Assembly: GCF_000725385.1 (NCBI RefSeq)
Contig: NZ_CP008884.1
Location: 2,976,001 to 3,040,000, forward strand
DNA from: Dyella japonica A8
Lineage (GTDB): Bacteria > Pseudomonadota > Gammaproteobacteria > Xanthomonadales > Rhodanobacteraceae
DNA length: 64,000 bases
Direction: 5' to 3'
Shown: one piece after another, positions 1 through 64,000 of the stretch
Position numbering within the stretch: the first letter of the stretch is position 1
Layout: the number at the start of each line of letters is the position of its first letter
Translations under genes and position numbers: made by a program
Notes under the pieces: generated by a model
Databases searched by the model: none
Seen by the model: the letters and a program-made list of their open reading frames with translations, nothing else
Told to the model about the DNA's origin: nothing

Positions 1-2
1 TG

Positions 3-2246
3 AAATGGCGCTGGCCGCAGGGCGAGCCGAAGAAGGTGAGGGATCAGGTCGAGTACGAGCTGGATCTGGTCAAGAAGCTGCAGTACGAGTCGTATTTCCT
101 CACCGTGCACGAAATCGTGTCCTTCGCGCGCAGCAAGGACATTCTTTGTCAGGGGCGCGGTTCGGCGGCCAACTCGGCCGTGTGCTATGCGCTGGGCGTC
201 ACGGCAGTGGACCCGGCCACCACCACGCTGCTGGTCGAGCGCTTCATCTCCGCCGAGCGCAACGAACCGCCTGACATCGACATCGACTTCGAGCACGAGC
301 GGCGTGAGGAGGTCATCCAGCACATCTACGAGAAGTACGGCCGCGAGCGTGCCGCGCTGGCCGCCACGGTGATCTCTTACCGTGGCCGCAGCGCTGTGCG
401 TGATGTGGCGCGTGTGCTGGGCTTGCCGTCCGACCAGATCGACCTGCTGTCGCGCACCTTCGCCTGGCAGGACGGAGACGACCCGGTGGACGATCGCCTG
501 CGCGAGCGCGGCTTCGATCCCGAAAGCCCGCTGCTGCGCCGGGTGATTGCATTGACGGCGGAATTGATCGGCTTTCCGCGCCACCTGTCGCAGCACGTCG
601 GCGGCTTCGTCATTTCCGATCAGCCGCTGTCGCATCTGGTGCCGGTGGAAAACGCATCCATGCCCGACCGCACCATCATCCAATGGGACAAGGATGACCT
701 GGACACCATGCGCTTGCTGAAGGTCGATTGCCTGGCGCTGGGCATGCTGACCTGCATCCGAAAATGCCTGGCGCTGCTGGAGGTTCATCATGGCCGCGTC
801 GAAACGCTGGCCTCGATGCCCAAGGAAGATCCGGATACCTATCGATTGATCCAGGCGGCAGACACCATTGGCGTATTCCAGATCGAGTCGCGCGCGCAGA
901 TGGCCATGCTGCCAAGGCATCGGCCGCAAAATTTCTACGACCTGGTGATCCAGGTGGCCATCGTGCGCCCCGGGCCCATCCAGGGCGACATGGTGCATCC
1001 GTACCTGCGCCGCAAGCGCGGCGAGGAGGAGGTGACCTATCCCTCGGAAAAGCTGCGCAGCGTCTTCGAGCGTACCCTGGGCGTGCCGCTGTTCCAGGAA
1101 CAGGTGATGAAGCTGGCCATCGAGGCCGCCGAATACACGCCGGGCGAGGCGGACCAGTTGCGCCGTTCGATGGCGGCGTGGCGGCGCAATGGCGATATGG
1201 AAATCCATCGCCAGCGGCTGATGGCAGGCATGCTGAAGAATGGCTTCACGCCGGAGTTCGCCGCGCGCCTGTTTGAACAGATCAAGGGCTTCGGCTCCTA
1301 CGGATTTCCCGAGAGCCATGCGGCGAGCTTCGCCCTGCTGGTGTATGCCAGCTGCTGGCTCAAATGCCATTACCGCGCGGCCTTCATGTGTGCGCTGCTC
1401 AATGCGCAGCCGATGGGGTTCTACGGCCCCAGCCAGATCGTGCAGGACACGCAGCGCCACGGCATCAAGGTGCGGCCGGTGGACGTGCGTTACAGCGGCT
1501 GGGACAACGCGCTGGAAGACGACCCTTCCTCGCGCGGCGGCTTTGCGTTGCGCCTGGGGTTCCGGCAGGTGCGTGGCTGCCGGCAGGAGGTGATGGAACA
1601 GTTGATGATCGCGCGTGCCCGGCGTCCCTTCAGCGACGTGGCCGACCTGTGTGCCCGTGCCGGACTCAATCGCCATCAGCAGGAGGCACTGGCCGAAGCG
1701 GATGCGTTGCGTGGACTGGCCGGCCATCGTCATCGCGCGCGCTGGGCGATGGCTGGCATCGAGGCGCAGTTGCCGCTGTTCGGCAACACCAGTCCGCAGG
1801 AAGACGATGTGGCCCTGCCGCCACCGTCGCAAGGCGAGAACACGCTGGCGGACTACGCCCGCATGGGGCTCAGCCTTGGGCCGCATCCCCTGCAGCAGAT
1901 CCGTGCGCGCCTGCGCGCGGCGCAATGCGTGGATTCGCGCAGCCTGCAGCACCGGCCGCATGCCAGCCACGTGCGGGCGGCTGGCCTGGTCACGCAGCGG
2001 CAGCGGCCGCAAACCGCCAGCGGTGTCACCTTCATCACCCTGGAAGACGAGTTCGGCCCCATCAACGTGGTGGTGTGGAGCCACGTGGCCGAACGCCAGC
2101 GGCGCATCTTCCTCGAATCACGCCTGTTGGGCGTGGACGGCCGGTGGGAACACGTCGATGGCGTGAGTCATCTCATCGCGCATCGGCTGCATGACCTGAG
2201 CGAGTTGCTGGGCGCGCTCGATAGCCGCTCGCGCGATTTCCATTGA
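3..2246 (+). CDS. dnaE2: Error-prone DNA polymerase III alpha subunit DnaE2 (ImuC), 5'-truncated by window edge
   Basis: The frame is open from the first bases, so the N-terminal PHP region lies outside the window; 747 codons remain of a protein usually about 1030-1080 aa. The polymerase core is clear: [16 protein letters not shown], then the catalytic carboxylate motif [15 protein letters not shown] (near nt 270-315), and a third candidate catalytic Asp in [10 protein letters not shown] (near nt 720-745). A C-terminal OB-fold ([20 protein letters not shown]) follows. DnaE2 is the translesion polymerase of the ImuA-ImuB-DnaE2 mutasome, normally LexA-controlled. imuA and imuB would be expected just upstream, outside the window, so this is probably the last gene of that operon. 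Assignment to DnaE2 rather than replicative DnaE1 rests on the short C-terminal region and family-typical wording of the core; confidence is high. Confidence 0.95.
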
Positions 2247-2292
2247 TGGCGATCCGGCGGCCGCGACATCGGGACGCATGCGCCGTTTGCGC

Positions 2293-2316
2293 TGCCTCAA
2301 TCCATAAAATGAGGCA
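2293..2316. promoter_or_regulatory. Inverted repeat upstream of the first FNR-type regulator
   Basis: Perfect 7-bp arms TGCCTCA (2293-2299) and TGAGGCA (2310-2316) flank an A-rich 10-nt spacer (ATCCATAAAA). It sits 27 bp before the regulator start and 47 bp after the dnaE2 stop. It could be an operator or a weak terminator for dnaE2. It does not match the FNR-box consensus, so autoregulation by FNR is not supported here. Confidence 0.35.
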
Positions 2317-2342
2317 TCCCCAACCCCGCACCTGAGCACGTT

Positions 2343-3113
2343 ATGCATAGCCCGCTGCTGAGTATTCCCCGTGTTCCCGAAGGCACGGCCGGCCAGGAGG
2401 GCGATGCCGTGCGGTTCTGCACCAGCTGTGCCTTCGCCAGCGCCTGTGAGGGCGAGGGTTATGGGAAGCAGGAGCTGGCGGCGCTGCAGTGCGTGGTGGA
2501 GCACGTGCCCATGGTGGACAGCGGAAAGCACGTGTTTCGCCGGGGCGAGCCGTTTCGCGCGATTTATGCGGTTCGCTCGGGCAGTGTGAAGACTTCCGTC
2601 TTCACGCGTGACGGGCGCGAGCAGGTGCTGGGTTTCTACCTGCCGGGCGATGTGGTGGGGCTCAATGGCATCTATCCGGAAAGCTACCCCTGCGACGCGA
2701 TCGCACTGGAGCGCTCGTCCTTCTGTCATCTCGCTTTTCCGGCGATGAGCACCCTGGCGACGGCGTTGCCGGTGGTGCAGCAGCACCTGTTCCGCATGCT
2801 GAGCCGGGAGCTTGGCGTGGCCAGCCTGTTGGCCGGCGACCATACGGCCGACGAGCGCGTGGCGGCATTCCTGCTGGACCTGGGCGACCGTTTCGCCCGT
2901 CGCGGGCAGTCGGCAACCGTGTTCCGGCTGGCCATGTCACGCAGCGACATCGCCAGCTACCTGCGCCTGGCACCGGAGACGGTGAGCCGCGTGATCGGCC
3001 GCTTCCGCGAAAAGCAGTGGGTGAGCATCCATGGGCGCCGCGTGCACCTGCAGGAAGTGGATGCATTGCGCGAAACCGGCTATTCGCTCTGCCAGCTTAC
3101 GGCGGCGGCGTGA
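2343..3113 (+). CDS. FNR-type Crp/Fnr transcriptional regulator with [4Fe-4S] cysteine set
   Basis: 256 aa. Residues 26-35 read CTSCAFASAC, the C-x2-C-x5-C spacing of E. coli FNR C20/C23/C29. C128 in SSFCHLAF sits where FNR C122 lies. All four ligands of an oxygen-labile [4Fe-4S] cluster are therefore present. The cyclic-nucleotide-fold core contains EQVLGFYLPGDVVGLN. The C-terminal helix-turn-helix PETVSRVIGRF carries the E--SR recognition residues that read TGA half-sites. It converges on and overlaps the 3' end of the cbb3 operon by 17 bp, and FNR-like boxes lie before ccoN, fdxA and nnrS. It is probably the oxygen sensor that turns these on. A second paralogue of the same type lies at 13.4 kb. 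Whether this is the Anr/Fnr orthologue or a specialised copy cannot be told. Confidence 0.93.
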   Translation: MHSPLLSIPRVPEGTAGQEGDAVRFCTSCAFASACEGEGYGKQELAALQCVVEHVPMVDSGKHVFRRGEPFRAIYAVRSGSVKTSVFTRDGREQVLGFYLPGDVVGLNGIYPESYPCDAIALERSSFCHLAFPAMSTLATALPVVQQHLFRMLSRELGVASLLAGDHTADERVAAFLLDLGDRFARRGQSATVFRLAMSRSDIASYLRLAPETVSRVIGRFREKQWVSIHGRRVHLQEVDALRETGYSLCQLTAAA

Positions 3114-3306
3114 ACCCATCCTTGGCGGGTTCCGGCTCGTCCGCGGGCTGGGCCGCCACGTTCGCATCGCGCTCCTCCATCAGCGGAAGCACGCCGGGGC
3201 TTTCCAGGTCGTCGAACTGCTGGTGGTTGGCCGCCCAGAAGAACACGCCTATGGCCACGGCCACGATCATGAACGTGACGGGGATGAGCACGAGGATGAT
3301 GTTCAT
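3097..3306 (-). CDS. ccoS: cbb3 oxidase maturation protein CcoS
   Basis: 69 aa. A single N-terminal membrane helix starts MNIILVLIPVTFMIVAVAIG and runs into FFWAANHQQFDDLESPG, the usual CcoS layout (one helix, then a W-x5-QFDDLE-type segment). CcoS is required for haem/copper cofactor insertion into CcoN. The ATG overlaps the ccoI stop as ATGA, so it is translationally coupled as the last gene of the operon. Its 3' end overlaps the converging FNR gene by 17 bp, and there is no room for a terminator between them. Confidence 0.9.
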   Translation of the reverse strand: MNIILVLIPVTFMIVAVAIGVFFWAANHQQFDDLESPGVLPLMEERDANVAAQPADEPEPAKDGFTPPP

Positions 3307-5495
3307 GCCTGGGTCCCGCTGCGTGCACCGGTCCGGCCCACCCGCAGCGCATTGATTACCACGGCCAGCGAACTGGCCGACATGCCGATGGCGGCCAGCC
3401 ATGGCGGAACCAGGCCGAAGGCGGCGAACGGCACGGCGCACAGATTGTAGGCCAGTGACCAGCGACGGCTTTGTGCCACGACGGTGCGTACTTCCCGCGC
3501 GATCTGGCGAGCCTCGGCCAGGCCGCCCAGCCTGCCGTGCAACAGCAGCAGGTCCGCGTTGGCCTGGGCCAGTTCCGTGCCGGAAGCCAGTGCCACGGAG
3601 ACGTCGGCGGCAGCGAGGATGGGGGCGTCGTTGTTGCCGTCGCCTACAGCTAGCGTGATATGGCCTTGTGCCTTCTTGCGCTTCAGCAGCGCGAGCTTGT
3701 TCAGCGGTGTCTGCCGCGCATGGGCTTCGCGCACGCCGAGGTTGGCTGCGGCGACGGCAACGCGCGACGGGGCATCGCCGCTGGCGATCACCGTATCGAC
3801 GCCGTCGGCGCGCAACTCGTGCAGCGTGGCGACGGCATCGGCGCGCACGGTTTCGTCCACGCTCAGCGTTGCCAGCAATCCGCGATCGTCGGAGAGGCAA
3901 AGATCCTCGCTGTCCGTCCGCTCCATGGCGCGGCCGAGGTGCAGGGTGTGGCCGTCGATTTCCCCGGTGATGCCGCTGCCGGAAAGGATGGAGACGTGGT
4001 GTGCACGGCCTGCGTGGTCGCCGCCCGTGGCAGCGCTCACGGCCTTCGCCATGGGGTGGGCGCTTTGCGCGGCGAGGGCGCCGGCCCAGCCGGCCCACGA
4101 GGAGATGCCGGGGCGGTGCACGCGTGCCGCGGCCAGATCGACGCGCGGCGTCGTCAGCGTGCCCGTCTTGTCGAACACGGCCACATCGACGCGGGCCAGG
4201 GTTTCAAGTGCCGCGCCGTCGACCACCAGCACGCCGCGCTGGGCGAGGACGCCGAGGGCCCGCACCAGTGCGCTTGGCGCACTGAGCGCGAAGGCGCAGG
4301 GGCAGGCGATGACCAGGACGGCGATGGTCGATTCGAACGCGCGGGACGGATTGACGGCCAGCCACCCCGCCGCCGTCAGCAGCGTCAGCAGCAGGACGCG
4401 TCCGACGAAGCGGCGCAGGTCGGCATGATCCACGCGGGCGGCCGCTTCGCGCGCCAGCCGCGTGCGTGCGCTCAACGCGCCGATGCGTGCGGCTGCCGTG
4501 TGCTTGCCGCTGCGCTCGACACGCAATTGCGCCGGGCCATCGATCACGATGCTGCCGGCGGTCAGGCGTTCCCCGCGGCGGCGGGTCACCGGCAGCGACT
4601 CGCCGCTAAGCAAGGATTCGTCGACCTGCACGGCCTCGCTCTCCAGTACGCCATCCGCTGGCACGGCGGCGCCGTCGGCGACGTGCACGTAGTCGCCGGG
4701 CAGCAGTTCCATGGCCGGCATCAGTTCGAGCATGCCGTCGGCACGGCGTCGTTGCGCGAGCAGGGGCGTGCCGTCGGACACGGCATCGCCCAGCGCCGTA
4801 TTCCGGTGCTCGGCGCGCAGCTCGACATAGCGCGCCGCCAGCAGCAGGAAGACAAACATGGTGATCGAGTCGAAATAGATCTCGCCCTGGCCGCGCAGGG
4901 TGTTGAGCGCGCTGGCCAGGAACACCAGCCATACCGCCGCGGCAATGGGAATGTTCATGCCGAGCCGGCCGCTGCGGATTTCCTTCAGCGCACCGCGGGT
5001 GAACGGATGCGCGCCGTAGAAAACGACCGGCACGGACGACAGGAACCCGAGCCAGCGGAACAGGCCCCGGGTGGTGAAGTCGACGAAATCCACTACGCCC
5101 AGGTAGATCACGAAGGCATAGGTCATCACCTGCATGGCGAACATGCCGGCCACCAGCAGGCGCTTGAGCAGGTCGCGCGCTTCGCGGGCCTGGGTGTCGT
5201 CCGCCACGTCCTTGCCCAGCGGCTGCGCGGGGCAGCGCATGCTTTCGAAACTGCGCAGCAGCGCGGGCAGGGTGGTGCGCGCACCATCCCAGATCACGTG
5301 TGCGCGGCGCGAGGCGGCATCGATGCGTACGCGCTGGACGCCGGGCAGGGCGTGCAGCATCTGGTCGAGCTGCATGATCTGCCGTGCGTCCTGCAGCGAG
5401 GCGAGGCGGAACACGGCCTCCTGCCGGCCATCCCGGCGTGGACGGATGACCTGTGCCGCAAGCTGCGGGTGCGACCACACGTCGTAGGTGTTCAT
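3303..5495 (-). CDS. ccoI: Copper-exporting P1B-type ATPase CcoI (FixI), N-terminal Cys motifs absent
   Basis: 730 aa. All P1B-1 core motifs are present: the transmembrane CPC in VIACPCAFALSAP, phosphorylation site DKTGTLT, SAHPMAKAV, the GDGNNDAP hinge and the distal MSASS motif. It is expected to supply copper to the periplasm or membrane for the CuB site of CcoN. The N-terminal metal-binding domain is recognisable (LHALPGVQRVRIDAASRRAH) but the usual C-x2-C loop reads FRLASLQDARQI, and the zinc-ribbon-like Cys cluster many CcoI proteins carry before it is also missing. The start is fixed by ATGA overlap with the upstream small gene, so the lack is not a start-choice artefact. Catalytic activity is probably retained because the core is intact. 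Confidence 0.94.
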   Translation of the reverse strand: MNTYDVWSHPQLAAQVIRPRRDGRQEAVFRLASLQDARQIMQLDQMLHALPGVQRVRIDAASRRAHVIWDGARTTLPALLRSFESMRCPAQPLGKDVADDTQAREARDLLKRLLVAGMFAMQVMTYAFVIYLGVVDFVDFTTRGLFRWLGFLSSVPVVFYGAHPFTRGALKEIRSGRLGMNIPIAAAVWLVFLASALNTLRGQGEIYFDSITMFVFLLLAARYVELRAEHRNTALGDAVSDGTPLLAQRRRADGMLELMPAMELLPGDYVHVADGAAVPADGVLESEAVQVDESLLSGESLPVTRRRGERLTAGSIVIDGPAQLRVERSGKHTAAARIGALSARTRLAREAAARVDHADLRRFVGRVLLLTLLTAAGWLAVNPSRAFESTIAVLVIACPCAFALSAPSALVRALGVLAQRGVLVVDGAALETLARVDVAVFDKTGTLTTPRVDLAAARVHRPGISSWAGWAGALAAQSAHPMAKAVSAATGGDHAGRAHHVSILSGSGITGEIDGHTLHLGRAMERTDSEDLCLSDDRGLLATLSVDETVRADAVATLHELRADGVDTVIASGDAPSRVAVAAANLGVREAHARQTPLNKLALLKRKKAQGHITLAVGDGNNDAPILAAADVSVALASGTELAQANADLLLLHGRLGGLAEARQIAREVRTVVAQSRRWSLAYNLCAVPFAAFGLVPPWLAAIGMSASSLAVVINALRVGRTGARSGTQA

Positions 5496-5707
5496 GGCTT
5501 GGCCGGGCGATGGTCGTGCGTGGTGGATGGCACGCCCATCAGCGGCGACGGCGCGTCCACGGGGTCATCCGCATGGTGCGCGCCGAGCACGATCATCCAC
5601 ACGCAGCCGGCCAGCGACGCTGCGAAAATAGCGGCGCCCAGCCACAGGATGGGCTGCCGATACCAGCGGTCACCGGTATCGGCGGCAAGGTCATGGCGAC
5701 GGCTCAT
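5492..5707 (-). CDS. Small CcoH/FixH-like membrane protein
   Basis: 71 aa starting MSRRHDLAADTGDRWYRQP; an in-frame start 18 codons further upstream is possible but lies deeper inside ccoP. It has one membrane helix (LWLGAAIFAASLAGCVWMIVL) preceded by the W-Y-[RK]-x-P segment typical of FixH/CcoH proteins, and a His-rich tail. Full FixH proteins are about 150-170 aa with a periplasmic domain, so this is a short version or a positional replacement. It overlaps ccoP by 17 bp at its start and ccoI by ATGA at its end, so it is part of the operon. CcoH stabilises the cbb3 complex; a similar role is inferred from position. Confidence 0.7.
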   Translation of the reverse strand: MSRRHDLAADTGDRWYRQPILWLGAAIFAASLAGCVWMIVLGAHHADDPVDAPSPLMGVPSTTHDHRPAKP

Positions 5708-6599
5708 GATCCGTGCGGGAGAGGTGATACACGTAGGCGGCCAGGACGCGGATCTGGTCATCCGTCAGGCGCGGGCTCCAGGCGGGCATATGTCCGGTGC
5801 GTCCGTCGCGGATGCTGGTTTCGATGTCGTTGAGCGAGCCGCCATGCAGCCAGATCTGGTCGGTCAGGTTGGGTGCGCCCAGCGCCGTGTTGCCCTTGCC
5901 GTCCGGGCCGTGGCAGGCAGCGCAGGTAGCGAACAGCGGCTTGGCGGCCTCGGCGGCTTTCTCGTCGTGCGGGCGGCCGGACAGGCTCAGCACGTACTGG
6001 GCGAGGTTCTTCACGTTGTCCTCGCCCAGGCTGGCCCATGGCGGCATGACGCCGCTGCGGCCGTCGTGGATGGAGGTGTAGATGTCCTTGCCTTCGCCGC
6101 CGTACAGCCAGTCGCTGTCGGTGAGGTCGGGTGCGCCCAGCAACTGGTTGCCCTTGCCGGCGCGGCCGTGGCACGCCGCGCAGTTGTCCTGGAACAACCG
6201 CTTGCCGAGTTGCTGCGCCTCCGCATCGTTCGACAGCTGTTCGATGGGATAAAGCGAGAAGCGCTTCATCAGTTCGTCCAGCCTGGCGTTGTTGGCGGCG
6301 GCGTTCTCCGCCAGTTCACCATGCGAGGTCCAGTGCAGCAGGCCCTTGAAGGCGCCAAAGCCGGGAAACAGCGCGAGGTAGATGAAGCCGCTGACGAACA
6401 TCGCGCCAGACATCACCACCCACCACGTCGGCAGGCGGTGCACGCCTTCGCGCAGCACGCCATGGGCCCAGACGTGTCCGCTGGTGCCGTCCTCGCGCAC
6501 GGGAATCTTCGCGCGTGGCGCCCACAGGTAGAGGAAGAAGGTGATGCCCAGGTTCAGCACCACCAACAGCATGATCCACAGCGACCAGAACAGGCTCAT
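5691..6599 (-). CDS. ccoP: cbb3 cytochrome oxidase dihaem subunit CcoP
   Basis: 302 aa. It begins [20 protein letters not shown], an N-terminal membrane helix, with a second helix (TWWVVMSGAMFVSGFIYLAL). Two cytochrome c domains follow, each with CAACH: NCAACHGRAGKGN and TCAACHGPDGKGN. Each also carries a methionine-ligand region (SGVMPPWASL, TGHMPAWSP). CcoP passes electrons from the bc1 complex and soluble cytochromes to CcoO. The start gives an ATGA overlap with ccoQ. The repeated LGAPDLTD/LGAPNLTD blocks are the normal internal duplication of the family. Confidence 0.96.
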   Translation of the reverse strand: MSLFWSLWIMLLVVLNLGITFFLYLWAPRAKIPVREDGTSGHVWAHGVLREGVHRLPTWWVVMSGAMFVSGFIYLALFPGFGAFKGLLHWTSHGELAENAAANNARLDELMKRFSLYPIEQLSNDAEAQQLGKRLFQDNCAACHGRAGKGNQLLGAPDLTDSDWLYGGEGKDIYTSIHDGRSGVMPPWASLGEDNVKNLAQYVLSLSGRPHDEKAAEAAKPLFATCAACHGPDGKGNTALGAPNLTDQIWLHGGSLNDIETSIRDGRTGHMPAWSPRLTDDQIRVLAAYVYHLSRTDHEPSP

Positions 6600-6787
6600 G
6601 CGTCGGCGTCCTTGGCAGGGGCGGGTGCGGCGTGGCCCGGCGGAGGGTCGTCTTCCATGGGCAGGGCCGCCATGCGCGAGAACGTGCGGCGGTGATGTCC
6701 GCTCCACGCCCATGCCCAGATGCAGATGAAGGCGACCATGATCACCACAATGATCACGCCGGTGAGGTGTCCCCACAGTTCGTTCAT
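6596..6787 (-). CDS. ccoQ: cbb3 oxidase subunit CcoQ
   Basis: 63 aa. One membrane helix ([20 protein letters not shown]) is followed by a short charged, Pro-rich cytoplasmic tail. This is the usual size and layout of CcoQ/FixQ, which stabilises the association of CcoP with the CcoNO core. It overlaps ccoO (4 bp, ATGA) and ccoP (4 bp), the expected N-O-Q-P order. Confidence 0.9.
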
Positions 6788-7440
6788 GGCTCGCCTCCGT
6801 CGGTGGCTGCCGTACCGGATGACGTACCGGTCGGTTCGTTCTTGATGCCCAGGCCTTGCAGGTAGGCCACCAGTGCGTCGAGTTCGGTCTTGTCCTTGAC
6901 GGCGTCGGGCGCACCGGCGATGTCGGCATCCGAATAGGGGTCACCCAGCTTGCGCAGGCCGCGCATGCGCGCCTGGATGTCCGAGGCGTCCAGCGGCGTC
7001 TTGGCCAGCCACGGATAACCGGGCATGTTCGATTCCGGCACCACCTGGCGTGGATTCATCAGGTGCAGCACATGCCACTGGTCCGAATACTTGCCGCCCA
7101 CGCGCGCCAGGTCCGGGCCGGTGCGCTTGGAGCCCCACTGGAACGGCCGGTCGTACACCGATTCCTCGGCGATGGAGTAATGGCCGTAGCGTTCCGTTTC
7201 GGCGCGCAGGGCCCGGATCATTTGCGAGTGGCAGAGGTAGCAGCCCTCGCGTACGTAGATGTCCCGGCCCGCCAGTCGCAGCGGGTCATAAGGCTTCACG
7301 CCGGAGGGCGCATGCACCTCGTGCGCGCGCATGAACAACGGGGTGATTTCGGCGAGGCCGCCGATGGACACCATCACGGCGGTAAGGATGCCGAGCAGGC
7401 CGGCGTGCTTCTCGATAGCTTCAAAGTGTCGATAGGCCAT
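6784..7440 (-). CDS. ccoO: cbb3 cytochrome oxidase monohaem subunit CcoO
   Basis: 218 aa. An N-terminal membrane anchor ([19 protein letters not shown]) precedes a periplasmic cytochrome c domain with CYLCH in the family signature [15 protein letters not shown], then [15 protein letters not shown] and the Met-ligand region [10 protein letters not shown]. It transfers electrons from CcoP to the binuclear centre of CcoN. The start at 7440 is preceded by GAGGAGCG, a good ribosome-binding site, 11 bp after ccoN. Confidence 0.96.
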
Positions 7441-7451
7441 GATCGCGCTCC

Positions 7452-8918
7452 TCAACCCGCCGCCGGCAACGGAGCAGGAATCTGGTCCGGCTCGGGCTCG
7501 GGAATGGGAACGGGAATGGGCTTGATGATGCGGGCACGCGCATCGGCCGCCGTGTGCCACAGGTTCCAGGCCATCACCACCATGCCCGAGAGCACCAGCA
7601 GGCCGCCCATCCAGCGGATCAGGTACATCGGCTTGATCGCGATCAGGCTGTCGAGGAACGAATAGGTGAGCGAGCCGTCGGCATTGGTGGCGCGCCACAT
7701 CAGGCCCTCGGTGACGCCTGCGGTCCACATCGAGCCGATGTAAAGCAGCAGGCCCATGATGTGCAGCCAGAAGTGCAGCTCCATGGCCTTCTGCGAATAC
7801 ATCTCCGGACGGCCCAGCGCGCGCGGCGCCATGGCGTAGAGCGAGCCGATGGTGATCATCGCCACCCAGCCGATGGAACCCGAGTGCACGTGGGCGATGG
7901 TCCAGTCGGTGTAGTGCGACAGCGAGTTCACCGTCTTGATCGCCATCATCGAGCCTTCGAAGGTGGCGGCGGCGTAGAACACCAGCGACATCACCATGAA
8001 CTTGGCGGCGGCATCGTTCTTCAGTCGCGCCCACGAGCCGTTGAAGGTGAACAGGCCGTTGGCGGCGGAGCCCCAGCTCGGCATCAGCAGGATCAGCGAG
8101 AAAGCCATGCCCACCGACTGCACCCAGTCGGGCAGGGCGGTGTACATCAGGTGGTGCGAGCCGGCCCACATGTACACCGAGATCAGCGCCCAGAAATTGA
8201 CGATGGAGAAGCGGTAGCTCCACAGCGGCTGCTGCGCCTGGCGCGGCACGAAGTAATACATCATGCCCAGGAAGCCGGCGGTGAGGAAAAACGCTACCGC
8301 GTTGTGGCCGTACCACCACTGCACCATGGCATCGACCACGCCCGAATAGACCGGGTAGGACTTGGTCAGGCTGATCGGCAGCGCAATGTTGTTGACGATA
8401 TGCAGCAGGCCCACGGCGATGATGAACGCGCCGTAGTACCAGTTCGCCACGTAGATGTGCTTGATGCGGCGGCGCGCCAGCGTGGCGAAGAACACCGCGC
8501 CGAACGAGACCCATACCACCGCGATCAGGATGTCGACGAACCATTCGGGTTCGGCGTATTCCTTGCTCTGTGTGATGCCCAGCGGCATCGTGGTCATCGC
8601 CAGCACGCAGACCAGTTGCCAGCCCCAGAAGGTGAGTTCGGCCAGCCGTGGCATGGCAAGGCGCGTGTGGCCGGTGCGCTGCACGACGTAGTAGCAGGTG
8701 CCCATCAGCGCGGAGCCGCCGAAGGCGAAGATCACGCCAAAGGTATGGTCAGGCCGGATGCGGCTGAAGGTCAGCCAGGGAATGTCGAAGTTGAGGGCGG
8801 GCCACATCAGCTCGGCGGCGGCGTACACGCCGACCGACATGCCGATGATGCCCCACACCGCCGCTGCCAACAGGAACAGGCGTACGACCTTGTCGTCGTA
8901 ATACTCGGTATTCGGCAT
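7452..8918 (-). CDS. ccoN: cbb3 cytochrome oxidase catalytic subunit CcoN
   Basis: 488 aa, about 12 membrane helices. Haem and copper ligands are visible in family-specific contexts: [17 protein letters not shown] (low-spin haem His), [18 protein letters not shown] with the Tyr cross-linked to the CuB His in this family, [12 protein letters not shown] (two CuB His), and [12 protein letters not shown] plus [10 protein letters not shown] near the high-spin haem. It is the proton-pumping, high-affinity O2-reducing subunit. The C-terminus carries a proline-rich tail ([18 protein letters not shown]) not needed for catalysis. It is the first gene of the operon, with an FNR-like box centred 62 bp before the ATG. 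Confidence 0.97.
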
Positions 8919-8973
8919 ATGGGTTCACCCTGGACGATGGCGCGATGGTGCGCCGCAGGGTCGTCGCATATCG

Positions 8974-8987
8974 ATGACCTAAGTCAA
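8974..8987 (-). promoter_or_regulatory. FNR-like box upstream of ccoN
   Basis: ATGAC-CTAA-GTCAA, an imperfect dyad matching TTGAY-N4-RTCAA with one mismatch. Its centre (8980.5) would place a class-II start site at about 8939 and leave a leader of about 20 nt before the ccoN ATG. No good -10 hexamer is evident, as is common in activator-dependent promoters. Confidence 0.55.
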
Positions 8988-9082
8988 TTTTTGTAGGCCA
9001 TGGCTGTTATGCCTGTCAGACGTTTTGACGCAGTCGATCCGGGTCAATGACTTGGCGCGGCCGTGGTGCCCGGGAGCGGTTT

Positions 9083-9096
9083 TTGACCCCCGTCAG
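9083..9096 (+). promoter_or_regulatory. FNR-like box upstream of fdxA
   Basis: TTGAC-CCCC-GTCAG, one mismatch from a perfect TTGAC-N4-GTCAA dyad. The centre (9089.5) plus 41.5 puts a start site near 9131, about 20 nt before the fdxA ATG. This is the same geometry as at ccoN and nnrS. Confidence 0.5.
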
Positions 9097-9150
9097 GGCC
9101 GGCGCCGGGCAGGCGGGGCAAGCTCGCGTGGATTTCGCGCGAGAGCCGCC

Positions 9151-9474
9151 ATGACCCATGTCGTCACCGAGAACTGCATCAACTGCAAGCACACCGACTG
9201 CGTCGAGGTCTGCCCGGTGGATTGCTTCCACGAGGGCCCCAACTTCCTGGTGATCGACCCCGATGAATGCATCGACTGCACGCTATGCGTCGACGAGTGC
9301 CCGGTGGGGGCCATCTATGCGGAGGACGACGTGCCGGCGGGACAGGAGCCCCTCCTGGCCTTGAATGCCGAGCTGGCGAAGCAGTGGCCGGTCATCTCGG
9401 CCAGGATCCCTGCCATGCCCGACGCGGCCGAGTGGAACGGGCGCCCGCACAAGCTGGCTTTGCTGATTCGCTGA
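9151..9474 (+). CDS. fdxA: Seven-iron ferredoxin FdxA ([3Fe-4S][4Fe-4S])
   Basis: 107 aa beginning [17 protein letters not shown], the expected family length. The first cysteine group is [17 protein letters not shown], where the insertion between the second and third Cys typifies the 3Fe centre of Azotobacter FdI-type proteins. The second group is [12 protein letters not shown]. The frame is open further upstream, but family alignment sets the start at 9151. It is a small cytoplasmic electron carrier; specific partners are not evident here. It converges with the iron permease gene with a 10-bp gap. The FNR-like box upstream suggests low-oxygen induction. Confidence 0.93.
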
Positions 9475-9484
9475 TCGCGCCCGC

Positions 9485-11431
9485 TCAGGCGGTGCGCGCC
9501 CGCCAGCGATTGACGGCGAAACCGGTGGCGAGCATCAGGGCTACCGCGAGCTGCGCCAGCAGCGACTGCCACGTGGGGTAGATCCCCAGCAGGTCGATGG
9601 ATGGCGCCGGCGCCACGGTAACGGCGGCCCAGCCGGCCTCCTGTAGTGCCGCCACGCCCTTGCCGGTCAGCACGATGGCCAGCACGGCGATCACCAGCGA
9701 GCTGACGGAGAAGAACAGCCCCAGCGGGAGGCGCTGGCTGGTACGCAGCAACACCCAGGCGATCACCCCCAGGATGACTGCGCCGGCGGCGAGCCCGGCG
9801 AACAGCCAGAGGCCCTGGCCCTCGTTCCACAGCGCTGTGTAGAACAGGATGGTTTCGAAGACTTCGCGATAGACCGAGATGAAGGTCAGGCCGAACACGA
9901 ACCAGGCCGAGCGACGGTTCAGGGCGGTCGCCATCTTCGCCTTCAGGTAGGACTGCCAGCGGCCACCGATGCTCTTCTGGTGCATCCACAAGCCTACGCC
10001 CAGCAGCACGGCGGCGGCGAACAGGGACGACAGCCCCTCGGTCAGCTCGCGGCTGGCGCCGCTGATCGAAATGGCATAACTGGCGGCCGCCCATGTCACC
10101 GCGCCCGCCAGCAGGGCGAGTGCCCAGCCCGCATGCACGTAACGCGTGGCGTCATGCCGGTCGGCCTTGCGCAGGAAGGCCAGCAGGGCGACGACGACCA
10201 GCAGGGCCTCCAGCCCCTCGCGCACCAGGATGGTGAGTGCGCCCACGAAGGTGGTCATCGGGCTGGCTGATGTTCCGGACAGCAGGGTCTGCGCCCGTCC
10301 CAGCAGGCTGTCGACTTCATGCGCCTGGCGGGTGGCGGCATCGTCGTCCGGGGATCGCGTCAGCGTCGTGCGGTACGCCCCCATCGCCGTCTCGATGCTT
10401 GCCCGCAGCGAGGCGTTGCGGGCATCCAGTTGCGCCTCGACCGGCTCGACCCCGTCGAGATAGGCGGACAGGGCGAGTTGCCTGGCCTCTTCACTCTTGC
10501 CATGGCGATGGGCCTCCAGGCTGTCCGCCAGGCGGACGCGTGCCAGCGATAGGCCGGTGAGCGCCTCGTGGATCGCTTCGGGATGCCCACGCAGGTAGCC
10601 GATGATGAGGCGCGCCTGCGTATCGCCCAGCGTGTCGGCGAGGCCGGCGACGCGGGCGCGGGCCAGTTCGTTCGGCGAGGCGATGGCGCCACGGGCGCGT
10701 GGATCGTCCCGCCACGCCTGTTCGCCCTGCGAGCCTGGTGTGGGATACGCCAGCGTGCCCACGTAGTACGCCAGCGACCAGCGGTCGTCGGCTGAGAGGG
10801 TCTGCGCGTAGCTGGCCATCGGGGTGCCGGTCACGCCCTGCGTGATCACTTCGTACAGCGAGAGCGCGCTGCGCTGGTCGGCGCGCGTGGTGTTGGTGAA
10901 ATCGATCGGGCGGGGGGAGAGCGGCAGCCCGGCCGGGCCGTCGCCGTGTCCGGTGGCCCCGTGGCAGGCCGCGCATTGCGCCTGGTAGATCGACGCACCG
11001 CGTGCGAGGTCGGGTGTGCGGCCCGGCGCGGTTGGAATGGGGTAGGCCTGGAGCAGGGTGTCCGTCAGCGCATGTGCCTGCCGTGACACGTCGGCCTCGG
11101 GAGCCTTCGCATCGATGAGCGCCACCAGCTGGTCGGCCTGTTCATGCAGCGCGGGCGTGGCCGGCGATGGTGGCAGCGCCAGCACGCGTTCGCGGGCGTG
11201 GCGCGCAAACTCGCGCATCTCGGCATATTCCGACGCGCTGACGACTTCACCGTTCCTGACGGCGCCGGCATAGTCCGCCGCGAGGTAATCCAGCATCTGC
11301 CAGGTCTGCGGCACGCTGGCGGCGGGATCAGTGGTGCCTTGTTGCGCCCGCGCGGTCGGCAGGGCCAGCCCGATCAGGAGCAGCGCGATCAGCCACGCCG
11401 GGATGACTCTACAAACGCGAGTAATTCTCAT
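9485..11431 (-). CDS. Cytochrome c - FTR1 family iron permease fusion
   Basis: 648 aa. A Sec signal (AWLIALLLIGLALPTARAQ) leads a periplasmic part with a c-type haem site, QCAACHGATGHGDGP, at about residues 150-165, then a helical linker. From about residue 395 there are seven membrane helices of the FTR1/EfeU family with both iron-binding REXXE motifs: REGLE (about 403) and REVFE (about 521). FTR1 permeases take ferric iron produced by oxidation of Fe(II) at the outer face. Here the attached cytochrome c could accept that electron in place of a multicopper oxidase or EfeO/EfeB; this is inference. The Fur-like motif at the start codon supports iron control. A GTG start a few codons downstream would also leave the signal peptide intact. 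Confidence 0.9.
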   Translation of the reverse strand: MRITRVCRVIPAWLIALLLIGLALPTARAQQGTTDPAASVPQTWQMLDYLAADYAGAVRNGEVVSASEYAEMREFARHARERVLALPPSPATPALHEQADQLVALIDAKAPEADVSRQAHALTDTLLQAYPIPTAPGRTPDLARGASIYQAQCAACHGATGHGDGPAGLPLSPRPIDFTNTTRADQRSALSLYEVITQGVTGTPMASYAQTLSADDRWSLAYYVGTLAYPTPGSQGEQAWRDDPRARGAIASPNELARARVAGLADTLGDTQARLIIGYLRGHPEAIHEALTGLSLARVRLADSLEAHRHGKSEEARQLALSAYLDGVEPVEAQLDARNASLRASIETAMGAYRTTLTRSPDDDAATRQAHEVDSLLGRAQTLLSGTSASPMTTFVGALTILVREGLEALLVVVALLAFLRKADRHDATRYVHAGWALALLAGAVTWAAASYAISISGASRELTEGLSSLFAAAVLLGVGLWMHQKSIGGRWQSYLKAKMATALNRRSAWFVFGLTFISVYREVFETILFYTALWNEGQGLWLFAGLAAGAVILGVIAWVLLRTSQRLPLGLFFSVSSLVIAVLAIVLTGKGVAALQEAGWAAVTVAPAPSIDLLGIYPTWQSLLAQLAVALMLATGFAVNRWRARTA

Positions 11432-11433
11432 TT
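11417..11433 (-). promoter_or_regulatory. Fur-box-like sequence overlapping the FTR1 start codon
   Basis: On the minus strand the sequence AATGAGAATTACTCGCG covers the proposed ATG. The first half (TGAGAAT) is one base from the Fur half-site TGATAAT; the second half is poor. About 9 of 14 positions fit the 7-1-7 palindrome. Position and gene function favour Fur control. Confidence 0.35.
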
Positions 11434-11498
11434 GTAAAGTGTACTCCCGTTTCCGGCGATATGTCGCGGGTGGGAGTGGGTGGCGGCTCAGCGCGGCA

Positions 11499-11918
11499 TT
11501 ACGAGGTGATGTGCAGCGGGCCCAGGATCCGCGAGGGGTGCTCCACGGTCAGCTTGCCCTGGCCAATGCCTATGCTGATGCTCTGCGCAATGCGTTCGGC
11601 CGTGGCGATGAAAAGCTCGGCCGCCGGCGGCTCGAAGACCTCGCGGGCGGTTTCGCGCCACAGCGCCAGCCAGCGGTGGAACAGCATCTGCGGAAACGCG
11701 GGCAAGGCGCGGTGCACGCCCATCGGGTTGCCGTGGTAGCGGCCCGTGCGCAGGATCACGGACGACCAGAAATCCCGCAGCGTGTGCTTGTGCTCGGTCC
11801 AGTCGTGCACGGCCGTGTTGAACACCGGACCAAGCTCCGCATCGGCGCGGACCTTGTCGTAGAAGCGGTCGACCAGCGTCGCGATGCCGACCTCGTTGGC
11901 AGTAGGAAAGAGAGCCAT
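11499..11918 (-). CDS. Group 3 truncated haemoglobin
   Basis: 139 aa starting MALFPTANEVGIATLVDRFY. Family wording is strong: FYDKVRADAELGPVF, the central HKHTLRDFWSSVILRTGRY followed by HGNPMGVH, and LFHRWLALWRETA with the proximal histidine region. Group 3 (P-type) truncated globins bind haem and are linked to microaerobic growth and NO or peroxynitrite chemistry. It lies 26 bp after nnrS on the same strand and is probably co-transcribed, fitting an NO-response pair. Confidence 0.9.
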   Translation of the reverse strand: MALFPTANEVGIATLVDRFYDKVRADAELGPVFNTAVHDWTEHKHTLRDFWSSVILRTGRYHGNPMGVHRALPAFPQMLFHRWLALWRETAREVFEPPAAELFIATAERIAQSISIGIGQGKLTVEHPSRILGPLHITS

Positions 11919-11944
11919 AAGCGGATACGTGAATGTGAAGCCTG

Positions 11945-13180
11945 TCAGCCGGGCGCGCCATCGCGCCGTGGGGTGAGATAGATCCATAGCGAGCGCGCCA
12001 CCCAAGGGATGAGGGCGAGCAGCCAGAGCGTTGCCGCGGCGATATACCAGGGCCACGGCTGTGTAGTGTATTCCGCCGCCACGCGAATCAAGGCCGTGAG
12101 CTGCATGCCAAGAAAGGCCAGCCAGGGAATCGCGCCCATGGCGAGCGGCCGGCCGGAGTGGCCGTGGGTCACGCGCGTGACCATCGCCACCAGCATGGCG
12201 CTGAAAAAGCCAATGGTCAGCGCATGCAGCGGCGCCACCGCGCGCGAGTCGATACCGGTCGCCAGCACATGCAGGCTGTCGACGGTGTACAGCAGGAACG
12301 ACAGCGGCAACCACGCCAGTGCGATGTAGAGCACCAGCAGCAGCCCGGGCCGGCGGGCCTTCCACGGTTGCCACGCCACCCACTGCCACAGCAGCAGCGC
12401 GGTCAGGGAGGCGTCCGGCAGCCAGCGCCATGCGCTCAGGCCGGACAGGTCCAGCACCAGGTGGGCAAGGCACAGCACCCACAGCGCCCAGAGTGACCAG
12501 GCCGGCCGGACCACGCGGTAGCCTGGCACCACGTTGCCCGAGAAGAACGGCACCATGCGATGGGCGACCGTGAAGTACATGGGCAGCAGGAAGCCGAACG
12601 TGGCGATGCGGTTGGCCGTTGCCACCCATGCAGGCGGCGCCCCAAGACTGGCGCACAGCACCAGGAAGAGCCCCGCCGCACCCATGGCCAGCGCGCACCA
12701 GGCGGAGCGTGCCCAGGTGTCGCGAAAGCCGTGCTGTCGCAGCCGGTCCGCCAGTGTCCCTGTCGCGATGAGCCAGCCCAGCAGCATGGCAGCCAGCCCC
12801 GCCGGCAACATGCGCGGCGCGCCACACGCGGCCGACAGCACCAGGGCCGCACCGGTGAGCATCAGGCCGAACACGGCGGCGTAGACGCGGCGTGGCACCA
12901 CTGCCACGTTCATCCAGCGCGGAAACACGGTGAGCAGGAAGCCCATCACGAAAGGGGCGAGGGTGACGTATTGCATCAGGAAACCATGCATCCACACGGC
13001 CGGCATCGGCTGTGCGGCAGCCGGCCAGCCAAGCCACGGCGCCAGCAACATCCACAGCCACCAGCCCATGCCGGTGACCAGCAGCGTGGCGCCGATGAAG
13101 AACATCGCCCGGTGCGGCGCGGCCAGCAGGAGGAAGGTGGAGCCGGACGTCCCGGCCGTGGGTGAAGGTGTGGTTTGCAT
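11945..13180 (-). CDS. nnrS: NnrS family haem-copper membrane protein
   Basis: 411 aa, about 12 membrane helices. Conserved family blocks include APHRAMFFIGA, the His-containing VWMHGFLMQYVTLAPFVMGF, FPRWMNV, FLLPMYFTVAHRMVPFFSGN and LHALTIGFFSAMLVAMVTRV with THGHSGRPL. NnrS proteins limit nitric-oxide damage during nitrosative stress and are typically controlled by NO- or O2-responsive regulators. It is the first gene of a two-gene unit with the globin. An FNR-like box is centred 72 bp upstream of the ATG, and a second FNR-type regulator gene diverges from it. Confidence 0.92.
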   Translation of the reverse strand: MQTTPSPTAGTSGSTFLLLAAPHRAMFFIGATLLVTGMGWWLWMLLAPWLGWPAAAQPMPAVWMHGFLMQYVTLAPFVMGFLLTVFPRWMNVAVVPRRVYAAVFGLMLTGAALVLSAACGAPRMLPAGLAAMLLGWLIATGTLADRLRQHGFRDTWARSAWCALAMGAAGLFLVLCASLGAPPAWVATANRIATFGFLLPMYFTVAHRMVPFFSGNVVPGYRVVRPAWSLWALWVLCLAHLVLDLSGLSAWRWLPDASLTALLLWQWVAWQPWKARRPGLLLVLYIALAWLPLSFLLYTVDSLHVLATGIDSRAVAPLHALTIGFFSAMLVAMVTRVTHGHSGRPLAMGAIPWLAFLGMQLTALIRVAAEYTTQPWPWYIAAATLWLLALIPWVARSLWIYLTPRRDGAPG

Positions 13181-13245
13181 GATGTGCTGGATGCCCGCGC
13201 GGTGCGCCGGGGCCGTAGTGTCCGCGTCGCCGCCAATCCGACGCC

Positions 13246-13259
13246 CTGATCTGCGTCAG
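13246..13259 (-). promoter_or_regulatory. FNR-like box in the nnrS / second FNR divergent region
   Basis: CTGAT-CTGC-GTCAG, with both TGA/TCA half-sites at FNR spacing. The centre at 13252.5 minus 41.5 gives a start site near 13211 and a 30-nt leader for nnrS. It could also serve the divergent regulator gene at 13422. Confidence 0.5.
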
Positions 13260-13421
13260 ATCTCAGGCATGACCAGGGCGATATCCGGCGCGGGATAGGC
13301 ATGCCGGCGCCACGCCGGGCCAGCCTCCCTGGCCGGCGGATGCTGGCTGGCCTCGGGAGCGCGGATGCGCCAACCCATATGCTACTGTCGCCACACAGGG
13401 GACGGCGGGGACGGGGCCACG

Positions 13422-14291
13422 ATGCACAGGCTTTCCCACAACGGACATCCAGGCGTGCCCGGCGACGTCGTTCATGCCGACGGCGAGGCGTTGGCGCAAC
13501 GCGAGCATGGGCACGCGCCATCCATCGGCAAGCGACAGCGCCCGAAGCCGCACCGGCGGCAGCCATCGACGACCACGGATCCATTGCCACCTTGCCTGGA
13601 TTGTGCGTTTGCCGGCAGTTGCCTGGCGACGCTGGAGCAGTCGCCCGAGATGCGCGCCGATGGGCTGGGGCGTGCGTGGTCCTGCGGTGCCGGCGATGTC
13701 GTGATCCGGCGTGGTGACGCCTTGCGCGAGGTGCACATGGTCCGCAAGGGAGGCGTCAAGGCGTTCGTCGTTGCCAGCGACGGGCGCGAACAGGTGCTTG
13801 GCTTCCATCTGCCGGGCGAACTGATCGGGCTCGATGCGATCCACCTGGACTGTCATCCCGGCGACGTCGTGGCGCTGGAGTCCTCCGAGTTCTGCCGCTT
13901 GTCGTTCCATGACGTGTTGTCGTTGTCATCGCGGATGCCCGCCGTTCAGCAGCAGCTTCTTCGGCTGGTCAGTCGCGAACTGGGGCGTGCGAGCCAGTTG
14001 GCGGGTGACCTCAACGCCGAGGAGCGCGTGGCGTCCTTCCTGCTCGATCTGACGCGCCGCGACCCTGCCGGCAGCGGGAAGCTCCATGTCATGCGCCTGA
14101 CGATGTCGCGCAGGGACATGGCGAACTATCTGCGGCTGGCGGCCGAAACGGTGAGCCGGGTATTTGGCCGGTTCCGTGCGCGAGGCTGGGTCGACGTCAC
14201 CGGCCGCACGGTGCGCCTGCTGGATGCCGGGGCACTCCAGCGCCTGTGCCAGAACTCGCCACACTCGGGCAGTGATCCGCGCTCGCAGTGA
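13422..14291 (+). CDS. Second FNR-type Crp/Fnr regulator
   Basis: 289 aa from the ATG at 13422, preceded by a G-rich stretch; the frame is open further upstream and the N-terminus is uncertain. A poorly conserved His/Arg-rich extension of about 60 residues precedes CLDCAFAGSC, again C-x2-C-x5-C. ESSEFCRLSF supplies the fourth cluster cysteine. EQVLGFHLPGELIGLDAI and the helix-turn-helix AETVSRVFGRF follow, with E--SR recognition residues. It is closely related to the regulator at 2.3 kb in the core, so the two may share sites or respond to different signals (O2 versus NO). Divergent placement from nnrS points to nitrosative control, which is inference. Confidence 0.9.
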   Translation: MHRLSHNGHPGVPGDVVHADGEALAQREHGHAPSIGKRQRPKPHRRQPSTTTDPLPPCLDCAFAGSCLATLEQSPEMRADGLGRAWSCGAGDVVIRRGDALREVHMVRKGGVKAFVVASDGREQVLGFHLPGELIGLDAIHLDCHPGDVVALESSEFCRLSFHDVLSLSSRMPAVQQQLLRLVSRELGRASQLAGDLNAEERVASFLLDLTRRDPAGSGKLHVMRLTMSRRDMANYLRLAAETVSRVFGRFRARGWVDVTGRTVRLLDAGALQRLCQNSPHSGSDPRSQ

Positions 14292-14355
14292 CTTCAAGCA
14301 CGGGCTTGCGGTGGTGCCCGCCGTGCATGCTTCGGGGCATTGCGGGAGAGCCGGC

Positions 14356-15096
14356 ATGCCAACGAAGCGAGTTGCAGCAACGATGCTTGTCCTTGGGTTG
14401 TGCGGGGCGCTGGCGGCACATGCCGGGGAGGCGCCCACGGCCTTGCGCGACGAGCTGGTCAAGACCACCCAGCGGCTGATGGATGCGTTGCCTGTGGGTG
14501 ACAAGACGCCATGGGAGCAATCGGTGACCGACGATGCGGTGATCATCGACGAATTCGGGCGGGTGGCCAGCAAAGCTGAAACCATCGCCTCGCTGCACCG
14601 GTTTCCCACCGGCGTCACGGGCAGCATGGAGATGCGCGATCCGCATGCCTGGCTGCATGGCGATAGCGCGCTGCTCAGCGTCGAGCAGTACGAGCGCGAA
14701 TCCTATTTCGGCCAGTCGTTCGTGGTGCGCTACCGGTCGCTGTTGACCTTTGTCAGGCAAGGTGGGCAGTGGAAGCTGGCGGGCGCGCAGGACGTGACCA
14801 TTCCGACAGCGCCACCGACGCTGGACGTTCCCGGCCTTATGCCTGGCGATTACGCGGGAACGTATCGTTTTGCACCGGGTCGTGCGTGGACGGTATCCGT
14901 CGACCACGGCGCGTTGGGTGTTGCCACCCGGCAGGGCGGTCCGGTCACGACGCTGCAGCCCGTGGCGAAGGATGTGTTCATGGGTGCCGACGACGAGCGG
15001 AATCTGCTGATCTTCCAGCGCGATGAGCGCGGCAGGGTCACCACCCTGATCGAGCGGCGCAAGTTCAATGATCTGAAGCTCAGCAAGGAAAACTGA
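14356..15096 (+). CDS. Secreted SnoaL/NTF2-like (DUF4440-type) protein
   Basis: 246 aa with a signal peptide (MPTKRVAATMLVLGLCGALAAHA-G). Residues about 25-150 fit the NTF2-like cone fold: ...AVIIDEFGRVASKAETIASL, a DPHAWLHGDSALLSVEQYER strand block, and LLTFVRQGGQWKLAGAQDV. The C-terminal 100 residues (YAGTYRFAPGRAWTVSVDHG, TLQPVAKDVFMGADDE) form a second beta-rich domain. No catalytic function can be assigned. The start was chosen because it gives a complete signal peptide; the frame is open upstream into the regulator gene. Confidence 0.7.
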   Translation: MPTKRVAATMLVLGLCGALAAHAGEAPTALRDELVKTTQRLMDALPVGDKTPWEQSVTDDAVIIDEFGRVASKAETIASLHRFPTGVTGSMEMRDPHAWLHGDSALLSVEQYERESYFGQSFVVRYRSLLTFVRQGGQWKLAGAQDVTIPTAPPTLDVPGLMPGDYAGTYRFAPGRAWTVSVDHGALGVATRQGGPVTTLQPVAKDVFMGADDERNLLIFQRDERGRVTTLIERRKFNDLKLSKEN

Positions 15097-15161
15097 CAAC
15101 GACGGACATGGCGTATGCCGTCGCCGTCGCACTGACTTCCATCTGTCGGCAAGGAATACGC

Positions 15162-15593
15162 ATGGCACCCGCTCCCCATGGAAAGTCCGCCCTCGAAGAC
15201 CTGCCGGTTCCCGTCAAGTTGAAGCTTGCCGGGCTGTGGGCGAGCCTGATGTTCTGCTACATCTATGGCGACTACTTCGGGCTCTATCAGCCCGGGATAC
15301 TGCAGGACATGCTGCAGGGAAAGATGGGGCCGCTCGGGCCGACGACACAGGGCGTATTGCTGGGTACGTCGGTGCTGATGGCTGTGCCCAGCGTGATGGT
15401 GTTCCTCTCGCTGGTGATGAAGCCGGCGCTGGGGCGCACAGTGAACATGATCCTCGGTCTGCTGTATGCACTCATCATGGCCGTGTCGATGCCGGGCGCC
15501 TGGACGTTCTATCTGTTCCTTGGCGTCATCGAGATCATCCTCTCCTTGTTGATCGTCTGGTACGCATGGAAGTGGCCGCGCGTATCGGGGTAA
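15162..15593 (+). CDS. DUF6326-like four-helix membrane protein
   Basis: 143 aa; AAGGA six bases before the ATG supports this start. A short polar N-terminus (LEDLPVPVKLKLAGLWASLM) leads into FCYIYGDYFGLYQPG, then about three further helices (GVLLGTSVLMAVPSVMVFLS, VNMILGLLYALIMAVSM, FYLFLGVIEIILSLLIVWYA). The YGDYFGLY loop and layout match small DUF6326 proteins of unknown role. It is in tandem with the preceding secreted protein, and the two may be co-expressed. Confidence 0.7.
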   Translation: MAPAPHGKSALEDLPVPVKLKLAGLWASLMFCYIYGDYFGLYQPGILQDMLQGKMGPLGPTTQGVLLGTSVLMAVPSVMVFLSLVMKPALGRTVNMILGLLYALIMAVSMPGAWTFYLFLGVIEIILSLLIVWYAWKWPRVSG

Positions 15594-15628
15594 CGCGCGC
15601 CGCGGGTGTTGATGTCACTATCGTGACC

Positions 15629-16231
15629 ATGGACGAATTCTCCATGCCCAGGACGCTCGGCAAAGGGCGTACCTATGTCTATCTGTTTCCGTGGCGGGAG
15701 CAGGATCTGCTGAAGATCGGCTACTCGCGGCAGCCGCTGGTGCGCCTGCGCGCCCTGCATCGACGATTCTTCGACGTGTTCGATCTGGATCGCGGCCGCC
15801 TGCTGGAAACCGGGCGTCTGGCGCAGGCGCGCAAGATCGAGCGCGACATCATCCTGCGGCATGCCGACCAGCGTTCGCCGCCGCCACTCGCCGTGCCGGA
15901 TGCCGCCGCGGGCTATAGCGAATGGTTTCGCGGAGTTTGCCCGGAGGTGACCGCCGAGCTACACGAGGTGGCGGAACGCGAGGGGCTTGCGCTGCGCTCC
16001 CTGCGGGACTGGTTGCGGCAATGGTTCGACGGCCGCTCGGATGGCTTGTACGAGTGGTCGTTGCGCATGCTGGAGGCCATCGAGTATGAAATCTTCAATG
16101 TGCCCGTGGCGCTGCAGCACGGCGAGGCGGCACGTTCGTTGCGCTATGTGATGGATGCCTGCGAGGCGGTGGGGCTGCCGCTATCGGCGATTTTTCCCGA
16201 TGCCGCCTTGGCGTGGCGCGCCTTGCAGTGA
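15629..16231 (+). CDS. GIY-YIG / T5orf172-like domain protein
   Basis: 200 aa starting MDEFSMPRTLGKGRTYVYLF. The N-terminal half has the T5orf172 variant of the GIY-YIG fold: TYVYLFPW (in place of GIY), LLKIGYSRQPLVRLRAL (KIG-x-S/T-x2-P-x2-R-x3-L), an Arg-rich helix, and a possible catalytic Glu in ARKIERDIILRHAD. The C-terminal 100 residues are unrecognised and mostly helical. Such domains occur in nucleases and phage proteins; no partner nuclease or prophage genes are nearby. Function is unknown. Confidence 0.6.
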   Translation: MDEFSMPRTLGKGRTYVYLFPWREQDLLKIGYSRQPLVRLRALHRRFFDVFDLDRGRLLETGRLAQARKIERDIILRHADQRSPPPLAVPDAAAGYSEWFRGVCPEVTAELHEVAEREGLALRSLRDWLRQWFDGRSDGLYEWSLRMLEAIEYEIFNVPVALQHGEAARSLRYVMDACEAVGLPLSAIFPDAALAWRALQ

Positions 16232-16254
16232 GTGCGCCTGTAGCGGGCTTGCGG

Positions 16255-16536
16255 CTACCAGCGAAGGCGTGCCCGTGCGCGGGCGGCGCATTCCCCCAGG
16301 TGAACGCCGGCCCAGGCCAGGCCGAATGCCACCGGCAGGGCGGCCAGTCTCAACACGGGAGGAAACAATCCGCTGCTGGCCAGCATCACGCAGGCCAGTA
16401 CCAGCAGCAGGTCCGCGCCCAGCCGGCGACGGCGGCAGTCCGCGACCTTCCGCGTATAGATGGCCACGGCTTCGTCAAAGGCCGCCCGCTCGGCGATCGA
16501 TGGTGTGCTCCGTTCACGCGTGGCCAACGTTCGCAT
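16255..16536 (-). CDS. Small two-helix membrane protein, unknown
   Basis: 93 aa from an ATG preceded by AGGGGAA; a start 14 codons upstream is possible. A polar Arg/Glu-rich N-terminus is followed by two hydrophobic helices (GADLLLVLACVMLASSGLF and LRLAALPVAFGLAWAGVHL) and a basic C-terminus. No family is recognised. It stands alone between converging and co-directional neighbours. Confidence 0.5.
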   Translation of the reverse strand: MRTLATRERSTPSIAERAAFDEAVAIYTRKVADCRRRRLGADLLLVLACVMLASSGLFPPVLRLAALPVAFGLAWAGVHLGECAARARARLRW

Positions 16537-16665
16537 TCGCGTTTCCCCTGCCAACGCCGGCGTGGCGTCTGGGGGCATGGTAGCCAGTGCGAAGGTGATG
16601 GCCGGATCAAGGAATCGTATGGATGGAGTTCAGCGCGATGCCCATGTCTCGTCGCGCCAACGGCG

Positions 16666-17250
16666 TCACTCCGGCTTGCGCGTGCGAAAGGCCAGGCTGA
16701 TGCGCGGACCCACCGGATGGGCCTGCTTGGGGATGCCGTGGTCGTAATGCAGCTGGGTGTCCAAGCTCATCAGCAACAGGCTGCCGGGGGCAAGGTCCAG
16801 GTCCAGGCGTCGAGCGGCGGCGTGCTTCTTGTTGCGGATGTGCATGCGTCGCGTGGCGCCCAGTGAGATCAGGGCGATCGGGTGGCCTTCCTGCAGGTCG
16901 CCGAGCCGGTCGTTATGCATCGCCACGCTGTCATGTTCGTTGCGATAGAGGTTCAGGCCGATGCTGTTGAACCGTTCGCCGGTGAGTGCGCGGACACGCT
17001 CCAGTGCCACATCCAATGGCCATGGCAAGCCGGGGTCGGCAGCGGAGAAATGGGAGGTCAGGCGCGGCACGTCCAGTTCCCGCTCGTACATCATGCGGCG
17101 CTGCTGTCGCCAGATCGGGCTGTCGAGCAACCGCTCATGCCAGCGCGCGGCTTCCTGGGCGCCGATCACGTTTTCCTCGTACACGATCCGGCCGCTGGCA
17201 TCGTCCAGCAGCACGAGAGGGCCTTGGGTGAATAGCGAAAGCTGGGACAC
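16666..17250 (-). CDS. alkB: AlkB-family Fe(II)/2-oxoglutarate-dependent dioxygenase
   Basis: 194 aa. The double-stranded beta-helix core is clear: FNSIGLNLYRNEHDSVAMHN opens with the N-x-Y-x4 region. Iron ligands are H and D of MHNDRLG and H of LHYDHGIPK. The 2-oxoglutarate-binding Arg lies in GPRISLAFR, and SLGATRRMHIR is the substrate-loop strand. It is closer to the short ALKBH2/3-like group than to E. coli AlkB. It repairs alkylated bases (1-methyladenine, 3-methylcytosine) by oxidative demethylation. It is monocistronic; a strong hairpin lies upstream at 17371. Confidence 0.9.
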   Translation of the reverse strand: MSQLSLFTQGPLVLLDDASGRIVYEENVIGAQEAARWHERLLDSPIWRQQRRMMYERELDVPRLTSHFSAADPGLPWPLDVALERVRALTGERFNSIGLNLYRNEHDSVAMHNDRLGDLQEGHPIALISLGATRRMHIRNKKHAAARRLDLDLAPGSLLLMSLDTQLHYDHGIPKQAHPVGPRISLAFRTRKPE

Positions 17251-17370
17251 GGGCTGAGCGGACGTCGAAAGAGCGATGCGTTCCCCAATATAGGGGCGCC
17301 CCGGATCAAATCGAGAGACACCGGACGCCAGGTTCCACCGTCACGCGACGCCCGTTCGTTCGCTGGCATG

Positions 17371-17397
17371 GGCCGGCGCCCTGAATGGGCGCCGGCC
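17371..17397. terminator. Strong GC hairpin between PAP2 phosphatase and alkB
   Basis: A perfect 11-bp stem, GGCCGGCGCCC / GGGCGCCGGCC, with a TGAAT loop lies 19 bp beyond the phosphatase stop on the minus strand. There is no U-run on that strand, so it is either a transcript 3'-end stabiliser or an imperfect intrinsic terminator of the receptor-phosphatase operon. Confidence 0.45.
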
Positions 17398-17415
17398 GCT
17401 TCCGCTGGTTTTGTT

Positions 17416-18123
17416 TCAGGGTGATGTTGGAGACGAGGCTGGCAGATGCAGGGCGGTGCGCAGTTCGGCGCGCGCTGCCTGGTAGTCCGGCTGCCAGTCG
17501 GTTTGTTGCAGCAGTTGCGCGCCGATGACCGTGCCGGCGAGTCGGCCGGCTTCCACGTCGCTTGGGAAGTGCGCACCCATGGTGATGCGGTGTTGCGCAT
17601 ACAGGTCGGCGCGGGCAAAGATCGCCGCGCGCCGCTCCGGCACCATGTTGGCCAACAGGATCGCCGTGGTGTAGCCGAAAGTGGCATGCCCGCTCGGATA
17701 GCTCCAGTCATCCGGCTTCTCCTTGGACAGCGGATGCACCTGGTCGGACGTCACCGAGGGGCGGGGGCGTCGCCAGTAAAGCTTGGCGTCCGCCGCCTCG
17801 GTCTTGTCGAGCTTGGCGACGCGCTCAAAGAACGCGGCGGTCTTCGGCAAGGTGGCAGGTTGTGCGGTCAGGCCGAGCGCATCCGCAAAGCGGAATACGG
17901 AGCGCTCGGTATCCGCTGTGGCGGCCGACTGTTCGTCGGCCGTCCGGGACTGCTGCGCCGCAAGCACTGCCTGCAGATCCTGGCTGGCCTCCGTCGTGCC
18001 TGCCGCCGGCGGTGGCGGCAGCAGGTTCGACAGTGCGATGAGGGCATGACTGGGCGTGCCGCCATCGGCCATCGCGGACTGGCTGGCCAGCAGTGCCAGC
18101 AACAAGAGGGCGGAGCGCTTCAT
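17416..18123 (-). CDS. Class A non-specific acid phosphatase (PAP2 superfamily), secreted
   Basis: 235 aa with a Sec signal peptide (MKRSALLLLALLASQSAMA-D). The three PAP2 motifs are in order: K-x6-R-P in KLYWRRPRP, SYPSGHAT (phosphate contact and acid His), and QHRITMGAHFPSDVEAGR (R-x5-H-x3-D, nucleophilic His). The overall size and PSGHAT/GAHFPSD wording fit PhoN/PhoC periplasmic phosphatases. The start codon overlaps the stop of the upstream TonB receptor (TGATG), so the two are translationally coupled. The phosphatase could dephosphorylate what the receptor imports. Confidence 0.92.
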   Translation of the reverse strand: MKRSALLLLALLASQSAMADGGTPSHALIALSNLLPPPPAAGTTEASQDLQAVLAAQQSRTADEQSAATADTERSVFRFADALGLTAQPATLPKTAAFFERVAKLDKTEAADAKLYWRRPRPSVTSDQVHPLSKEKPDDWSYPSGHATFGYTTAILLANMVPERRAAIFARADLYAQHRITMGAHFPSDVEAGRLAGTVIGAQLLQQTDWQPDYQAARAELRTALHLPASSPTSP

Positions 18124-20333
18124 CAGAACAGGTCCGCCGAGATCGTGAAGTTGAAGTTGCGCGCCGGAATGGTCCAGTACAGCGGCGTGTTGTCCGCCCC
18201 TGTGGTGCCTGCCAGGGCGTTGATGTGCGTGTTGTTGAACAGGTTGTTGAGCTGCACGCCGATCTTGAAGTCCTTCACGTCGGTGATGTGCGGATCGAAC
18301 TTGTAGCTGGCGGCGAAATTGGTGATCGCGTAGCCGCCAATCGGCGTGTCATCTTCCGCGTTGGCCGTGTAGTAGGTCTTGCCGACGAACTTGTCGACCA
18401 GCGAGGCGTAGATGGCGCCGTTGCTGTAGGTGAAGCCCAGGGCGGCGGTCTTGTGGGGCGTGTTGGCGTTCCACTGGTTGTCGGTGGTCTGGATGGCGCG
18501 GTTGAGCGAGCCGTTAGCATAGACGCTGAAACCGGCGCCTAGCAGGTAGGTGCCCTCCAGTTCGATGCCTTTGTAGTGCACGCCGCCGCCGTTGTAGAAC
18601 TCGGTGATGCCGCCGACCTTGTGGCTTTGCACGAAGTTGTTGAAGTCGATCTTGTACACGTCGCCGGACAACGTGAGGCGATCATTCGTCCAGGTGGTGC
18701 CGAGCTGGATGTTGGTGGTCTTTTCCGGGGCCACGGCGCTGTCGGAAACCGCCGGGTTGGGCACGTACAGCAGGTTGAGGTTGGGCGCGAGGTAACCCTT
18801 GGCCCACTGCGCGTACGCCGTCCAGCTGGAGGTGAAGGCGTAGTGGAAGGAGGCCGAGGGCAGGGTGGCGTTCCACTTCTTGGAATAGTCGAGCGGCGTC
18901 CCCGTCTTCTGGTTCACCGTGGCGCTCAGGTCGCGCTCGAAGTTGTTGTACTTCACGCCGCCGATGACATACGCGTTGTCGGTGATGTTCCACTGGTATT
19001 CGATGAACGGCTGGATGGTGATCAGCGTGTCGTTCATGCGGCGATCGACGGCGGCATCCTGCAAGGTGGCCGCGCCGGGGTTGTTGATCGGGTTGAGCTG
19101 GTTGAGCGTGTCGTCGAACTCATACAGCCAGCGGATATCGTCCTGGTGGTCGTACCACACGCCGGCACGCAGTTCGCCCGGCCCCAGTTCCTTGCCCACG
19201 CGGAAGATGTCGCCCCACGAGCGGTTCGTGTTGCGCATGTGCTGGCCTGGGACATTGTCGGTGCCATAGGCCGTGCCGTTCGGCGTTTCGCCGTTCGGGT
19301 CCAGGCCGTTGTAGCCGAAGTGGTTGTAGCCGTAGGTGTAGACCTTGTTGTCGAACGTCCAGCCGTCGAACGCCGAGTGCAGGCCGATATAGCCGAGATT
19401 GGTGTTGATCTCGTCCTTGTTGTAGGCGTAGTACGCCTGGCTGGTCGGGTCGTCGTTCAGACCATAGTTGTTGCCATACTGGGCGATCTGCGCCTTGGTC
19501 GCGCCGAACGGCACGTACTGGTGCAGGTTGTTCGCCATGGCGACGAAGGTCAGCGTGGTGTTCTCGCCCAGCGGCTGGATCAGCTTGGCGAACACGCTCT
19601 GGCGGCGCTGGCCGGCATAGGTGAGGTAACCATCCGACGTGCTGTTCTGCAGGTTGAGCACCGCGCTGGTGCCGCTGTTGGTGAATGCGCCGGTGTTGAT
19701 GGTGGCGCCTTCCACGGCGGTGTCCCAGCTGCCGTAGCTGACGTAGGGGCTGATGCCGAACTGCTTCTGCGGGTTGATCGTGTCCACCGAAATGGTGCCG
19801 CCGAACGTGGCGTTGCCGAGCGTGCTGGCGGTGCCGGGGCCGCGATCCACCGTCACGGCATTGGTCTGCTGGTTGGTGAAGTACGAGGTGGAGTGGTGGG
19901 TGAAGTCGTTGGAGTCCATCCACGGGATGCCGTCGAACGTCACGTTGTACTGGCCATCCTGGAAGCCGCGGATGGAGACGACCGCCGCCTCCATCAGGCC
20001 GGAGCCATTCGGCGCGACGGTGTACACGCTCGGCGCGATGGACGCGATGTCGGTGTAGTCGCCGGTCGGCGGAACGTTTTCCTGGATGTAGGTGCGGCCG
20101 ATGATCGATTGCGGCTGGGTGGCAACCATGGAGCCCTGCGAGGGCGCGATGTTGGTCACCGCGTCGGTGCCCGTCACTTGCACGGCATCCAGGCTCTTGG
20201 CCTGCTGCGGCGTGGCGCTGGTATCCGTGGCGGCATTGTCGCCCGCCCAGGCAGGCGCCGCGATGGCAGCGGTAAGGCAGAGAGCAAGCGTGGTGCGAGC
20301 GAGCGCGATGGGCGCTGAAAGTTGCCGTGTCAT
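18123..20333 (-). CDS. TonB-dependent receptor coupled to a phosphatase
   Basis: 736 aa. A signal peptide ends near AWAGD. The TonB box region is LDAVQVTG, followed by a plug domain (VVSIRGFQDGQYNVTFDGIP, DRGPGTASTLGNATFGGTI) and a 22-strand barrel ending in aromatic ARNFNFTISADLF. This is an outer-membrane, energy-coupled importer; the substrate cannot be read from sequence. Its only operon partner is the class A phosphatase, so a phosphorylated organic compound is a plausible ligand (inference). No iron-specific regulatory box was seen upstream. Confidence 0.92.
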   Translation of the reverse strand: MTRQLSAPIALARTTLALCLTAAIAAPAWAGDNAATDTSATPQQAKSLDAVQVTGTDAVTNIAPSQGSMVATQPQSIIGRTYIQENVPPTGDYTDIASIAPSVYTVAPNGSGLMEAAVVSIRGFQDGQYNVTFDGIPWMDSNDFTHHSTSYFTNQQTNAVTVDRGPGTASTLGNATFGGTISVDTINPQKQFGISPYVSYGSWDTAVEGATINTGAFTNSGTSAVLNLQNSTSDGYLTYAGQRRQSVFAKLIQPLGENTTLTFVAMANNLHQYVPFGATKAQIAQYGNNYGLNDDPTSQAYYAYNKDEINTNLGYIGLHSAFDGWTFDNKVYTYGYNHFGYNGLDPNGETPNGTAYGTDNVPGQHMRNTNRSWGDIFRVGKELGPGELRAGVWYDHQDDIRWLYEFDDTLNQLNPINNPGAATLQDAAVDRRMNDTLITIQPFIEYQWNITDNAYVIGGVKYNNFERDLSATVNQKTGTPLDYSKKWNATLPSASFHYAFTSSWTAYAQWAKGYLAPNLNLLYVPNPAVSDSAVAPEKTTNIQLGTTWTNDRLTLSGDVYKIDFNNFVQSHKVGGITEFYNGGGVHYKGIELEGTYLLGAGFSVYANGSLNRAIQTTDNQWNANTPHKTAALGFTYSNGAIYASLVDKFVGKTYYTANAEDDTPIGGYAITNFAASYKFDPHITDVKDFKIGVQLNNLFNNTHINALAGTTGADNTPLYWTIPARNFNFTISADLF

Positions 20334-20638
20334 GAGATGCCCGTTTGATTATCAGAAAGGTGTCAAAGCGGGGCGACACCGTAGGGCGGGCATATGACAG
20401 GTTGACAACAAAATGATTATTCGAAAATCGCGATAATAATCGCATTTAGTTACGCTAAGACGATTATAAGTTTTGTTAAGACAATTAATAAGCTAAATAT
20501 AAGCCTTATCGTTTTCAGGGTGGCTCAATGAGCGTGCCGAAAAGACAGGGCGCGTTGTCTCGACGCGATATTCGCGGCTAGAGGGTATCGATGGTGCGGC
20601 CGGCGCGATGGCGATCGCGCCACGGAAGACGCCCGCTG
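20334..20638. other. 305-bp intergenic region, AT-rich core, upstream of the TonB receptor
   Basis: Positions about 20400-20515 are strikingly AT-rich in a GC-rich window and include an imperfect dyad around GATTATTCG...CGATAATAATC, TTATAAGTTTTG and TAATAAGCTAAATATAAGCC. This is the likely promoter and regulatory region of the receptor-phosphatase operon. At 20602-20621 an 8-bp stem, GGCGCGAT/ATCGCGCC, with a GGCG loop lies 18 bp beyond the kinase stop and may end that transcript. TTGTCAA and CTGTCAT at about 20395-20410 on the minus strand resemble PHO-box half-sites but at the wrong spacing. No gene is seen. Confidence 0.5.
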
Positions 20639-23600
20639 TTACTCGATGCTGCAGGTGTTCTGTCGGGGCGGCAGGTAGGCGGCGCGGCAGGGAATGCGGA
20701 GCTGCCATTCCGTGCCCTGCGGGCGGCGTTGCCGGAGCGTGAGCGTGGCGCCGAGCCGTGCCGCGCGTTCGCGCATGCCGACCACGCCCCAGTGGCCCGC
20801 CTTGGCTGCCGATTCGAGTATGCCGTCGCCGATGCCGCTGCCGTCGTCGGCAATGCTTATGTGCAAGGCGCGCTTCTGGTAATCCACCTGCACGTCCACA
20901 TGGTCTGCCCGCGCATGCAGGAAGGCATTGCGTATCGCCTCGCGGACGATGTCCACGATCTCGTCGCGCGCACTGGCCAGTATCAGCCGCGGTTTTCCGT
21001 CCGTGGTCATGCGGAAGGCCGTGGGCGCATGGATGGATGCCAGATCCTCGCCGACGGCGAGGATCGACTGCACCAGTTCGTTCTGTCGGGACGCTTCGCC
21101 GCGCAGCGCGATGATCTTGTCGCGACCTTCGATCACCATGTTCCTGGCCTGCTGAATGGCAGCGTGCAGGGCTTCGTCGTGCGCCTGGCTCCTGTTCGGG
21201 CCGGCCATCAGTGCCTGCAGTCGCAGCAATAGCCCTTGCACGCCCTGAAGCAGGGTGTCGTGGATTTCCCGGGCGATGCGCTCGCGCTCATTCATGCGCT
21301 CCGTCAGCTGGAGGTGTACCCGGTCGGCGGCAAGTCTCGTGCGCCAGACGAAGAAACTGGCGGCGAGGGCGACGATGCCGAGCAGGCACAGCGCGTAGAA
21401 CCACGCGGACTGGTAGAACCACGGGGCGATGGTGAGGCGGGTCTCGGCGCCCTGCATGTTCCACACGCCATCGTCATTGGCGGCGATGACGCGAAACTCG
21501 TAGGTTCCAGGGCCCAGGTTGGCGTAGAACGCATCGCGCCGGATGCCGGCGTCCTGCCAGCCGGCATCCGCGCCGTCGAGGCGGTAGCGGAAGCGCACGC
21601 GGTCGGGAATGGCCAGGCTGGCCGCGCTGTATCGCACCTGCAGGTTGGTCGTGCCCTTGGGCAAGTGGATGCGGCTGTCTGCCGGGTAGTGCTTGCCATT
21701 GGCGATGATGTCGACGATGGCCACCGGCGGCGGCAGGGGGTTTCTGCTCAGCGCATCCGGCTCGATCCATGCCGGGCCCTGGTTGGTCAGGAACCACAGG
21801 CGGTGTCGGCCGTCGACCAGGGTGGTCGGCAACATCGCCGCCTGCTTGGCGATGCCGGGCAAGCCGTCGCGGTAATCGAACAGGCGGTATGCGGGGCGGT
21901 GGTTGGGCTGTGCAAAGCTTTCTGCTGCTTCGTCGGCGTCAATATGCACCACGCCCTTGCCGGTGTTGAGCCACAGATCGCCGCCGGGCGTGCGCTCGAT
22001 GCCGGTGACGCCGATGAAGGCGTCGTCATCGGCAACGTCCAGTGAGGTGATCCGCCCATGCGCTGCGCGCGCCAACCCTTGTTCGCCACCCATCAGCACC
22101 TCGTCCCCGCGTGCGCGGATGGCGGTGATGGTGCCTATGTGCAGTCCGTCCGCTTCGGTGAACAGCCGCGCGCCCTTGTCGTCGAGCCGCACCAGTCGAT
22201 TACCGGTATAGCCAATCCAGAGCCCGCCCCTTTCGTCGCTGCCCAGGGAGGCGGGCGTGTCATCGGCGACGGACGGCACGGGCATCACGCGCAACCACCG
22301 GCCCTCGTGCAGGTGGTAGAGGCCGCGCTCGGCAAGGGCCAGCCAGGGTTCGCCCTTGCTGTCGATGGCGAAGGCATTGGCACGGGTAAGGTCGGGCGAG
22401 ACGGGCCAGTCATTCGCGCTCAGTACGCCATCGTGCAGCCGGAAAAACCGGTTCCGGCCGACCAGCCACAGGTCACCGGCGCGATCGAACTGCATGTCGA
22501 TCACGTCGTTCAGGTCGCGGCGTACCACCTTGCCGGTCTCACCATCGAAACGGAACAGCGTGCCGCCATTGGCGATCCAGACGGCGCCACTGGCGTCTCT
22601 TGTCATGGCGTAGTTCGCCGCCGCGCCGGGCAGCACGAAGTCGGGTGTCTGGAAGCTGTTGCGATGGAAGCTGGCCAGTCCCATGTTGGTGCCCGCCCAC
22701 ACGGTTCCTTCCATGTCTTCCAGCAGCGGCACGGCACGCTCGGAAACCAGTCCGCTGGTGCGGCCGATGGATTCCGAGAAGTCCGCGGCGCGCAGCGATC
22801 GTCCGCTGGCCAACGGGTCCACCGCGTTCACGCGATAAATGCCGCCCTTGTCCACGCGAGTCGCCCACAGGTTGCCGTAGCGATCGAACAGCAGGCGGTT
22901 GGCCCAGCTGAAATCGGTGTCGTCGGGCGATTCGGCGGGTGAGCTCTCGGGATGGTCGGCGGTGAGGCCGGGCAGGGCGCGCGTGCCATGCAGATGGTCG
23001 GACAGCCACAGCGTGCCGTTGTTGGCCTGCGCCACGATGGCGTACTTGGCCACCGCCTGGTCAGTGCGCTGGAAGCGGTGTTCGCCTGGCTTGAGGAACA
23101 CCAGCGACTCCCCGGTGGTGACCCAGAGCGTGCCGTCACGCGTGACCAGCAGCCAGTCCGCGCGCGCCGTGGGGTAATTCCAGTCGGCGCCCACGACCTG
23201 CCACTGTGTGCCGTCGAAGCGTGCGAGACCGCCTTCGGTGGCGGCCCACAGCGATCCATCGCCGGTTCGTGCAAAGGCCAGCACCATGCCGCGCGGGAAG
23301 CCCTGTTCGGTGGCGTAGTGGTGCAGGTGGCCGTTGCGGACGACGCTGGCGCCGCCGTAATAGAAGCCGATCCACAGCGCACCGTCTTCCTGCATGCCCA
23401 GGGCCGTGATGTCGTTGGACGGCAGGCGTTCGCCGGCTGCGGGCTGGAAGCGTTCAAAGCGGAAGCCGTCGAAGCGGTAGAGCCCGCTGCCGGTTCCCAG
23501 CCAGAGATAACCGTCCTTGCCTTGGGCCATGGTCCAGATGTCGGCGGGCGTGCCGGCTTCGGTCGTCCACAGCCGGCGACGGAAACCGGGCGATTCGTCG

Positions 23601-23692
23601 GCGTGGCTGGCGGTCATGCACGCCAGCAACACGGCGACGATCAGTGGCAGCGTGTGGCGACCGGCACGGGCCAGCCATCCGGGCATCGACAT
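20639..23692 (-). CDS. Hybrid-sensor-like beta-propeller (Reg_prop/Y_Y_Y) histidine kinase
   Basis: 1017 aa from the ATG giving MSMPGWLARAGRHTLPLIVA, a signal/anchor helix; a start 26 codons upstream is possible. About 700 residues of two-component-propeller repeats follow (DIWTMAQGKDGYLWLGTGSG, DGSLWAATEGGLARFDG, GTVWAGTNMGLASF, GGLWIGYTGN). Then come a Y_Y_Y domain (RFRYRLDGADAGWQDAG, LGPGTYEFRVIAAN), one membrane helix (FYALCLLGIVALAASFFVW), a HisKA_3 dimerisation domain with REIHDTLLQGVQG, and an HATPase with EAIRNAFLHARA, DDGSGIG and GVVGMRERA. It senses an unknown periplasmic signal, often a carbohydrate in this class, and phosphorylates the divergent NarL-type regulator. Confidence 0.93.
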   Translation of the reverse strand: MSMPGWLARAGRHTLPLIVAVLLACMTASHADESPGFRRRLWTTEAGTPADIWTMAQGKDGYLWLGTGSGLYRFDGFRFERFQPAAGERLPSNDITALGMQEDGALWIGFYYGGASVVRNGHLHHYATEQGFPRGMVLAFARTGDGSLWAATEGGLARFDGTQWQVVGADWNYPTARADWLLVTRDGTLWVTTGESLVFLKPGEHRFQRTDQAVAKYAIVAQANNGTLWLSDHLHGTRALPGLTADHPESSPAESPDDTDFSWANRLLFDRYGNLWATRVDKGGIYRVNAVDPLASGRSLRAADFSESIGRTSGLVSERAVPLLEDMEGTVWAGTNMGLASFHRNSFQTPDFVLPGAAANYAMTRDASGAVWIANGGTLFRFDGETGKVVRRDLNDVIDMQFDRAGDLWLVGRNRFFRLHDGVLSANDWPVSPDLTRANAFAIDSKGEPWLALAERGLYHLHEGRWLRVMPVPSVADDTPASLGSDERGGLWIGYTGNRLVRLDDKGARLFTEADGLHIGTITAIRARGDEVLMGGEQGLARAAHGRITSLDVADDDAFIGVTGIERTPGGDLWLNTGKGVVHIDADEAAESFAQPNHRPAYRLFDYRDGLPGIAKQAAMLPTTLVDGRHRLWFLTNQGPAWIEPDALSRNPLPPPVAIVDIIANGKHYPADSRIHLPKGTTNLQVRYSAASLAIPDRVRFRYRLDGADAGWQDAGIRRDAFYANLGPGTYEFRVIAANDDGVWNMQGAETRLTIAPWFYQSAWFYALCLLGIVALAASFFVWRTRLAADRVHLQLTERMNERERIAREIHDTLLQGVQGLLLRLQALMAGPNRSQAHDEALHAAIQQARNMVIEGRDKIIALRGEASRQNELVQSILAVGEDLASIHAPTAFRMTTDGKPRLILASARDEIVDIVREAIRNAFLHARADHVDVQVDYQKRALHISIADDGSGIGDGILESAAKAGHWGVVGMRERAARLGATLTLRQRRPQGTEWQLRIPCRAAYLPPRQNTCSIE

Positions 23693-23910
23693 AGGGTTTC
23701 CGTGGAAAAGTGTGCGCGGCATGATGCATGCCGACGGGAGGCAGCATATCGTTCCGTGTGCCCTGGCCATAGGTGCCGCGGCGCGAACACAGAATCACCC
23801 GAATGGGCATTGATCACCCGCAGGCGGGACGGGATAGTGCCACGGCATGCCGGGCGACTCCCCGCCTCCGTCCGCGCAGGGAAGGCAGCCATGTATCGAA
23901 GGTCCACATC

Positions 23911-24543
23911 GTGACAGCCGATGCCGAGCGCATCCGGGTTCTCATTGCGGATGATCATCCGATCATGCGCGACGGCATTGTTGCTGCGATCGGCAGTGCG
24001 CCGGACATGGCCGTGGTCGGCCAGGCGGCGGATGGCGCCGAGGCCATCGTGCGCTACCGCGAGCTGCGCCCCGATGTGGCCCTGATCGATCTGCAGATGC
24101 CCGGTGTCGACGGCCTGCAGGCCATTTCGACACTGGGCGGCGAGTTTCCGCAGGCCCGCATCATCGTGGTCACCTCCTACCCGGGCGACGCACGGGTCAA
24201 GCGTGCGCTCACGTTCGGTGCGAGTGCCTACCTGCTGAAGACCGCCACGCGCGACGAGATCCTTGCCGCCATCCGCTCCGTCATGAAAGGCCGTCGCGTG
24301 GTGGCGACCGAGGTGGCGGGCGAGATCGCCTCGCATGCCTGGTCTGAAATGCTGAGCGACCGCGAGTTGAGCGTGCTGCGCCTGGTGGCCACCGGCCACA
24401 CCAACAAGCGCATCGCCGATCTTCTTTGCGTATCCGAAGACACGGTCAAGGCGCGCCTGAAAAACATCATGACCAAGCTCGGCGCGCTCGATCGCACGCA
24501 CGCCGTCACGCTGGCTCGCAATCGCGGCTTCTTCGACGGCTGA
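23911..24543 (+). CDS. NarL/FixJ-type response regulator
   Basis: 210 aa from a GTG preceded by GAAGG; the frame is open upstream without a better start. The receiver domain has acidic pocket IADDHPIMRDG, phospho-acceptor Asp in ALIDLQMPG, VVTSYPGD and the lysine in YLLKTATRDE. The C-terminal LuxR helix-turn-helix is LSDRELSVLRLVATGHTNKR then IADLLCVSEDTVKARLKNIM. It diverges from the HisKA_3 kinase gene and lies directly upstream of the 24.8-32.3 kb catabolic-type cluster, so that cluster or its own locus are the obvious targets (inference). Confidence 0.93.
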   Translation: MTADAERIRVLIADDHPIMRDGIVAAIGSAPDMAVVGQAADGAEAIVRYRELRPDVALIDLQMPGVDGLQAISTLGGEFPQARIIVVTSYPGDARVKRALTFGASAYLLKTATRDEILAAIRSVMKGRRVVATEVAGEIASHAWSEMLSDRELSVLRLVATGHTNKRIADLLCVSEDTVKARLKNIMTKLGALDRTHAVTLARNRGFFDG

Positions 24544-24614
24544 CCCGGCGCGTCATGGCGGTGTAACGCTCCGGTTACATCAGCCTGACGCAAGGCGGGC
24601 GTGCGCGTTTGGCA

Positions 24615-24631
24615 GACGTGAGCTTCACGTC
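24615..24631. promoter_or_regulatory. 17-bp perfect palindrome upstream of the Tat-leader/hydrolase operon
   Basis: GACGTGA-GCT-TCACGTC has 7-bp perfect arms. It lies 71 bp after the response-regulator stop and 204 bp before the first gene of the next operon, in an otherwise empty 292-bp gap (24544-24835). It is a candidate operator, for instance for the adjacent LuxR-type regulator. It lacks a T-run, so an intrinsic terminator is less likely. Confidence 0.4.
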
Positions 24632-24835
24632 ATTTACCTGATCGGGTAGGCAAGATTGCCGTGATCGGGGGTACGTCTCCACGGCGTGACAGTCAAGAAT
24701 GACGAAGGACAGCGGCCATCGCCGTTGCCCATGAATGACTTCGTTTTCATGTCTTGACCGCATCGCACGCCGGTACGCGCGAGGGCATTCCCCGTCGCGT
24801 GTTTTGCATCCGGCCTGTGCACCAGGAGAGTCCGT

Positions 24836-25006
24836 ATGTCGAGCAAAGACCCTCAGGCGGACATGGATCCCGCCCGGCGCGCCTTTCTTGGAGGCGTCGC
24901 CGCCGCATCTGCCGCCTTGGTCCTGCCCATGGCAGGCCTTTCCACGTCATCACCGGCCGTCGCAGCGACGGCCCCCGCGCACCCCAGCAAGGAAAAAACA
25001 GCATGA
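24836..25006 (+). CDS. 56-aa Tat-signal mini-ORF immediately before the hydrolase
   Basis: The ATG at 24836 follows an AGGAGA site at good spacing. The product is one twin-arginine signal peptide and little else: [10 protein letters not shown] (RR-x-F-L motif), a hydrophobic core ([15 protein letters not shown]), an AVA-A type cleavage region, and a short linker rich in Pro, Ala and Lys. Its TGA overlaps the hydrolase ATG as ATGA, so the two are translationally coupled. It ends just after an A6 run (24993-24998) where a -1 shift at the AAA codon would fuse the Tat signal in frame to the hydrolase (linker KNSMSSITT). Tat-signal versions of related chloroperoxidase-like hydrolases are known in other proteobacteria. 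It is therefore either a decayed or slip-controlled leader, or a separate small peptide. Confidence 0.6.
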
Positions 25007-25824
25007 GCTCGATCACCACCCGAGATGGCACCGAGATCTATTACAGGGATTGGGGCCAAGGGCAGCCCGTCGTGTTTTCGCACGGCTGGCCGCTGAGCGC
25101 CGATGCGTGGGACGCGCAGATGTTCTTCCTGAGTTCGCATGGCTACCGCACCATTGCCCATGACCGCCGCGGCCACGGCCGTTCGGGCCAGCCGTGGCAC
25201 GGCAACGACATGGATACCTATGCCGACGACCTTGCCACCCTGATCGAAAAGCTGGACCTGAAGAACATCGTGCTGGTGGGCCACTCCACCGGCGGTGGCG
25301 AAGTGGCGCATTACATCGGTCGTCATGGCAATGCCCGTGTCGCCAAGGCAGTGCTGGTCGGCGCCGTGCCGCCGATCATGCTGAAGACGGCCAACAATCC
25401 CGGCGGCCTTCCCATGGAAGTGTTCGACGACATCCGTGCCAAGACGCTGGCCGACCGCTCGCAGTTCTTCAAGGACTTGTCCGGCCCGTTCTTCGGCGCG
25501 AACCATCCCAACTCCAAGGCCACGCAGGGCATGCGTGACTCGTTCTGGGCGCAGGGCATGATGGGCGGCCTCAAGGGGCAGTACGACTGCATCAAGCAGT
25601 TCTCCGAGGTCGACTACACCGACGACCTGAAGAAGATCGAGGTGCCCACGCTGGTGATCCACGGCGACGACGACCAGATCGTGCCGATCGACGACTCCGG
25701 TCGCCTGACGGCCAAGATCGTCAAGCACGCCACGCTGAAGGTTTATCCGGGCGCGCCGCACGGCCTGGCAGCAACCCATGCAGAGCAGCTCAACAAGGAC
25801 TTGCTCGAGTTCATCCGTTCCTGA
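25003..25824 (+). CDS. Alpha/beta hydrolase of the non-haem chloroperoxidase / esterase type
   Basis: 273 aa. N-terminal [20 protein letters not shown] and [13 protein letters not shown] are typical of cofactor-free haloperoxidase-like esterases. The catalytic triad is visible: Ser in GHSTGGGE, Asp in [11 protein letters not shown] and His in [10 protein letters not shown]. The oxyanion region is HGWP. AAGGA at 24989-24993 provides its own ribosome-binding site, so a cytoplasmic form should be made even without the upstream Tat peptide. It is the first enzyme of a co-directional cluster; the natural substrate is unknown. Confidence 0.9.
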
Positions 25825-25836
25825 TCCAACCCGGAC

Positions 25837-25862
25837 GCGCCGCCGGCTTCGGCCTGCGGCGC
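25837..25862 (+). other. Intra-operon GC hairpin
   Basis: Arms GCGCCGC (25837-25843) and GCGGCGC (25856-25862) enclose a smaller GCCG/CGGC stem. It lies in the 66-bp gap between the hydrolase and isochorismatase genes, with no U-run. It could act as a processing or differential-stability element within the operon. Confidence 0.35.
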
Positions 25863-25890
25863 GCTCCCTCTCGCACCATGGAGAACGCTC

Positions 25891-26544
25891 ATGTCCATCA
25901 CCGCTACGCCGACCCCCGCCAAAACGCTGCTCACCCCGAAGGATCACGCCCTGATCCTGATCGACTTCCAGTCGCAGATGGCGTTTGCCACGCATTCGAT
26001 CGATGCCATCACCCTGCGCAACAACGCCGCGCTCATCGCGAATGCGGCGGCCAGCTTCAAGGTGCCCACCATCCTCACCACGGTGGCCGAGAAAAGCTTC
26101 TCCGGCCCGATGTTCAATGAGATTACCGACCCATTCCCGGGGCAGGCGCTGCTGGATCGCACGTCGATGAATACGTGGGAGGACGCCGCCGTGATCAAGC
26201 GCGTCAACGAGATCGGCAAGAGCCGTCTGGTGTTCGCCGGCCTGTGGACTTCGGTGTGCATCGTCGGGCCGACGCTGTCGGCGCTGGACCAGGGTTTCGA
26301 GGTCTATGCGATCGCCGATGCCTGCGGTGACGTGTCGACCGAGGCACACAACCGCGCCATGGAGCGCATGATCCAGGCGGGCGTGCGCCCGATGACCTCC
26401 GTGCAGTACCTGCTGGAGCTCCAGCGCGACTGGGCGCGCACCGAGAGCTATGACAGTACCACCGGCATCGCGAGGCGCTTCGGCGGTTCGTATGGCCTGG
26501 GCATCACCTATGCCAAGACCATGTTCGGTGCGCACGAAGGCTGA
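25891..26544 (+). CDS. Isochorismatase-family (YcaC-like) cysteine hydrolase
   Basis: 217 aa. DHALILIDFQSQMAFA carries the catalytic Asp, AEKSFSGPMFNEI the Lys segment, and AGLWTSVCIVGPTLSALDQG the nucleophilic Cys, the usual D-K-C triad of the superfamily. Wording matches the YcaC subgroup, whose substrates are unknown. The ATG is preceded by GGAGAA. It is second in the 24.8-32.3 kb cluster. Confidence 0.88.
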   Translation: MSITATPTPAKTLLTPKDHALILIDFQSQMAFATHSIDAITLRNNAALIANAAASFKVPTILTTVAEKSFSGPMFNEITDPFPGQALLDRTSMNTWEDAAVIKRVNEIGKSRLVFAGLWTSVCIVGPTLSALDQGFEVYAIADACGDVSTEAHNRAMERMIQAGVRPMTSVQYLLELQRDWARTESYDSTTGIARRFGGSYGLGITYAKTMFGAHEG

Positions 26545-26571
26545 TCGCTGACGCTGTTCTGGAGCAAGGCC

Positions 26572-26850
26572 ATGAAAATCTATGTCATTTCGCTTGCCGC
26601 CGGCATACTGGTCGGCGTCATCTATGGCCTGTTGCAGGTTCGCTCGCCGGCGCCGCCCCTGGTGGCGCTGGTTGGCCTGCTGGGCATCCTCTGTGGTGAG
26701 CAGCTGCCTCCGCTGGTGAGGAACGTGCTGCATCGCGAGGCGACACCCACGGTTTGGCTGCGTGAGCAGGTCAAGCCGCACATGTGCGGTGAGCTGCCCG
26801 GTGCGCAGGTCGCCGCCAGCAAGAGCGAAGCCAAGGAGCCGCAGTCATGA
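26572..26850 (+). CDS. XapX domain membrane protein
   Basis: 92 aa. Two membrane helices (VISLAAGILVGVIYGLLQV and PPLVALVGLLGILCGEQL) with the SPAPPLVALVGLLGIL-GE signature make a XapX domain, a small family of unknown role. A polar tail of 40 residues follows. It overlaps the amidohydrolase start by ATGA, showing tight coupling. In this neighbourhood it may be a membrane component associated with the hydrolases. Confidence 0.85.
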   Translation: MKIYVISLAAGILVGVIYGLLQVRSPAPPLVALVGLLGILCGEQLPPLVRNVLHREATPTVWLREQVKPHMCGELPGAQVAASKSEAKEPQS

Positions 26851-28727
26851 CGCCCGTTACCCAGGCACCCGAACTGATTCTTCATGGCGGGCGCATCACT
26901 ACGCTCGATCGTGCGCAGCCCGAGGCAGAAGCGGTGGCGATGGCCGATGGTCGCTTCGTGGCCGTGGGACGCGACGCCGATGTCATGCCGCTGGCCGGCC
27001 CGCGCACCCGCGTGATCGATCTAAAAGGGCAGCGTGTGCTGCCTGGTCTGATCGACAACCACCTGCACATTATTCGTGGCGGCCTCAACTACAACCTGGA
27101 GCTGCGCTGGGATGGCGTGCGCTCGCTGGCCGACGCCATGGCCATGCTCAAACAACAGGTGGCGATCACGCCTGCGCCGCAATGGGTGCGTGTAGTGGGT
27201 GGCTTCACCGAGCACCAATTCGCCGAGAAGCGCCTGCCGACCATCGAGGAACTCAACGCGGTGGCGCCGGATACGCCGGTATTCCTGCTGCACCTGTACG
27301 ACCGAGCCATCCTCAATGGCGCGGCGCTGCGCGCGGTGGGCTACACCAAGGACACGGCCGAGCCGCCGGGCGGACAGATCGTGCGCGACGGCGCGGGCAA
27401 CCCCACGGGTTTGCTGCTGGCCAAGCCGAATGCCGCCATCCTTTACGCCACGCTGGCGAAGGGGCCGAAGTTGCCGGTGGAGTATCAGCTCAATTCCACG
27501 CGCCACTTCATGCGCGAGCTCAATCGTCTCGGCGTGACGGGTGCCATCGATGCCGGCGGCGGCTTCCAGAACTATCCCGAGGATTACGCCGTCATCGAGC
27601 AGCTGGCGGCGGACAACCAGCTGACCATTCGCCTTGCCTACAACCTGTTCACGCAGAAGCCGAAACAGGAGAAGGACGACTTTCTCAACTGGACGCGCAC
27701 CTCCAAGTACAAGCAGGGCGACGACTATTTCCGCCACAACGGCGCCGGCGAGATGCTGGTGTTCTCCGCGGCGGACTTTGAGGACTTCCGGCAGCCACGT
27801 CCCGACATGTCGCCGCAGATGGAGGGCGACCTGGAAGAGGTGGTGCGCATCCTGGCGGAGAATCGCTGGCCGTGGCGCATGCATGCCACCTACGATGAAA
27901 CCATCAGCCGCGCGCTGGATGTGTTCGAGAAGGTCAATCGCGACATTCCGCTGCAGGGCCTGAACTGGTTCTTCGATCACGCCGAAACCATTTCGGAGCG
28001 CTCCATCGACCGTATCGCCGCCCTGGGTGGTGGCGTGGCGGTGCAGCACCGCATGGCCTACCAGGGCGAGTATTTCGTCGAGCGCTACGGTGCTGCCGCC
28101 GCACAGGCCACGCCGCCGGTGAAGCGCATGCTGGAAAAAGGCCTGCGCACCTCGGCCGGTACCGACGCCACCCGCGTGGCGTCCTACAACCCGTGGGTGT
28201 CGCTGTCCTGGCTGGTGACGGGCAAGACCGTGGGCGGTCTGTCGATGTATCCGCGCAGCAACTGCCTCGACCGCGACACGGCGCTGCGCATGTGGACCGA
28301 GCATGTCACCTGGTTCTCCAACGAAGAGGGCAAGAAGGGTCAGATCAAGACGGGCCAGCTGGCCGACCTGATCGTGCCCGATCGTGATTTCTTCGCCTGT
28401 CCGGAAGCGGATATCGCCGATACCACCTCGCTGCTCACCATCGTGGGTGGGCGCGTGGTCTACGGCAGTGGTGGTTTCAGCCAGTACGAAGACGTGACCG
28501 TGCCACCGGCCATGCCCGAATGGTCGCCGGTGCGCGCCTATGGCGGCTACGGCGCGTGGGCGCAGCAGCGGCAGGCATCGCCCGTGGCGGAGCGCGTGGC
28601 GTGTGGCTGCGGTCATGCCTGCGGCGTGCACGGACACGAGCACGCGACGGCCTGGTCGAGCCGCTTGCCCGTGTCCGATCTCAAGTCGTTCTGGGGCGCG
28701 CTGGGTTGCGCGTGCTGGGCGGTCTAG
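26847..28727 (+). CDS. Amidohydrolase_3 (YtcJ-like) metal-dependent hydrolase with Cys/His-rich tail
   Basis: 626 aa. The urease-superfamily fold starts with a beta-sandwich (LILHGGRITTLDRAQPEAEA), metal motif LIDNHLHIIRGGLN, metal/substrate region WRMHATYDET, FDHAETISERS and GTDATRVASYNPW. It re-enters the sandwich at LADLIVPDRDFF. Canonical H-x-H is NHLHI. The last 40 residues are unusual: ACGCGHACGVHGHEH and a final GCACW, a potential metal site outside the catalytic barrel. No signal peptide is seen, so it should be cytoplasmic. YtcJ-type enzymes act on amide or formamide-like bonds, but the substrate here is unknown. Confidence 0.88.
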   Translation: MTPVTQAPELILHGGRITTLDRAQPEAEAVAMADGRFVAVGRDADVMPLAGPRTRVIDLKGQRVLPGLIDNHLHIIRGGLNYNLELRWDGVRSLADAMAMLKQQVAITPAPQWVRVVGGFTEHQFAEKRLPTIEELNAVAPDTPVFLLHLYDRAILNGAALRAVGYTKDTAEPPGGQIVRDGAGNPTGLLLAKPNAAILYATLAKGPKLPVEYQLNSTRHFMRELNRLGVTGAIDAGGGFQNYPEDYAVIEQLAADNQLTIRLAYNLFTQKPKQEKDDFLNWTRTSKYKQGDDYFRHNGAGEMLVFSAADFEDFRQPRPDMSPQMEGDLEEVVRILAENRWPWRMHATYDETISRALDVFEKVNRDIPLQGLNWFFDHAETISERSIDRIAALGGGVAVQHRMAYQGEYFVERYGAAAAQATPPVKRMLEKGLRTSAGTDATRVASYNPWVSLSWLVTGKTVGGLSMYPRSNCLDRDTALRMWTEHVTWFSNEEGKKGQIKTGQLADLIVPDRDFFACPEADIADTTSLLTIVGGRVVYGSGGFSQYEDVTVPPAMPEWSPVRAYGGYGAWAQQRQASPVAERVACGCGHACGVHGHEHATAWSSRLPVSDLKSFWGALGCACWAV

Positions 28728-28736
28728 GAGCACGCC

Positions 28737-29177
28737 ATGGCATCGCAGCCTACACCCTCGCTTCCAACCCGGCCGCGCTGGGCGCGGCCGTTCGCCACGC
28801 CAGTCGTGCACTGGATCGCGTTGCTGGGTCTGTGTGCGGCCTATCTGCAGGGCGGCATCCAGAAAGCGCTGGATTTCAGCGGTGCTGTCGCCGAATCGGC
28901 GCATTTCGGTCTTCAGCCTGCGGGGCCAATGACCCTGGCGGTGATCGTGCTGGAGCTGGGTGCGTCGCTGGCGATCCTCACCGGGCGCTGTCGCTGGCTG
29001 GGCGCCCTGGCGTTGGCCGCATTCACGCTCGCTGCCACGTTTCTCGCCAATCGCTTCTGGTCGGTGCCAGTCGCCGAGCGCTTCGTCACCGCTAATGCGT
29101 TTTTTGAACATCTGGGACTGGTAGGCGGTTTCCTGCTGGTGGCCTGGCAGGATCTGCGCGAAAAGCAGGCCATCTGA
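28737..29177 (+). CDS. DoxX family membrane protein
   Basis: 146 aa, four membrane helices. The family pattern is clear: LLGLCAAYLQGGIQKALDFS, a helix with the G-x-x-K, then PAGPMTLAVIVLELGASLAI and LALAAFTLAATFLANRFW, ending FFEHLGLVGGFLLVAWQDLR. DoxX proteins are small membrane proteins, some linked to quinone-dependent oxidoreductases or redox stress. It is 9 bp after the amidohydrolase. Confidence 0.88.
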   Translation: MASQPTPSLPTRPRWARPFATPVVHWIALLGLCAAYLQGGIQKALDFSGAVAESAHFGLQPAGPMTLAVIVLELGASLAILTGRCRWLGALALAAFTLAATFLANRFWSVPVAERFVTANAFFEHLGLVGGFLLVAWQDLREKQAI

Positions 29178-29217
29178 CCGGACCGACACCTCTATGACAT
29201 CCACAGGGAGACATTCC

Positions 29218-30123
29218 ATGCGCACATACTCAGGGCTATGGGCACTGGCCCTCGGGCTGGTTCTTGCCGGTGCCACCGCGTCGCCGGTCGTCGCGAAAGA
29301 GGCGCCTTCACCGATGGTGGCGGTGGGCCCGCAATACGACACCACCCACGTCTACGTGGCGCCCGCCGATGTCGATCGCTTCATCGCCAGTTTCCTCGGC
29401 ACGTTCGGTGGCCAGAGCACGAAGCAGGCCATTGCGACCGTCACGCCGACGCCGAGCAGCACCAGCACGCAGCTCCTGCAGACACCGGTGGGCACGGTGT
29501 CGCTGTTCGGTTTCCGCACGCCGGTGCCGCATCCCTTCGGCAGCGAGCGTACCGGCTACCTGGTGACGGATCTGGACGTGGCGATCAAGGCGGCCCGCGC
29601 TACCGGCGCCGACGTCATCGTGCAGCCGTTCCCCGACCCCATCGGCCGCGACGCCGTGATCCAGTGGCCCGGTGGCGTGAACATGCAGTTGTACTGGCAC
29701 ACCACGGCGCCGAACTATGCCGCGTTCCAGACCGTTCCCGAGAATCGCGTGTACGTGTCGCCCGAACGCGCCGAGGCCTTCGCGAAAAGCTTCGCCGCGT
29801 TCTCGCATGGCAAGGTGGTTTCCGACGAGGCGAAGGCGCCTGGCGTGGAAATCGGCCGCCCCGGCGACACGTATCGCCGCATCCGCATCGAGTCCAGCTT
29901 TGGCAAACTGACCGTGTTCGTGACGGACGGCCATCTGCCGTACCCCTATGGACACGAGATGACCGGCTACGAAGTGAGCAGCCTGGCCGATACGCTGGCC
30001 AAGGCGAAGGATCATGGCGCGAAGGTGTTGGTGGAGCCGTTCACCAGTGAAGGGCGTGAGTCGGCGGTGGTGGAGTTCCCGGGCGGATACGTCGCGGAGA
30101 TCCACGCCAGCGCGGCTCACTGA
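29218..30123 (+). CDS. Secreted double-VOC (glyoxalase-fold) protein
   Basis: 301 aa from an ATG after GGGAGA; a start 8 codons upstream lacks a good site. The signal peptide ends near ASPVVAKEA. Two VOC-like modules follow: YDTTHVYVAPADVDRFIASF ... GYLVTDLDVAIKAARATGAD ... VIQWPGGVNMQLYWH, and NRVYVSPERAEAFAKSFAAF ... GYEVSSLADTLAKAKDHGAK ... VVEFPGGYVAEIH. Metal ligands (His/Glu) are partly present. Periplasmic VOC proteins are uncommon; no substrate is known. It sits between DoxX and the porin. Confidence 0.75.
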   Translation: MRTYSGLWALALGLVLAGATASPVVAKEAPSPMVAVGPQYDTTHVYVAPADVDRFIASFLGTFGGQSTKQAIATVTPTPSSTSTQLLQTPVGTVSLFGFRTPVPHPFGSERTGYLVTDLDVAIKAARATGADVIVQPFPDPIGRDAVIQWPGGVNMQLYWHTTAPNYAAFQTVPENRVYVSPERAEAFAKSFAAFSHGKVVSDEAKAPGVEIGRPGDTYRRIRIESSFGKLTVFVTDGHLPYPYGHEMTGYEVSSLADTLAKAKDHGAKVLVEPFTSEGRESAVVEFPGGYVAEIHASAAH

Positions 30124-30129
30124 TTGGTC

Positions 30130-31614
30130 ATGCGAAGGCGAGGGATGCTTCGCCTTTCCCTCGGCCCGGCGTGGGGACGGAGGGCAGTGGGCCGGGCTGC
30201 CGCGACCGGTGCGTTCGCTGCCCTGGTAGCGAGTGCCGCGCCCCTGCACGCACAGGAGGTGTCGGCGGATTCCACCCAGGCCACGCCAGTGCAGGATGCT
30301 TCCGTGCGTCCCGTCGTGAGCAGCAATCGATGGCAGGAGGACTGGTCGGTGCTCGCCGACCCCTCTTTGCGCACGCAGTGGGGTGATGCGCTCAAGTACA
30401 TCCCGCTGAGCGCGGACGATCAGGGCACCTATCTCTCGCTGGGCGTGAATCTGCGCGAGCGTGTGGAAATGTCGGACGCCGCGGCCTTCGGTATCGGGCG
30501 CAACCCGAATGACACCTATCTGCTGCAACGCTTCCAGCTGCATGCCGACCTGCGTTTCGCCACGTATTGGCAGGCCTTCGTGCAATTCGAGGATGCGCGC
30601 ACGGTGGGCAAGCAGGTGATCGGCGGCGCCGACCGCAACCCGTGGGACCTGCGGCTGGCCTTCCTGGCTTATGTGCGCAAGTTCGGTGACGACACGTTCA
30701 AGGTGCGCGTCGGTCGCCAGGATTTCGCGTTCGACCTGCAGCGTTTCGTGTCGCTGCGCGACGGTCCCAACGTGCGGCAGTCGTTCGATGCGGCATGGGT
30801 GGATTGGGAAACGGGAAAGTGGCGCTTCATCGCCTTCATCAGCCAGCCCGTGCAGTATTCGGCCCTTCATCCGTTCGACGATACGTCCAATCACCATTTC
30901 CGCTTCGACACGCTGCGTGTCGAGCGCCTGGTCTGGGGCAGGAACGAACTTTCGGCGTACTACTCCCGCTACGTCCGTGACGATGCCCGCTACCTGGATG
31001 CCACGGGCAACGAGCATCGCGACGTCTACGACGTGCGTTTCGCCGGCAACCGCGCGGGCATCGACTGGGATGTGGAGGGTATGCTCCAGCGCGGCCACGT
31101 GGGCGGCAAGGACATCGATGCCTGGGGTTCCGGCGCACGCGCGGGCTACACGCTGGACCTGCGATGGCAGCCGCGCGTGGGGCTGCAGGTGGATGCCGCG
31201 TCCGGCGATCGCCACCCCGGCGACCACACGCTGGATACGTTCAATCCGCTGTTCCCGAACGGCTACTACTTCACCCTGGCCGGTTTCACGGGCTACACCA
31301 ACCTCATCCACGTCAAGCCGAGCCTGACGCTGAAGCCATGGTCGAAACTTACCCTGATGACCGCCGTAGGGTTCCAGTGGCGGCAGACGACGGCGGACGC
31401 GGTGTACGTGCAACCGAACATCCCGTTGCCCGGCACGGCGGGCAGGGGAGGGAGCTGGACGGGCGTGTATGGGCAGGTGCGTGCGGATGTTGTCTTCAAC
31501 GCCAACTTCACCGGCGCGGTGGAGGCTGTGCACTATGACGCGGGGCGCGCCATACGCATGGCGGGCGGGCGCGACGGCGACTACGTCGGCGTCGAAGGGA
31601 AGTTCATGTGGTGA
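30130..31614 (+). CDS. Alginate_exp-type outer-membrane porin
   Basis: 494 aa from the ATG at 30130, six bases after the VOC stop. An Arg-rich n-region and signal peptide end near APLHAQEV. The mature part is beta-barrel: EDWSVLADPSLRTQWGDALK, YLLQRFQLHADLRFATYWQA, LRLAFLAYVRKFGDDTFKVR and VGRQDFAFDLQRFVSLRDGP belong to the alginate-export family. It ends in ...DYVGVEGKFMW with a terminal aromatic residue. Despite the family name these porins carry varied small molecules. Here it is probably the outer-membrane entry for the substrate of the preceding enzymes (inference). Confidence 0.85.
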   Translation: MRRRGMLRLSLGPAWGRRAVGRAAATGAFAALVASAAPLHAQEVSADSTQATPVQDASVRPVVSSNRWQEDWSVLADPSLRTQWGDALKYIPLSADDQGTYLSLGVNLRERVEMSDAAAFGIGRNPNDTYLLQRFQLHADLRFATYWQAFVQFEDARTVGKQVIGGADRNPWDLRLAFLAYVRKFGDDTFKVRVGRQDFAFDLQRFVSLRDGPNVRQSFDAAWVDWETGKWRFIAFISQPVQYSALHPFDDTSNHHFRFDTLRVERLVWGRNELSAYYSRYVRDDARYLDATGNEHRDVYDVRFAGNRAGIDWDVEGMLQRGHVGGKDIDAWGSGARAGYTLDLRWQPRVGLQVDAASGDRHPGDHTLDTFNPLFPNGYYFTLAGFTGYTNLIHVKPSLTLKPWSKLTLMTAVGFQWRQTTADAVYVQPNIPLPGTAGRGGSWTGVYGQVRADVVFNANFTGAVEAVHYDAGRAIRMAGGRDGDYVGVEGKFMW

Positions 31615-31656
31615 AACCACTCGCAGCCGGGCGAAATCCGGAGGGAATCTGTACGC

Positions 31657-32334
31657 ATGACTGAGAAGCCCTGGTTGCCAACCATCCTCAGTGTGATGGC
31701 CGGCTATGTCGACACGGCGGGTTTCCTCGCGTTGCATGGCTTGTTCACCGCGCATGTCACGGGCAACTTCGTGACGATCGGCGCGGCGCTGGTGTCGGGC
31801 ACGTCCGGCGTCATCGCCAAGCTGCTCGCGCTGCCCGTGTTCTGTCTGTTCGTGATCGGCTCGCGACTGCTGCGATATCGCCTGATGGACCGGGGGCTGA
31901 GCGTGGTGCGCTCGCTGCTGGCGATCAAGCTGGCGTTGCTGGTGGCGGCAATGATCCTGGCCTTGCGCTACGGGCCGTTCCCGCACGTGGACAGCTGGTC
32001 ATCGACGCTGACGGGCATGATCCTGGTGGGCGCCATGGCCATTCAGAACGCGCTGCATCGCGTGCACCTGGGCAGCTCACCGCCGTCCACGCTGATGACC
32101 GGCACCACCACGCAGATGATGCTGGATATCGGCGATCGGCTGTGTGGCGCACCCAGTGACCAGCGGGAGGTGATCAACAGCCGGCTGAAGAAGATGGGCG
32201 TGGCCGTGCTCGCATTCGCGGTGGGCTGCGCGGGTGGCGCGCTGTGTTATGCCTTCGGTGGCATGTGGTGCTTTGTGGTGCCGCCGGTGTTGGCGACGGC
32301 AGCCTTGTTGCGCCATGGTGACGCGACAGCGTAA
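31657..32334 (+). CDS. YoaK/DUF1275 family membrane protein
   Basis: 225 aa, six membrane helices. Family signature: SVMAGYVDTAGFLALHGLFT then AHVTGNFVTIG, followed by VGAMAIQNALHRVHLGSSPP and TLMTGTTTQMMLDIGD. GG before the ATG gives a modest site. The family is uncharacterised, suggested to be transporters. It is the last gene of the cluster that starts at 24836. Confidence 0.88.
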   Translation: MTEKPWLPTILSVMAGYVDTAGFLALHGLFTAHVTGNFVTIGAALVSGTSGVIAKLLALPVFCLFVIGSRLLRYRLMDRGLSVVRSLLAIKLALLVAAMILALRYGPFPHVDSWSSTLTGMILVGAMAIQNALHRVHLGSSPPSTLMTGTTTQMMLDIGDRLCGAPSDQREVINSRLKKMGVAVLAFAVGCAGGALCYAFGGMWCFVVPPVLATAALLRHGDATA

Positions 32335-33114
32335 CCGTCGCGGTTCACCGTCGGCGCGAACGCCTCAAGGCTCGGGAACGCGGAAGCGTGCATCCAGTCC
32401 GGACCGCACGGAGGCCATGAATACGCGGCCCTGCATGGATACCCCCACATGACGGGGGCTCCATGTCTGGCGCGTGGTCGCCCCGCAACGGAGCGACCGC
32501 CTGAACGAGGTCGTGCGCCACGAGGCGTTCGGCGACGATTTTCGGGATCTCCCTCACGCGGCCGTCATCCAGTCAGAAGAGGTGGCAGAGGTCTTCCTGT
32601 CTCAGCTCGTGGGCTTTCGTCATCTGGCATGGCTCGGCAAGACAATGCTCCGAGCATACTTGCGCAGGCCTCCGGTACCTGTAACGCCGCCTGACTTGGT
32701 TGGCTGTGCTTACGATGTCTCAGGCATTTGCGATCGCCGTGACTGGTTCATGTGACGGATGAGGCGGTAGCGGGGAACGCACCCGCATTGGCCGCAAAGG
32801 CCAGCGCGTCTTCCAGACGGTCGTCACCCCAGAACATCTCGGCTGAGCGTGACGCGGGTCTACAAGCGTATACCAAGGATCGTGTGGTCGTTTTTCTGGT
32901 GACTCGTGGAGTCGTCGACAAGATCCCTCATGCTCCAACCTCGTCATTCCGGCGCAGGCCGGAATCCAGTGGCCGCGGGGATGGTTGTCGCGTTGCGGCT
33001 ACAGCTTTTGGGGACTATCGCGACCACCGAGTGCTTCCGCAACTGGATGACCAGCCTCTCCGGCCTGCGCCGGAATGACGGAGTTGAGGCGTTGCGGTGT
33101 TCTGTCAGCGGCGC
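32335..33114. other. 780-bp intergenic region without a recognisable gene
   Basis: Several short frames of about 70-110 codons cross this stretch on both strands, but none has a family match that I recognise, a convincing ribosome site or consistent coding character. A CCCCC/GGGGG hairpin lies at 32442-32458. The right third holds a REP-like inverted repeat (32942-33080). The region may be decayed sequence or hold a small RNA. It separates the DUF1275 gene from the converging mocA gene. Confidence 0.5.
32942..33080. repeat. REP/BIME-like element with perfect 21-bp terminal inverted repeats
   Basis: The left arm (32942-32962, beginning CGTCATTCCGGCGCAG) is exactly complementary to the right arm (33060-33080, ending GCCGGAATGACG). 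Each arm also folds on itself: ATTCCGGC-GCAG-GCCGGAAT on the left, CCGGC-CTGC-GCCGG on the right. Next to the arms, ATCCAGT and AACTGGAT extend the symmetry. Layout and length match bipartite REP elements mobilised by RAYT transposases; no transposase is in the window. Confidence 0.75.
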
Positions 33115-33747
33115 CTACTCAGGCTCGCTGGATAACGGCTTGTCGCGAGCTGCCAGCCAGGCGGCGTAGTCCTCGGGTGTATCGATGTCGCGGAAGGCGG
33201 AGGGCAGGTCGAAACCATCGACGTGCGACGCATGCCTGTCCAGCAAAGCGCGTGCGCCGTCGGGGCCGCTCATGGCGATGAGTTCATCGGCATAGGAGAG
33301 TGGAAAGATGCACGGCGGGCCAAGGTTGCCCTGATGCCGGCAGGCCAGGATGCGGTCCGCGAATGGCGCATGCGCCGCCAGCATGCGTTCCAGTTCATCG
33401 ACGCTGATCGCCGGCTGGTCGGCCAGCAGCACCATGAGTGATTGCATTGCCACGGGCTGATCGATCAGTGCTTTCGTGCCGGTGGACAACGAGCTGCCCA
33501 TGCCGCTCGCCCACCCGGCGTTGGTCACGACATGGACGTCAAGGTCAGCGAGGCATTCGATGACCCGCGCGCTTTCAGCGCCCACCACGACGACGACCGG
33601 ATAGAGGCCCGCCGCCAGGGCGTTTCTCGCGATGCGGCGGACCATCGGCTCGCCATCGATGGCGATCACCTGCTTGAGGGCGCCATAACGGCTGGCGTTG
33701 CCCGCTGCGAGGATGACGGCGCCGGTGCCGCTGCGTGGCGAGGTCAT
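33115..33747 (-). CDS. MocA-like molybdopterin cytidylyltransferase (MobA-like NTP transferase)
   Basis: 210 aa beginning MTSPRSGTGAVILAAGNASR. The nucleotide-binding signature GAVILAAGNASRYGALKQVI, VVVVVGAESARVIECL, the metal-binding segment VLLADQPAISVDEL and GPPCIFPLSYADELIAMSG place it in the MocA family, which makes the cytosine-dinucleotide molybdenum cofactor used by xanthine-oxidase-family enzymes. Its ATG overlaps the xdhC stop (ATGA). Together with xdhC it would prepare and insert cofactor for the divergent iorAB enzyme. Confidence 0.88.
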   Translation of the reverse strand: MTSPRSGTGAVILAAGNASRYGALKQVIAIDGEPMVRRIARNALAAGLYPVVVVVGAESARVIECLADLDVHVVTNAGWASGMGSSLSTGTKALIDQPVAMQSLMVLLADQPAISVDELERMLAAHAPFADRILACRHQGNLGPPCIFPLSYADELIAMSGPDGARALLDRHASHVDGFDLPSAFRDIDTPEDYAAWLAARDKPLSSEPE

Positions 33748-34838
33748 GGATGTATGGGTGATTGCGAGTGGGCGAGCGGCCCGCCAAGCCGTCCGTTGCG
33801 CAAGGCGAGGATCTCGGCGGCAATCGCGAGTGCGATTTCCTGGGGCGTCTCCGAGCCGATGTCCAGTCCGGCAGGCACGTGCAGCCGGTCGTCTTCCGGG
33901 AAGATGGCGCGTATCTGCCCCGCGCGCTGACGGGAGCCGATCACGCCGATATAGCGCACCGGGGTTGCCATCAGTGAGGTCGCGTAAGCAAGGTCGCGCT
34001 CCAGGCGATGCGTCATCACCACGGCCGAGGTCTGGTGATCGAACGCCACAGTGGAGGTGAGTGAATGCGGCAGTGCCACGACGTGCCGCGCTCCGGCGGG
34101 AGTCTGCTTGTCCGGTTCGCTGGTGCTGACCAGGGTCGTATCCCATCCGAGCTGGAGGGACAGGGCGGCAAGCATGTCCGCGCCGATGCCGTCGCCAATG
34201 ATGACGAGCGCGTGTGGCGGGTGCAGGGATTCCAGCAGGGCATCGTAACGATGACCCTCATGCGCCACATGCGTAGCCATGGCGGACGAAGAGGAGGGTG
34301 ACTGCGAGGCCATGCCCGCAAGAACTTGCATGCGGAGCGATGGATCCCCGATGTTCGTCCACAGGCTGTCGTTGCCGCGAATCAGGCGATACGGGCGCGG
34401 TGCCAGCGCGCGGCCGGCGACAGCGAAAAGCGAGGCCATGACGCCAGGCACGCGCTGCGTCCGCAGTGACTCGATGGCGTCAAGGAACTGCACGTCGTCG
34501 GGATGCCGCCACGGTTCGATGAGCACCTCGAGTTCGCCGCCGCAGCCGGTTTCGATCATGACGTCGTAGTTGCTGTCGCGCCCATACGCGACCACGACGG
34601 GTTCGCCGGTCTCCATGGCGTGCTGCGCGCGCAGCACGATATCCCGCTGCGGGCAGCCGCCCGACAGTTCGCACACCAGTCGTCCATCGCGATGCACCAG
34701 CATGCTTGCGCCAGCGCGGCGAAAGGTGGAGCCCTGCGTGCGGGTGATGGTGACCAGCGCCGCTTCGCCGGTGTCGCCGCGAAGGTCCAGCCTGCGGGCG
34801 GCGTGGTAGAGCGGCTCGAATTCCTGGGCGACGTTCAT
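33744..34838 (-). CDS. XdhC/CoxI family molybdenum-hydroxylase maturation protein
   Basis: 364 aa. The N-terminal XdhC domain has TITRTQGSTFRRAGASMLVH and CELSGGCPQRDIVLRAQHAM. The C-terminal Rossmann domain has ALVIIGDGIGADMLAALSLQ and VRYIGVIGSRQRAGQIRAIF. XdhC binds and sulfurates molybdenum cofactor and delivers it to xanthine-oxidase-family apoenzymes. It is divergent from iorA with a 215-bp shared promoter region (34839-35053), and coupled to the mocA-like gene. Confidence 0.92.
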   Translation of the reverse strand: MNVAQEFEPLYHAARRLDLRGDTGEAALVTITRTQGSTFRRAGASMLVHRDGRLVCELSGGCPQRDIVLRAQHAMETGEPVVVAYGRDSNYDVMIETGCGGELEVLIEPWRHPDDVQFLDAIESLRTQRVPGVMASLFAVAGRALAPRPYRLIRGNDSLWTNIGDPSLRMQVLAGMASQSPSSSSAMATHVAHEGHRYDALLESLHPPHALVIIGDGIGADMLAALSLQLGWDTTLVSTSEPDKQTPAGARHVVALPHSLTSTVAFDHQTSAVVMTHRLERDLAYATSLMATPVRYIGVIGSRQRAGQIRAIFPEDDRLHVPAGLDIGSETPQEIALAIAAEILALRNGRLGGPLAHSQSPIHP

Positions 34839-35053
34839 GGGCTGCAGTCAGCAATGGTTGGCGTCGATGTTCCGTCAAGCCCGGGGATGGGCGCCAGTGG
34901 GGGTCGCTTGCACCATGAAAGTGTCTTCACTTGTCTTTTCGTTGGCCGGGAGGAATATTTCAGGGGTTCATGACGGTGCTGCGATGCGGCCATGGTCCGT
35001 GGCGCTTCCTGCAACGAGTTGCCAGTGCGTACTGGTCTGCCGGGGAGATTCCG

Positions 35054-35533
35054 ATGATCGTGCTTTCCATCAACGGCCAGGATGCCCAGGTCGATGCGCC
35101 CGACGACATGCCGTTGCTGTGGGTGCTGCGTGACATCGTTGGCCTGAATGGCACCAAGTTCGGATGCGGCATGGCGCAGTGCGGCGCATGCACGGTGCAT
35201 CTGGACGGCCAGCCGGTGCGATCCTGCGTACTGCCCGTGGCTGGCGCGGTCGGCAAGAAGATCACCACCATCGAAGGCCTGAGCGCCACCGAGCTGGGCA
35301 AGCGCGTGCAGCAGGCCTGGCTGGGCATCGAAGTGGCGCAGTGCGGCTATTGCCAGACCGGGCAGATCATGTCGGCCGCCGCGTTGCTGGCGCAGAAGCC
35401 GTCGCCGACCGACGAAGACATCGATGCGGCCATGTCCGGCAATCTTTGTCGTTGCGGCACCTATGTGCGCATCCGCGCGGCGATCAAGCAGGCGGCTACG
35501 GGCCAGATCACCGTGCCGCAGACCGTTGCCTGA
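35054..35533 (+). CDS. 2Fe-2S subunit of an isoquinoline 1-oxidoreductase-type Mo hydroxylase (IorA-like)
   Basis: 159 aa from an ATG after GGGGAGA. A plant-type [2Fe-2S] domain ([16 protein letters not shown] ... RSC) is followed by the helical [2Fe-2S] domain ([10 protein letters not shown] ... [16 protein letters not shown]), the usual small subunit of two-subunit molybdenum hydroxylases. It passes electrons from the Mo centre of the next gene product to a cytochrome. It has no signal, so export would be by hitch-hiking on the Tat-like leader of the large subunit. Confidence 0.92.
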
Positions 35534-35575
35534 GCTGCCGCTGTTTCGTCCCCTGCCGACTGCCGAGAGTTCGCC

Positions 35576-37837
35576 ATGATGCTTCGTGTTGATCCTGCCC
35601 AGGACGAGATCGAACCGCAGAACCCCGCGCGTCGCGAGTTGATCAAGCGAGGCGGGCTGGTGGTGGCCTTCATGTGGCTGGGTGGCGCCAGCCGCGTCTG
35701 GGGCTTTGCCGAGGGCACGCGCCTGGAGGCGGGCCATCCGCGATTCGAGCCTAACGCGTTTGTACGCGTGGGCAGCGATGGCAGCGTGCAACTGGTGATG
35801 CCCTGCGTGGAGATGGGGCAGGGGTCGTATACGGGGCAGGCGACACTGCTGGCCGAGGAGCTTGATGTCGGGCTCGACCAGGTCACCGTCGAACATGCCC
35901 CGGCCAATCGCAAGCTTTACGCCAACACCCTGCTGGGCGACCAGGCCACGGGCGGGTCCACCACCATCCGCTTCTGCTGGACGAGTCTGCGCGATGCCGG
36001 TGCCGTGGCGCGTTACATGCTGGTGTCGGCGGCGGCACAGCGCTGGAAGGTGGATCCCTCGCAATGCACCGTGGTACGCGGCGTGGTGACCCATACCGCC
36101 AGCGGACGCACCCTGCGCTATGGCGAGCTCGCCGACGAGGCGGCGAAAGTGGCTCCACCGGCCAAGCCCATGCCGAAGGACCCCAAGGACTTCCAGCTGA
36201 TCGGCAAGCCGATGCGCCGCGTGGACACGCCAGGGAAGGTGGATGGCAGCTTGCCGTTCGGCCTCGATATCCGCGTGCCGGGCATGAAGGTGGCGACCGT
36301 GAAGGCGTGCCCGACCTTCGGGGGCACACTGGCCTCGGTGGACGATACGCGCGCCCGCGCGGTGCCCGGCGTGCTCAAGGTGGTGAAGCTGGACAATGCT
36401 GTCGCCGTCATCGGCGAGCACTTCTGGGCGGCCAAAAAAGGCTTGGAGGCGCTGGATATCCAATGGAATCGCGGTGCCGGCGCCGACTTCACCACCGAAC
36501 AGCTGTTCAAGGACATGGCCGATGCGTCCGAGCACGGCAAGCCCATCGTCGCGCGTGAAGTCGGCCAGGTGGACAAGGTCCAGGGCAAGGTGGTTTCGGC
36601 AACCTATCAGTTGCCCCTGCTGGCGCACGCCACCATGGAGCCGATCAACACCACCGTGCATGTGCGACCGGACGGCTGCGACATCTGGGTCGGTACGCAG
36701 GTGCCGGCGCGCTGCGTTGATGTGGCCATGCGCGTGACGGGTCTGCCGGCCGAGCGCATCCAGGTGCACAACCAGTACCTGGGTGGCGGCTTCGGCAGGC
36801 GCCTGTTCGAGGATTCCGTCGGGCAGGCCGTGGGCATTGCGCGGCAGGTGGATTATCCCGTCAAGGTGGTCTGGACCCGCGAGGAAGACATCGCGCAGGA
36901 CCGTTACCGCCCGGCGTACTACGACCGCATTTCCGCCACGCTCGATGACCAGGGCAGGCCGCAGGCGTGGACCGATCGCACCACCGGCGCTTCGGTCATG
37001 GCGACGTTCGCGCCGGAGGCCATGGGCAAGAACGGCCTTGATTCCGATCTGGTGGAGTGTGCCGCCGAGCTTCCCTATGAAGTGCCCAACCTGCGAGTGG
37101 AATGGGTGCGGCACGACATGCCCTACGGCATCCCGATCGGCTGGTGGCGCGGGGTGGGGCCGACGCACAACGTGTTCGTGGTCGAAAGCTTCGTCGACGA
37201 ACTGGCGCATGTCGCCGGCAAGGATCCCGCGGCGTATCGGCACAGCATCCTCGGCGACAATCCGCGCGCCAGGGCCGTGCTCGAGATGGCCATGGACAAG
37301 GCGGGCTGGGGCAAGGGTGAGGTGCCGGCGCGTCATGGCCGCGGCATCGCGCTCGCGGCGCCCTTCGGCAGCTACCTGTGCGTGGTGACGGATGTGGAAG
37401 TCACGCCGCAGGGCGAGGTGATGTTGCGACGTGCCGTGGCCGTGGTCGACTGTGGCACGGTGGTCAATCCCAATACGGTCGAGGCGCAGATCCAGGGCGG
37501 CCTGGTGTTCGGCTGGAGTGCGGCCCTGTACAGCGGCATCACGCTGAAGAATGGCGCCGTCGAGCAGCGCAACTTCAACGACTACCGCGTGCTCCGGCTC
37601 AACCAGACGCCGCCGATCGAAGTGCACCTGATGCCCAGCAAGGCACTGCCTGGTGGCATTGGCGAAACCGGCACGGTGATGGCGATGCCCAGCCTGACCA
37701 ATGCGATCTTCGCGGCGACGGGTGTGCGCCTGCGCACGCTGCCCATCGACCGGTCGCTGCTCGTGCAGGACAAGGATGCGCTCAAATCCGTGCTGTCGGC
37801 AGCATCGTCGGAATCACCGGCGGGGAGGCTTGCATGA
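35576..37837 (+). CDS. Molybdopterin-binding subunit of isoquinoline 1-oxidoreductase / aldehyde-oxidase type (IorB-like)
   Basis: 753 aa (the second ATG at 35579 is equally possible). The N-terminus carries PARRELIKRGGLVVAFMWLG, a Tat-like RR segment before a hydrophobic stretch. The body has the Mo-cofactor contacts of the family: CVEMGQGSYTGQATLLAEEL, GDQATGGSTTIRFCW, HNQYLGGGFGRRLFEDS, IPIGWWRGVGPTHN and the GGIGETGTV glutamate near the end. It hydroxylates N-heterocycles or oxidises aldehydes using water. No FAD subunit is present; electrons go to the cytochrome c encoded next (ATGA overlap). Confidence 0.92.
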   Translation: MMLRVDPAQDEIEPQNPARRELIKRGGLVVAFMWLGGASRVWGFAEGTRLEAGHPRFEPNAFVRVGSDGSVQLVMPCVEMGQGSYTGQATLLAEELDVGLDQVTVEHAPANRKLYANTLLGDQATGGSTTIRFCWTSLRDAGAVARYMLVSAAAQRWKVDPSQCTVVRGVVTHTASGRTLRYGELADEAAKVAPPAKPMPKDPKDFQLIGKPMRRVDTPGKVDGSLPFGLDIRVPGMKVATVKACPTFGGTLASVDDTRARAVPGVLKVVKLDNAVAVIGEHFWAAKKGLEALDIQWNRGAGADFTTEQLFKDMADASEHGKPIVAREVGQVDKVQGKVVSATYQLPLLAHATMEPINTTVHVRPDGCDIWVGTQVPARCVDVAMRVTGLPAERIQVHNQYLGGGFGRRLFEDSVGQAVGIARQVDYPVKVVWTREEDIAQDRYRPAYYDRISATLDDQGRPQAWTDRTTGASVMATFAPEAMGKNGLDSDLVECAAELPYEVPNLRVEWVRHDMPYGIPIGWWRGVGPTHNVFVVESFVDELAHVAGKDPAAYRHSILGDNPRARAVLEMAMDKAGWGKGEVPARHGRGIALAAPFGSYLCVVTDVEVTPQGEVMLRRAVAVVDCGTVVNPNTVEAQIQGGLVFGWSAALYSGITLKNGAVEQRNFNDYRVLRLNQTPPIEVHLMPSKALPGGIGETGTVMAMPSLTNAIFAATGVRLRTLPIDRSLLVQDKDALKSVLSAASSESPAGRLA

Positions 37838-39123
37838 AGATCGGACGCACCATCGGCAGGCTTGTCGGTGTCATCGTCGTGGTTGCCGTCGGCTTCACGG
37901 GCTATGCGCTGGTCACCGTCACCCACAGCGGCAACGAGCAGGCCGCGCAACCCGTGGGAGCGGGGGCGCCAACCGACCTCCCGTCGCAGATGGCGCGCGG
38001 CGAATACCTGGCGCGCGCCGCCGATTGCGAGGCCTGCCACACGACGCCGGGCGGGCAGCCGTTTGCCGGCGGCGTGGCGTTCAAACTGCCGTTCGGCACG
38101 ATCTATTCGTCCAATATCACGGCGGACAAGGACACCGGCATCGGCAACTGGAGCGACGAGGAATTCGTGCGCGCGTTGCATGCCGGCGTCGATCGTGACG
38201 GGCGGCCGTTGTATCCCGCCTTTCCCTATACCTCGTACACGGCGCTCAGTCGTGACGACATCGTGGCGATCAAGGCCTACCTCTTCAGTCTGCCGCCCGC
38301 GCATGCGCCGGCCCGGCCCAACGAACTATCGTTCCCGTACAACCAGCGTTGGGCGCTGAGCCTGTGGAACGCCGCGTTCCTGCGGAAGGAGCGGTTCCAG
38401 CCGGAGCAGGGCAAGTCGGCGGCGTGGAATCGTGGCGCCTACCTCGCGACGGCATTGGGTCATTGCGGCGAATGCCACACGCCACGCAATGCCGCCTTCG
38501 CCATGGACAACGGCAAGGCGCTGGCAGGCACGGAACTGCAAGGCTGGCTCGCCTATAACATCACCGCCGACAAGGATCACGGCATCGGTGCGTGGAGCGA
38601 CCAGGAGCTGGTCGACTATTTTTCCAAGGGGCATGCTGCCGGCCGCGGCACGGCTTCCGGTCCAATGAGCGAGGTGGTCGGCTACAGCCTGCAATACCTC
38701 ACCCCGTCGGACCTGTCCGCGCTTGTCACCTATCTGCGCGACGTGAAACCCCAGCAGAGCGGCGCGCCCGTGCCGTCACCCATGGGTTCGACCGTGGCGT
38801 CGGCTGCCGGCACCGCCAGCCTGGGCGCGCAGCTGTTCGTCGGCGCCTGCGCCGGCTGCCACACGCAAAGCGGCCAGGGTCGCCAGACCGACTACGCCAT
38901 GCTGACCGGCCTGCGATCCGTGCGCGATCCGCACGCCACCAACCTCACGCAGATCATCCTCAATGGATCGTCACTGCACGTGGGCGGCCAGGAGGTGTTC
39001 ATGCCGTCGTTCGGACACGCCTATTCCGACGCCGAGGTCGCTGCGTTGTCCAACTATGTCGTCAGTCACTTTGGCGGGCAGCAGGGAGCGTTGAGCGCCT
39101 CCGAGGTGGCGCGGCGGCGCTGA
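37834..39123 (+). CDS. Membrane-anchored triheme cytochrome c
   Basis: 429 aa. An N-terminal helix (LVGVIVVVAVGFTGYALVTV) anchors three cytochrome c domains with DCEACHTTP, HCGECHTPR and ACAGCHTQS. It resembles the cytochrome subunit of alcohol/gluconate dehydrogenases (YSSNITADKDTGIGNWSDEE, AYNITADKDHGIGAWSDQEL). Overlap with iorB (ATGA) shows it is the physiological electron acceptor for the Mo hydroxylase, passing electrons to the respiratory chain. It is the last gene of the unit; a strong terminator follows at 39244. Confidence 0.92.
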   Translation: MKIGRTIGRLVGVIVVVAVGFTGYALVTVTHSGNEQAAQPVGAGAPTDLPSQMARGEYLARAADCEACHTTPGGQPFAGGVAFKLPFGTIYSSNITADKDTGIGNWSDEEFVRALHAGVDRDGRPLYPAFPYTSYTALSRDDIVAIKAYLFSLPPAHAPARPNELSFPYNQRWALSLWNAAFLRKERFQPEQGKSAAWNRGAYLATALGHCGECHTPRNAAFAMDNGKALAGTELQGWLAYNITADKDHGIGAWSDQELVDYFSKGHAAGRGTASGPMSEVVGYSLQYLTPSDLSALVTYLRDVKPQQSGAPVPSPMGSTVASAAGTASLGAQLFVGACAGCHTQSGQGRQTDYAMLTGLRSVRDPHATNLTQIILNGSSLHVGGQEVFMPSFGHAYSDAEVAALSNYVVSHFGGQQGALSASEVARRR

Positions 39124-39243
39124 AGTTCAGAAGGTCGTTTGCTGCATGAGAAGAAGCGCGGCGCATTCGATCGCCGCTCGCGAGAAGAATTCGCGCATAC
39201 CCCTTTGGCTTTTGCGTACCCTCGAGGCTTGTCACGCATGAGT

Positions 39244-39277
39244 GGGTCGGCCCCGGCGTTACCGGGGCCGACCCTTT
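39244..39277 (+). terminator. Intrinsic-type terminator between cytochrome c and converging TonB receptor
   Basis: A 13-bp perfect stem (GGGTCGGCCCCGG / CCGGGGCCGACCC) with a 5-nt CGTTA loop is followed by TTT on the plus strand, 120 bp after the cytochrome stop. The stem is symmetric, so it can also stop transcripts coming from the right. Confidence 0.75.
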
Positions 39278-39378
39278 CAGCAGGCCCGTGGAGTCATGAC
39301 TCGAACGGGGAGGGGCGCGAAGTCATCCTCCATCGGGCCACCTGCGGTGAAACGTTGCGTTGAACGGGTCCAGTCTTG

Positions 39379-39453
39379 GTCAAGCCGGCTCGAGTCGAGC
39401 CGGCTTTGGTCGAGCCGGGTTTAGTCGAGCCGGTTCTAGTCGAGCTTGTAGTC
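39379..39453. repeat. Five tandem 15-bp units spanning the receptor stop codon
   Basis: The units start at 39379, 39394, 39409, 39424 and 39439 with core GTCGAGCCGG (GTCAAGCCGG in the first, GTCGAGCTTG in the last). The rightmost unit contains the final codons of the TonB receptor (minus strand K-L-D-stop); the others are tandem copies of that 3' end, so L-D-stop recurs in frame (TAG, then TAA, then CAA). The 39382-39406 part forms a 12-bp-arm palindrome (AAGCCGGCTCGA-G-TCGAGCCGGCTT read in two halves) and may serve as a 3' hairpin. Confidence 0.8.
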
Positions 39454-42453
39454 AAACGTCAGGAACACTTCGCGGCCGTTGTACTCGCTGGCGGTCTGGC
39501 CCGTGGTGACGAACTCGAAGCCGCCGGAGTAGTACGGAATCGCACCGACCTTGTCGAAGATGTTGGAGACGGTGAGCTTCAGCTTGGTGTCCGGGTTGAT
39601 CTGCCAGCCAATCGCGGTGTTCCAGGTGATCCACACCGGCGTGCGGCCGCGGTAGGTGGTGTCGGCGACGGTCACGGGGTTGCCGTTGAGCGTTACCTGG
39701 CACACGCCGGTGCTGATCGACTCGGCACCGTTCTGGATGTTGACCATGCCCGGCTGGATGCCGTTGGGCAGCACGTTGCAGCCGGCGTAGTTGGGAGCAC
39801 GCATGCTGCCGTCGCGCACGCCGGAGATCGACACGTCCCAGTCGCCCTTGGTCCAGTCACCGATCCATGTCACGCGGCTAGCCACGTTGTTGAATCGCGT
39901 GTTCTGCAGCGGGTCGGAAGCCAGCACGCGCTGCTTGTACGAGAGGTTGTCGGTGTAGTTGATGTTGGCGCGGAAATCACCGTAGCTGTCGGTGTGGTAC
40001 TTGTAATCCAGCGTGGCATCGATACCGCTGACGTACAGCGACGCTTCGTTGATCGGGCCGGATTCCTCCGAGATGATCTGGCCAGCCGCGTTGCGCTGAA
40101 CCATCTGGGTGACCATGCTGCAGTAGGCCGAGCCCGGCACGTGTGCCGTATACGGCGACAGGGCCGAGGTGCCGCTGGCCTGCTGGCCGGTAAGACAGCC
40201 GGCTTCGTCGACCAGCACCGTGTCCTTGTCCAGGTACTGGATGGAGTTGTCCACACCCAGGTGCCAGTAGTCGGCGGACACCGACAGGCCTTGCACGCCC
40301 GGGACCTGCCACACGAAACCATAGGTCCAGGAGTGGCCGGTCTGCGGTTCAAGCAAGCGGCTGCCGTTCGTGTACAGGGTGTAGTACTGCGAGGTCGGGC
40401 GCTGTACCAGGTTGCACCACGTGCTGTTGGACTGGCCTGCCTTGATGGCGTTGATGCACTGCAGGGGGTCGATGTAATCACCCACCGGCGAGGTCGAGCC
40501 AGTCAGGTAGATCGCCTGCATGTCAGGCGCCTTGAAGTTGGTGTTGTAGCTGCCGCGCAGCAGCAGGCCACCATAGGGGCGCCATTCGATGCCCGTGCCC
40601 CAGGTCTTGGCCAGGTCGGCCTTGCTGGCGTCGTTGTACTGGTCGCCGCGACCGGAAATGGTCCAGGTCACCGAATCGAGGATGGGTACGCGGAACTCGG
40701 TGCCCAGCGAATAACGCTGGCGGGTGCCACCACCGGTGAGGTATGCGCCGAACGGGTTCTGGAACGTGTTGGGGTCCTGTGCGCGCGGATCGGGCGAGAG
40801 CTTGAAGCCGTTGTGCGCAGCTTCAAGCACGGCCGCCCAGCCGATGGCTTCTTCTGCCCACGGCAGCTTGAACAGGTCGCCGTTGACGCGCAACTGTGCC
40901 TGGTCCAGCCACGACGAGGAGGTGTTCTCGCCGCTGACCGCGAACTGGCCGTAGTCCTGCTTGGTGATCGGGTTCCACCAGCGCTGCCAGTTCATGGCGT
41001 AGATGGGGTTGCCGCTGCCGTCGGTACCCAGCTGCGGGCCGAGGAAGAAGTTGTTCATGGCCTGGGCGTTGTAGCCCGTGAAGTCCTCACGCACGGTGTA
41101 CTTCTGGCTGTTGAGGTTCAGGTCCCAGTTGAAGCGGCCGTCGAATACCGTGCCGCGCAGGCCGACCTGCAGGTTCCAGTTCTGCTCGCGGTCGTGGGTG
41201 TTGGCCGTGGAGCCGATTTCCTGCGCGGTCAGCTGGCGGATGGCCTGGCTGATGACCTGGCCGGTGGTCTGGTCGAAGAACTGGCCGGTGCCATAGCCGT
41301 TCAACTGGGTGTTGGAGATGCCCACCGTGTCGTACAGGGCGGCGGAGGCATAAGCCTGCAGGCCGTTGCTGAAGTCGTACTCGCCGGACACGTAGCCATC
41401 GGTGTTGCGGCTGCCGCCGGTGAGCACCCAGTTCTGGAACAGGTGCGGCTGCGCGCAGTAATAACCGTTGTCGGTCACGCCGGTGATCTGCGTGCCGTTG
41501 GTGGTGACGCTATGCGACTGGGCCAGCTGCGAGTTGGTGAACTTTCCGCAGGTGCCCGCCGGTGGCGTGATGTACTGGCCGTTGGCGTTCATCGCGGAGA
41601 GGGCGATGGCGCCGGCCGCGTCGTACTGATAGCCGAACATGCGTGCCGCCGGACCCCAGGCGCCGTAACCCGCACTGGACACCGAGTCCTGGTACGGACG
41701 ATCCATGCCCCACAGCGCGGTGCGGTTGGACTTCTCCAGGTTGTAGAGCACTTTCCAGTTGCTGCCGGAATGGCCGCCGAAGAAGTTGATGTCACCGTAG
41801 TTGCGGCCGCCGCGCGTGGCGGTGCCACCGGTGACCTGCAGCTCGTCACCCTGGTAGTTCTTCTTCAGGATCACGTTGACCACGCCCGCCACGGCGTCCG
41901 AACCGTAGATCGACGAGGCGCCGGTGGCCAGGATCTCGACACGGTCGACCATGCCGGTGGGAATGTTGTTGTAGTTCTGGAAGTTGCTCTGCTTGTTCAG
42001 CGGCTGGGGGTAATCGACGATGCGATGGCCGTCGATCATCAGCAGGCTGAAGCCGGGGCCCAGGCCGCGCAGGTTGACCGAGCGCGCATTGACCGAGCTG
42101 GAACCCCAGGAGGCCGAGTCCGACTGCTGCTGGCCGACCTGCGGCAAGGAGTCGAGGAATTCCCACAAGGTGGTGAAGCCCTGCTGCTTGATCTGCTCGC
42201 CGGTGATGGCGATCACGGGGGCCTGTCCTTCGACCTGCGCGCGCGGAATCATCGAGCCGGTGACGGTGACTTCCTTCAGGTTGATCGCTTTCTTCGTCTT
42301 GCCGGACGACTGGGTGTCGTCTTGCGGCGACGGCTGCTGTGCCGCCGGCTGATCGCTGCCGGACGATGCCGACTGCGCGAAAACGTGTGGCGTGAAAAGC
42401 GCCAGTGCCAGAGAACTGGCCAGTACGCCGCGTCGCAAACCGATGTTGTTCAT
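39436..42453 (-). CDS. TonB-dependent receptor of the fucose/glycan locus
   Basis: 1005 aa from an ATG preceded by GGGGAGGAA. The signal peptide is LASSLALALFTPHVFAQ-S. A Gln/Ser-rich linker, TonB box LKEVTVTGSMIPRAQ, plug (VNLRGLGPGFSLLMIDGHRI, ATGASSIYGSDAVAGVVNVI) and a long barrel ending REVFLTFDYKLD follow. It belongs to the large carbohydrate-type receptors common in Xanthomonadales. Position beside the IclR regulator, fucP and glycosidases indicates import of fucosylated oligosaccharides. A palindromic motif shared with other fucose-locus promoters lies 341-369 bp upstream of the ATG, so the transcript should have a long leader. Confidence 0.92.
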   Translation of the reverse strand: MNNIGLRRGVLASSLALALFTPHVFAQSASSGSDQPAAQQPSPQDDTQSSGKTKKAINLKEVTVTGSMIPRAQVEGQAPVIAITGEQIKQQGFTTLWEFLDSLPQVGQQQSDSASWGSSSVNARSVNLRGLGPGFSLLMIDGHRIVDYPQPLNKQSNFQNYNNIPTGMVDRVEILATGASSIYGSDAVAGVVNVILKKNYQGDELQVTGGTATRGGRNYGDINFFGGHSGSNWKVLYNLEKSNRTALWGMDRPYQDSVSSAGYGAWGPAARMFGYQYDAAGAIALSAMNANGQYITPPAGTCGKFTNSQLAQSHSVTTNGTQITGVTDNGYYCAQPHLFQNWVLTGGSRNTDGYVSGEYDFSNGLQAYASAALYDTVGISNTQLNGYGTGQFFDQTTGQVISQAIRQLTAQEIGSTANTHDREQNWNLQVGLRGTVFDGRFNWDLNLNSQKYTVREDFTGYNAQAMNNFFLGPQLGTDGSGNPIYAMNWQRWWNPITKQDYGQFAVSGENTSSSWLDQAQLRVNGDLFKLPWAEEAIGWAAVLEAAHNGFKLSPDPRAQDPNTFQNPFGAYLTGGGTRQRYSLGTEFRVPILDSVTWTISGRGDQYNDASKADLAKTWGTGIEWRPYGGLLLRGSYNTNFKAPDMQAIYLTGSTSPVGDYIDPLQCINAIKAGQSNSTWCNLVQRPTSQYYTLYTNGSRLLEPQTGHSWTYGFVWQVPGVQGLSVSADYWHLGVDNSIQYLDKDTVLVDEAGCLTGQQASGTSALSPYTAHVPGSAYCSMVTQMVQRNAAGQIISEESGPINEASLYVSGIDATLDYKYHTDSYGDFRANINYTDNLSYKQRVLASDPLQNTRFNNVASRVTWIGDWTKGDWDVSISGVRDGSMRAPNYAGCNVLPNGIQPGMVNIQNGAESISTGVCQVTLNGNPVTVADTTYRGRTPVWITWNTAIGWQINPDTKLKLTVSNIFDKVGAIPYYSGGFEFVTTGQTASEYNGREVFLTFDYKLD

Positions 42454-43001
42454 GGTGGTTCCTCCCCGGGAAGCTTCAATGTTGTGATTGCTGTTGAGTA
42501 AGCGCTCGCCAGCTCGATTCACTTCTTGTGCGCTGTGTTCTTTTGCCTGCACCGGCCTGCTGTTGCAGTCCCCTGACCGGGGCAGGCGTTTCGGGCTGCC
42601 TTGCCCGCGACAAAGCCATGAATCGGCTCCGTCGGCTTTTCTCCTTGCCGTCCGCTAGCGATGCGATCTCTGTTGTTCTGGACTTCCCTCCCGCATGAGC
42701 CGCTGCCTGGCTGCATCTCCGGCGCATGCCCCCGCATGCGGTCGCTACAGGCGGCCTTGCTGCGCCGCGTTCCGGGTTTTCGTCAGGCTGGATTCATATA
42801 CGAACTAATGGTTCATATTTGATTCCTGAGTGAGTTAAAGGCCGAAACTGGATCGATGCAAGTTGCAGCGCAGCATTGGGTGTAGTCGCGGCGCGACAGC
42901 CAGTCTTTCCATGGATGGGCGGAACGGTTAGCCCGGTGAGCCCCGGGGCGGCTACGGCATCGTGGACGCCACACCCTGCGGGATGGTTTGGCCGGGTGCC
43001 C
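42454..43001. other. 548-bp promoter and leader region of the TonB receptor
   Basis: No gene is seen. On the minus strand a possible promoter (TTTAAC, 16 nt, TATGAA) overlaps the palindrome at 42794-42822. If used, it gives a leader of about 340 nt before the receptor ATG. Short frames within it lack coding character. The remaining 180 bp lead to the 3' end of the IclR gene. Confidence 0.45.
42794..42822 (-). promoter_or_regulatory. Candidate IclR operator 1 (TonB receptor promoter)
   Basis: Arms TCATATACGAAC (42794-42805) and GTTCATATTTGA (42811-42822), spacer TAATG, agree at 10 of 12 paired positions. The right arm recurs upstream of the IclR gene and of the glycosidase operon. It overlaps the likely -10 region, as expected for a repressor site. 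Confidence 0.55.
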
Positions 43002-43781
43002 TCAGTTCCCCAGCGAAGCCGTGGGGCGATGGGCCAGCGCTTCTGTCACTTCGTTGGCTGCCTCGATGAGCAGCCGGGTGGTGGTGGCCATGTTCATCGT
43101 GGAGCCGCGCCGCTCGATGAAGGGAATGGTCATCGCGCAGATGGCATGGCCGTGTTGCATGACCGGTGCCGAGATATCGGTGACGCCATCGACCACCTGG
43201 CTGGGGATGGTGGCCACGCCGGCAGCGCGAATGCCGCTGATCGCCTTGTCGAGCGTCGGGCGGCGCAGCTGGGGTTCGTGCTCGATCATCATGCCGAACC
43301 AGCGTTCGCGCGTGGCGTCGTCCTGCCACGCCAGCAGCACGTGGCCGGAGGCGGAGTGGGACATCGGCCGGCGGTGGCCCACGCGCACCACCAGTCCGAT
43401 CTCGCCTGGCGGGTCGACGCGCGCAATCACCACGATCTGCTCCTGCGAAGGCACGACCAGGTGGCAGGACTGGTCGATGTCATCCGCCAGCCGGTGCATG
43501 ACGGGCAGGGCGGTTTCCACCAGGTTCTTTACCGGCGGCTGTTCCATCCCCAGCCGGAACAGCCGGGGCGTGAGCGAATAGCGCCCCTCGCCATCGGGGC
43601 GGCTGATGTAGTCGCGTTCTTCCAGCACCTGGAGCATGCGGAATATTTCGCCGCGCGAACGACCCACGCCTTCCGAAATTTCCGCAATGGTCAGCGGGGC
43701 GACGGCGCGCGCCAGCAGCTCAAGGATGTCCAGCCCTTTGTCGAGGGCGGGAGCGCGGTATTTGGGAGACTCTGCGGCCAT
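43002..43781 (-). CDS. IclR family regulator of the fucose locus
   Basis: 259 aa. The N-terminal winged helix-turn-helix (LDILELLARAVAPLTIAEIS, VGRSRGEIFRMLQVLEERD) precedes the effector-binding GAF-like domain (CHLVVPSQEQIVVIARVDPP, SASGHVLLAWQDD, GVTDISAPVMQHGHAICAMT). IclR proteins bind pathway intermediates and usually repress. It is divergent from fucP, and its own promoter (TATAAT on the minus strand at 43878-43883) overlaps a copy of the shared motif, suggesting autoregulation. The likely effector is L-fucose or a downstream acid (inference). Confidence 0.92.
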   Translation of the reverse strand: MAAESPKYRAPALDKGLDILELLARAVAPLTIAEISEGVGRSRGEIFRMLQVLEERDYISRPDGEGRYSLTPRLFRLGMEQPPVKNLVETALPVMHRLADDIDQSCHLVVPSQEQIVVIARVDPPGEIGLVVRVGHRRPMSHSASGHVLLAWQDDATRERWFGMMIEHEPQLRRPTLDKAISGIRAAGVATIPSQVVDGVTDISAPVMQHGHAICAMTIPFIERRGSTMNMATTTRLLIEAANEVTEALAHRPTASLGN

Positions 43782-43877
43782 AGGCGTCCATGATGTTGGG
43801 TGGCTCGTCGTGCGGACGCTGGCGTGCCGTTGCGTCCGCGTACTGCCATGCTGCGCTGCAGCTTGTTATGCCAGTGA

Positions 43878-43896
43878 ATTATAAGTTCATATTTGC
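43878..43896. promoter_or_regulatory. IclR promoter -10 and candidate operator 2 (iclR/fucP divergent region)
   Basis: GTTCATATTTGC at 43885-43896 repeats the operator-1 right arm in 11 of 12 positions; the left half keeps only TGAA. On the minus strand ATTATA/TATAAT at 43878-43883 is a perfect -10 for iclR, with a weak -35 (GCGACA) 18 bp upstream, so the half-site lies inside the core promoter. Confidence 0.5.
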
Positions 43897-43955
43897 ACAC
43901 ATGTCGCGCCCGGTGCAGCAGGGCCACATTCGCCAATCGACGGAGGATGACATCT

Positions 43956-45256
43956 ATGCACCCACAAGCCGCATCGACAACGGCGGGTGGTCACTTCCGG
44001 AGCAGCACGCCACTGCTGCCGCTTGCGCTGATCGTAAGTCTTTTTTTCTGTGGGGCGTGGCTAACAACCTCAACGATGTGCTGGTGGCGCAGTTCAAGAA
44101 GGCGTTCACGCTATCGGATTTCCAGGCCGCGCTGGTGCAAAGCGCCTTCTATCTTGGCTATTTCATCGTCGCGCTCCCCGCGGGTGCCTACATGCGGCGA
44201 TATGGCTACAAGTCCGCCGTGGTGTTCGGCTTGTGCCTGTATGGCGTGGGCGCCTTGTTGTTCTGGCCGGCGGCGGCATACGCCACCTATGCCATGTTCC
44301 TTGCGGCCTTGTTTGTCATCGCGTGCGGGCTGGCGTTTCTCGAGACTTCGGCAAACCCCTACGTCACCTTACTGGGGCCGGCATCGTCGGCGGCTTCACG
44401 ACTCAATCTCGCCCAGGCCTTCAATCCGCTGGGGTCGATCGCGGGCGTGCTGATCGGACAGCATTTCATCTTTACGGGCGTGGAGCACACGCCTGCGGAA
44501 CTCGCTGCCATGAGCACGGGCGCACGCGAGGCCTTCATGAAGAGCGAGGCCGCGGCCGTGCAGCTGCCTTACCTGGTGATCGGCCTGGGCGTGATCGTCT
44601 GGGCCGTGGTGATCGTGTTGACGCGCTTCCCTTCGGTGGCGCACCACGAGGAGGGCGCGCCAGCGCCGCTCAACGTGCTCAGGCGCCTGCTGCGTGACGG
44701 GCGTCTGCTCGGCGCTGTCGCGGCGCAGTTCTTTTACGTGGGTGCGCAGGTCGCCGTGTTCAGTCACATGATCCGCTACGCCGAGGCGACCATGCCGGGC
44801 ACCGTGGACAAGGCCGCCGCCGGCTTCGTCACGGCGGGGCTGGTCTGCTTCATGGTGGGGCGCTTTGCCGGTGCGGCACTGATGAAACACCTGAAGGCGT
44901 CGCGCGTGCTCGCGCTGTTCGCCTTGATCAACGTGGTGCTGATGGTCATGGCGGCCTTCGTTCCTGGCCGTCTGGGCATCTACGCCTTGGTGGTGTCGAG
45001 CTTCTTCATGTCGGTGATGTATCCCACCATCTTCGCGCTGGGCGTGGAGGGGCGTGGCGATGACGAGCGCAAGTTCGCCGCCGCACTGCTGGTGATGGCC
45101 ATCATCGGCGGCGCGGTGCTCACTGCGGCCATGGGCGTGGCATCGGACCGTGTCGGCATCGCGCACGCGATGCTCGTGCCGGCCGTCTGTTTCATCGCGA
45201 TCTTCCTGTTTGCGCAGCAGCAGTGGCAGCGCGTGACGGCCGGGGCGGTGGCATGA
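43956..45256 (+). CDS. fucP: FucP-like L-fucose:H+ symporter, read in two frames joined at a T7 slippery site
   Basis: The ATG at 43956 follows GGAGGA at 8 nt. The first 28-31 codons give MHPQAASTT... and the start of helix 1, PLLPLALIVSLFF. The rest of a normal 12-helix permease is in the -1 frame: LWGVANNLNDVLVAQFKKAF, QAALVQSAFYLGYFIVALPA, CGLAFLETSANPYVTLLGP, RLNLAQAFNPLGSIAGVLIG and GRFAGAALMKHLKASRVL. E. coli FucP reads CSLFFLWAVANNLNDILL across this point, so the junction rebuilds the family sequence exactly. The crossing is T_TTT_TTC at 44042-44048, a canonical -1 slippery heptamer. Without the shift the first frame ends near 44453 as nonsense. Either it is programmed or slippage-tolerant, or one T has been lost (mutation or sequencing error). 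It imports L-fucose. Confidence 0.85.
44042..44048 (+). other. Slippery heptamer in fucP (T_TTT_TTC)
   Basis: In the initiating frame the codons are CTT TTT TTC, with seven T at 44041-44047 followed by C. Simultaneous -1 slippage of tRNAs on TTT-TTC to TTT-TTT leads straight into CTG TGG GGC, the permease frame. No strong downstream stem or upstream Shine-Dalgarno stimulator is obvious by eye. Confidence 0.6.
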
Positions 45257-45603
45257 ACTGGCAATGCCTGGCGCTGGACCTGCGCGACGATCCCGCGCTC
45301 ATTGCCGAGTACGAACGCTGGCATCGTCGCGAGCACATCTGGCCGGAGATCGTCGCATCGATTCGCGAGGCGGGCATCCTGGACATGCAGATCTTCCGCA
45401 CGGGTACACGGCTGGTCATGCTGATGCGCGTGTCGCCGGATTTCGATGCCGGCGCCAAGGCGGCAGCGGACGCGGCCAGCGAGCGCGTGCAGGCATGGGA
45501 GGCATTGATGTCCACCTTCCAGCAGCCGCTGCCGTGGGCGGCCGCGGGACAGAAGTGGGTGCCGATGCAGCGGATTTTCGACCTGGCCGAATGCCGGGCC
45601 TGA
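45253..45603 (+). CDS. L-rhamnose/L-fucose mutarotase family protein (DUF718)
   Basis: 116 aa. The ATG overlaps the permease stop (ATGA). Family motifs: LIAEYERWHRREHIWPEIVA with the active-site His, GILDMQIFRTGTRLVMLMRV, QAWEALMSTFQQPLP and KWVPMQRIFDL. It is of the rhamnose-mutarotase (RhaM) fold; in L-fucose loci of this type it interconverts alpha and beta anomers, feeding the dehydrogenase. Tight coupling to fucP supports L-fucose as substrate. Confidence 0.88.
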   Translation: MNWQCLALDLRDDPALIAEYERWHRREHIWPEIVASIREAGILDMQIFRTGTRLVMLMRVSPDFDAGAKAAADAASERVQAWEALMSTFQQPLPWAAAGQKWVPMQRIFDLAECRA

Positions 45604-45667
45604 TCCGCTGCGGATGACGGTGACGACCGGACAGCGTTCCGGCACGTTGCGGACAAAACGCTAGCGT

Positions 45668-45691
45668 TGGCCAACCGGCTGCGGTTGGCCA
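45668..45691. terminator. Hairpin at the mutarotase/GNAT convergent junction
   Basis: TGGCCAACC (45668-45676), loop GGCTGC, GGTTGGCCA (45683-45691): a 9-bp perfect stem without a T-run, 65 bp after the mutarotase stop. It could end transcripts from either side. Confidence 0.4.
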
Positions 45692-45709
45692 GCCCGGGCC
45701 CTCAGAAGG

Positions 45710-45733
45710 GTCCGCTTTGGATCGAAAGCAGGC
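45710..45733. repeat. Dispersed 24-bp hairpin repeat, copy a
   Basis: It begins GTCCGCTTTGGATCG and ends AAAGCAGGC. It is one of three aligned copies in 3 kb (also 46757 and 48622), all potential hairpins with GTCCGCT / AGCRGAC arms. This copy lies between the mutarotase and GNAT genes. Confidence 0.55.
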
Positions 45734-45772
45734 GTAGTGCTGTATCCGAATCCGCCCAAGACCGGCGACCTG

Positions 45773-46255
45773 TCAATTGGCCATCGTGGGCAGCACCATA
45801 CCCCATGAAAATCCACCCGCCCGGTTCGCGCTGCGAGATCCGGAAACCTTGCGGAAGCCGACGCTCTCGTAAAGGTGAATAGCAGGGTTGCCTTCTCTGA
45901 CACTCAGGCATAGTCCAACATGTCGCTTACGCGCTGCTTCAATCAGGCCGCACAACAGTTTCCGCCCCACGCCCTGGCCTCGGTATGGCGCTGAAACACC
46001 CATCGCCAGCTCGGCGGTTCGTTCGTCCATGTAATAACCGGCGGGCTCCTCCGGGGTGAACTGGCGGGCCCAGGCTGCTCCAACCAAGTGGCCCTGGTGC
46101 CTTGCCACAACACCGAAATCGCCTGCACGCGGCCATCCCACCAGATGCGATGCGACGAGAGGTGTCGTGCGCGCCGTCTCCACGTTGTCCTCCTGCGCGG
46201 CCATGGCGAGAAACGGCCACAGGCTTTCGGCACCTTCAAGCGCGGCATCCTGCAT
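45773..46255 (-). CDS. GNAT family N-acetyltransferase
   Basis: 160 aa from the ATG at 46255, nine bases after the ACT-domain gene stop; a TTG at 46267 is a possible alternative. The acetyl-CoA site is ELAMGVSAPYRGQGVGRKLL (R-x-x-G-x-G), followed by GLCLSVREGNPAIHLYESVG with the conserved N-x-x-A-x-x-L-Y-x-x-x-G-F ending. The acceptor is unknown. It has no evident link to fucose and is bounded by dispersed repeats, so it may be an insertion in the locus. Confidence 0.87.
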   Translation of the reverse strand: MQDAALEGAESLWPFLAMAAQEDNVETARTTPLVASHLVGWPRAGDFGVVARHQGHLVGAAWARQFTPEEPAGYYMDERTAELAMGVSAPYRGQGVGRKLLCGLIEAARKRHVGLCLSVREGNPAIHLYESVGFRKVSGSRSANRAGGFSWGMVLPTMAN

Positions 46256-46263
46256 ATGGACCT

Positions 46264-46674
46264 TCAAGCGGGGATCCTCATGTTGACGATCCTGTGGCCA
46301 GCTTCCTGCAAAAGCACACATGCCCTGTCGAGACAGTCCTTCTTCAGAAGCAGGCAGTCGCCATCGAAGGTGGAAACCACAAACACGCCAAGGCCGCCTT
46401 CCGAGAGAGGTTGAATGACCGAAAGCACGATGCCTGTTTCGTCAAACGCGAACGGTCCGAGAAACTTGATGCAGCGCCAGCCGGGATCGGATCGAACGCC
46501 GGGCGGCACGCGCTCCTGAAGGCAAACGATCGACAACTCATCACCATGGCGTGAGATGGAAACAAAGCCCGCGCCATCCGCCCACGCCGGCACAGCGTCG
46601 CTCCCATCCAGTCGGGACACACTGTAGTTACCTTCCAGAAGCTCAAGCCTTACCGACTTTCGTGCTGCAGGCAT
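46264..46674 (-). CDS. ACT domain-containing protein (CASTOR/ACT_7-like)
   Basis: 136 aa. LELLEGNYSVSRLDGSDAVP is the N-terminal strand pattern; GFVSISRHGDELSIVCLQER and FDETGIVLSVIQPLSEGGLG with VFVVSTFDGDCLLLKKDCLD are typical of small paired-ACT proteins of the CASTOR-like group. These bind amino acids or act as small regulators; the ligand is unknown. It is adjacent to and probably co-transcribed with the GNAT gene. Confidence 0.82.
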   Translation of the reverse strand: MPAARKSVRLELLEGNYSVSRLDGSDAVPAWADGAGFVSISRHGDELSIVCLQERVPPGVRSDPGWRCIKFLGPFAFDETGIVLSVIQPLSEGGLGVFVVSTFDGDCLLLKKDCLDRACVLLQEAGHRIVNMRIPA

Positions 46675-46756
46675 GTCGTCCCCGCGTCATATGATGTGAT
46701 GTGCCGAAGCCGTTCCCAAAATGGCGGTGCCGCCACTTGCTCGTCCCATTCGATGA

Positions 46757-46780
46757 GTCCGCTTCGGGTCGAAAGCGGAC
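46757..46780. repeat. Dispersed 24-bp hairpin repeat, copy b
   Basis: GTCCGCTT (46757-46764) and AAGCGGAC (46773-46780) form a perfect 8-bp stem around an 8-nt loop. It lies in the 273-bp gap (46675-46947) between the ACT-domain gene and the GH20 gene; I see nothing else in that gap. Confidence 0.6.
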
Positions 46781-46947
46781 ATTAGTGATCCCTTTGGCGA
46801 TCAATTGAACTCTGGCGGGGAAAGCGCGGAACGTACTTAAGCGTCCGTTACTGGCCAAACACCGGGGTCAAGCTCACTTCCGAGCCATGCAAAGAAGTGA
46901 ACCCGTCCCGTTTCTTTTGAACACCGCACCGACGGAAATACACCCCT

Positions 46948-48540
46948 TTAGAGAAGTGGACTGTTTCCCTGCTCGCGGGTCGCCTCGGGACCGTACTGGA
47001 GCAACTGGATGCTTGGATGCAGTGTGGCGTAGTCCACGCGTTTCCCGGAAGCATCCTCGGCCTGACCGCGCCAGAACAACTGGCCAGCCGCAGGGATGGC
47101 GTCCTTGATGAGTCCGTTGACGGTCGTCGCGTAGCTGTAGTCCTTGGTGCCCTTGTCATTCCACACGGCAATCTGCCCACCGACCGGCCCGGTCGATGCA
47201 CTGCTGCCTGCTGGCAGGCGCTTGTCCCAACCGTCGTACAGCGCATCGCCGCGCAGGCCGTTCGGATTGAAGTACGAAGGGCCAAGCGGGACGACATACC
47301 AGTCGCCGAATGACTCGACCCAGGTGAATCCCCGGTCGCCCCAATTGATCTTTGCCTCGTCTCCCCAGTTGATCCAGCGCTGGACGACGAAGGATTTGTC
47401 CAGCCCGCCAGCCATCTCGGCACTACCCCAGATTTCGATCTTCTTGCCGTGTTGCTGCAGGAAATGGCCCAGCTTATTCAGGTAGTCAACCTGCGCCGCC
47501 AGATCGACTTTGCCGCCGTTGACGTTGACCTCGTCCCCGCCAATGTGGATGACGCTGGATCGAAACCAGGGAAGGAATTCAGTAAAGACCGACTCGACGT
47601 AGCCGAGTGTTTGCGGCTTGGTCGGATCAAGTGTGCCGCCCGCAGGCGAGTCACCCGGATAAGCAAGATCCGGGCGCGCAAGCACAAACGCCCCCGAATG
47701 CCCTGGCGTGTCAATCTCCGGAACAATGGTGACGCCGTTGGCGGCTGCGGTCTGTTCCAGCGCGTTCCAGTCGGCACGGGTGTAGTAGTGACCATCCACA
47801 GGCACCAGCCCGGCAAAGGCAGGGTTGTCACTCTTCAGGCGAAACGCCCGGCTCGACCATGATTTCTTGTCGTCGCTATGCACCTGATCATTGAGGTGGA
47901 GATGCAGCGTGTTGAGCTTGTACCAACCCATGAAGCGCATATAGCTCTGCAAGAAGGCGACGTCAGCGAATTTCCTCCCGACGTCGAACATGACGGAGCG
48001 TTCGCGATAACGCGGAAAGTCGACGGCATGGCCGCGAGGAAGCGCGTGGAGTTTTCCCTCGGGCCGGCTCTCCAGCACGAGCATCTGGAGCAACGTGCGC
48101 CCGGCGTAGAACACGCCATTCTGGGTGTTCGCACAGAGGGTGACGTGAGCATCGATATCAAGCGTGTACCCCTCCGGACCAATGGACGGGGACGAAGACC
48201 CGCACTCGCCGATACGCAGAACGATGTCATGGCGCGTGGCGTGGTTTCCGATCGCCACAGCTGCCTTCATCCCGGTCAGTGACTGGATATCGCGGGCCAG
48301 CTCTTCAGCCATCGGCTTGAGTGCAGTGGCGTGCGCTGGGTCGATGAGCAGGCGGGTGTGGCCGTCTACCCCCCATTTACCTTCTCCGCCTTGCCACTGC
48401 TGGAGGGTTGGCACCACCAGCGGCGCGGCGTTGCCCGATTCCGCGGACGCGCCGCCCACCTTTGCTTCACCAGCGATGCTCTGTGTGGCAAGCAGGAATA
48501 AACACGCTCCCCACGCGACCCTGCGACTCATCCCCGCCAT
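46948..48540 (-). CDS. Secreted GH20 beta-N-acetylhexosaminidase
   Basis: 530 aa from the ATG preceded by GGAGG (48540; the next Met three codons on is also possible). The signal peptide is RRVAWGACLFLLATQSIAG-E. An N-terminal GH20b-like domain (HTRLLIDPAHATALKPMAEE) precedes the catalytic barrel: MFDVGRKFADVAFLQSYMRF, LNTLHLHLNDQ, IVPEIDTPGHSGAF, and the acid pair in SSVIHIGGDEVNVNGG. It removes terminal beta-GlcNAc or GalNAc. It lacks the C-terminal extension of the second GH20 at 57.8 kb and sits between repeat copies b and c, possibly acquired as a unit. Confidence 0.92.
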   Translation of the reverse strand: MAGMSRRVAWGACLFLLATQSIAGEAKVGGASAESGNAAPLVVPTLQQWQGGEGKWGVDGHTRLLIDPAHATALKPMAEELARDIQSLTGMKAAVAIGNHATRHDIVLRIGECGSSSPSIGPEGYTLDIDAHVTLCANTQNGVFYAGRTLLQMLVLESRPEGKLHALPRGHAVDFPRYRERSVMFDVGRKFADVAFLQSYMRFMGWYKLNTLHLHLNDQVHSDDKKSWSSRAFRLKSDNPAFAGLVPVDGHYYTRADWNALEQTAAANGVTIVPEIDTPGHSGAFVLARPDLAYPGDSPAGGTLDPTKPQTLGYVESVFTEFLPWFRSSVIHIGGDEVNVNGGKVDLAAQVDYLNKLGHFLQQHGKKIEIWGSAEMAGGLDKSFVVQRWINWGDEAKINWGDRGFTWVESFGDWYVVPLGPSYFNPNGLRGDALYDGWDKRLPAGSSASTGPVGGQIAVWNDKGTKDYSYATTVNGLIKDAIPAAGQLFWRGQAEDASGKRVDYATLHPSIQLLQYGPEATREQGNSPLL

Positions 48541-48621
48541 TGAAACGCCACCTCCGCTCCAGGGTATCCATGATCTTTCGATGGCCGATCGTACCCTCAA
48601 TCAATCCGCGGATGCCGAGGT

Positions 48622-48645
48622 GTCCGCTGTGGATCGAGAGCAGAC
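48622..48645. repeat. Dispersed 24-bp hairpin repeat, copy c
   Basis: It begins GTCCGCTGTGGATCG and ends AGAGCAGAC, aligning base for base with copies a and b. It lies in the 208-bp gap (48541-48748) between the GH20 gene and the end of the fucose catabolic operon. Confidence 0.5.
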
Positions 48646-48748
48646 CTTTCCCGAATATCGCCGCCAGCACCTCTTGCACCCATGACGGACACCAGAGGGG
48701 AATTCAGAACGTGGCGAAATCGACGTTTAACCTGACGAGAGTCCGCAG

Positions 48749-49894
48749 TCAGCTGCCGCGCCAGATGACGTCACGCGAGATGCGTGCGGCATCGCGCTGC
48801 CCGGTCAGCGCCATGGTGACGCTCAGTTCGCGCCGGATCAGTTCGATCGCTTGTGTCACGCCTTGCTGGCCGTTTGCGCCCAGGCCGTAGAGAAACGCCT
48901 TGCCGATCAGCCCGGCCCGTGCGCCCAGCGCCAAGGCCTTGAGCAGATCCTGGCCGCTGGTGATGCCGCTGTCGAACAACACTTCCGTGCGGCCCTCGAC
49001 GGCATCGACGATGGCAGGAAGAACATCGATGGTGCCGGGCGCACCGTCGAGTTGCCGGCCGCCGTGGTTGGATACCACGATGGCATCGACGCCGTGCTGC
49101 ACGGCAAGGCGCGCGTCCTCCGGGTCCAGGATGCCCTTGATGATCAGCTTGCCCGGCCATTCCTCGCGGATCCACGCCAGGTCGTCCCAGTTCAAGGTGG
49201 GGTCGAACTGGCTGGCGATCCACTGCGCCAGCGTGGTCAGGCTGTCCGCGCCGCCGATGCGTCCCTCGAGATTGCCGAACGATCGACTGGGTGCCTTGAG
49301 TACGTGCCAGGCCCAGCGCGGCTTGCTGGCGATGTCGAGCAGGTTGCGCAGCGTGACCTTGGGCGGCACGGAGAGGCCGTTCTTGATCTCGCGGTGCCGC
49401 TGTCCCTGCACGGTGAGGTCGGCCGTCAGCATCAGTGCGGAACACTGTGCGGCGCGGGCGCGCCGGATCAGTTCGCGGGTGTAGCCGCGGTCGCGCATCA
49501 CGTACACCTGGAACCAGAACGGCGTATCGCAGGCGGCGCGCACCTGCTCGATGGAGCAGATGGACATGGTGCTGAGGCAGAACGGGATGCCCGCGTCGGC
49601 CGCCGCGCGTGCGCCGTGGATTTCACCGCTGCCGTGCTGCAGGCCGGTCAAGCCGGTTGGTGCAATGGCCAGCGGCATGCTGACCGGCGCGCCGAGAAGG
49701 GTCGTCGCCAGCGAGCGGTTGTCCACGTCCTGCATGACGCGCTGGCGAAGCTGCAGCCGGTCCAGCGCGCGACGGTTCTCGTGCAGCGTGGTTTCATCGT
49801 ACGAGCCGCGGTCGGCGTATTCGAAGAAGGCGCGGGGCACCCGCCGGCGGGCGAGCTCGCGGAGGTCGGCGATATTCGTCACAGGCGTTTTCAT
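48749..49894 (-). CDS. lldD: FMN-dependent L-lactate dehydrogenase-type alpha-hydroxy acid oxidase
   Basis: 381 aa. Flavin-site wording is complete: FEYADRGSYDETTLHENRRA, SMPLAIAPTGLTGLQHGSGE, STMSICSIEQVRAA, FQVYVMRDRGYTRELI, LIIKGILDPEDA, and the active-site His and Arg in VVSNHGGRQLDGAPGT, then DSGITSGQDLLKALALGA. LldD-type enzymes oxidise L-lactate to pyruvate and feed electrons to the respiratory chain. It is the last gene of the fucose operon, 3 bp after the fuconate dehydratase, and would consume the L-lactate released by the preceding hydrolase step. Confidence 0.9.
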   Translation of the reverse strand: MKTPVTNIADLRELARRRVPRAFFEYADRGSYDETTLHENRRALDRLQLRQRVMQDVDNRSLATTLLGAPVSMPLAIAPTGLTGLQHGSGEIHGARAAADAGIPFCLSTMSICSIEQVRAACDTPFWFQVYVMRDRGYTRELIRRARAAQCSALMLTADLTVQGQRHREIKNGLSVPPKVTLRNLLDIASKPRWAWHVLKAPSRSFGNLEGRIGGADSLTTLAQWIASQFDPTLNWDDLAWIREEWPGKLIIKGILDPEDARLAVQHGVDAIVVSNHGGRQLDGAPGTIDVLPAIVDAVEGRTEVLFDSGITSGQDLLKALALGARAGLIGKAFLYGLGANGQQGVTQAIELIRRELSVTMALTGQRDAARISRDVIWRGS

Positions 49895-49897
49895 GGC

Positions 49898-51217
49898 TTA
49901 CCCCACTGCGGTCTTGGGTGCGTCCTTCCACACGATGCCGTCGGGAAACAGGTGGTCGCGCACCGAGGCTTCGTGCATGCGGGCGGAGAAGCCCGCCGCC
50001 GTCGGCGCCAGGTAGCGGCCCTTGGCGATGGTCACCGGGTCCTCGAAATGCTCGTGCAGGTGGTCGACGAACTCGATGGCGCGATCTTCCTTCTTGCCGG
50101 TGATCGTCACGAAATCCGCCATCGCCAGATGCTGCACCAGTTCGCACAGCCCCACGCCGCCCGCATGCGGGAACACGCGCACGCCGAAGCGGGCGGCCAG
50201 CAGCAGGATAGCGAGGTTCTCGTTGACGCCACCCACGCGTGCCGCGTCGATCTGGATGAGATCGACGGCCTGAGCCTGTAGCAATTGCTTAAAGAGTACG
50301 CGGTTCTGCCCGTGCTCGCCGGTGGAAATGGGGGTGGGTGATACGCCGCGGCGGATGGCGGCGTGGCCGAGTACGTCGTCGGGGTTGGTGGGCTCCTCGA
50401 CCCAGGCCAGGCCGATGTCCTTCAGTGGCTTCAGCCATTCGATGGCCGTCTGGACGTCCCAGCGCTGGTTGGCGTCGACGGCAATGGCGATATCCGGGCC
50501 TACCGCTTCACGGGCGAGCCGGCAGCGCCGCAGGTCGTCCTCCATGCGCAGCCCCACCTTGAGCTTGATGGTGCGGAAACCGTCGGCCACGGCCTGGATG
50601 GCGAGGCGCTGCATCTTTTCGTCGGAGTAGCCCAGCCAGCCCGGCGAGGTGGTGTAGGCGGGGTAGCCCTCGGCTTCGAGCTGCGCGATGCGCGCCTGTT
50701 TGTGGGGCTCGGCCTCGCGCAGGATGGCCAGCGCCTGCTCGGGCGTGAGTGCATCGGTGATGTAGCGGAAGTCGATCTGCTCGACGATCTGCTCTGGCGT
50801 CATGTCCGCGATGAAGCGCCACACGGGCTTATTCGCCCTGCGTGCGGCCAGATCCCATGCGGCATTGATGACGGCGCCGATCGCCATGTGCATCACGCCT
50901 TTTTCGGGGCCGAGCCAGCGCAGTTGCGAGTCGCCGGTCAGGTCGCGTGCGAAGGCGCCCAGGTTGTCCGCGATATCTGCGACGCCGCGGCCGACCACCA
51001 GGGGCCGCAGTGCGGATAGCGCCGCGGTCTGGATGTCGTTGCCGCGGCCGATGGTGAACACCAGTCCGTAGCCCGCCAGGCCATCGGGTGCATCGGTTTT
51101 CAGCACGACGTAGGCGGCGGAATAGTCAGGGTCGGGGTTCATGGCATCCGAGCCATCGTGCGCCAGCGACGTGGGAAAACGGACGTCGAAGGTTTCCAGG
51201 GCGGTGATCTTCACCAT
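49898..51217 (-). CDS. L-fuconate dehydratase (enolase superfamily)
   Basis: 439 aa, matching the Xanthomonas campestris enzyme in length. It begins [20 protein letters not shown]. The family signature [18 protein letters not shown] is present. Catalytic K-x-K is in [11 protein letters not shown]. Metal ligands lie in [23 protein letters not shown] and [12 protein letters not shown], and the His-Asp dyad is in [11 protein letters not shown] and [16 protein letters not shown]. It dehydrates L-fuconate to 2-keto-3-deoxy-L-fuconate. The gene lies between the FAH-type hydrolase and the lactate oxidase in a six-gene operon. Confidence 0.94.
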
Positions 51218-51271
51218 CGTGTCCGGCCTCCGGTGCCGGGTGCTCAATGTAGGGAATGGCCCGGGAAGGGC

Positions 51272-52129
51272 TTATGCGCGCGACGCGGGATGGGCGATCA
51301 CGTCCTGCCGCTGCCGTCCAAGGCCTTCGATGCCCAGTTCGATCACGTCGCCGGGCTTCAGGTAGGTGGGCGGATGCAGGCCTAGGCCGACGCCCGCGGG
51401 CGTTCCCGTGCTGATGACGTCGCCCGGCATCAAGGTCATGTAGCGGCTGATGTAGCTCACCAGGTGCGCCACGCCGAACACCATCGTGCGCGTATTACCG
51501 TGCTGGTATCGATGGCCGTTCACTTCGAGCCAGAGAGAAAGGTTCTGTGGGTCGGCGACTTCGTCTTTGGTGACCAGCCACGGGCCGATCGGCCCGAAGC
51601 TGTCGCAGCTCTTGCCTTTGACCCATTGGCCGCCGTGCTCGAGCTGGAACTCACGTTCGGACACATCGTTGATGACGGCGTAGCCGGCCACGTGATCGAG
51701 AGCCTGGTCGATGGAGACATCGCGGGTCACCTCGCCGATGATTACACCAAGCTCCACTTCCCAGTCGGTCTTCACCGAGCCGCGAGGAATCACGATGGGG
51801 TCGTTGGCGCCACCGATGGCCGTGGTGGCTTTCATGAAAAGCACGGGCTGCTCGGGCACGGGTGCATTCGTTTCCGCGGCGTGGTCGGCGTAATTCATGC
51901 CCACGCAGAGCATCTTGCCCACGTGCGCCACGGGCGTGCCGAAGCGCGGCGAGCCTTCGACCAGGGGCAGGGTGGCAGGGGCGATCGCCATCAGCTTGCG
52001 CAATCCGTCGCGTCCAAGCACGTCGGCGCTGATGTCGCTGATCACGCCAGAGAGATCGCGGATGGCGCCATGGCCATCGATCAGGCCGGGCTTTTCCGCG
52101 CCGGGGTTTCCGTAACGGCAGAGTTTCAT
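51272..52129 (-). CDS. FAH-family hydrolase, probable 2,4-diketo-3-deoxy-L-fuconate hydrolase
   Basis: 285 aa, starting MKLCRYGNPGAEKPGLIDGH. The fumarylacetoacetase fold is clear: VGKMLCVGMNYADHAAETNA, PVLFMKATTAIGGANDPIVI, metal carboxylates in KTDWEVELGVIIG, GYAVINDVSEREFQ, and STGTPAGVGLGLHPP with the substrate loop. In the non-phosphorylative L-fucose pathway this enzyme splits 2,4-diketo-3-deoxy-L-fuconate into pyruvate and L-lactate. It is 13 bp after the SDR gene. Confidence 0.9.
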   Translation of the reverse strand: MKLCRYGNPGAEKPGLIDGHGAIRDLSGVISDISADVLGRDGLRKLMAIAPATLPLVEGSPRFGTPVAHVGKMLCVGMNYADHAAETNAPVPEQPVLFMKATTAIGGANDPIVIPRGSVKTDWEVELGVIIGEVTRDVSIDQALDHVAGYAVINDVSEREFQLEHGGQWVKGKSCDSFGPIGPWLVTKDEVADPQNLSLWLEVNGHRYQHGNTRTMVFGVAHLVSYISRYMTLMPGDVISTGTPAGVGLGLHPPTYLKPGDVIELGIEGLGRQRQDVIAHPASRA

Positions 52130-52142
52130 GCAGATGCTTCCA

Positions 52143-52889
52143 TCAGTTCGACCAGCCGCCATCCACGACGTGGATGGTGCCGGTGGTAAAGGACGATTCG
52201 TCGGAGGCGAGGTAGAGCGCGAGCGCGGCGATTTCCTCGGGCGAGCCCAGGCGCCCCATGGGCTGCCGCGCGGTGAAGCCACGCCATGCGGCCTCTTCAT
52301 CGCCGCCCAGTGCGCGCACGCGCTCGGCGAGCGAGGGTGTTTTCACCGTGCCCGGGCAGATGGCGTTGCAGCGGATGCCGGCGGCGACGTAGTCGGCGGC
52401 GATGGCGCGCGTGAGCCCGATCACCGCCGCCTTGGTCGTGCCGTAGGCGAAGCGGTTGGGCACGCCCTTGATGCTGGATGCGACCGAGGACATGTTGATG
52501 ATGCTGCCGGCGCCGCGTTCGATCATGCCGGGAAGCAAGGCGCGGCACAGGTGGAACATGCTGTCCACGTTGATGGCGAACGAGCGTCGCCAACTGGCGT
52601 CGTCCGTCTCGAGAATGGTGCCGGCGTGCACGTAGCCGGCGCAGTTGAACAGCACGTCGACGCGCCCGGCGACGCCGGCCAGCGACTGGATCGCCGTGGC
52701 ATCGGTGACGTCGAGCGTCTGCGTGCGGATGGACGGATGGCTTTGCGCGAGCGAGGCGAGGCTGTCCTGGGAGATGTCCGTGGCCAGTACCGTGGCCCCG
52801 GCTTCGGCGAAGGCGAGGGCGGTGGCCCGCCCGATGCCCGCGCCGGCGGCCGTTACCAGTGCATGTTTGCCGCTCAGGCGTCCGCTCAT
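52143..52889 (-). CDS. SDR, probable 2-keto-3-deoxy-L-fuconate dehydrogenase
   Basis: 248 aa. The NAD-binding motif AAGAGIGRATA (TG-x3-G-x-G variant), DVTDA, FNCAGYVHAGT (NAG), the catalytic Ser in IINMSSVASS and YGTTK (Y-x3-K), and the ICPGTVKTPSL loop are all present. The wording LVTAAGAGIGRATALAFAEA is close to the Xanthomonas fucose-pathway enzyme, which oxidises the 4-OH of 2-keto-3-deoxy-L-fuconate with NAD+. Context (between lactonase and FAH hydrolase) fixes the role. Confidence 0.9.
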   Translation of the reverse strand: MSGRLSGKHALVTAAGAGIGRATALAFAEAGATVLATDISQDSLASLAQSHPSIRTQTLDVTDATAIQSLAGVAGRVDVLFNCAGYVHAGTILETDDASWRRSFAINVDSMFHLCRALLPGMIERGAGSIINMSSVASSIKGVPNRFAYGTTKAAVIGLTRAIAADYVAAGIRCNAICPGTVKTPSLAERVRALGGDEEAAWRGFTARQPMGRLGSPEEIAALALYLASDESSFTTGTIHVVDGGWSN

Positions 52890-52938
52890 GCGTGGTCTCC
52901 TGCGTGGATGGAAGCATGGCCCGTCGTGGGGTGCGTGT

Positions 52939-53787
52939 TCATGCTGTTCTCGCCGATGCCGTCGTGCGGCCGTTGAGTGAATAGATCGCCCTGGCGGTGG
53001 CGCCGAACACCGCTGCCTCGTGGCGCGGCGCGAACCGTCGGGTCAGTGCTTGCGCGCAGGCCTTCCACTGCTCGTACGTCGCGTGTGTGGTCAGCACGGG
53101 CCAGTCGCTGCCCCACATCACGCGCTGGCCGCCAAAGCTCTCGAAGATGTGCGCGGCGTAAGGCTCGATGGCCGTCGTGTCGCCCTGCGCGTCGGTCAAC
53201 GTCAACAGGCCGGACAGCTTGCAGACCACATCGGGCACCTGGGCGACGCGCGCGATGGCGCCGGCCCATTCCGCGAATGCCCGGCGAGCGATGTTCGGCT
53301 TGGCGCCGTGATCGACCACGGTGATCAGCCCGGGGTGCCGGGTGAGTCGCTGGGAAAGCGCGCGCAGGTGCCGGTTGTCCACCAGTGCGTCGAACACCAG
53401 GCCGTGGTCGCGCACGCAGTCGAAGGCGCGGTCGAGCGAGGGCCTGGCCAGCCATTCCGTATCGGGAATGTCCTGCACCATCGGGCGGATGCCGCACAGC
53501 AATCCCTGGCCCTGCTCGACGAGCGCGGCGATGCGCTGCGTCGCATCCGCGGCCTCCATATCCACCCAGCCGACCACGCCGAGCACGCCTTTGGTCTGGC
53601 GCGCGAGATCGAACAGGAACAAGGTCTCGCGCTCATCCGGTGCCGCCTGCACGAGGATGCAGGCGTCTTGCGTTGCATTCATGTCGGCGGGCAGGAACGG
53701 CCGCTGCAGTGCGGCCGGGGCGTGCGCGAGCCAGTCGTACTGTAGTCGCGAGGGATCCCAGTAATGGCGGTGCGCGTCGATGATCAT
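52939..53787 (-). CDS. L-fuconolactonase (amidohydrolase_2 family)
   Basis: 282 aa, MIIDAHRHYWDPSRLQYDWL at the start, giving an ATGA overlap with the aldo/keto reductase stop. Signatures: HRHYWD, GVVGWVDMEA, FDALVDNRHLRALSQRL, VVDHGAKPN, VCKLSGLLT and VMWGSDWPVL with the catalytic Asp. It hydrolyses L-fucono-lactone to L-fuconate, the step after L-fucose dehydrogenase. Confidence 0.91.
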   Translation of the reverse strand: MIIDAHRHYWDPSRLQYDWLAHAPAALQRPFLPADMNATQDACILVQAAPDERETLFLFDLARQTKGVLGVVGWVDMEAADATQRIAALVEQGQGLLCGIRPMVQDIPDTEWLARPSLDRAFDCVRDHGLVFDALVDNRHLRALSQRLTRHPGLITVVDHGAKPNIARRAFAEWAGAIARVAQVPDVVCKLSGLLTLTDAQGDTTAIEPYAAHIFESFGGQRVMWGSDWPVLTTHATYEQWKACAQALTRRFAPRHEAAVFGATARAIYSLNGRTTASARTA

Positions 53788-54809
53788 GGCGTGGGCACTC
53801 CCGCATCGAGCAGGCCTTCCTCGACCAGGGTTGCCCAGGTGGCCGCGGGAACCGTCGCGCGCATGCGTTCGATGGCGCTGTCGACTTCGTCGACGGAACG
53901 CAGGCCGCACACGACTTTCGCCACGGCCGGATGCGCCAGCGGAAATTGCAGTGCGGCCTCGCCCACGGTGGCGCCGGTGCATGCGCATACGTCATAGAAC
54001 CGCTGTGCGCGTGCCCGGGTGGCAGGCGATGCGGGTGCATAGTCGTAGGTGTCGCCGGGGCCGGTGTCTGCGCCGAGCAGGCCTGAGTTATAGGGGCCCG
54101 CAATCAGTACCGCCACGCCGCCCGCCTGGGCTCTTGCCATCACCGACCTGCTGTGTGCCTGCTCGAAGAGCGTATAGCGGCCCGCCAGCATGATGGCGTC
54201 CAGCGGGAAGCGTTGCATCACCTCCAGGCACACGGCTTCCTCGTTGACGCCAAGGCCGATCGCGCCAACGACACCCTGGTCGCGCAGCTCGGCCATCGCC
54301 GGCAGTGCTTCGTCCAGTGCTTGCGCGAGCACTTCAGGGTGGCGCGGACCGTGCGTCAGTTCGCCGATGTCGTGCAGTAACAGCAGGTCGATGCGTTCGG
54401 TGCGCAATCGCCGGAGGCTGCTTTCCAGGCTGCGGAGTACCCCGTCCCGCGTGTAATTGAAATGCGCGCGGCACCCGTCGACTGCGAAACCGTCACTGCG
54501 ATCCCGTCGATCATGGTCGGCGCCGATGAGCCGGCCCACCTTGGTCGACAGCGTATAGCTGGAGCGCTCGACGCCTTCGAGAGCGTTGCCGATGCGGGTT
54601 TCGCTAAGGCCGTAGCCGTAATAGGGCGCGGTATCGAAATGCCGTATGCCTGCGCGCCAGGCGTGTGCGATGGCGTCGCGGGCGGCCTCGTCGTCTACGC
54701 CGGTGTAGAGATTGCCGGCCGGGGCCCCGCCAAACGCGAGCGCTGCCAGCCGGTGGCTGCCTGCCTCGGACTTGCCGGGTGGATTCTGTTCTTGCTGCTG
54801 AGCCGGCAT
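53784..54809 (-). CDS. Aldo/keto reductase, probable L-fucose 1-dehydrogenase
   Basis: 341 aa from the ATG at 54809, after GGGAGC; a start 28 codons upstream at 54893 is possible. Catalytic tetrad: Asp and Tyr in FDTAPYYGYGLSE, Lys in LSTKVGRLIG, His in IDLLLLHDIGE. The YYGYGLSETRIGNAL wording belongs to the D-threo-aldose/L-fucose dehydrogenase group. It oxidises L-fucose to the lactone with NAD(P)+. It is the first gene of the catabolic operon; a candidate operator and promoter lie in the 286-bp gap to the divergent fucosidase gene. Confidence 0.9.
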   Translation of the reverse strand: MPAQQQEQNPPGKSEAGSHRLAALAFGGAPAGNLYTGVDDEAARDAIAHAWRAGIRHFDTAPYYGYGLSETRIGNALEGVERSSYTLSTKVGRLIGADHDRRDRSDGFAVDGCRAHFNYTRDGVLRSLESSLRRLRTERIDLLLLHDIGELTHGPRHPEVLAQALDEALPAMAELRDQGVVGAIGLGVNEEAVCLEVMQRFPLDAIMLAGRYTLFEQAHSRSVMARAQAGGVAVLIAGPYNSGLLGADTGPGDTYDYAPASPATRARAQRFYDVCACTGATVGEAALQFPLAHPAVAKVVCGLRSVDEVDSAIERMRATVPAATWATLVEEGLLDAGVPTP

Positions 54810-54901
54810 CGAAGCTCCCGGGCTTGCCTCCCCAGAGGCGAGAAAGTGCGTGATGGCGCCCCGGCCGCGTGGGTCGGGCTGTCTCGTCCCCATCCTACTA
54901 C

Positions 54902-54936
54902 TTGTGCACTGATAAAAACTAGGTTTATATATGATC
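54902..54936. promoter_or_regulatory. Divergent promoter with candidate IclR operator 3
   Basis: GGTTTATATATGATC (54922-54936) matches the operator-1 core GGTTCATATTTGATT in 12 of 15 positions. On the plus strand TTGTGC (54902-54907), 18 bp, TATATA (54926-54931) is a plausible promoter for the glycosidase operon, with the motif over its -10. A minus-strand promoter for the catabolic operon probably overlaps (TATATAAA). Confidence 0.5.
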
Positions 54937-55095
54937 GCGAAAGGTGAGGGGTGACGCAGTGCGGCGCATGGGGATGGCGCTGGCTGCCGTACGCGATGAA
55001 GCCCCTCCTGATCGCCTGTTAATGCTTGTTTGTCAGCAGATGTGCCCGGCCACGCTTCGGCGGCGCCCACTTCCTTCCAACCGGGGCAAGCAACC

Positions 55096-56724
55096 ATGAT
55101 GAAACCCGTCGCCCGCTGCGCCGTGCTCGCCGGCTGGCTCGCGTGCACCGCCGCGCTGGCGCAGTCCGCCACTGCGCCCACCGCGGATACCTTGTCGCCT
55201 GCCGCGCAGGACCATGCGTGGCAGCAGGCTGCAGCAAAGTTCGACCCGCAGCGAAAGGCCGTCCTCGATCGCGTGGCGAAGGCTGCCGGCCAGGGGCCAT
55301 TCCGCGGCGACTGGGTGTCGCTGCAGACCTACCGCTCGCCTGCGTGGTACGACGATGCCAAGTTCGGCATCTTCATCCACTGGGGTGTCTATTCAGTGCC
55401 GGCGTTCGGCAGCGAGTGGTATTCGCGCAACATGTATCAGCAGGGCACGAAGGAGTTCGCCCACCACGTGGCGACGTACGGCCCGCAGTCGACGTTCGGC
55501 TACAAGGACTTCGTGCCGATGTTCAAGGCCGAGCACTTCGACCCGCGGGCATGGGCGCAGCTTTTCCATGATGCCGGTGCCCGCTATGTCGTGCCCGTGG
55601 CCGAGCATCACGATGGCTTTGCCATGTACGACTCCAAGCTGTCGGACTGGACGGCCGTCAAGAAGGGCCCGAAGCGCGACGTGATCGGCGAGCTTGAGCA
55701 CGCGGTGCGAGGGCAGGGTATGCGCTTTGGCGTGTCTTCCCATCGCGCCGAGCACGACTGGTTCTTCGATGGTGGCCGCCGGTTCGACTCGGACGTCAAC
55801 GATCCGCACAACGCGGAGCTGTATGGCCCCGCGGTCGCCCATCTGAGCAAGGACGACCAGAACCTGGCGGATGACTGGACCTATGTCTCCCAGGCCTGGC
55901 TGGACGACTGGCTCGCGCGCACCGCGGAACTGGTCGATACCTACCACCCGGACCTGATCTATTTCGACTGGTGGATCGGCCACCCGACCTTCCGCAACAC
56001 GCTGCCGACCCTGTTGTCGTACTACTACAACGAGGGCGCGAAGCGCGACGGCGTGGTGGTGAACTACAAGCTGGGCGATTTCCCGGAAGGCGCCGGCACG
56101 CTGGATATCGAGCGTGGCCAGTTGCAGGGCATCCATGCCGCGCACTGGCAGACGGATACCTCGATCAGCAACGACTCGTGGGGTTACATCGAGCACGACA
56201 CATACAAGTCGCCGACCTTCATCATCCATCTGCTGGCGGATGTGGTGAGCAAGAACGGCAACCTGATGCTCAATGTCGGACCCCGCGCGGACGGCACCAT
56301 TCCCGAGGGAGCGCAGGACACGCTGCGCAGCATCGGTCGCTGGCTGAAGGCCAATGGCGAGGCGATCTACGGCAGCAGGCCGTGGCGCACGTTTGGCGAA
56401 GGGCCGACCGAAGTGGCCAGCGGTACCTTCCAGGACACCAAGACCAAGCCATACACCGCCGAGGATTTCCGCTTCACCACCGGCCACGGCAAGCTCTATG
56501 CGATCGAGCTGGGCTGGCCCGCCGGAGCGCAGGCGGTGATCCATTCGATCAAGCCTGCCGACAAGGTGGCCAGCGTCGAGTCGGTGGCTGACCGCCGCTC
56601 CATTCCGTTCACGCAGGATGCCGACGGCTTGCATCTGCATCTTCCTTCCCACCCCATCGGCACGGATGCGTACGTCTACCGCATCAGCTTCTCCACGCCG
56701 AACTCGCTCAAGGCCGCACCATGA
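55096..56724 (+). CDS. Secreted alpha-L-fucosidase, GH29
   Basis: 542 aa from MMKPVARCAVLAGWLACTAA, with the signal ending at ALAQ-S; the second Met is an alternative start. GH29 signatures: YDDAKFGIFIHWGVYSVPAF, FGSEWYSRNMY, VVPVAEHHDGFAMYDSKLSD, FGVSSHRAEHDWFF, and the catalytic nucleophile region LIYFDWWIGHPTFRN. NGNLMLNVGPRADGTIPEGA is the usual end of the barrel, followed by a beta-sandwich. It releases L-fucose from glycans in the periplasm. It is the first gene of a four-gene operon, divergent from the fucose catabolic genes. Confidence 0.95.
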   Translation: MMKPVARCAVLAGWLACTAALAQSATAPTADTLSPAAQDHAWQQAAAKFDPQRKAVLDRVAKAAGQGPFRGDWVSLQTYRSPAWYDDAKFGIFIHWGVYSVPAFGSEWYSRNMYQQGTKEFAHHVATYGPQSTFGYKDFVPMFKAEHFDPRAWAQLFHDAGARYVVPVAEHHDGFAMYDSKLSDWTAVKKGPKRDVIGELEHAVRGQGMRFGVSSHRAEHDWFFDGGRRFDSDVNDPHNAELYGPAVAHLSKDDQNLADDWTYVSQAWLDDWLARTAELVDTYHPDLIYFDWWIGHPTFRNTLPTLLSYYYNEGAKRDGVVVNYKLGDFPEGAGTLDIERGQLQGIHAAHWQTDTSISNDSWGYIEHDTYKSPTFIIHLLADVVSKNGNLMLNVGPRADGTIPEGAQDTLRSIGRWLKANGEAIYGSRPWRTFGEGPTEVASGTFQDTKTKPYTAEDFRFTTGHGKLYAIELGWPAGAQAVIHSIKPADKVASVESVADRRSIPFTQDADGLHLHLPSHPIGTDAYVYRISFSTPNSLKAAP

Positions 56725-57779
56725 AACGATGGATGTTCCCAGCCCTGTGGCTGTGTCTCGCACTGGCGTCGACGAGCGCTTTTGCCAAAGCGCCCACGGC
56801 GTTGTTCTACATGATGGGTAGCCAGAAATCGATCAACTCGTTCGAAGCGCACATCGACAAGATCGACCTGCTGGTGCCGACGTGGTTCGGGGTGGATGAA
56901 AACGGCCTGGTGTCCGGCGGGCCCAACATGTATGTGCTCGATCTTGCCAAGGCGCATCACCTGCCGGTGATGCCGATCATCTCGGCCAATGGCGATCGCA
57001 AGAAGTTCCACGACCTGCTTGGCAACGAAACGGCAAAGCGCGCCATGATCGCCAGCATGGTCGAGCAGGCGAAGCGGTATGGCTTCTCCGGCTACCAGTT
57101 CGATTTCGAGAACATCGCCTGGACCGATCGCGACGCGCTCACCCTGTTGGCCCGGCAGACGGCCGATGCGCTGCACAAGCATGGCCTGAAGCTGTCGATG
57201 GCGGTGGTGCCCAATGCGCCGGGTCAGGCCGGCAATGGTCCCTTCAGCAAATGGATGTGGGAATACTGGCGCGGCGCCTACGACCTGAAGGCGCTGGGGC
57301 AGGTGCTCGACCTGGTCTGCCTGATGACCTACGACCAGCACACCCGCTGGACCACGCCCGGACCCGTGGCGGGCATGCCGTGGGTGATGGACAACCTTCA
57401 GTACGCGCTGAAGCTGGTGCCCAAGGAAAAGCTCTCGCTGGGCATCGGTCTGTACGGTTACCACTGGTTCGCTGGCAACCCGGTGGGGGAGGACGGCAAG
57501 GAGAGTTCGCACATCACCGCCGAGTACATCGACGCGGATGAGTCGTTCCCGCTGGCCAAACAGTTCCATGCCACCATGCAGTGGGATCCGGTGGAGCACG
57601 AATCGTGGTTCTACTTCTATCGCGATGGCATGCGTGAGTGGGTCTTCCTGCCTGATGCCCATGCCTTCCGGGACCGGTACGACGTGGTCAAGCAGTACGG
57701 TCTGGAGGGCTTTTGCGCTTGGGTGCTGGGCGCGGAAGATCCCAAGGTCTGGGAGGAGTTGCCCGATGCCATTCGCTAG
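56721..57779 (+). CDS. Secreted GH18-family glycosidase
   Basis: 352 aa, ATGA overlap with the fucosidase gene. The signal peptide is MKRWMFPALWLCLALASTSAF. The barrel starts TALFYMMGSQKSINSFEAHI. The active site is YGFSGYQFDFENI, the D-x-x-D-x-D-x-E region in a relaxed form with catalytic Glu. LSMAVVPNAPGQAG, LVCLMTYDQHTRW and LGIGLYGYHWF are GH18 strands. The relaxed motif resembles YaaH/chitobiase-like members. In this operon it may cut the chitobiose core of N-glycans (endo-beta-N-acetylglucosaminidase) or chitin fragments; this is inference. Confidence 0.86.
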   Translation: MKRWMFPALWLCLALASTSAFAKAPTALFYMMGSQKSINSFEAHIDKIDLLVPTWFGVDENGLVSGGPNMYVLDLAKAHHLPVMPIISANGDRKKFHDLLGNETAKRAMIASMVEQAKRYGFSGYQFDFENIAWTDRDALTLLARQTADALHKHGLKLSMAVVPNAPGQAGNGPFSKWMWEYWRGAYDLKALGQVLDLVCLMTYDQHTRWTTPGPVAGMPWVMDNLQYALKLVPKEKLSLGIGLYGYHWFAGNPVGEDGKESSHITAEYIDADESFPLAKQFHATMQWDPVEHESWFYFYRDGMREWVFLPDAHAFRDRYDVVKQYGLEGFCAWVLGAEDPKVWEELPDAIR

Positions 57780-60087
57780 GCCGTTGTGCAACGGCGTACA
57801 GGGAGCGGCGCTCGCCTGGCTGCTGGCCTTTGGTGGCGCTGCGCATGCCGCCACGCCGGCCATCATTCCCTTGCCTGCGCAGATGAAGGTGGAGCAGGGC
57901 AGTTATACGGTTACCAACGTTGTCGCCATCCATGTGGGGCCGGGCGATCGCCCTGCCGCCGACGCGGCACGCTACCTGGCGGAACTGCTGGGGCGCACGC
58001 GCGGCCTGTCCTTGACGGTGATCGAGGATGCGGCAGCGACGAGTCGTGGCGGCATCGTGATTCGCAGCGATGCCGCCGCCAGCGTCACCCAGGCGGAAGG
58101 CTACGTGCTTGATGTCGATGCACGCGGCATGAACATCCGTGCGCGCGATGCCGCGGGATTGTTCTACGGTGCCATCAGCGCCTGGCAATTGCTGACGCCC
58201 GATGGCGCACAAGGTGCGGTCGCCGTGCCCTATATGCATGTCGCCGACTGGCCGCGCTTCGCCTGGCGCGGCTTCATGCTCGATTCGGCGCGCCACTTCC
58301 AGTCGCCGGACGAGGTCAGGCGCCTGCTGGATGTGATGGCCCAGCACAAGCTCAATGTCTTCCACTGGCATCTCACCGATGACCAGGGCTGGCGGCTGGA
58401 AATCCGCCGCTATCCCCAGCTGACGCAGATCGGTGCGTGGCGCCAGCCGCCGGGCGAGGGCGCCAAGCCCTACGGTGGCTACTACACGCAGGCCGAGGTG
58501 AAGGACATCGTGGCCTACGCCGCGACCCGCCACATTACCGTCGTGCCGGAGATCGACATGCCGGGGCACGCGCAGGCCGCGGTGGCCTCTTATCCGGATG
58601 TCGGCGTGACGGGCGAGCGGCCGGCCGTATCGATCGACTGGGGCGTGAACCCCTATCTGTTCAACGTGGACGAGCACTCGATCACCTTCCTGCACAACGT
58701 GCTGGATGAGGTGATGGAGCTCTTTCCCTCCACCTACATTCATGTCGGTGGCGACGAAGCCATCAAGAACCAGTGGCAGGCCTCCGCCGCCGTGCAGGCG
58801 CGCATGCATGCGCTGGGCATCAAGGACGAGAATGCGCTGCAAAGCTGGTTCATCGAGCGCATGGGGCAATATCTGGCACAGCATGGCCGGCGCCTGATCG
58901 GCTGGGACGAGATCCTCGAGGGTGGCGTGCCGCCTTCCGCATCGGTCATGTCCTGGCGCGGCACGCAGGGTGCGATCGATGCGGCGCGCCTGGGGCACGA
59001 CGTGGTGCTGTCACCCGCGCCGACGCTTTACCTCGACAACCTGCAAAGCGCGCGCAGCGATGAGCCGGCCGGGCGCGTGTCATTCCAGACACTCGCCAGC
59101 GTCTACCGTTTCGAGGCCGTGCCGGCGGAACTCTCCGCGGAGCAGGCAAAGCACGTGCTCGGCGCGCAGGCCAATCTCTGGACCGAGTACGTCACCGCGC
59201 CATGGCAGGTCGAGCACATGGCCTTTCCGCGTCTGGATGCACTTGCCGAGGCGGTGTGGACGCCCGTGAATGAGCGGCATTTCGATGATTTCGTGGCGCG
59301 GTTGCCTGCCCAGTTCGATCGCTACCAGCGATTGGGAATCACCTACGCCGACAGCGCCTTTGCCGTGGACATGCAGGCGCAGCGATCCGCCGGGGCAGGG
59401 AACAAGGCTGTCGTGTCGCTCGTGACGCAGGTGCCGTCCGGCACGATCCGGTACACGACGGATGGCAGCCTGCCAGTGGCCGGTTCGGCGATGTATCGCG
59501 AGCCGATCAAGGTCACGCTTCCCGTCACCATCAACGCGACGTCGTTTGCCGCCGATGGGCATGCGCTGGCGCGCGCACGCACGCATCGTTTCGATGCGCA
59601 GACGCTCGCAAGCATCGACAGCAGTGCCATGGAGGCATGCCCCAAGGGCGGCCTTGGCCTGCGCGTGCGATTGCTGCCGGACGCGACGGATCCGGCGCCG
59701 GTCTACAACGTCGATATCATGGACAGTTGCTGGATCGTGCCGAAGGTGGCGCTGGATGATGCATCCGCGATCGTCATCGACGGTGCATGGCTGGCGCGCA
59801 ATTACGGACTGGCGGGCGATGCGTCCAAGGTGGTTTCCCGCGCCGCACATACGCCTCTGGGTGAATTCGAGGTCCACTTGGACCGTTGCGACGGACCGCT
59901 GATGGTCAGTCTGCCATTGCCGGCGGCGGCCGCGCCAGGCAGAACGTTCCGTGTCGACGGGACATGGTTGGCCCTCACCGGAACACACGATGTATGCGTG
60001 TTGTCCACGGCACCGATTCATGGGCCGCTGTCTGCCGTTGGTCGCGTGTCCTTCATCTCCCCCGCGACAGCTGGCGCAACACCGTGA
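57766..60087 (+). CDS. Secreted GH20 beta-N-acetylhexosaminidase with C-terminal extension
   Basis: 773 aa, overlapping the GH18 gene by 14 bp, with a GGGAGGAG site before the ATG. The signal ends GGAAHA-A. The GH20b domain (IIPLPAQMKVEQGSYTVTNV) is followed by the catalytic barrel: FMLDSARHFQSPDEVRRLLD, HKLNVFHWHLTDDQGWR, ITVVPEIDMPGHAQAAVASY, catalytic pair in STYIHVGGDEAIKNQW, and LGAQANLWTEYVTAPWQVEH. The C-terminal 180 residues hold a chitobiase-like TIRYTTDGSLPVAG module and a further beta-rich domain. It removes non-reducing GlcNAc. Confidence 0.94.
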   Translation: MPFARPLCNGVQGAALAWLLAFGGAAHAATPAIIPLPAQMKVEQGSYTVTNVVAIHVGPGDRPAADAARYLAELLGRTRGLSLTVIEDAAATSRGGIVIRSDAAASVTQAEGYVLDVDARGMNIRARDAAGLFYGAISAWQLLTPDGAQGAVAVPYMHVADWPRFAWRGFMLDSARHFQSPDEVRRLLDVMAQHKLNVFHWHLTDDQGWRLEIRRYPQLTQIGAWRQPPGEGAKPYGGYYTQAEVKDIVAYAATRHITVVPEIDMPGHAQAAVASYPDVGVTGERPAVSIDWGVNPYLFNVDEHSITFLHNVLDEVMELFPSTYIHVGGDEAIKNQWQASAAVQARMHALGIKDENALQSWFIERMGQYLAQHGRRLIGWDEILEGGVPPSASVMSWRGTQGAIDAARLGHDVVLSPAPTLYLDNLQSARSDEPAGRVSFQTLASVYRFEAVPAELSAEQAKHVLGAQANLWTEYVTAPWQVEHMAFPRLDALAEAVWTPVNERHFDDFVARLPAQFDRYQRLGITYADSAFAVDMQAQRSAGAGNKAVVSLVTQVPSGTIRYTTDGSLPVAGSAMYREPIKVTLPVTINATSFAADGHALARARTHRFDAQTLASIDSSAMEACPKGGLGLRVRLLPDATDPAPVYNVDIMDSCWIVPKVALDDASAIVIDGAWLARNYGLAGDASKVVSRAAHTPLGEFEVHLDRCDGPLMVSLPLPAAAAPGRTFRVDGTWLALTGTHDVCVLSTAPIHGPLSAVGRVSFISPATAGATP

Positions 60088-60088
60088 T

Positions 60089-62704
60089 ATGCCAGCGGCG
60101 ATGAGGTTGAGGCGCCCGATTCGAAGGCGAATTGCCGGCCCATGGTTCGGTGTCTTGCTGTGGGGTGTGGCTGTGACGGTTTCAGCCATGTCGGACCAGG
60201 CGGACGAGCAGGCGGGCCGGCTGGTGGCGCAGATGACGCCGGCAGAAAAGATCGCGCAACTGCAGAGCGCGGCGCCGGCCATTCCTCGCCTGGGTGTGCC
60301 GGCGTATGACTGGTGGAGCGAGGGCCTGCACGGGTTCGCGCGCCATGGCGATGCCACCGTTTTCCCCCAGGCCATCGGCCTGGCCGCCAGTTGGGATCCC
60401 GCGCTGCTGCACGCCGTTGGTGGCGTGGTGGCGGCGCAGGCGCGCGAGCATTTCATGGCAGCGGGCCTGCGCAAGGATCACGGGCGCTACAACGGCCTCA
60501 CCCTTTGGTCGCCCAACATCAACATTTTCCGCGATCCGCGCTGGGGGCGGGGGCAGGAAACCTATGGGGAAGACCCTCGTCTGACGGCCGCCCTCGGTGT
60601 CGCGTTCATCGAGGGATTGCAGGGCGACGATGCTGCTCATCCCACGGTCATCGCCACGCCCAAGCACTTTGCCGTGCATTCCGGGCCGGAGCCGGGGCGG
60701 CACGGATTCGATGTGGATGTGTCCCCGCACGATCTGGAAGACACGTACCTGCCAGCCTTTCGCGCAGCCATCGTGGATGCGCGTGCCGGATCGATCATGT
60801 GTGCCTACAACGCCATTCGTGGCGTGCCCGCCTGCGCCTCGCCGTGGTTGCTCGGCGAGCGCCTTCGCGGCGACTGGGGCTTCAAGGGTTTTGTGGTCAC
60901 CGATTGCGATGCGGTGGACGACATGACGGCGTTCCATCACTACCGCAAGGACAATGCAGGCTCGTCGGCAAGCGCGCTGCGTGCGGGCGCGGACCTCAAC
61001 TGTGGCGTGGCTTACGACGGCCTTCGCTCCGCCCTGGCGGGCGGCCAGATCAGCGGACGCGACCTGGATGCGGCGGCCATTCGCCTGTTCGCGTCGCGCT
61101 ATCGCCTGGGCATGTTCGATGCGTCCGCGCCCCGGTTGCCTGACGATCCCGTAGCGGACCGGGCACTGGCGCTGCGTGCGGCGGGCGAGTCGATGGTGCT
61201 GCTCAAGAATCGCGCGAACACCTTGCCATTGAAGGCCGATACGCGCATTGCCGTCATCGGCCCGAATGCCGACGCCTTGTCCGTGCTGGAAGCCAACTAC
61301 CATGGCACCGCACGCGATCCCGTGACCCCGCTTCAGGGCATGCAACGGCAATTCGGTGCAAAGCATGTGCTGTACGCGCAAGGTGCCACGCTTGCCGAAG
61401 GCGTGCCCGTACCGGTGCCTGGCACGGCCCTGCGTGCCGGGCAGGGCGGGGATGTTCCCGGCCTGAAGGGCGAATACTTCCAGAGCGTGAGCTTTTCCGG
61501 CAGGCCTTCCGCCACGCGCATCGATCGCACCGTCGACATGGACACGGACCACCTGCCGCCAGAAGAGCATCTGGATGGCCGGGGCTACGCCGTTCGCTGG
61601 ACGGGGCAGTTGTTGCCGCCGGGTCCCGGCGACTACACCTTGTTCGTGCGCGTGGATCGCTGCTTCGACTGCCGCGGGCATGACCCGGTGCGCCTGTATC
61701 TGGACGGCCGTTTGATCTCCGCCACGAGTGGCGACAAGGAATCGCCGTCAGCGAAAGTCCATGTCGATGATGTGCGGCCACATGATCTCCGGCTGGAATG
61801 GCAGCACACGGGCGAAGACCAGGGCATCCACCTGCAATGGATCGCGCCGGAGGATGCCCAGCTCGCCGAGGCGAAGCGAGTCGTGGATGCCGCCGATGTC
61901 GTGGTTGCATTCGTGGGTCTGTCGCCGGATGTCGAGGGCGAAGAACTCAAGGTCGATGTGCCCGGTTTTCTGGGCGGCGACCGCACGGACATTGGCCTGC
62001 CGCCCACGCAGCAGCGGTTGCTCGAAACAGCGGCGGGTCGTGGCAAGCCGCTGGTGGTGGTCCTGATGAGCGGCAGCGCCGTAGCCATGACCTGGGCCAG
62101 GGATCATGCGGACGCGATACTGGCGGCATGGTATCCCGGCGAGCAGGGCGGCACCGCCATCGCGCAGACGCTTGCTGGCGTCTTGAATCCCGCTGGGCGC
62201 CTGCCAGTGACGTTCTATCGAGACGCCCGCGATCTGCCGCCTTTCATCGATTACGGCATGAGGGGACGCACCTACCGGTATTTCCAGGGTGAGCCGTTGT
62301 ATGCGTTTGGCGATGGGTTGAGCTACACGACTTTCGCCTATGACGCGCCGCGTCTGTCCGCCCGGCAGTTGAGGGCGGGCGAACCACTGGGCGTCACCGT
62401 GGATGTGCGCAACACCGGCACGCGTCGTGGCGATGAGGTGGTGCAAGTGTATCTGGCGTATCCCGATGCGACTGATGCGCCACGCCGCGCCCTGGTGGGC
62501 TTTCAGCGTGTGTCACTGGCGGCGGGTGAGCAGCGGGCCGTGCCGTTTCATCTTGATTCGCGCGCCCTGAGTCTGGTGGATGCAGAAGGCGTGCGTGCCG
62601 TGAGGGAGGGGCGTTACGAACTGTTCGTGGGCGGTCGCCAGCCCACGGCAGGGCAAGCGCCGGTGACATTCACCATCACCGGGCACGCGGACCTGCCGCG
62701 CTGA
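60089..62704 (+). CDS. GH3 glycosidase with PA14 insert, beta-xylosidase-type active site
   Basis: 871 aa from the ATG one base after the GH20 stop; an ATG four codons on is possible. The signal anchor is PWFGVLLWGVAVTVSAMS. The N-terminal barrel has YDWWSEGLHGFARHGDATVF, WSPNINIFRDPRWGRGQETY, TPKHFAVHSGPEPGRHGFDV and nucleophile region GFVVTDCDAVDDM. The TDCDAV form is that of GH3 beta-xylosidases rather than the SDW form of beta-glucosidases. A PA14 domain (LKGEYFQSVSFSGRPSATRI, GPGDYTLFVRVD) interrupts the second domain, which ends PLYAFGDGLSYTTFAYDAPR. A fibronectin-like domain closes the protein. Substrate is likely a beta-linked xylose or glucose. Confidence 0.9.
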   Translation: MPAAMRLRRPIRRRIAGPWFGVLLWGVAVTVSAMSDQADEQAGRLVAQMTPAEKIAQLQSAAPAIPRLGVPAYDWWSEGLHGFARHGDATVFPQAIGLAASWDPALLHAVGGVVAAQAREHFMAAGLRKDHGRYNGLTLWSPNINIFRDPRWGRGQETYGEDPRLTAALGVAFIEGLQGDDAAHPTVIATPKHFAVHSGPEPGRHGFDVDVSPHDLEDTYLPAFRAAIVDARAGSIMCAYNAIRGVPACASPWLLGERLRGDWGFKGFVVTDCDAVDDMTAFHHYRKDNAGSSASALRAGADLNCGVAYDGLRSALAGGQISGRDLDAAAIRLFASRYRLGMFDASAPRLPDDPVADRALALRAAGESMVLLKNRANTLPLKADTRIAVIGPNADALSVLEANYHGTARDPVTPLQGMQRQFGAKHVLYAQGATLAEGVPVPVPGTALRAGQGGDVPGLKGEYFQSVSFSGRPSATRIDRTVDMDTDHLPPEEHLDGRGYAVRWTGQLLPPGPGDYTLFVRVDRCFDCRGHDPVRLYLDGRLISATSGDKESPSAKVHVDDVRPHDLRLEWQHTGEDQGIHLQWIAPEDAQLAEAKRVVDAADVVVAFVGLSPDVEGEELKVDVPGFLGGDRTDIGLPPTQQRLLETAAGRGKPLVVVLMSGSAVAMTWARDHADAILAAWYPGEQGGTAIAQTLAGVLNPAGRLPVTFYRDARDLPPFIDYGMRGRTYRYFQGEPLYAFGDGLSYTTFAYDAPRLSARQLRAGEPLGVTVDVRNTGTRRGDEVVQVYLAYPDATDAPRRALVGFQRVSLAAGEQRAVPFHLDSRALSLVDAEGVRAVREGRYELFVGGRQPTAGQAPVTFTITGHADLPR

Positions 62705-62784
62705 GAGCGCCAGTTCGGCGGAAGACATGCACCGATCCCCGCACGTTTTCCAGCACGCCGTTCCGCCAGCCGGGTTATCGATGG

Positions 62785-62812
62785 CCGGCGCGCGAGCACC
62801 GTCGCGCGCCGG
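62785..62812. terminator. Bidirectional hairpin between GH3 and the second fucosidase
   Basis: CCGGCGCGCGA (62785-62795), loop GCACCG, TCGCGCGCCGG (62802-62812): an 11-bp perfect stem in the 115-bp convergent gap, 7 bp from the fucosidase stop. There is no clear U-run on either side. Confidence 0.5.
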
Positions 62813-62819
62813 TGGCGAT

Positions 62820-64000
62820 TCAGGGCGAGGGCAGCGGTGCCGCGTTGAAGACCTGGAATTCGCGGATGGATGCGGCGCCCACACTGGACAGGATGTTCAG
62901 GCGCACGCGCTGCGCCGTGACCCTGGGGAACACGTCGATCTTCATGTGCCCGATGGCTTCGGCGCCCGCGACGGCATGCCATGCTTTGCCATCGAAGATT
63001 TCGATGGCGTATTTGCGCACATGCTGACCGTCGTCCAGCCATTCCATGGCGAGCGTGCGGTCGAACGTGACCGGGTGGCCGAAATCCACCTCGATCGTCG
63101 CGTGTCGCGAGCCGGCGGGTGCAGACCAGAACGTGTCCTTGTTGCCATCCAGTGCCGCTTCAGTGTTTTCATCCGTGGCTGCATGGTGGCGGGCCAGGTT
63201 GCTCGCGTCACCGTAGCGCTCGCGCAGCGCCTTGCCGAACGCATCGAGGCGGGCGACGTCGGCCTCTGGGAGCTGGCCGTGGCGATCCGGCGCGATGCCC
63301 AGCATCAATTGTCCGCCGCGCCCCACGCTGTTTTCCCACGTGTCCACGAGCTTGGCCACGCTCTTGAGGGTGCTTTCGTCATGGGGGTGCCAGAACCAGT
63401 GCAGGTCATGCAGTGGCGTGTCGACCTCGACCGGACGCCAGCGCTGGTAGCCATGCCGATCGATGACGTTCCAGTTCTCGCCACGGATATAGCCGTCCTC
63501 CTGGCCCACCCAGCGGATGTCGCCGTACTCGAACAGGCCCATGTCGGCAAATACCATGGCGTTCGGTTGATAGGTTCGCAGCGTTTCGATGTAGCGCGGA
63601 AAGTCGTAAACGTGCCCGGCACTGCCCGCGCCATCGAGCCACCACTCGACGAGCGGGCCGTAGTGTTGCGCCAGCTCCTCGACCTGGGCCTGGTAGTAGG
63701 CGTCGTAGGCCTTTGGTTCGCCGTAGCGGGGCTCGTGTCGGTCCCAGGGCGAAAGATAGACGCCAAACTCAAGTCCCTCGGCGCGCGCCGCGTCGGAGGC
63801 AAGCTTGACCAGGTCGCCCTTGCCACCCATCCACGGGCTGCTCTTCACCGAGTAGTCGCTCTGGGTCGTCGGGTACAGCGCGAAGCCGTCGTGGTGCTTG
63901 GCCACCATGACCATGTAGCGCGCCCCGGCAGCCTTGCTGGCCCGGGCCCATTGCACGGTATCCACGTGGTCGGGATCGAACACTTTGGGGTCGGCCTTGC
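62820..64000 (-). CDS. Second alpha-L-fucosidase (GH29) with C-terminal F5/8-type domain, 5'-truncated by window edge
   Basis: At least 393 codons; the frame stays open to the last base, so the N-terminus lies to the right. GH29 wording: VFDPDHVDTVQWARASKAAG, YMVMVAKHHDGFALYPT, GVYLSPWDRHEPRYG, and the nucleophile region PLVEWWLDGAGSAG. RGGQLMLGIAPDRHGQLPEA ends the barrel. A C-terminal discoidin-like module (SRHATIEVDFGHPVTFDRTL, YAIEIFDGKAWHAVAG) would bind sugar. The WWLDGA active site and layout resemble GH29-B alpha-1,3/4-fucosidases, unlike the DWWIG form at 55.1 kb; the subfamily split is inference. It converges on the glycosidase operon. Confidence 0.9.
   Translation of the reverse strand, partial: KADPKVFDPDHVDTVQWARASKAAGARYMVMVAKHHDGFALYPTTQSDYSVKSSPWMGGKGDLVKLASDAARAEGLEFGVYLSPWDRHEPRYGEPKAYDAYYQAQVEELAQHYGPLVEWWLDGAGSAGHVYDFPRYIETLRTYQPNAMVFADMGLFEYGDIRWVGQEDGYIRGENWNVIDRHGYQRWRPVEVDTPLHDLHWFWHPHDESTLKSVAKLVDTWENSVGRGGQLMLGIAPDRHGQLPEADVARLDAFGKALRERYGDASNLARHHAATDENTEAALDGNKDTFWSAPAGSRHATIEVDFGHPVTFDRTLAMEWLDDGQHVRKYAIEIFDGKAWHAVAGAEAIGHMKIDVFPRVTAQRVRLNILSSVGAASIREFQVFNAAPLPSP

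Follow-up and report, generated by a model that had tools for sequence, protein, structure and literature searches.

A one-base frame break in fucP of Dyella japonica A8, probably an artefact of assembly in an ordinary gene

Programmed -1 frameshifting of the dnaX type takes place at slippery heptamers of the form X_XXY_YYZ, and T runs are known sites of replication slippage. Transcriptional slippage has been tied to A/T runs of about 9 or more, with shorter runs possibly slipping in some bacteria (PMC1088944). In the excerpted text of the GeneTack survey, a conserved site is needed to call a shift programmed, and singletons validated by BLASTp are expected to be sequencing errors and not genuine indels (PMC3711429). 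A one-base deletion in a fucose cluster is described, in the excerpted report, for Cj0489 (aldehyde dehydrogenase) of Campylobacter jejuni NCTC11168, with other strains intact (PMC9100392).

Here, we analysed a stretch of 64,000 nucleotides from D. japonica A8 (the window, to which all coordinates refer unless a contig is named), in which fucP is divided between two reading frames. Compared with the FucP family (TIGR00885), the window's gene has a one-base break in helix 1, the sole such case among the 88 loci examined (the window and 87 relatives). The site resembles dnaX-type frameshifting in having a slippery-form heptamer in phase, and it differs in that there is no conserved shift, no downstream structure and no sign of a useful second product. 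With the GeneTack singletons, as the excerpt describes them, it shares a lone broken sequence with unbroken homologues, and no difference was noticed (PMC3711429).

Reading frames of fucP

The start codon of fucP, an ATG at 43956 on the forward strand, is preceded by a GGAGG ribosome-binding site (43942–43946, forward), and the first 28 codons (MHPQ...IVS, 43956–44039, forward) lie in frame 0, from the start also used by relatives (the same start and phase were found by script in 6/7 genus relatives; the start in L014 was not located). Frame 0 then reads ...IVS-CTT-TTT-TTC-TGT across the break and continues (MHPQ...LALIVSLFFCGAW) to a stop at 44451–44453, and no NCBIfam model matched its product at E 0.001. 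From the sequence and the comparison with genus relatives, the break point is a run of seven T (T7, 44041–44047, forward), which overlaps the heptamer T_TTT_TTC (44042–44048, forward) in frame-0 phase at the conserved Leu-Phe-Phe codons. The remainder of the gene (LWGVANNLND..., 44048–45256, forward) is in the -1 frame, which stays open from the T run to a TGA at 45254–45256, and its product scores 410.7 bits against the TIGR00885 fucP model (cut-off 280.4), placing it within the family. Judged by sequence, the -1 frame product is clearly a FucP (L-fucose:H+ symporter of the MFS). All of this bears out the sequence-only reading in its description of the locus: the ribosome site before the ATG, the end of frame 0 near 44453, the remaining helices in the -1 frame from 44048, the phase of the heptamer, and the rebuilding of the conserved FucP sequence by a -1 shift, which restores LFFLWG. 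A second fucP that might stand in for the broken one was considered and rejected, as TIGR00885 has four matches in the genome and only the window's fucP is above the cut-off, the other three falling below it.

The site in relatives and in protein P0004

The 87 relatives comprised loci from 7 genus genomes, obtained from a search of 20 genomes in which 8 (the window's own counted) matched at E 1e-60, and 80 other loci (the best 80 of 588). For the script to score a locus as unbroken, one open frame had to span 380 residues or more, and its start codon had to lie no fewer than 14 codons ahead of Leu-Phe-Phe. The break was found in 0/87: 86 were unbroken by script, and the remaining one, L062, has a variant motif (LFLMWG) and was settled by an alignment that runs through the break position without a change of frame. 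Compared with the window, the 7 genus relatives have one more base in the stretch at the T run. Of the 86 relatives whose motif could be read, two (L013 and L085) carry the in-phase T_TTT_TTC, and L014 and L083 carry T_TTT_TTT at the same place; all four genes are unbroken. The sequence-only reading had held that relatives with an uninterrupted frame and no slippery run would point to an error or a strain-specific mutation. The main part of this, the uninterrupted frame, holds for all 87 relatives examined; four of them carry a slippery-form heptamer. LFFLWGVANNLND is common to the window's fucP and its relatives. The T run is not conserved among the relatives, and T_TTT_TTC is best read, from this comparison, as one codon choice for Leu-Phe-Phe and not as a conserved slippery site. 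The proposal that the two frames are joined at a programmed slippery site is thus unsupported, given that every relative examined is unbroken, that slippery-form heptamers are rare and sit in unbroken genes, and that an intact protein (P0004, below) exists.

Among protein matches (the best 120 of 6838), 120/120 continue past the site as an unbroken chain, as scored by script for 119 and by eye for P0081, a later-start call that still spans the site. As a list of called proteins is biased towards unbroken genes, this is weaker evidence than the DNA loci. Over the 402 downstream codons, the window differs from the 7 genus relatives at 122–163 third positions and 20–29 second positions (for L012, there are 31, 22 and 133 differences at codon positions 1, 2 and 3). 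As the differences are mostly at third positions, fucP looks fully constrained at the protein level, at least up to a very recent time, with no decay beyond the single break.

P0004 is a protein of 433 aa that equals, letter for letter, the window's 31 residues before the join plus the 402 after it. One contig, 171,431 bases long and distinct from the complete-genome contig, is the only one that carries it. The complete genome of D. japonica A8 (CP008884; 4,831,185 bases) was assembled from shotgun and paired-end reads of a 454 GS Junior at 22.0x, with Sanger sequencing at gaps; its paper lists 13 frameshifted genes and notes that the strain already had a draft genome (PMC4241664). The placement of P0004 is in keeping with fucP being broken in the complete assembly and whole in a draft, and we infer that it comes from the same strain as the window, although another strain, or a gene caller that joins frames, could instead be its source.

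Miscount, deletion or slippage

A frame break that falls on T7 is what would be expected from any homopolymer indel, biological or technical. With 87/87 relatives unbroken (including the best 80 of 588 loci), P0004 intact and the assembly based on 454 reads, whose main error, as stated in an excerpted source, is the homopolymer indel (PMC3902414), a sequencing error is favoured, and the break is probably an artefact of this kind in an ordinary fucP, most likely a 454 homopolymer undercall. The cell's fucP would then be an ordinary single-frame L-fucose:H+ symporter gene, its T run within the Leu-Phe-Phe codons would have been called one base short in the assembly, most probably through Roche 454 undercalling, and the organism itself would show no frame change. 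We infer that the break sits in the assembly and not in the strain. Against a sequencing error, the general error rate of the assembly does not look high, in that frame breaks look rare in scans of low sensitivity. More generally, caution is called for where a 454-based 'complete' genome shows a frame break at a heptamer that looks slippery, as a homopolymer miscount can explain it.

An unlikely biological alternative is that the strain's fucP recently lost one base by replication slippage. The break is seen in the window's sequence alone among the 88 loci (including the best 80 of 588), the gene is free of decay elsewhere, as it would be with a very young mutation, and a T run is a site at which replication slips. 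There is also precedent for a strain-specific one-base deletion in a fucose cluster: in the excerpted account of Cj0489, as here, one strain carries the deletion in a fucose gene and others are intact, but the gene is a different one and the deletion is backed by 23 sequenced isolates of the strain, compared with one assembly for fucP (PMC9100392). On the other side stand the identical intact protein P0004 on another contig, the neighbouring genes inspected, which are all open, and the published assembly method, which favours error. If the deletion were real, the permease would be lost and the mutarotase gene that overlaps fucP might be expressed less; a real break is most likely to be a newly arisen loss-of-function allele.

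Recoding would have a ribosome shift by -1 at T_TTT_TTC, or RNA polymerase slip on T7, to yield functional FucP. The slippery heptamer is present in the correct zero-frame phase, a -1 shift there rebuilds the conserved LFFLWG, and corrective frameshifting exists in principle, according to an excerpted source (PMC5009743). However, the frame transition is conserved in 0/87 relatives (the best 80 of 588 loci and the 7 genus genomes), two of which carry the same in-phase heptamer in unbroken genes, so that conserved recoding in the genus and beyond was rejected. Downstream RNA folds no better than shuffles (pseudoknot-free folding of three window stretches gave z of +2.1, +1.6 and +0.6, and the L013 stretch folded alongside gave +1.9), and a stimulatory structure after T7 was rejected on these positive scores. 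By eye, no Shine-Dalgarno-like stretch is present at 44020–44040. For transcriptional slippage, the run is 7 T, short of a conserved A/T run of about 9 or more, and it is not conserved. No description of fucP recoding appears in the titles and abstract openings on fucP and frameshifting among the matches listed, and the excerpts of PMC7311316 and PMC6082245 contain nothing bearing on the break. Functional FucP through either kind of slippage is very improbable. The variant in which the strain is truly one base short, and a low level of slippage at the in-phase heptamer T_TTT_TTC still supplies some FucP, is likewise highly implausible; if true, it would be a case of bacterial chromosomal corrective frameshifting at an accidental site. 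In sum, two of the four options offered by the sequence-only reading, sequencing error and one-base deletion, are favoured, whereas programmed frameshifting and transcriptional slippage are very improbable.

Neighbouring genes and frame breaks elsewhere

The stop of fucP overlaps (ATGA) the ATG of a RhaM-family mutarotase gene (45253–45603, forward; PF05336, 103.2 bits). An IclR-family regulator gene (43002–43781, reverse) is divergent from fucP, and a TonB-dependent receptor gene lies at 39436–42552 (reverse); both are open, as assigned from frame and family match. The product of a hexosaminidase gene (46951–48600, reverse) is 100% identical over 96% to the protein P0244, the runner-up match in the protein database being 86% identical. 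For the IclR regulator, the best identity in the protein database is 93%.

T7 at 44041–44047 is the only homopolymer of at least 7 in the 64-kb window. Across 324 kb of the window genome there are 21 such runs, of which 2 lie inside predicted coding segments, T7 being one of them. G runs of 13, 9 and 10 were observed at G000:C1:3072975, 3110745 and 3146446, outside predicted coding segments.

Three scans were run on the window genome for other frame breaks. Orthologue scans gave few pairs owing to poor synteny (18 for the relative G005 and 12 for G007). With G005, two pairs were flagged, namely fucP and one judged to be an antisense-ORF artefact; with G007, no pair was flagged and fucP was missed. 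A codon-usage scan of the 324 kb gave 6 frame switches, with tails of 9–69 bases as at gene overlaps, and also missed fucP, so that 1/3 scans flagged it. The same codon-usage scan gave 8 switches in 360 kb of G005 and 3 in 184 kb of G007. In test losses, the codon-usage scan noticed 57/98 at least 200 bases from a segment end, 9/23 at 100–200 bases and 3/29 nearer; given this low sensitivity, no firm assembly error rate was drawn. Among family matches across the whole genome, internal stops were absent from the 19 rows for RND and the 46 for the TonB-receptor barrel. One RND protein appears as two neighbouring pieces of equal open-frame length, and a few RND and TonB rows are partial (for example, 3461206–3461838 in a 461-residue frame). 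Internal stops occur in 3 of the genome's 48 MFS match rows; those at G000:C1:4655666–4656331 and 1481572–1483017 are possible pseudogenes. Frame breaks elsewhere in the assembly thus seem rare, as far as these low-sensitivity scans reach and in line with the 13 published, and this rarity does not by itself separate error from mutation at fucP. In G005, a gene at G005:C1:1830507–1831557 (in L100) is two-framed near a C run and open in both the window genome and G007, and it is likely an indel similar to the fucP break.
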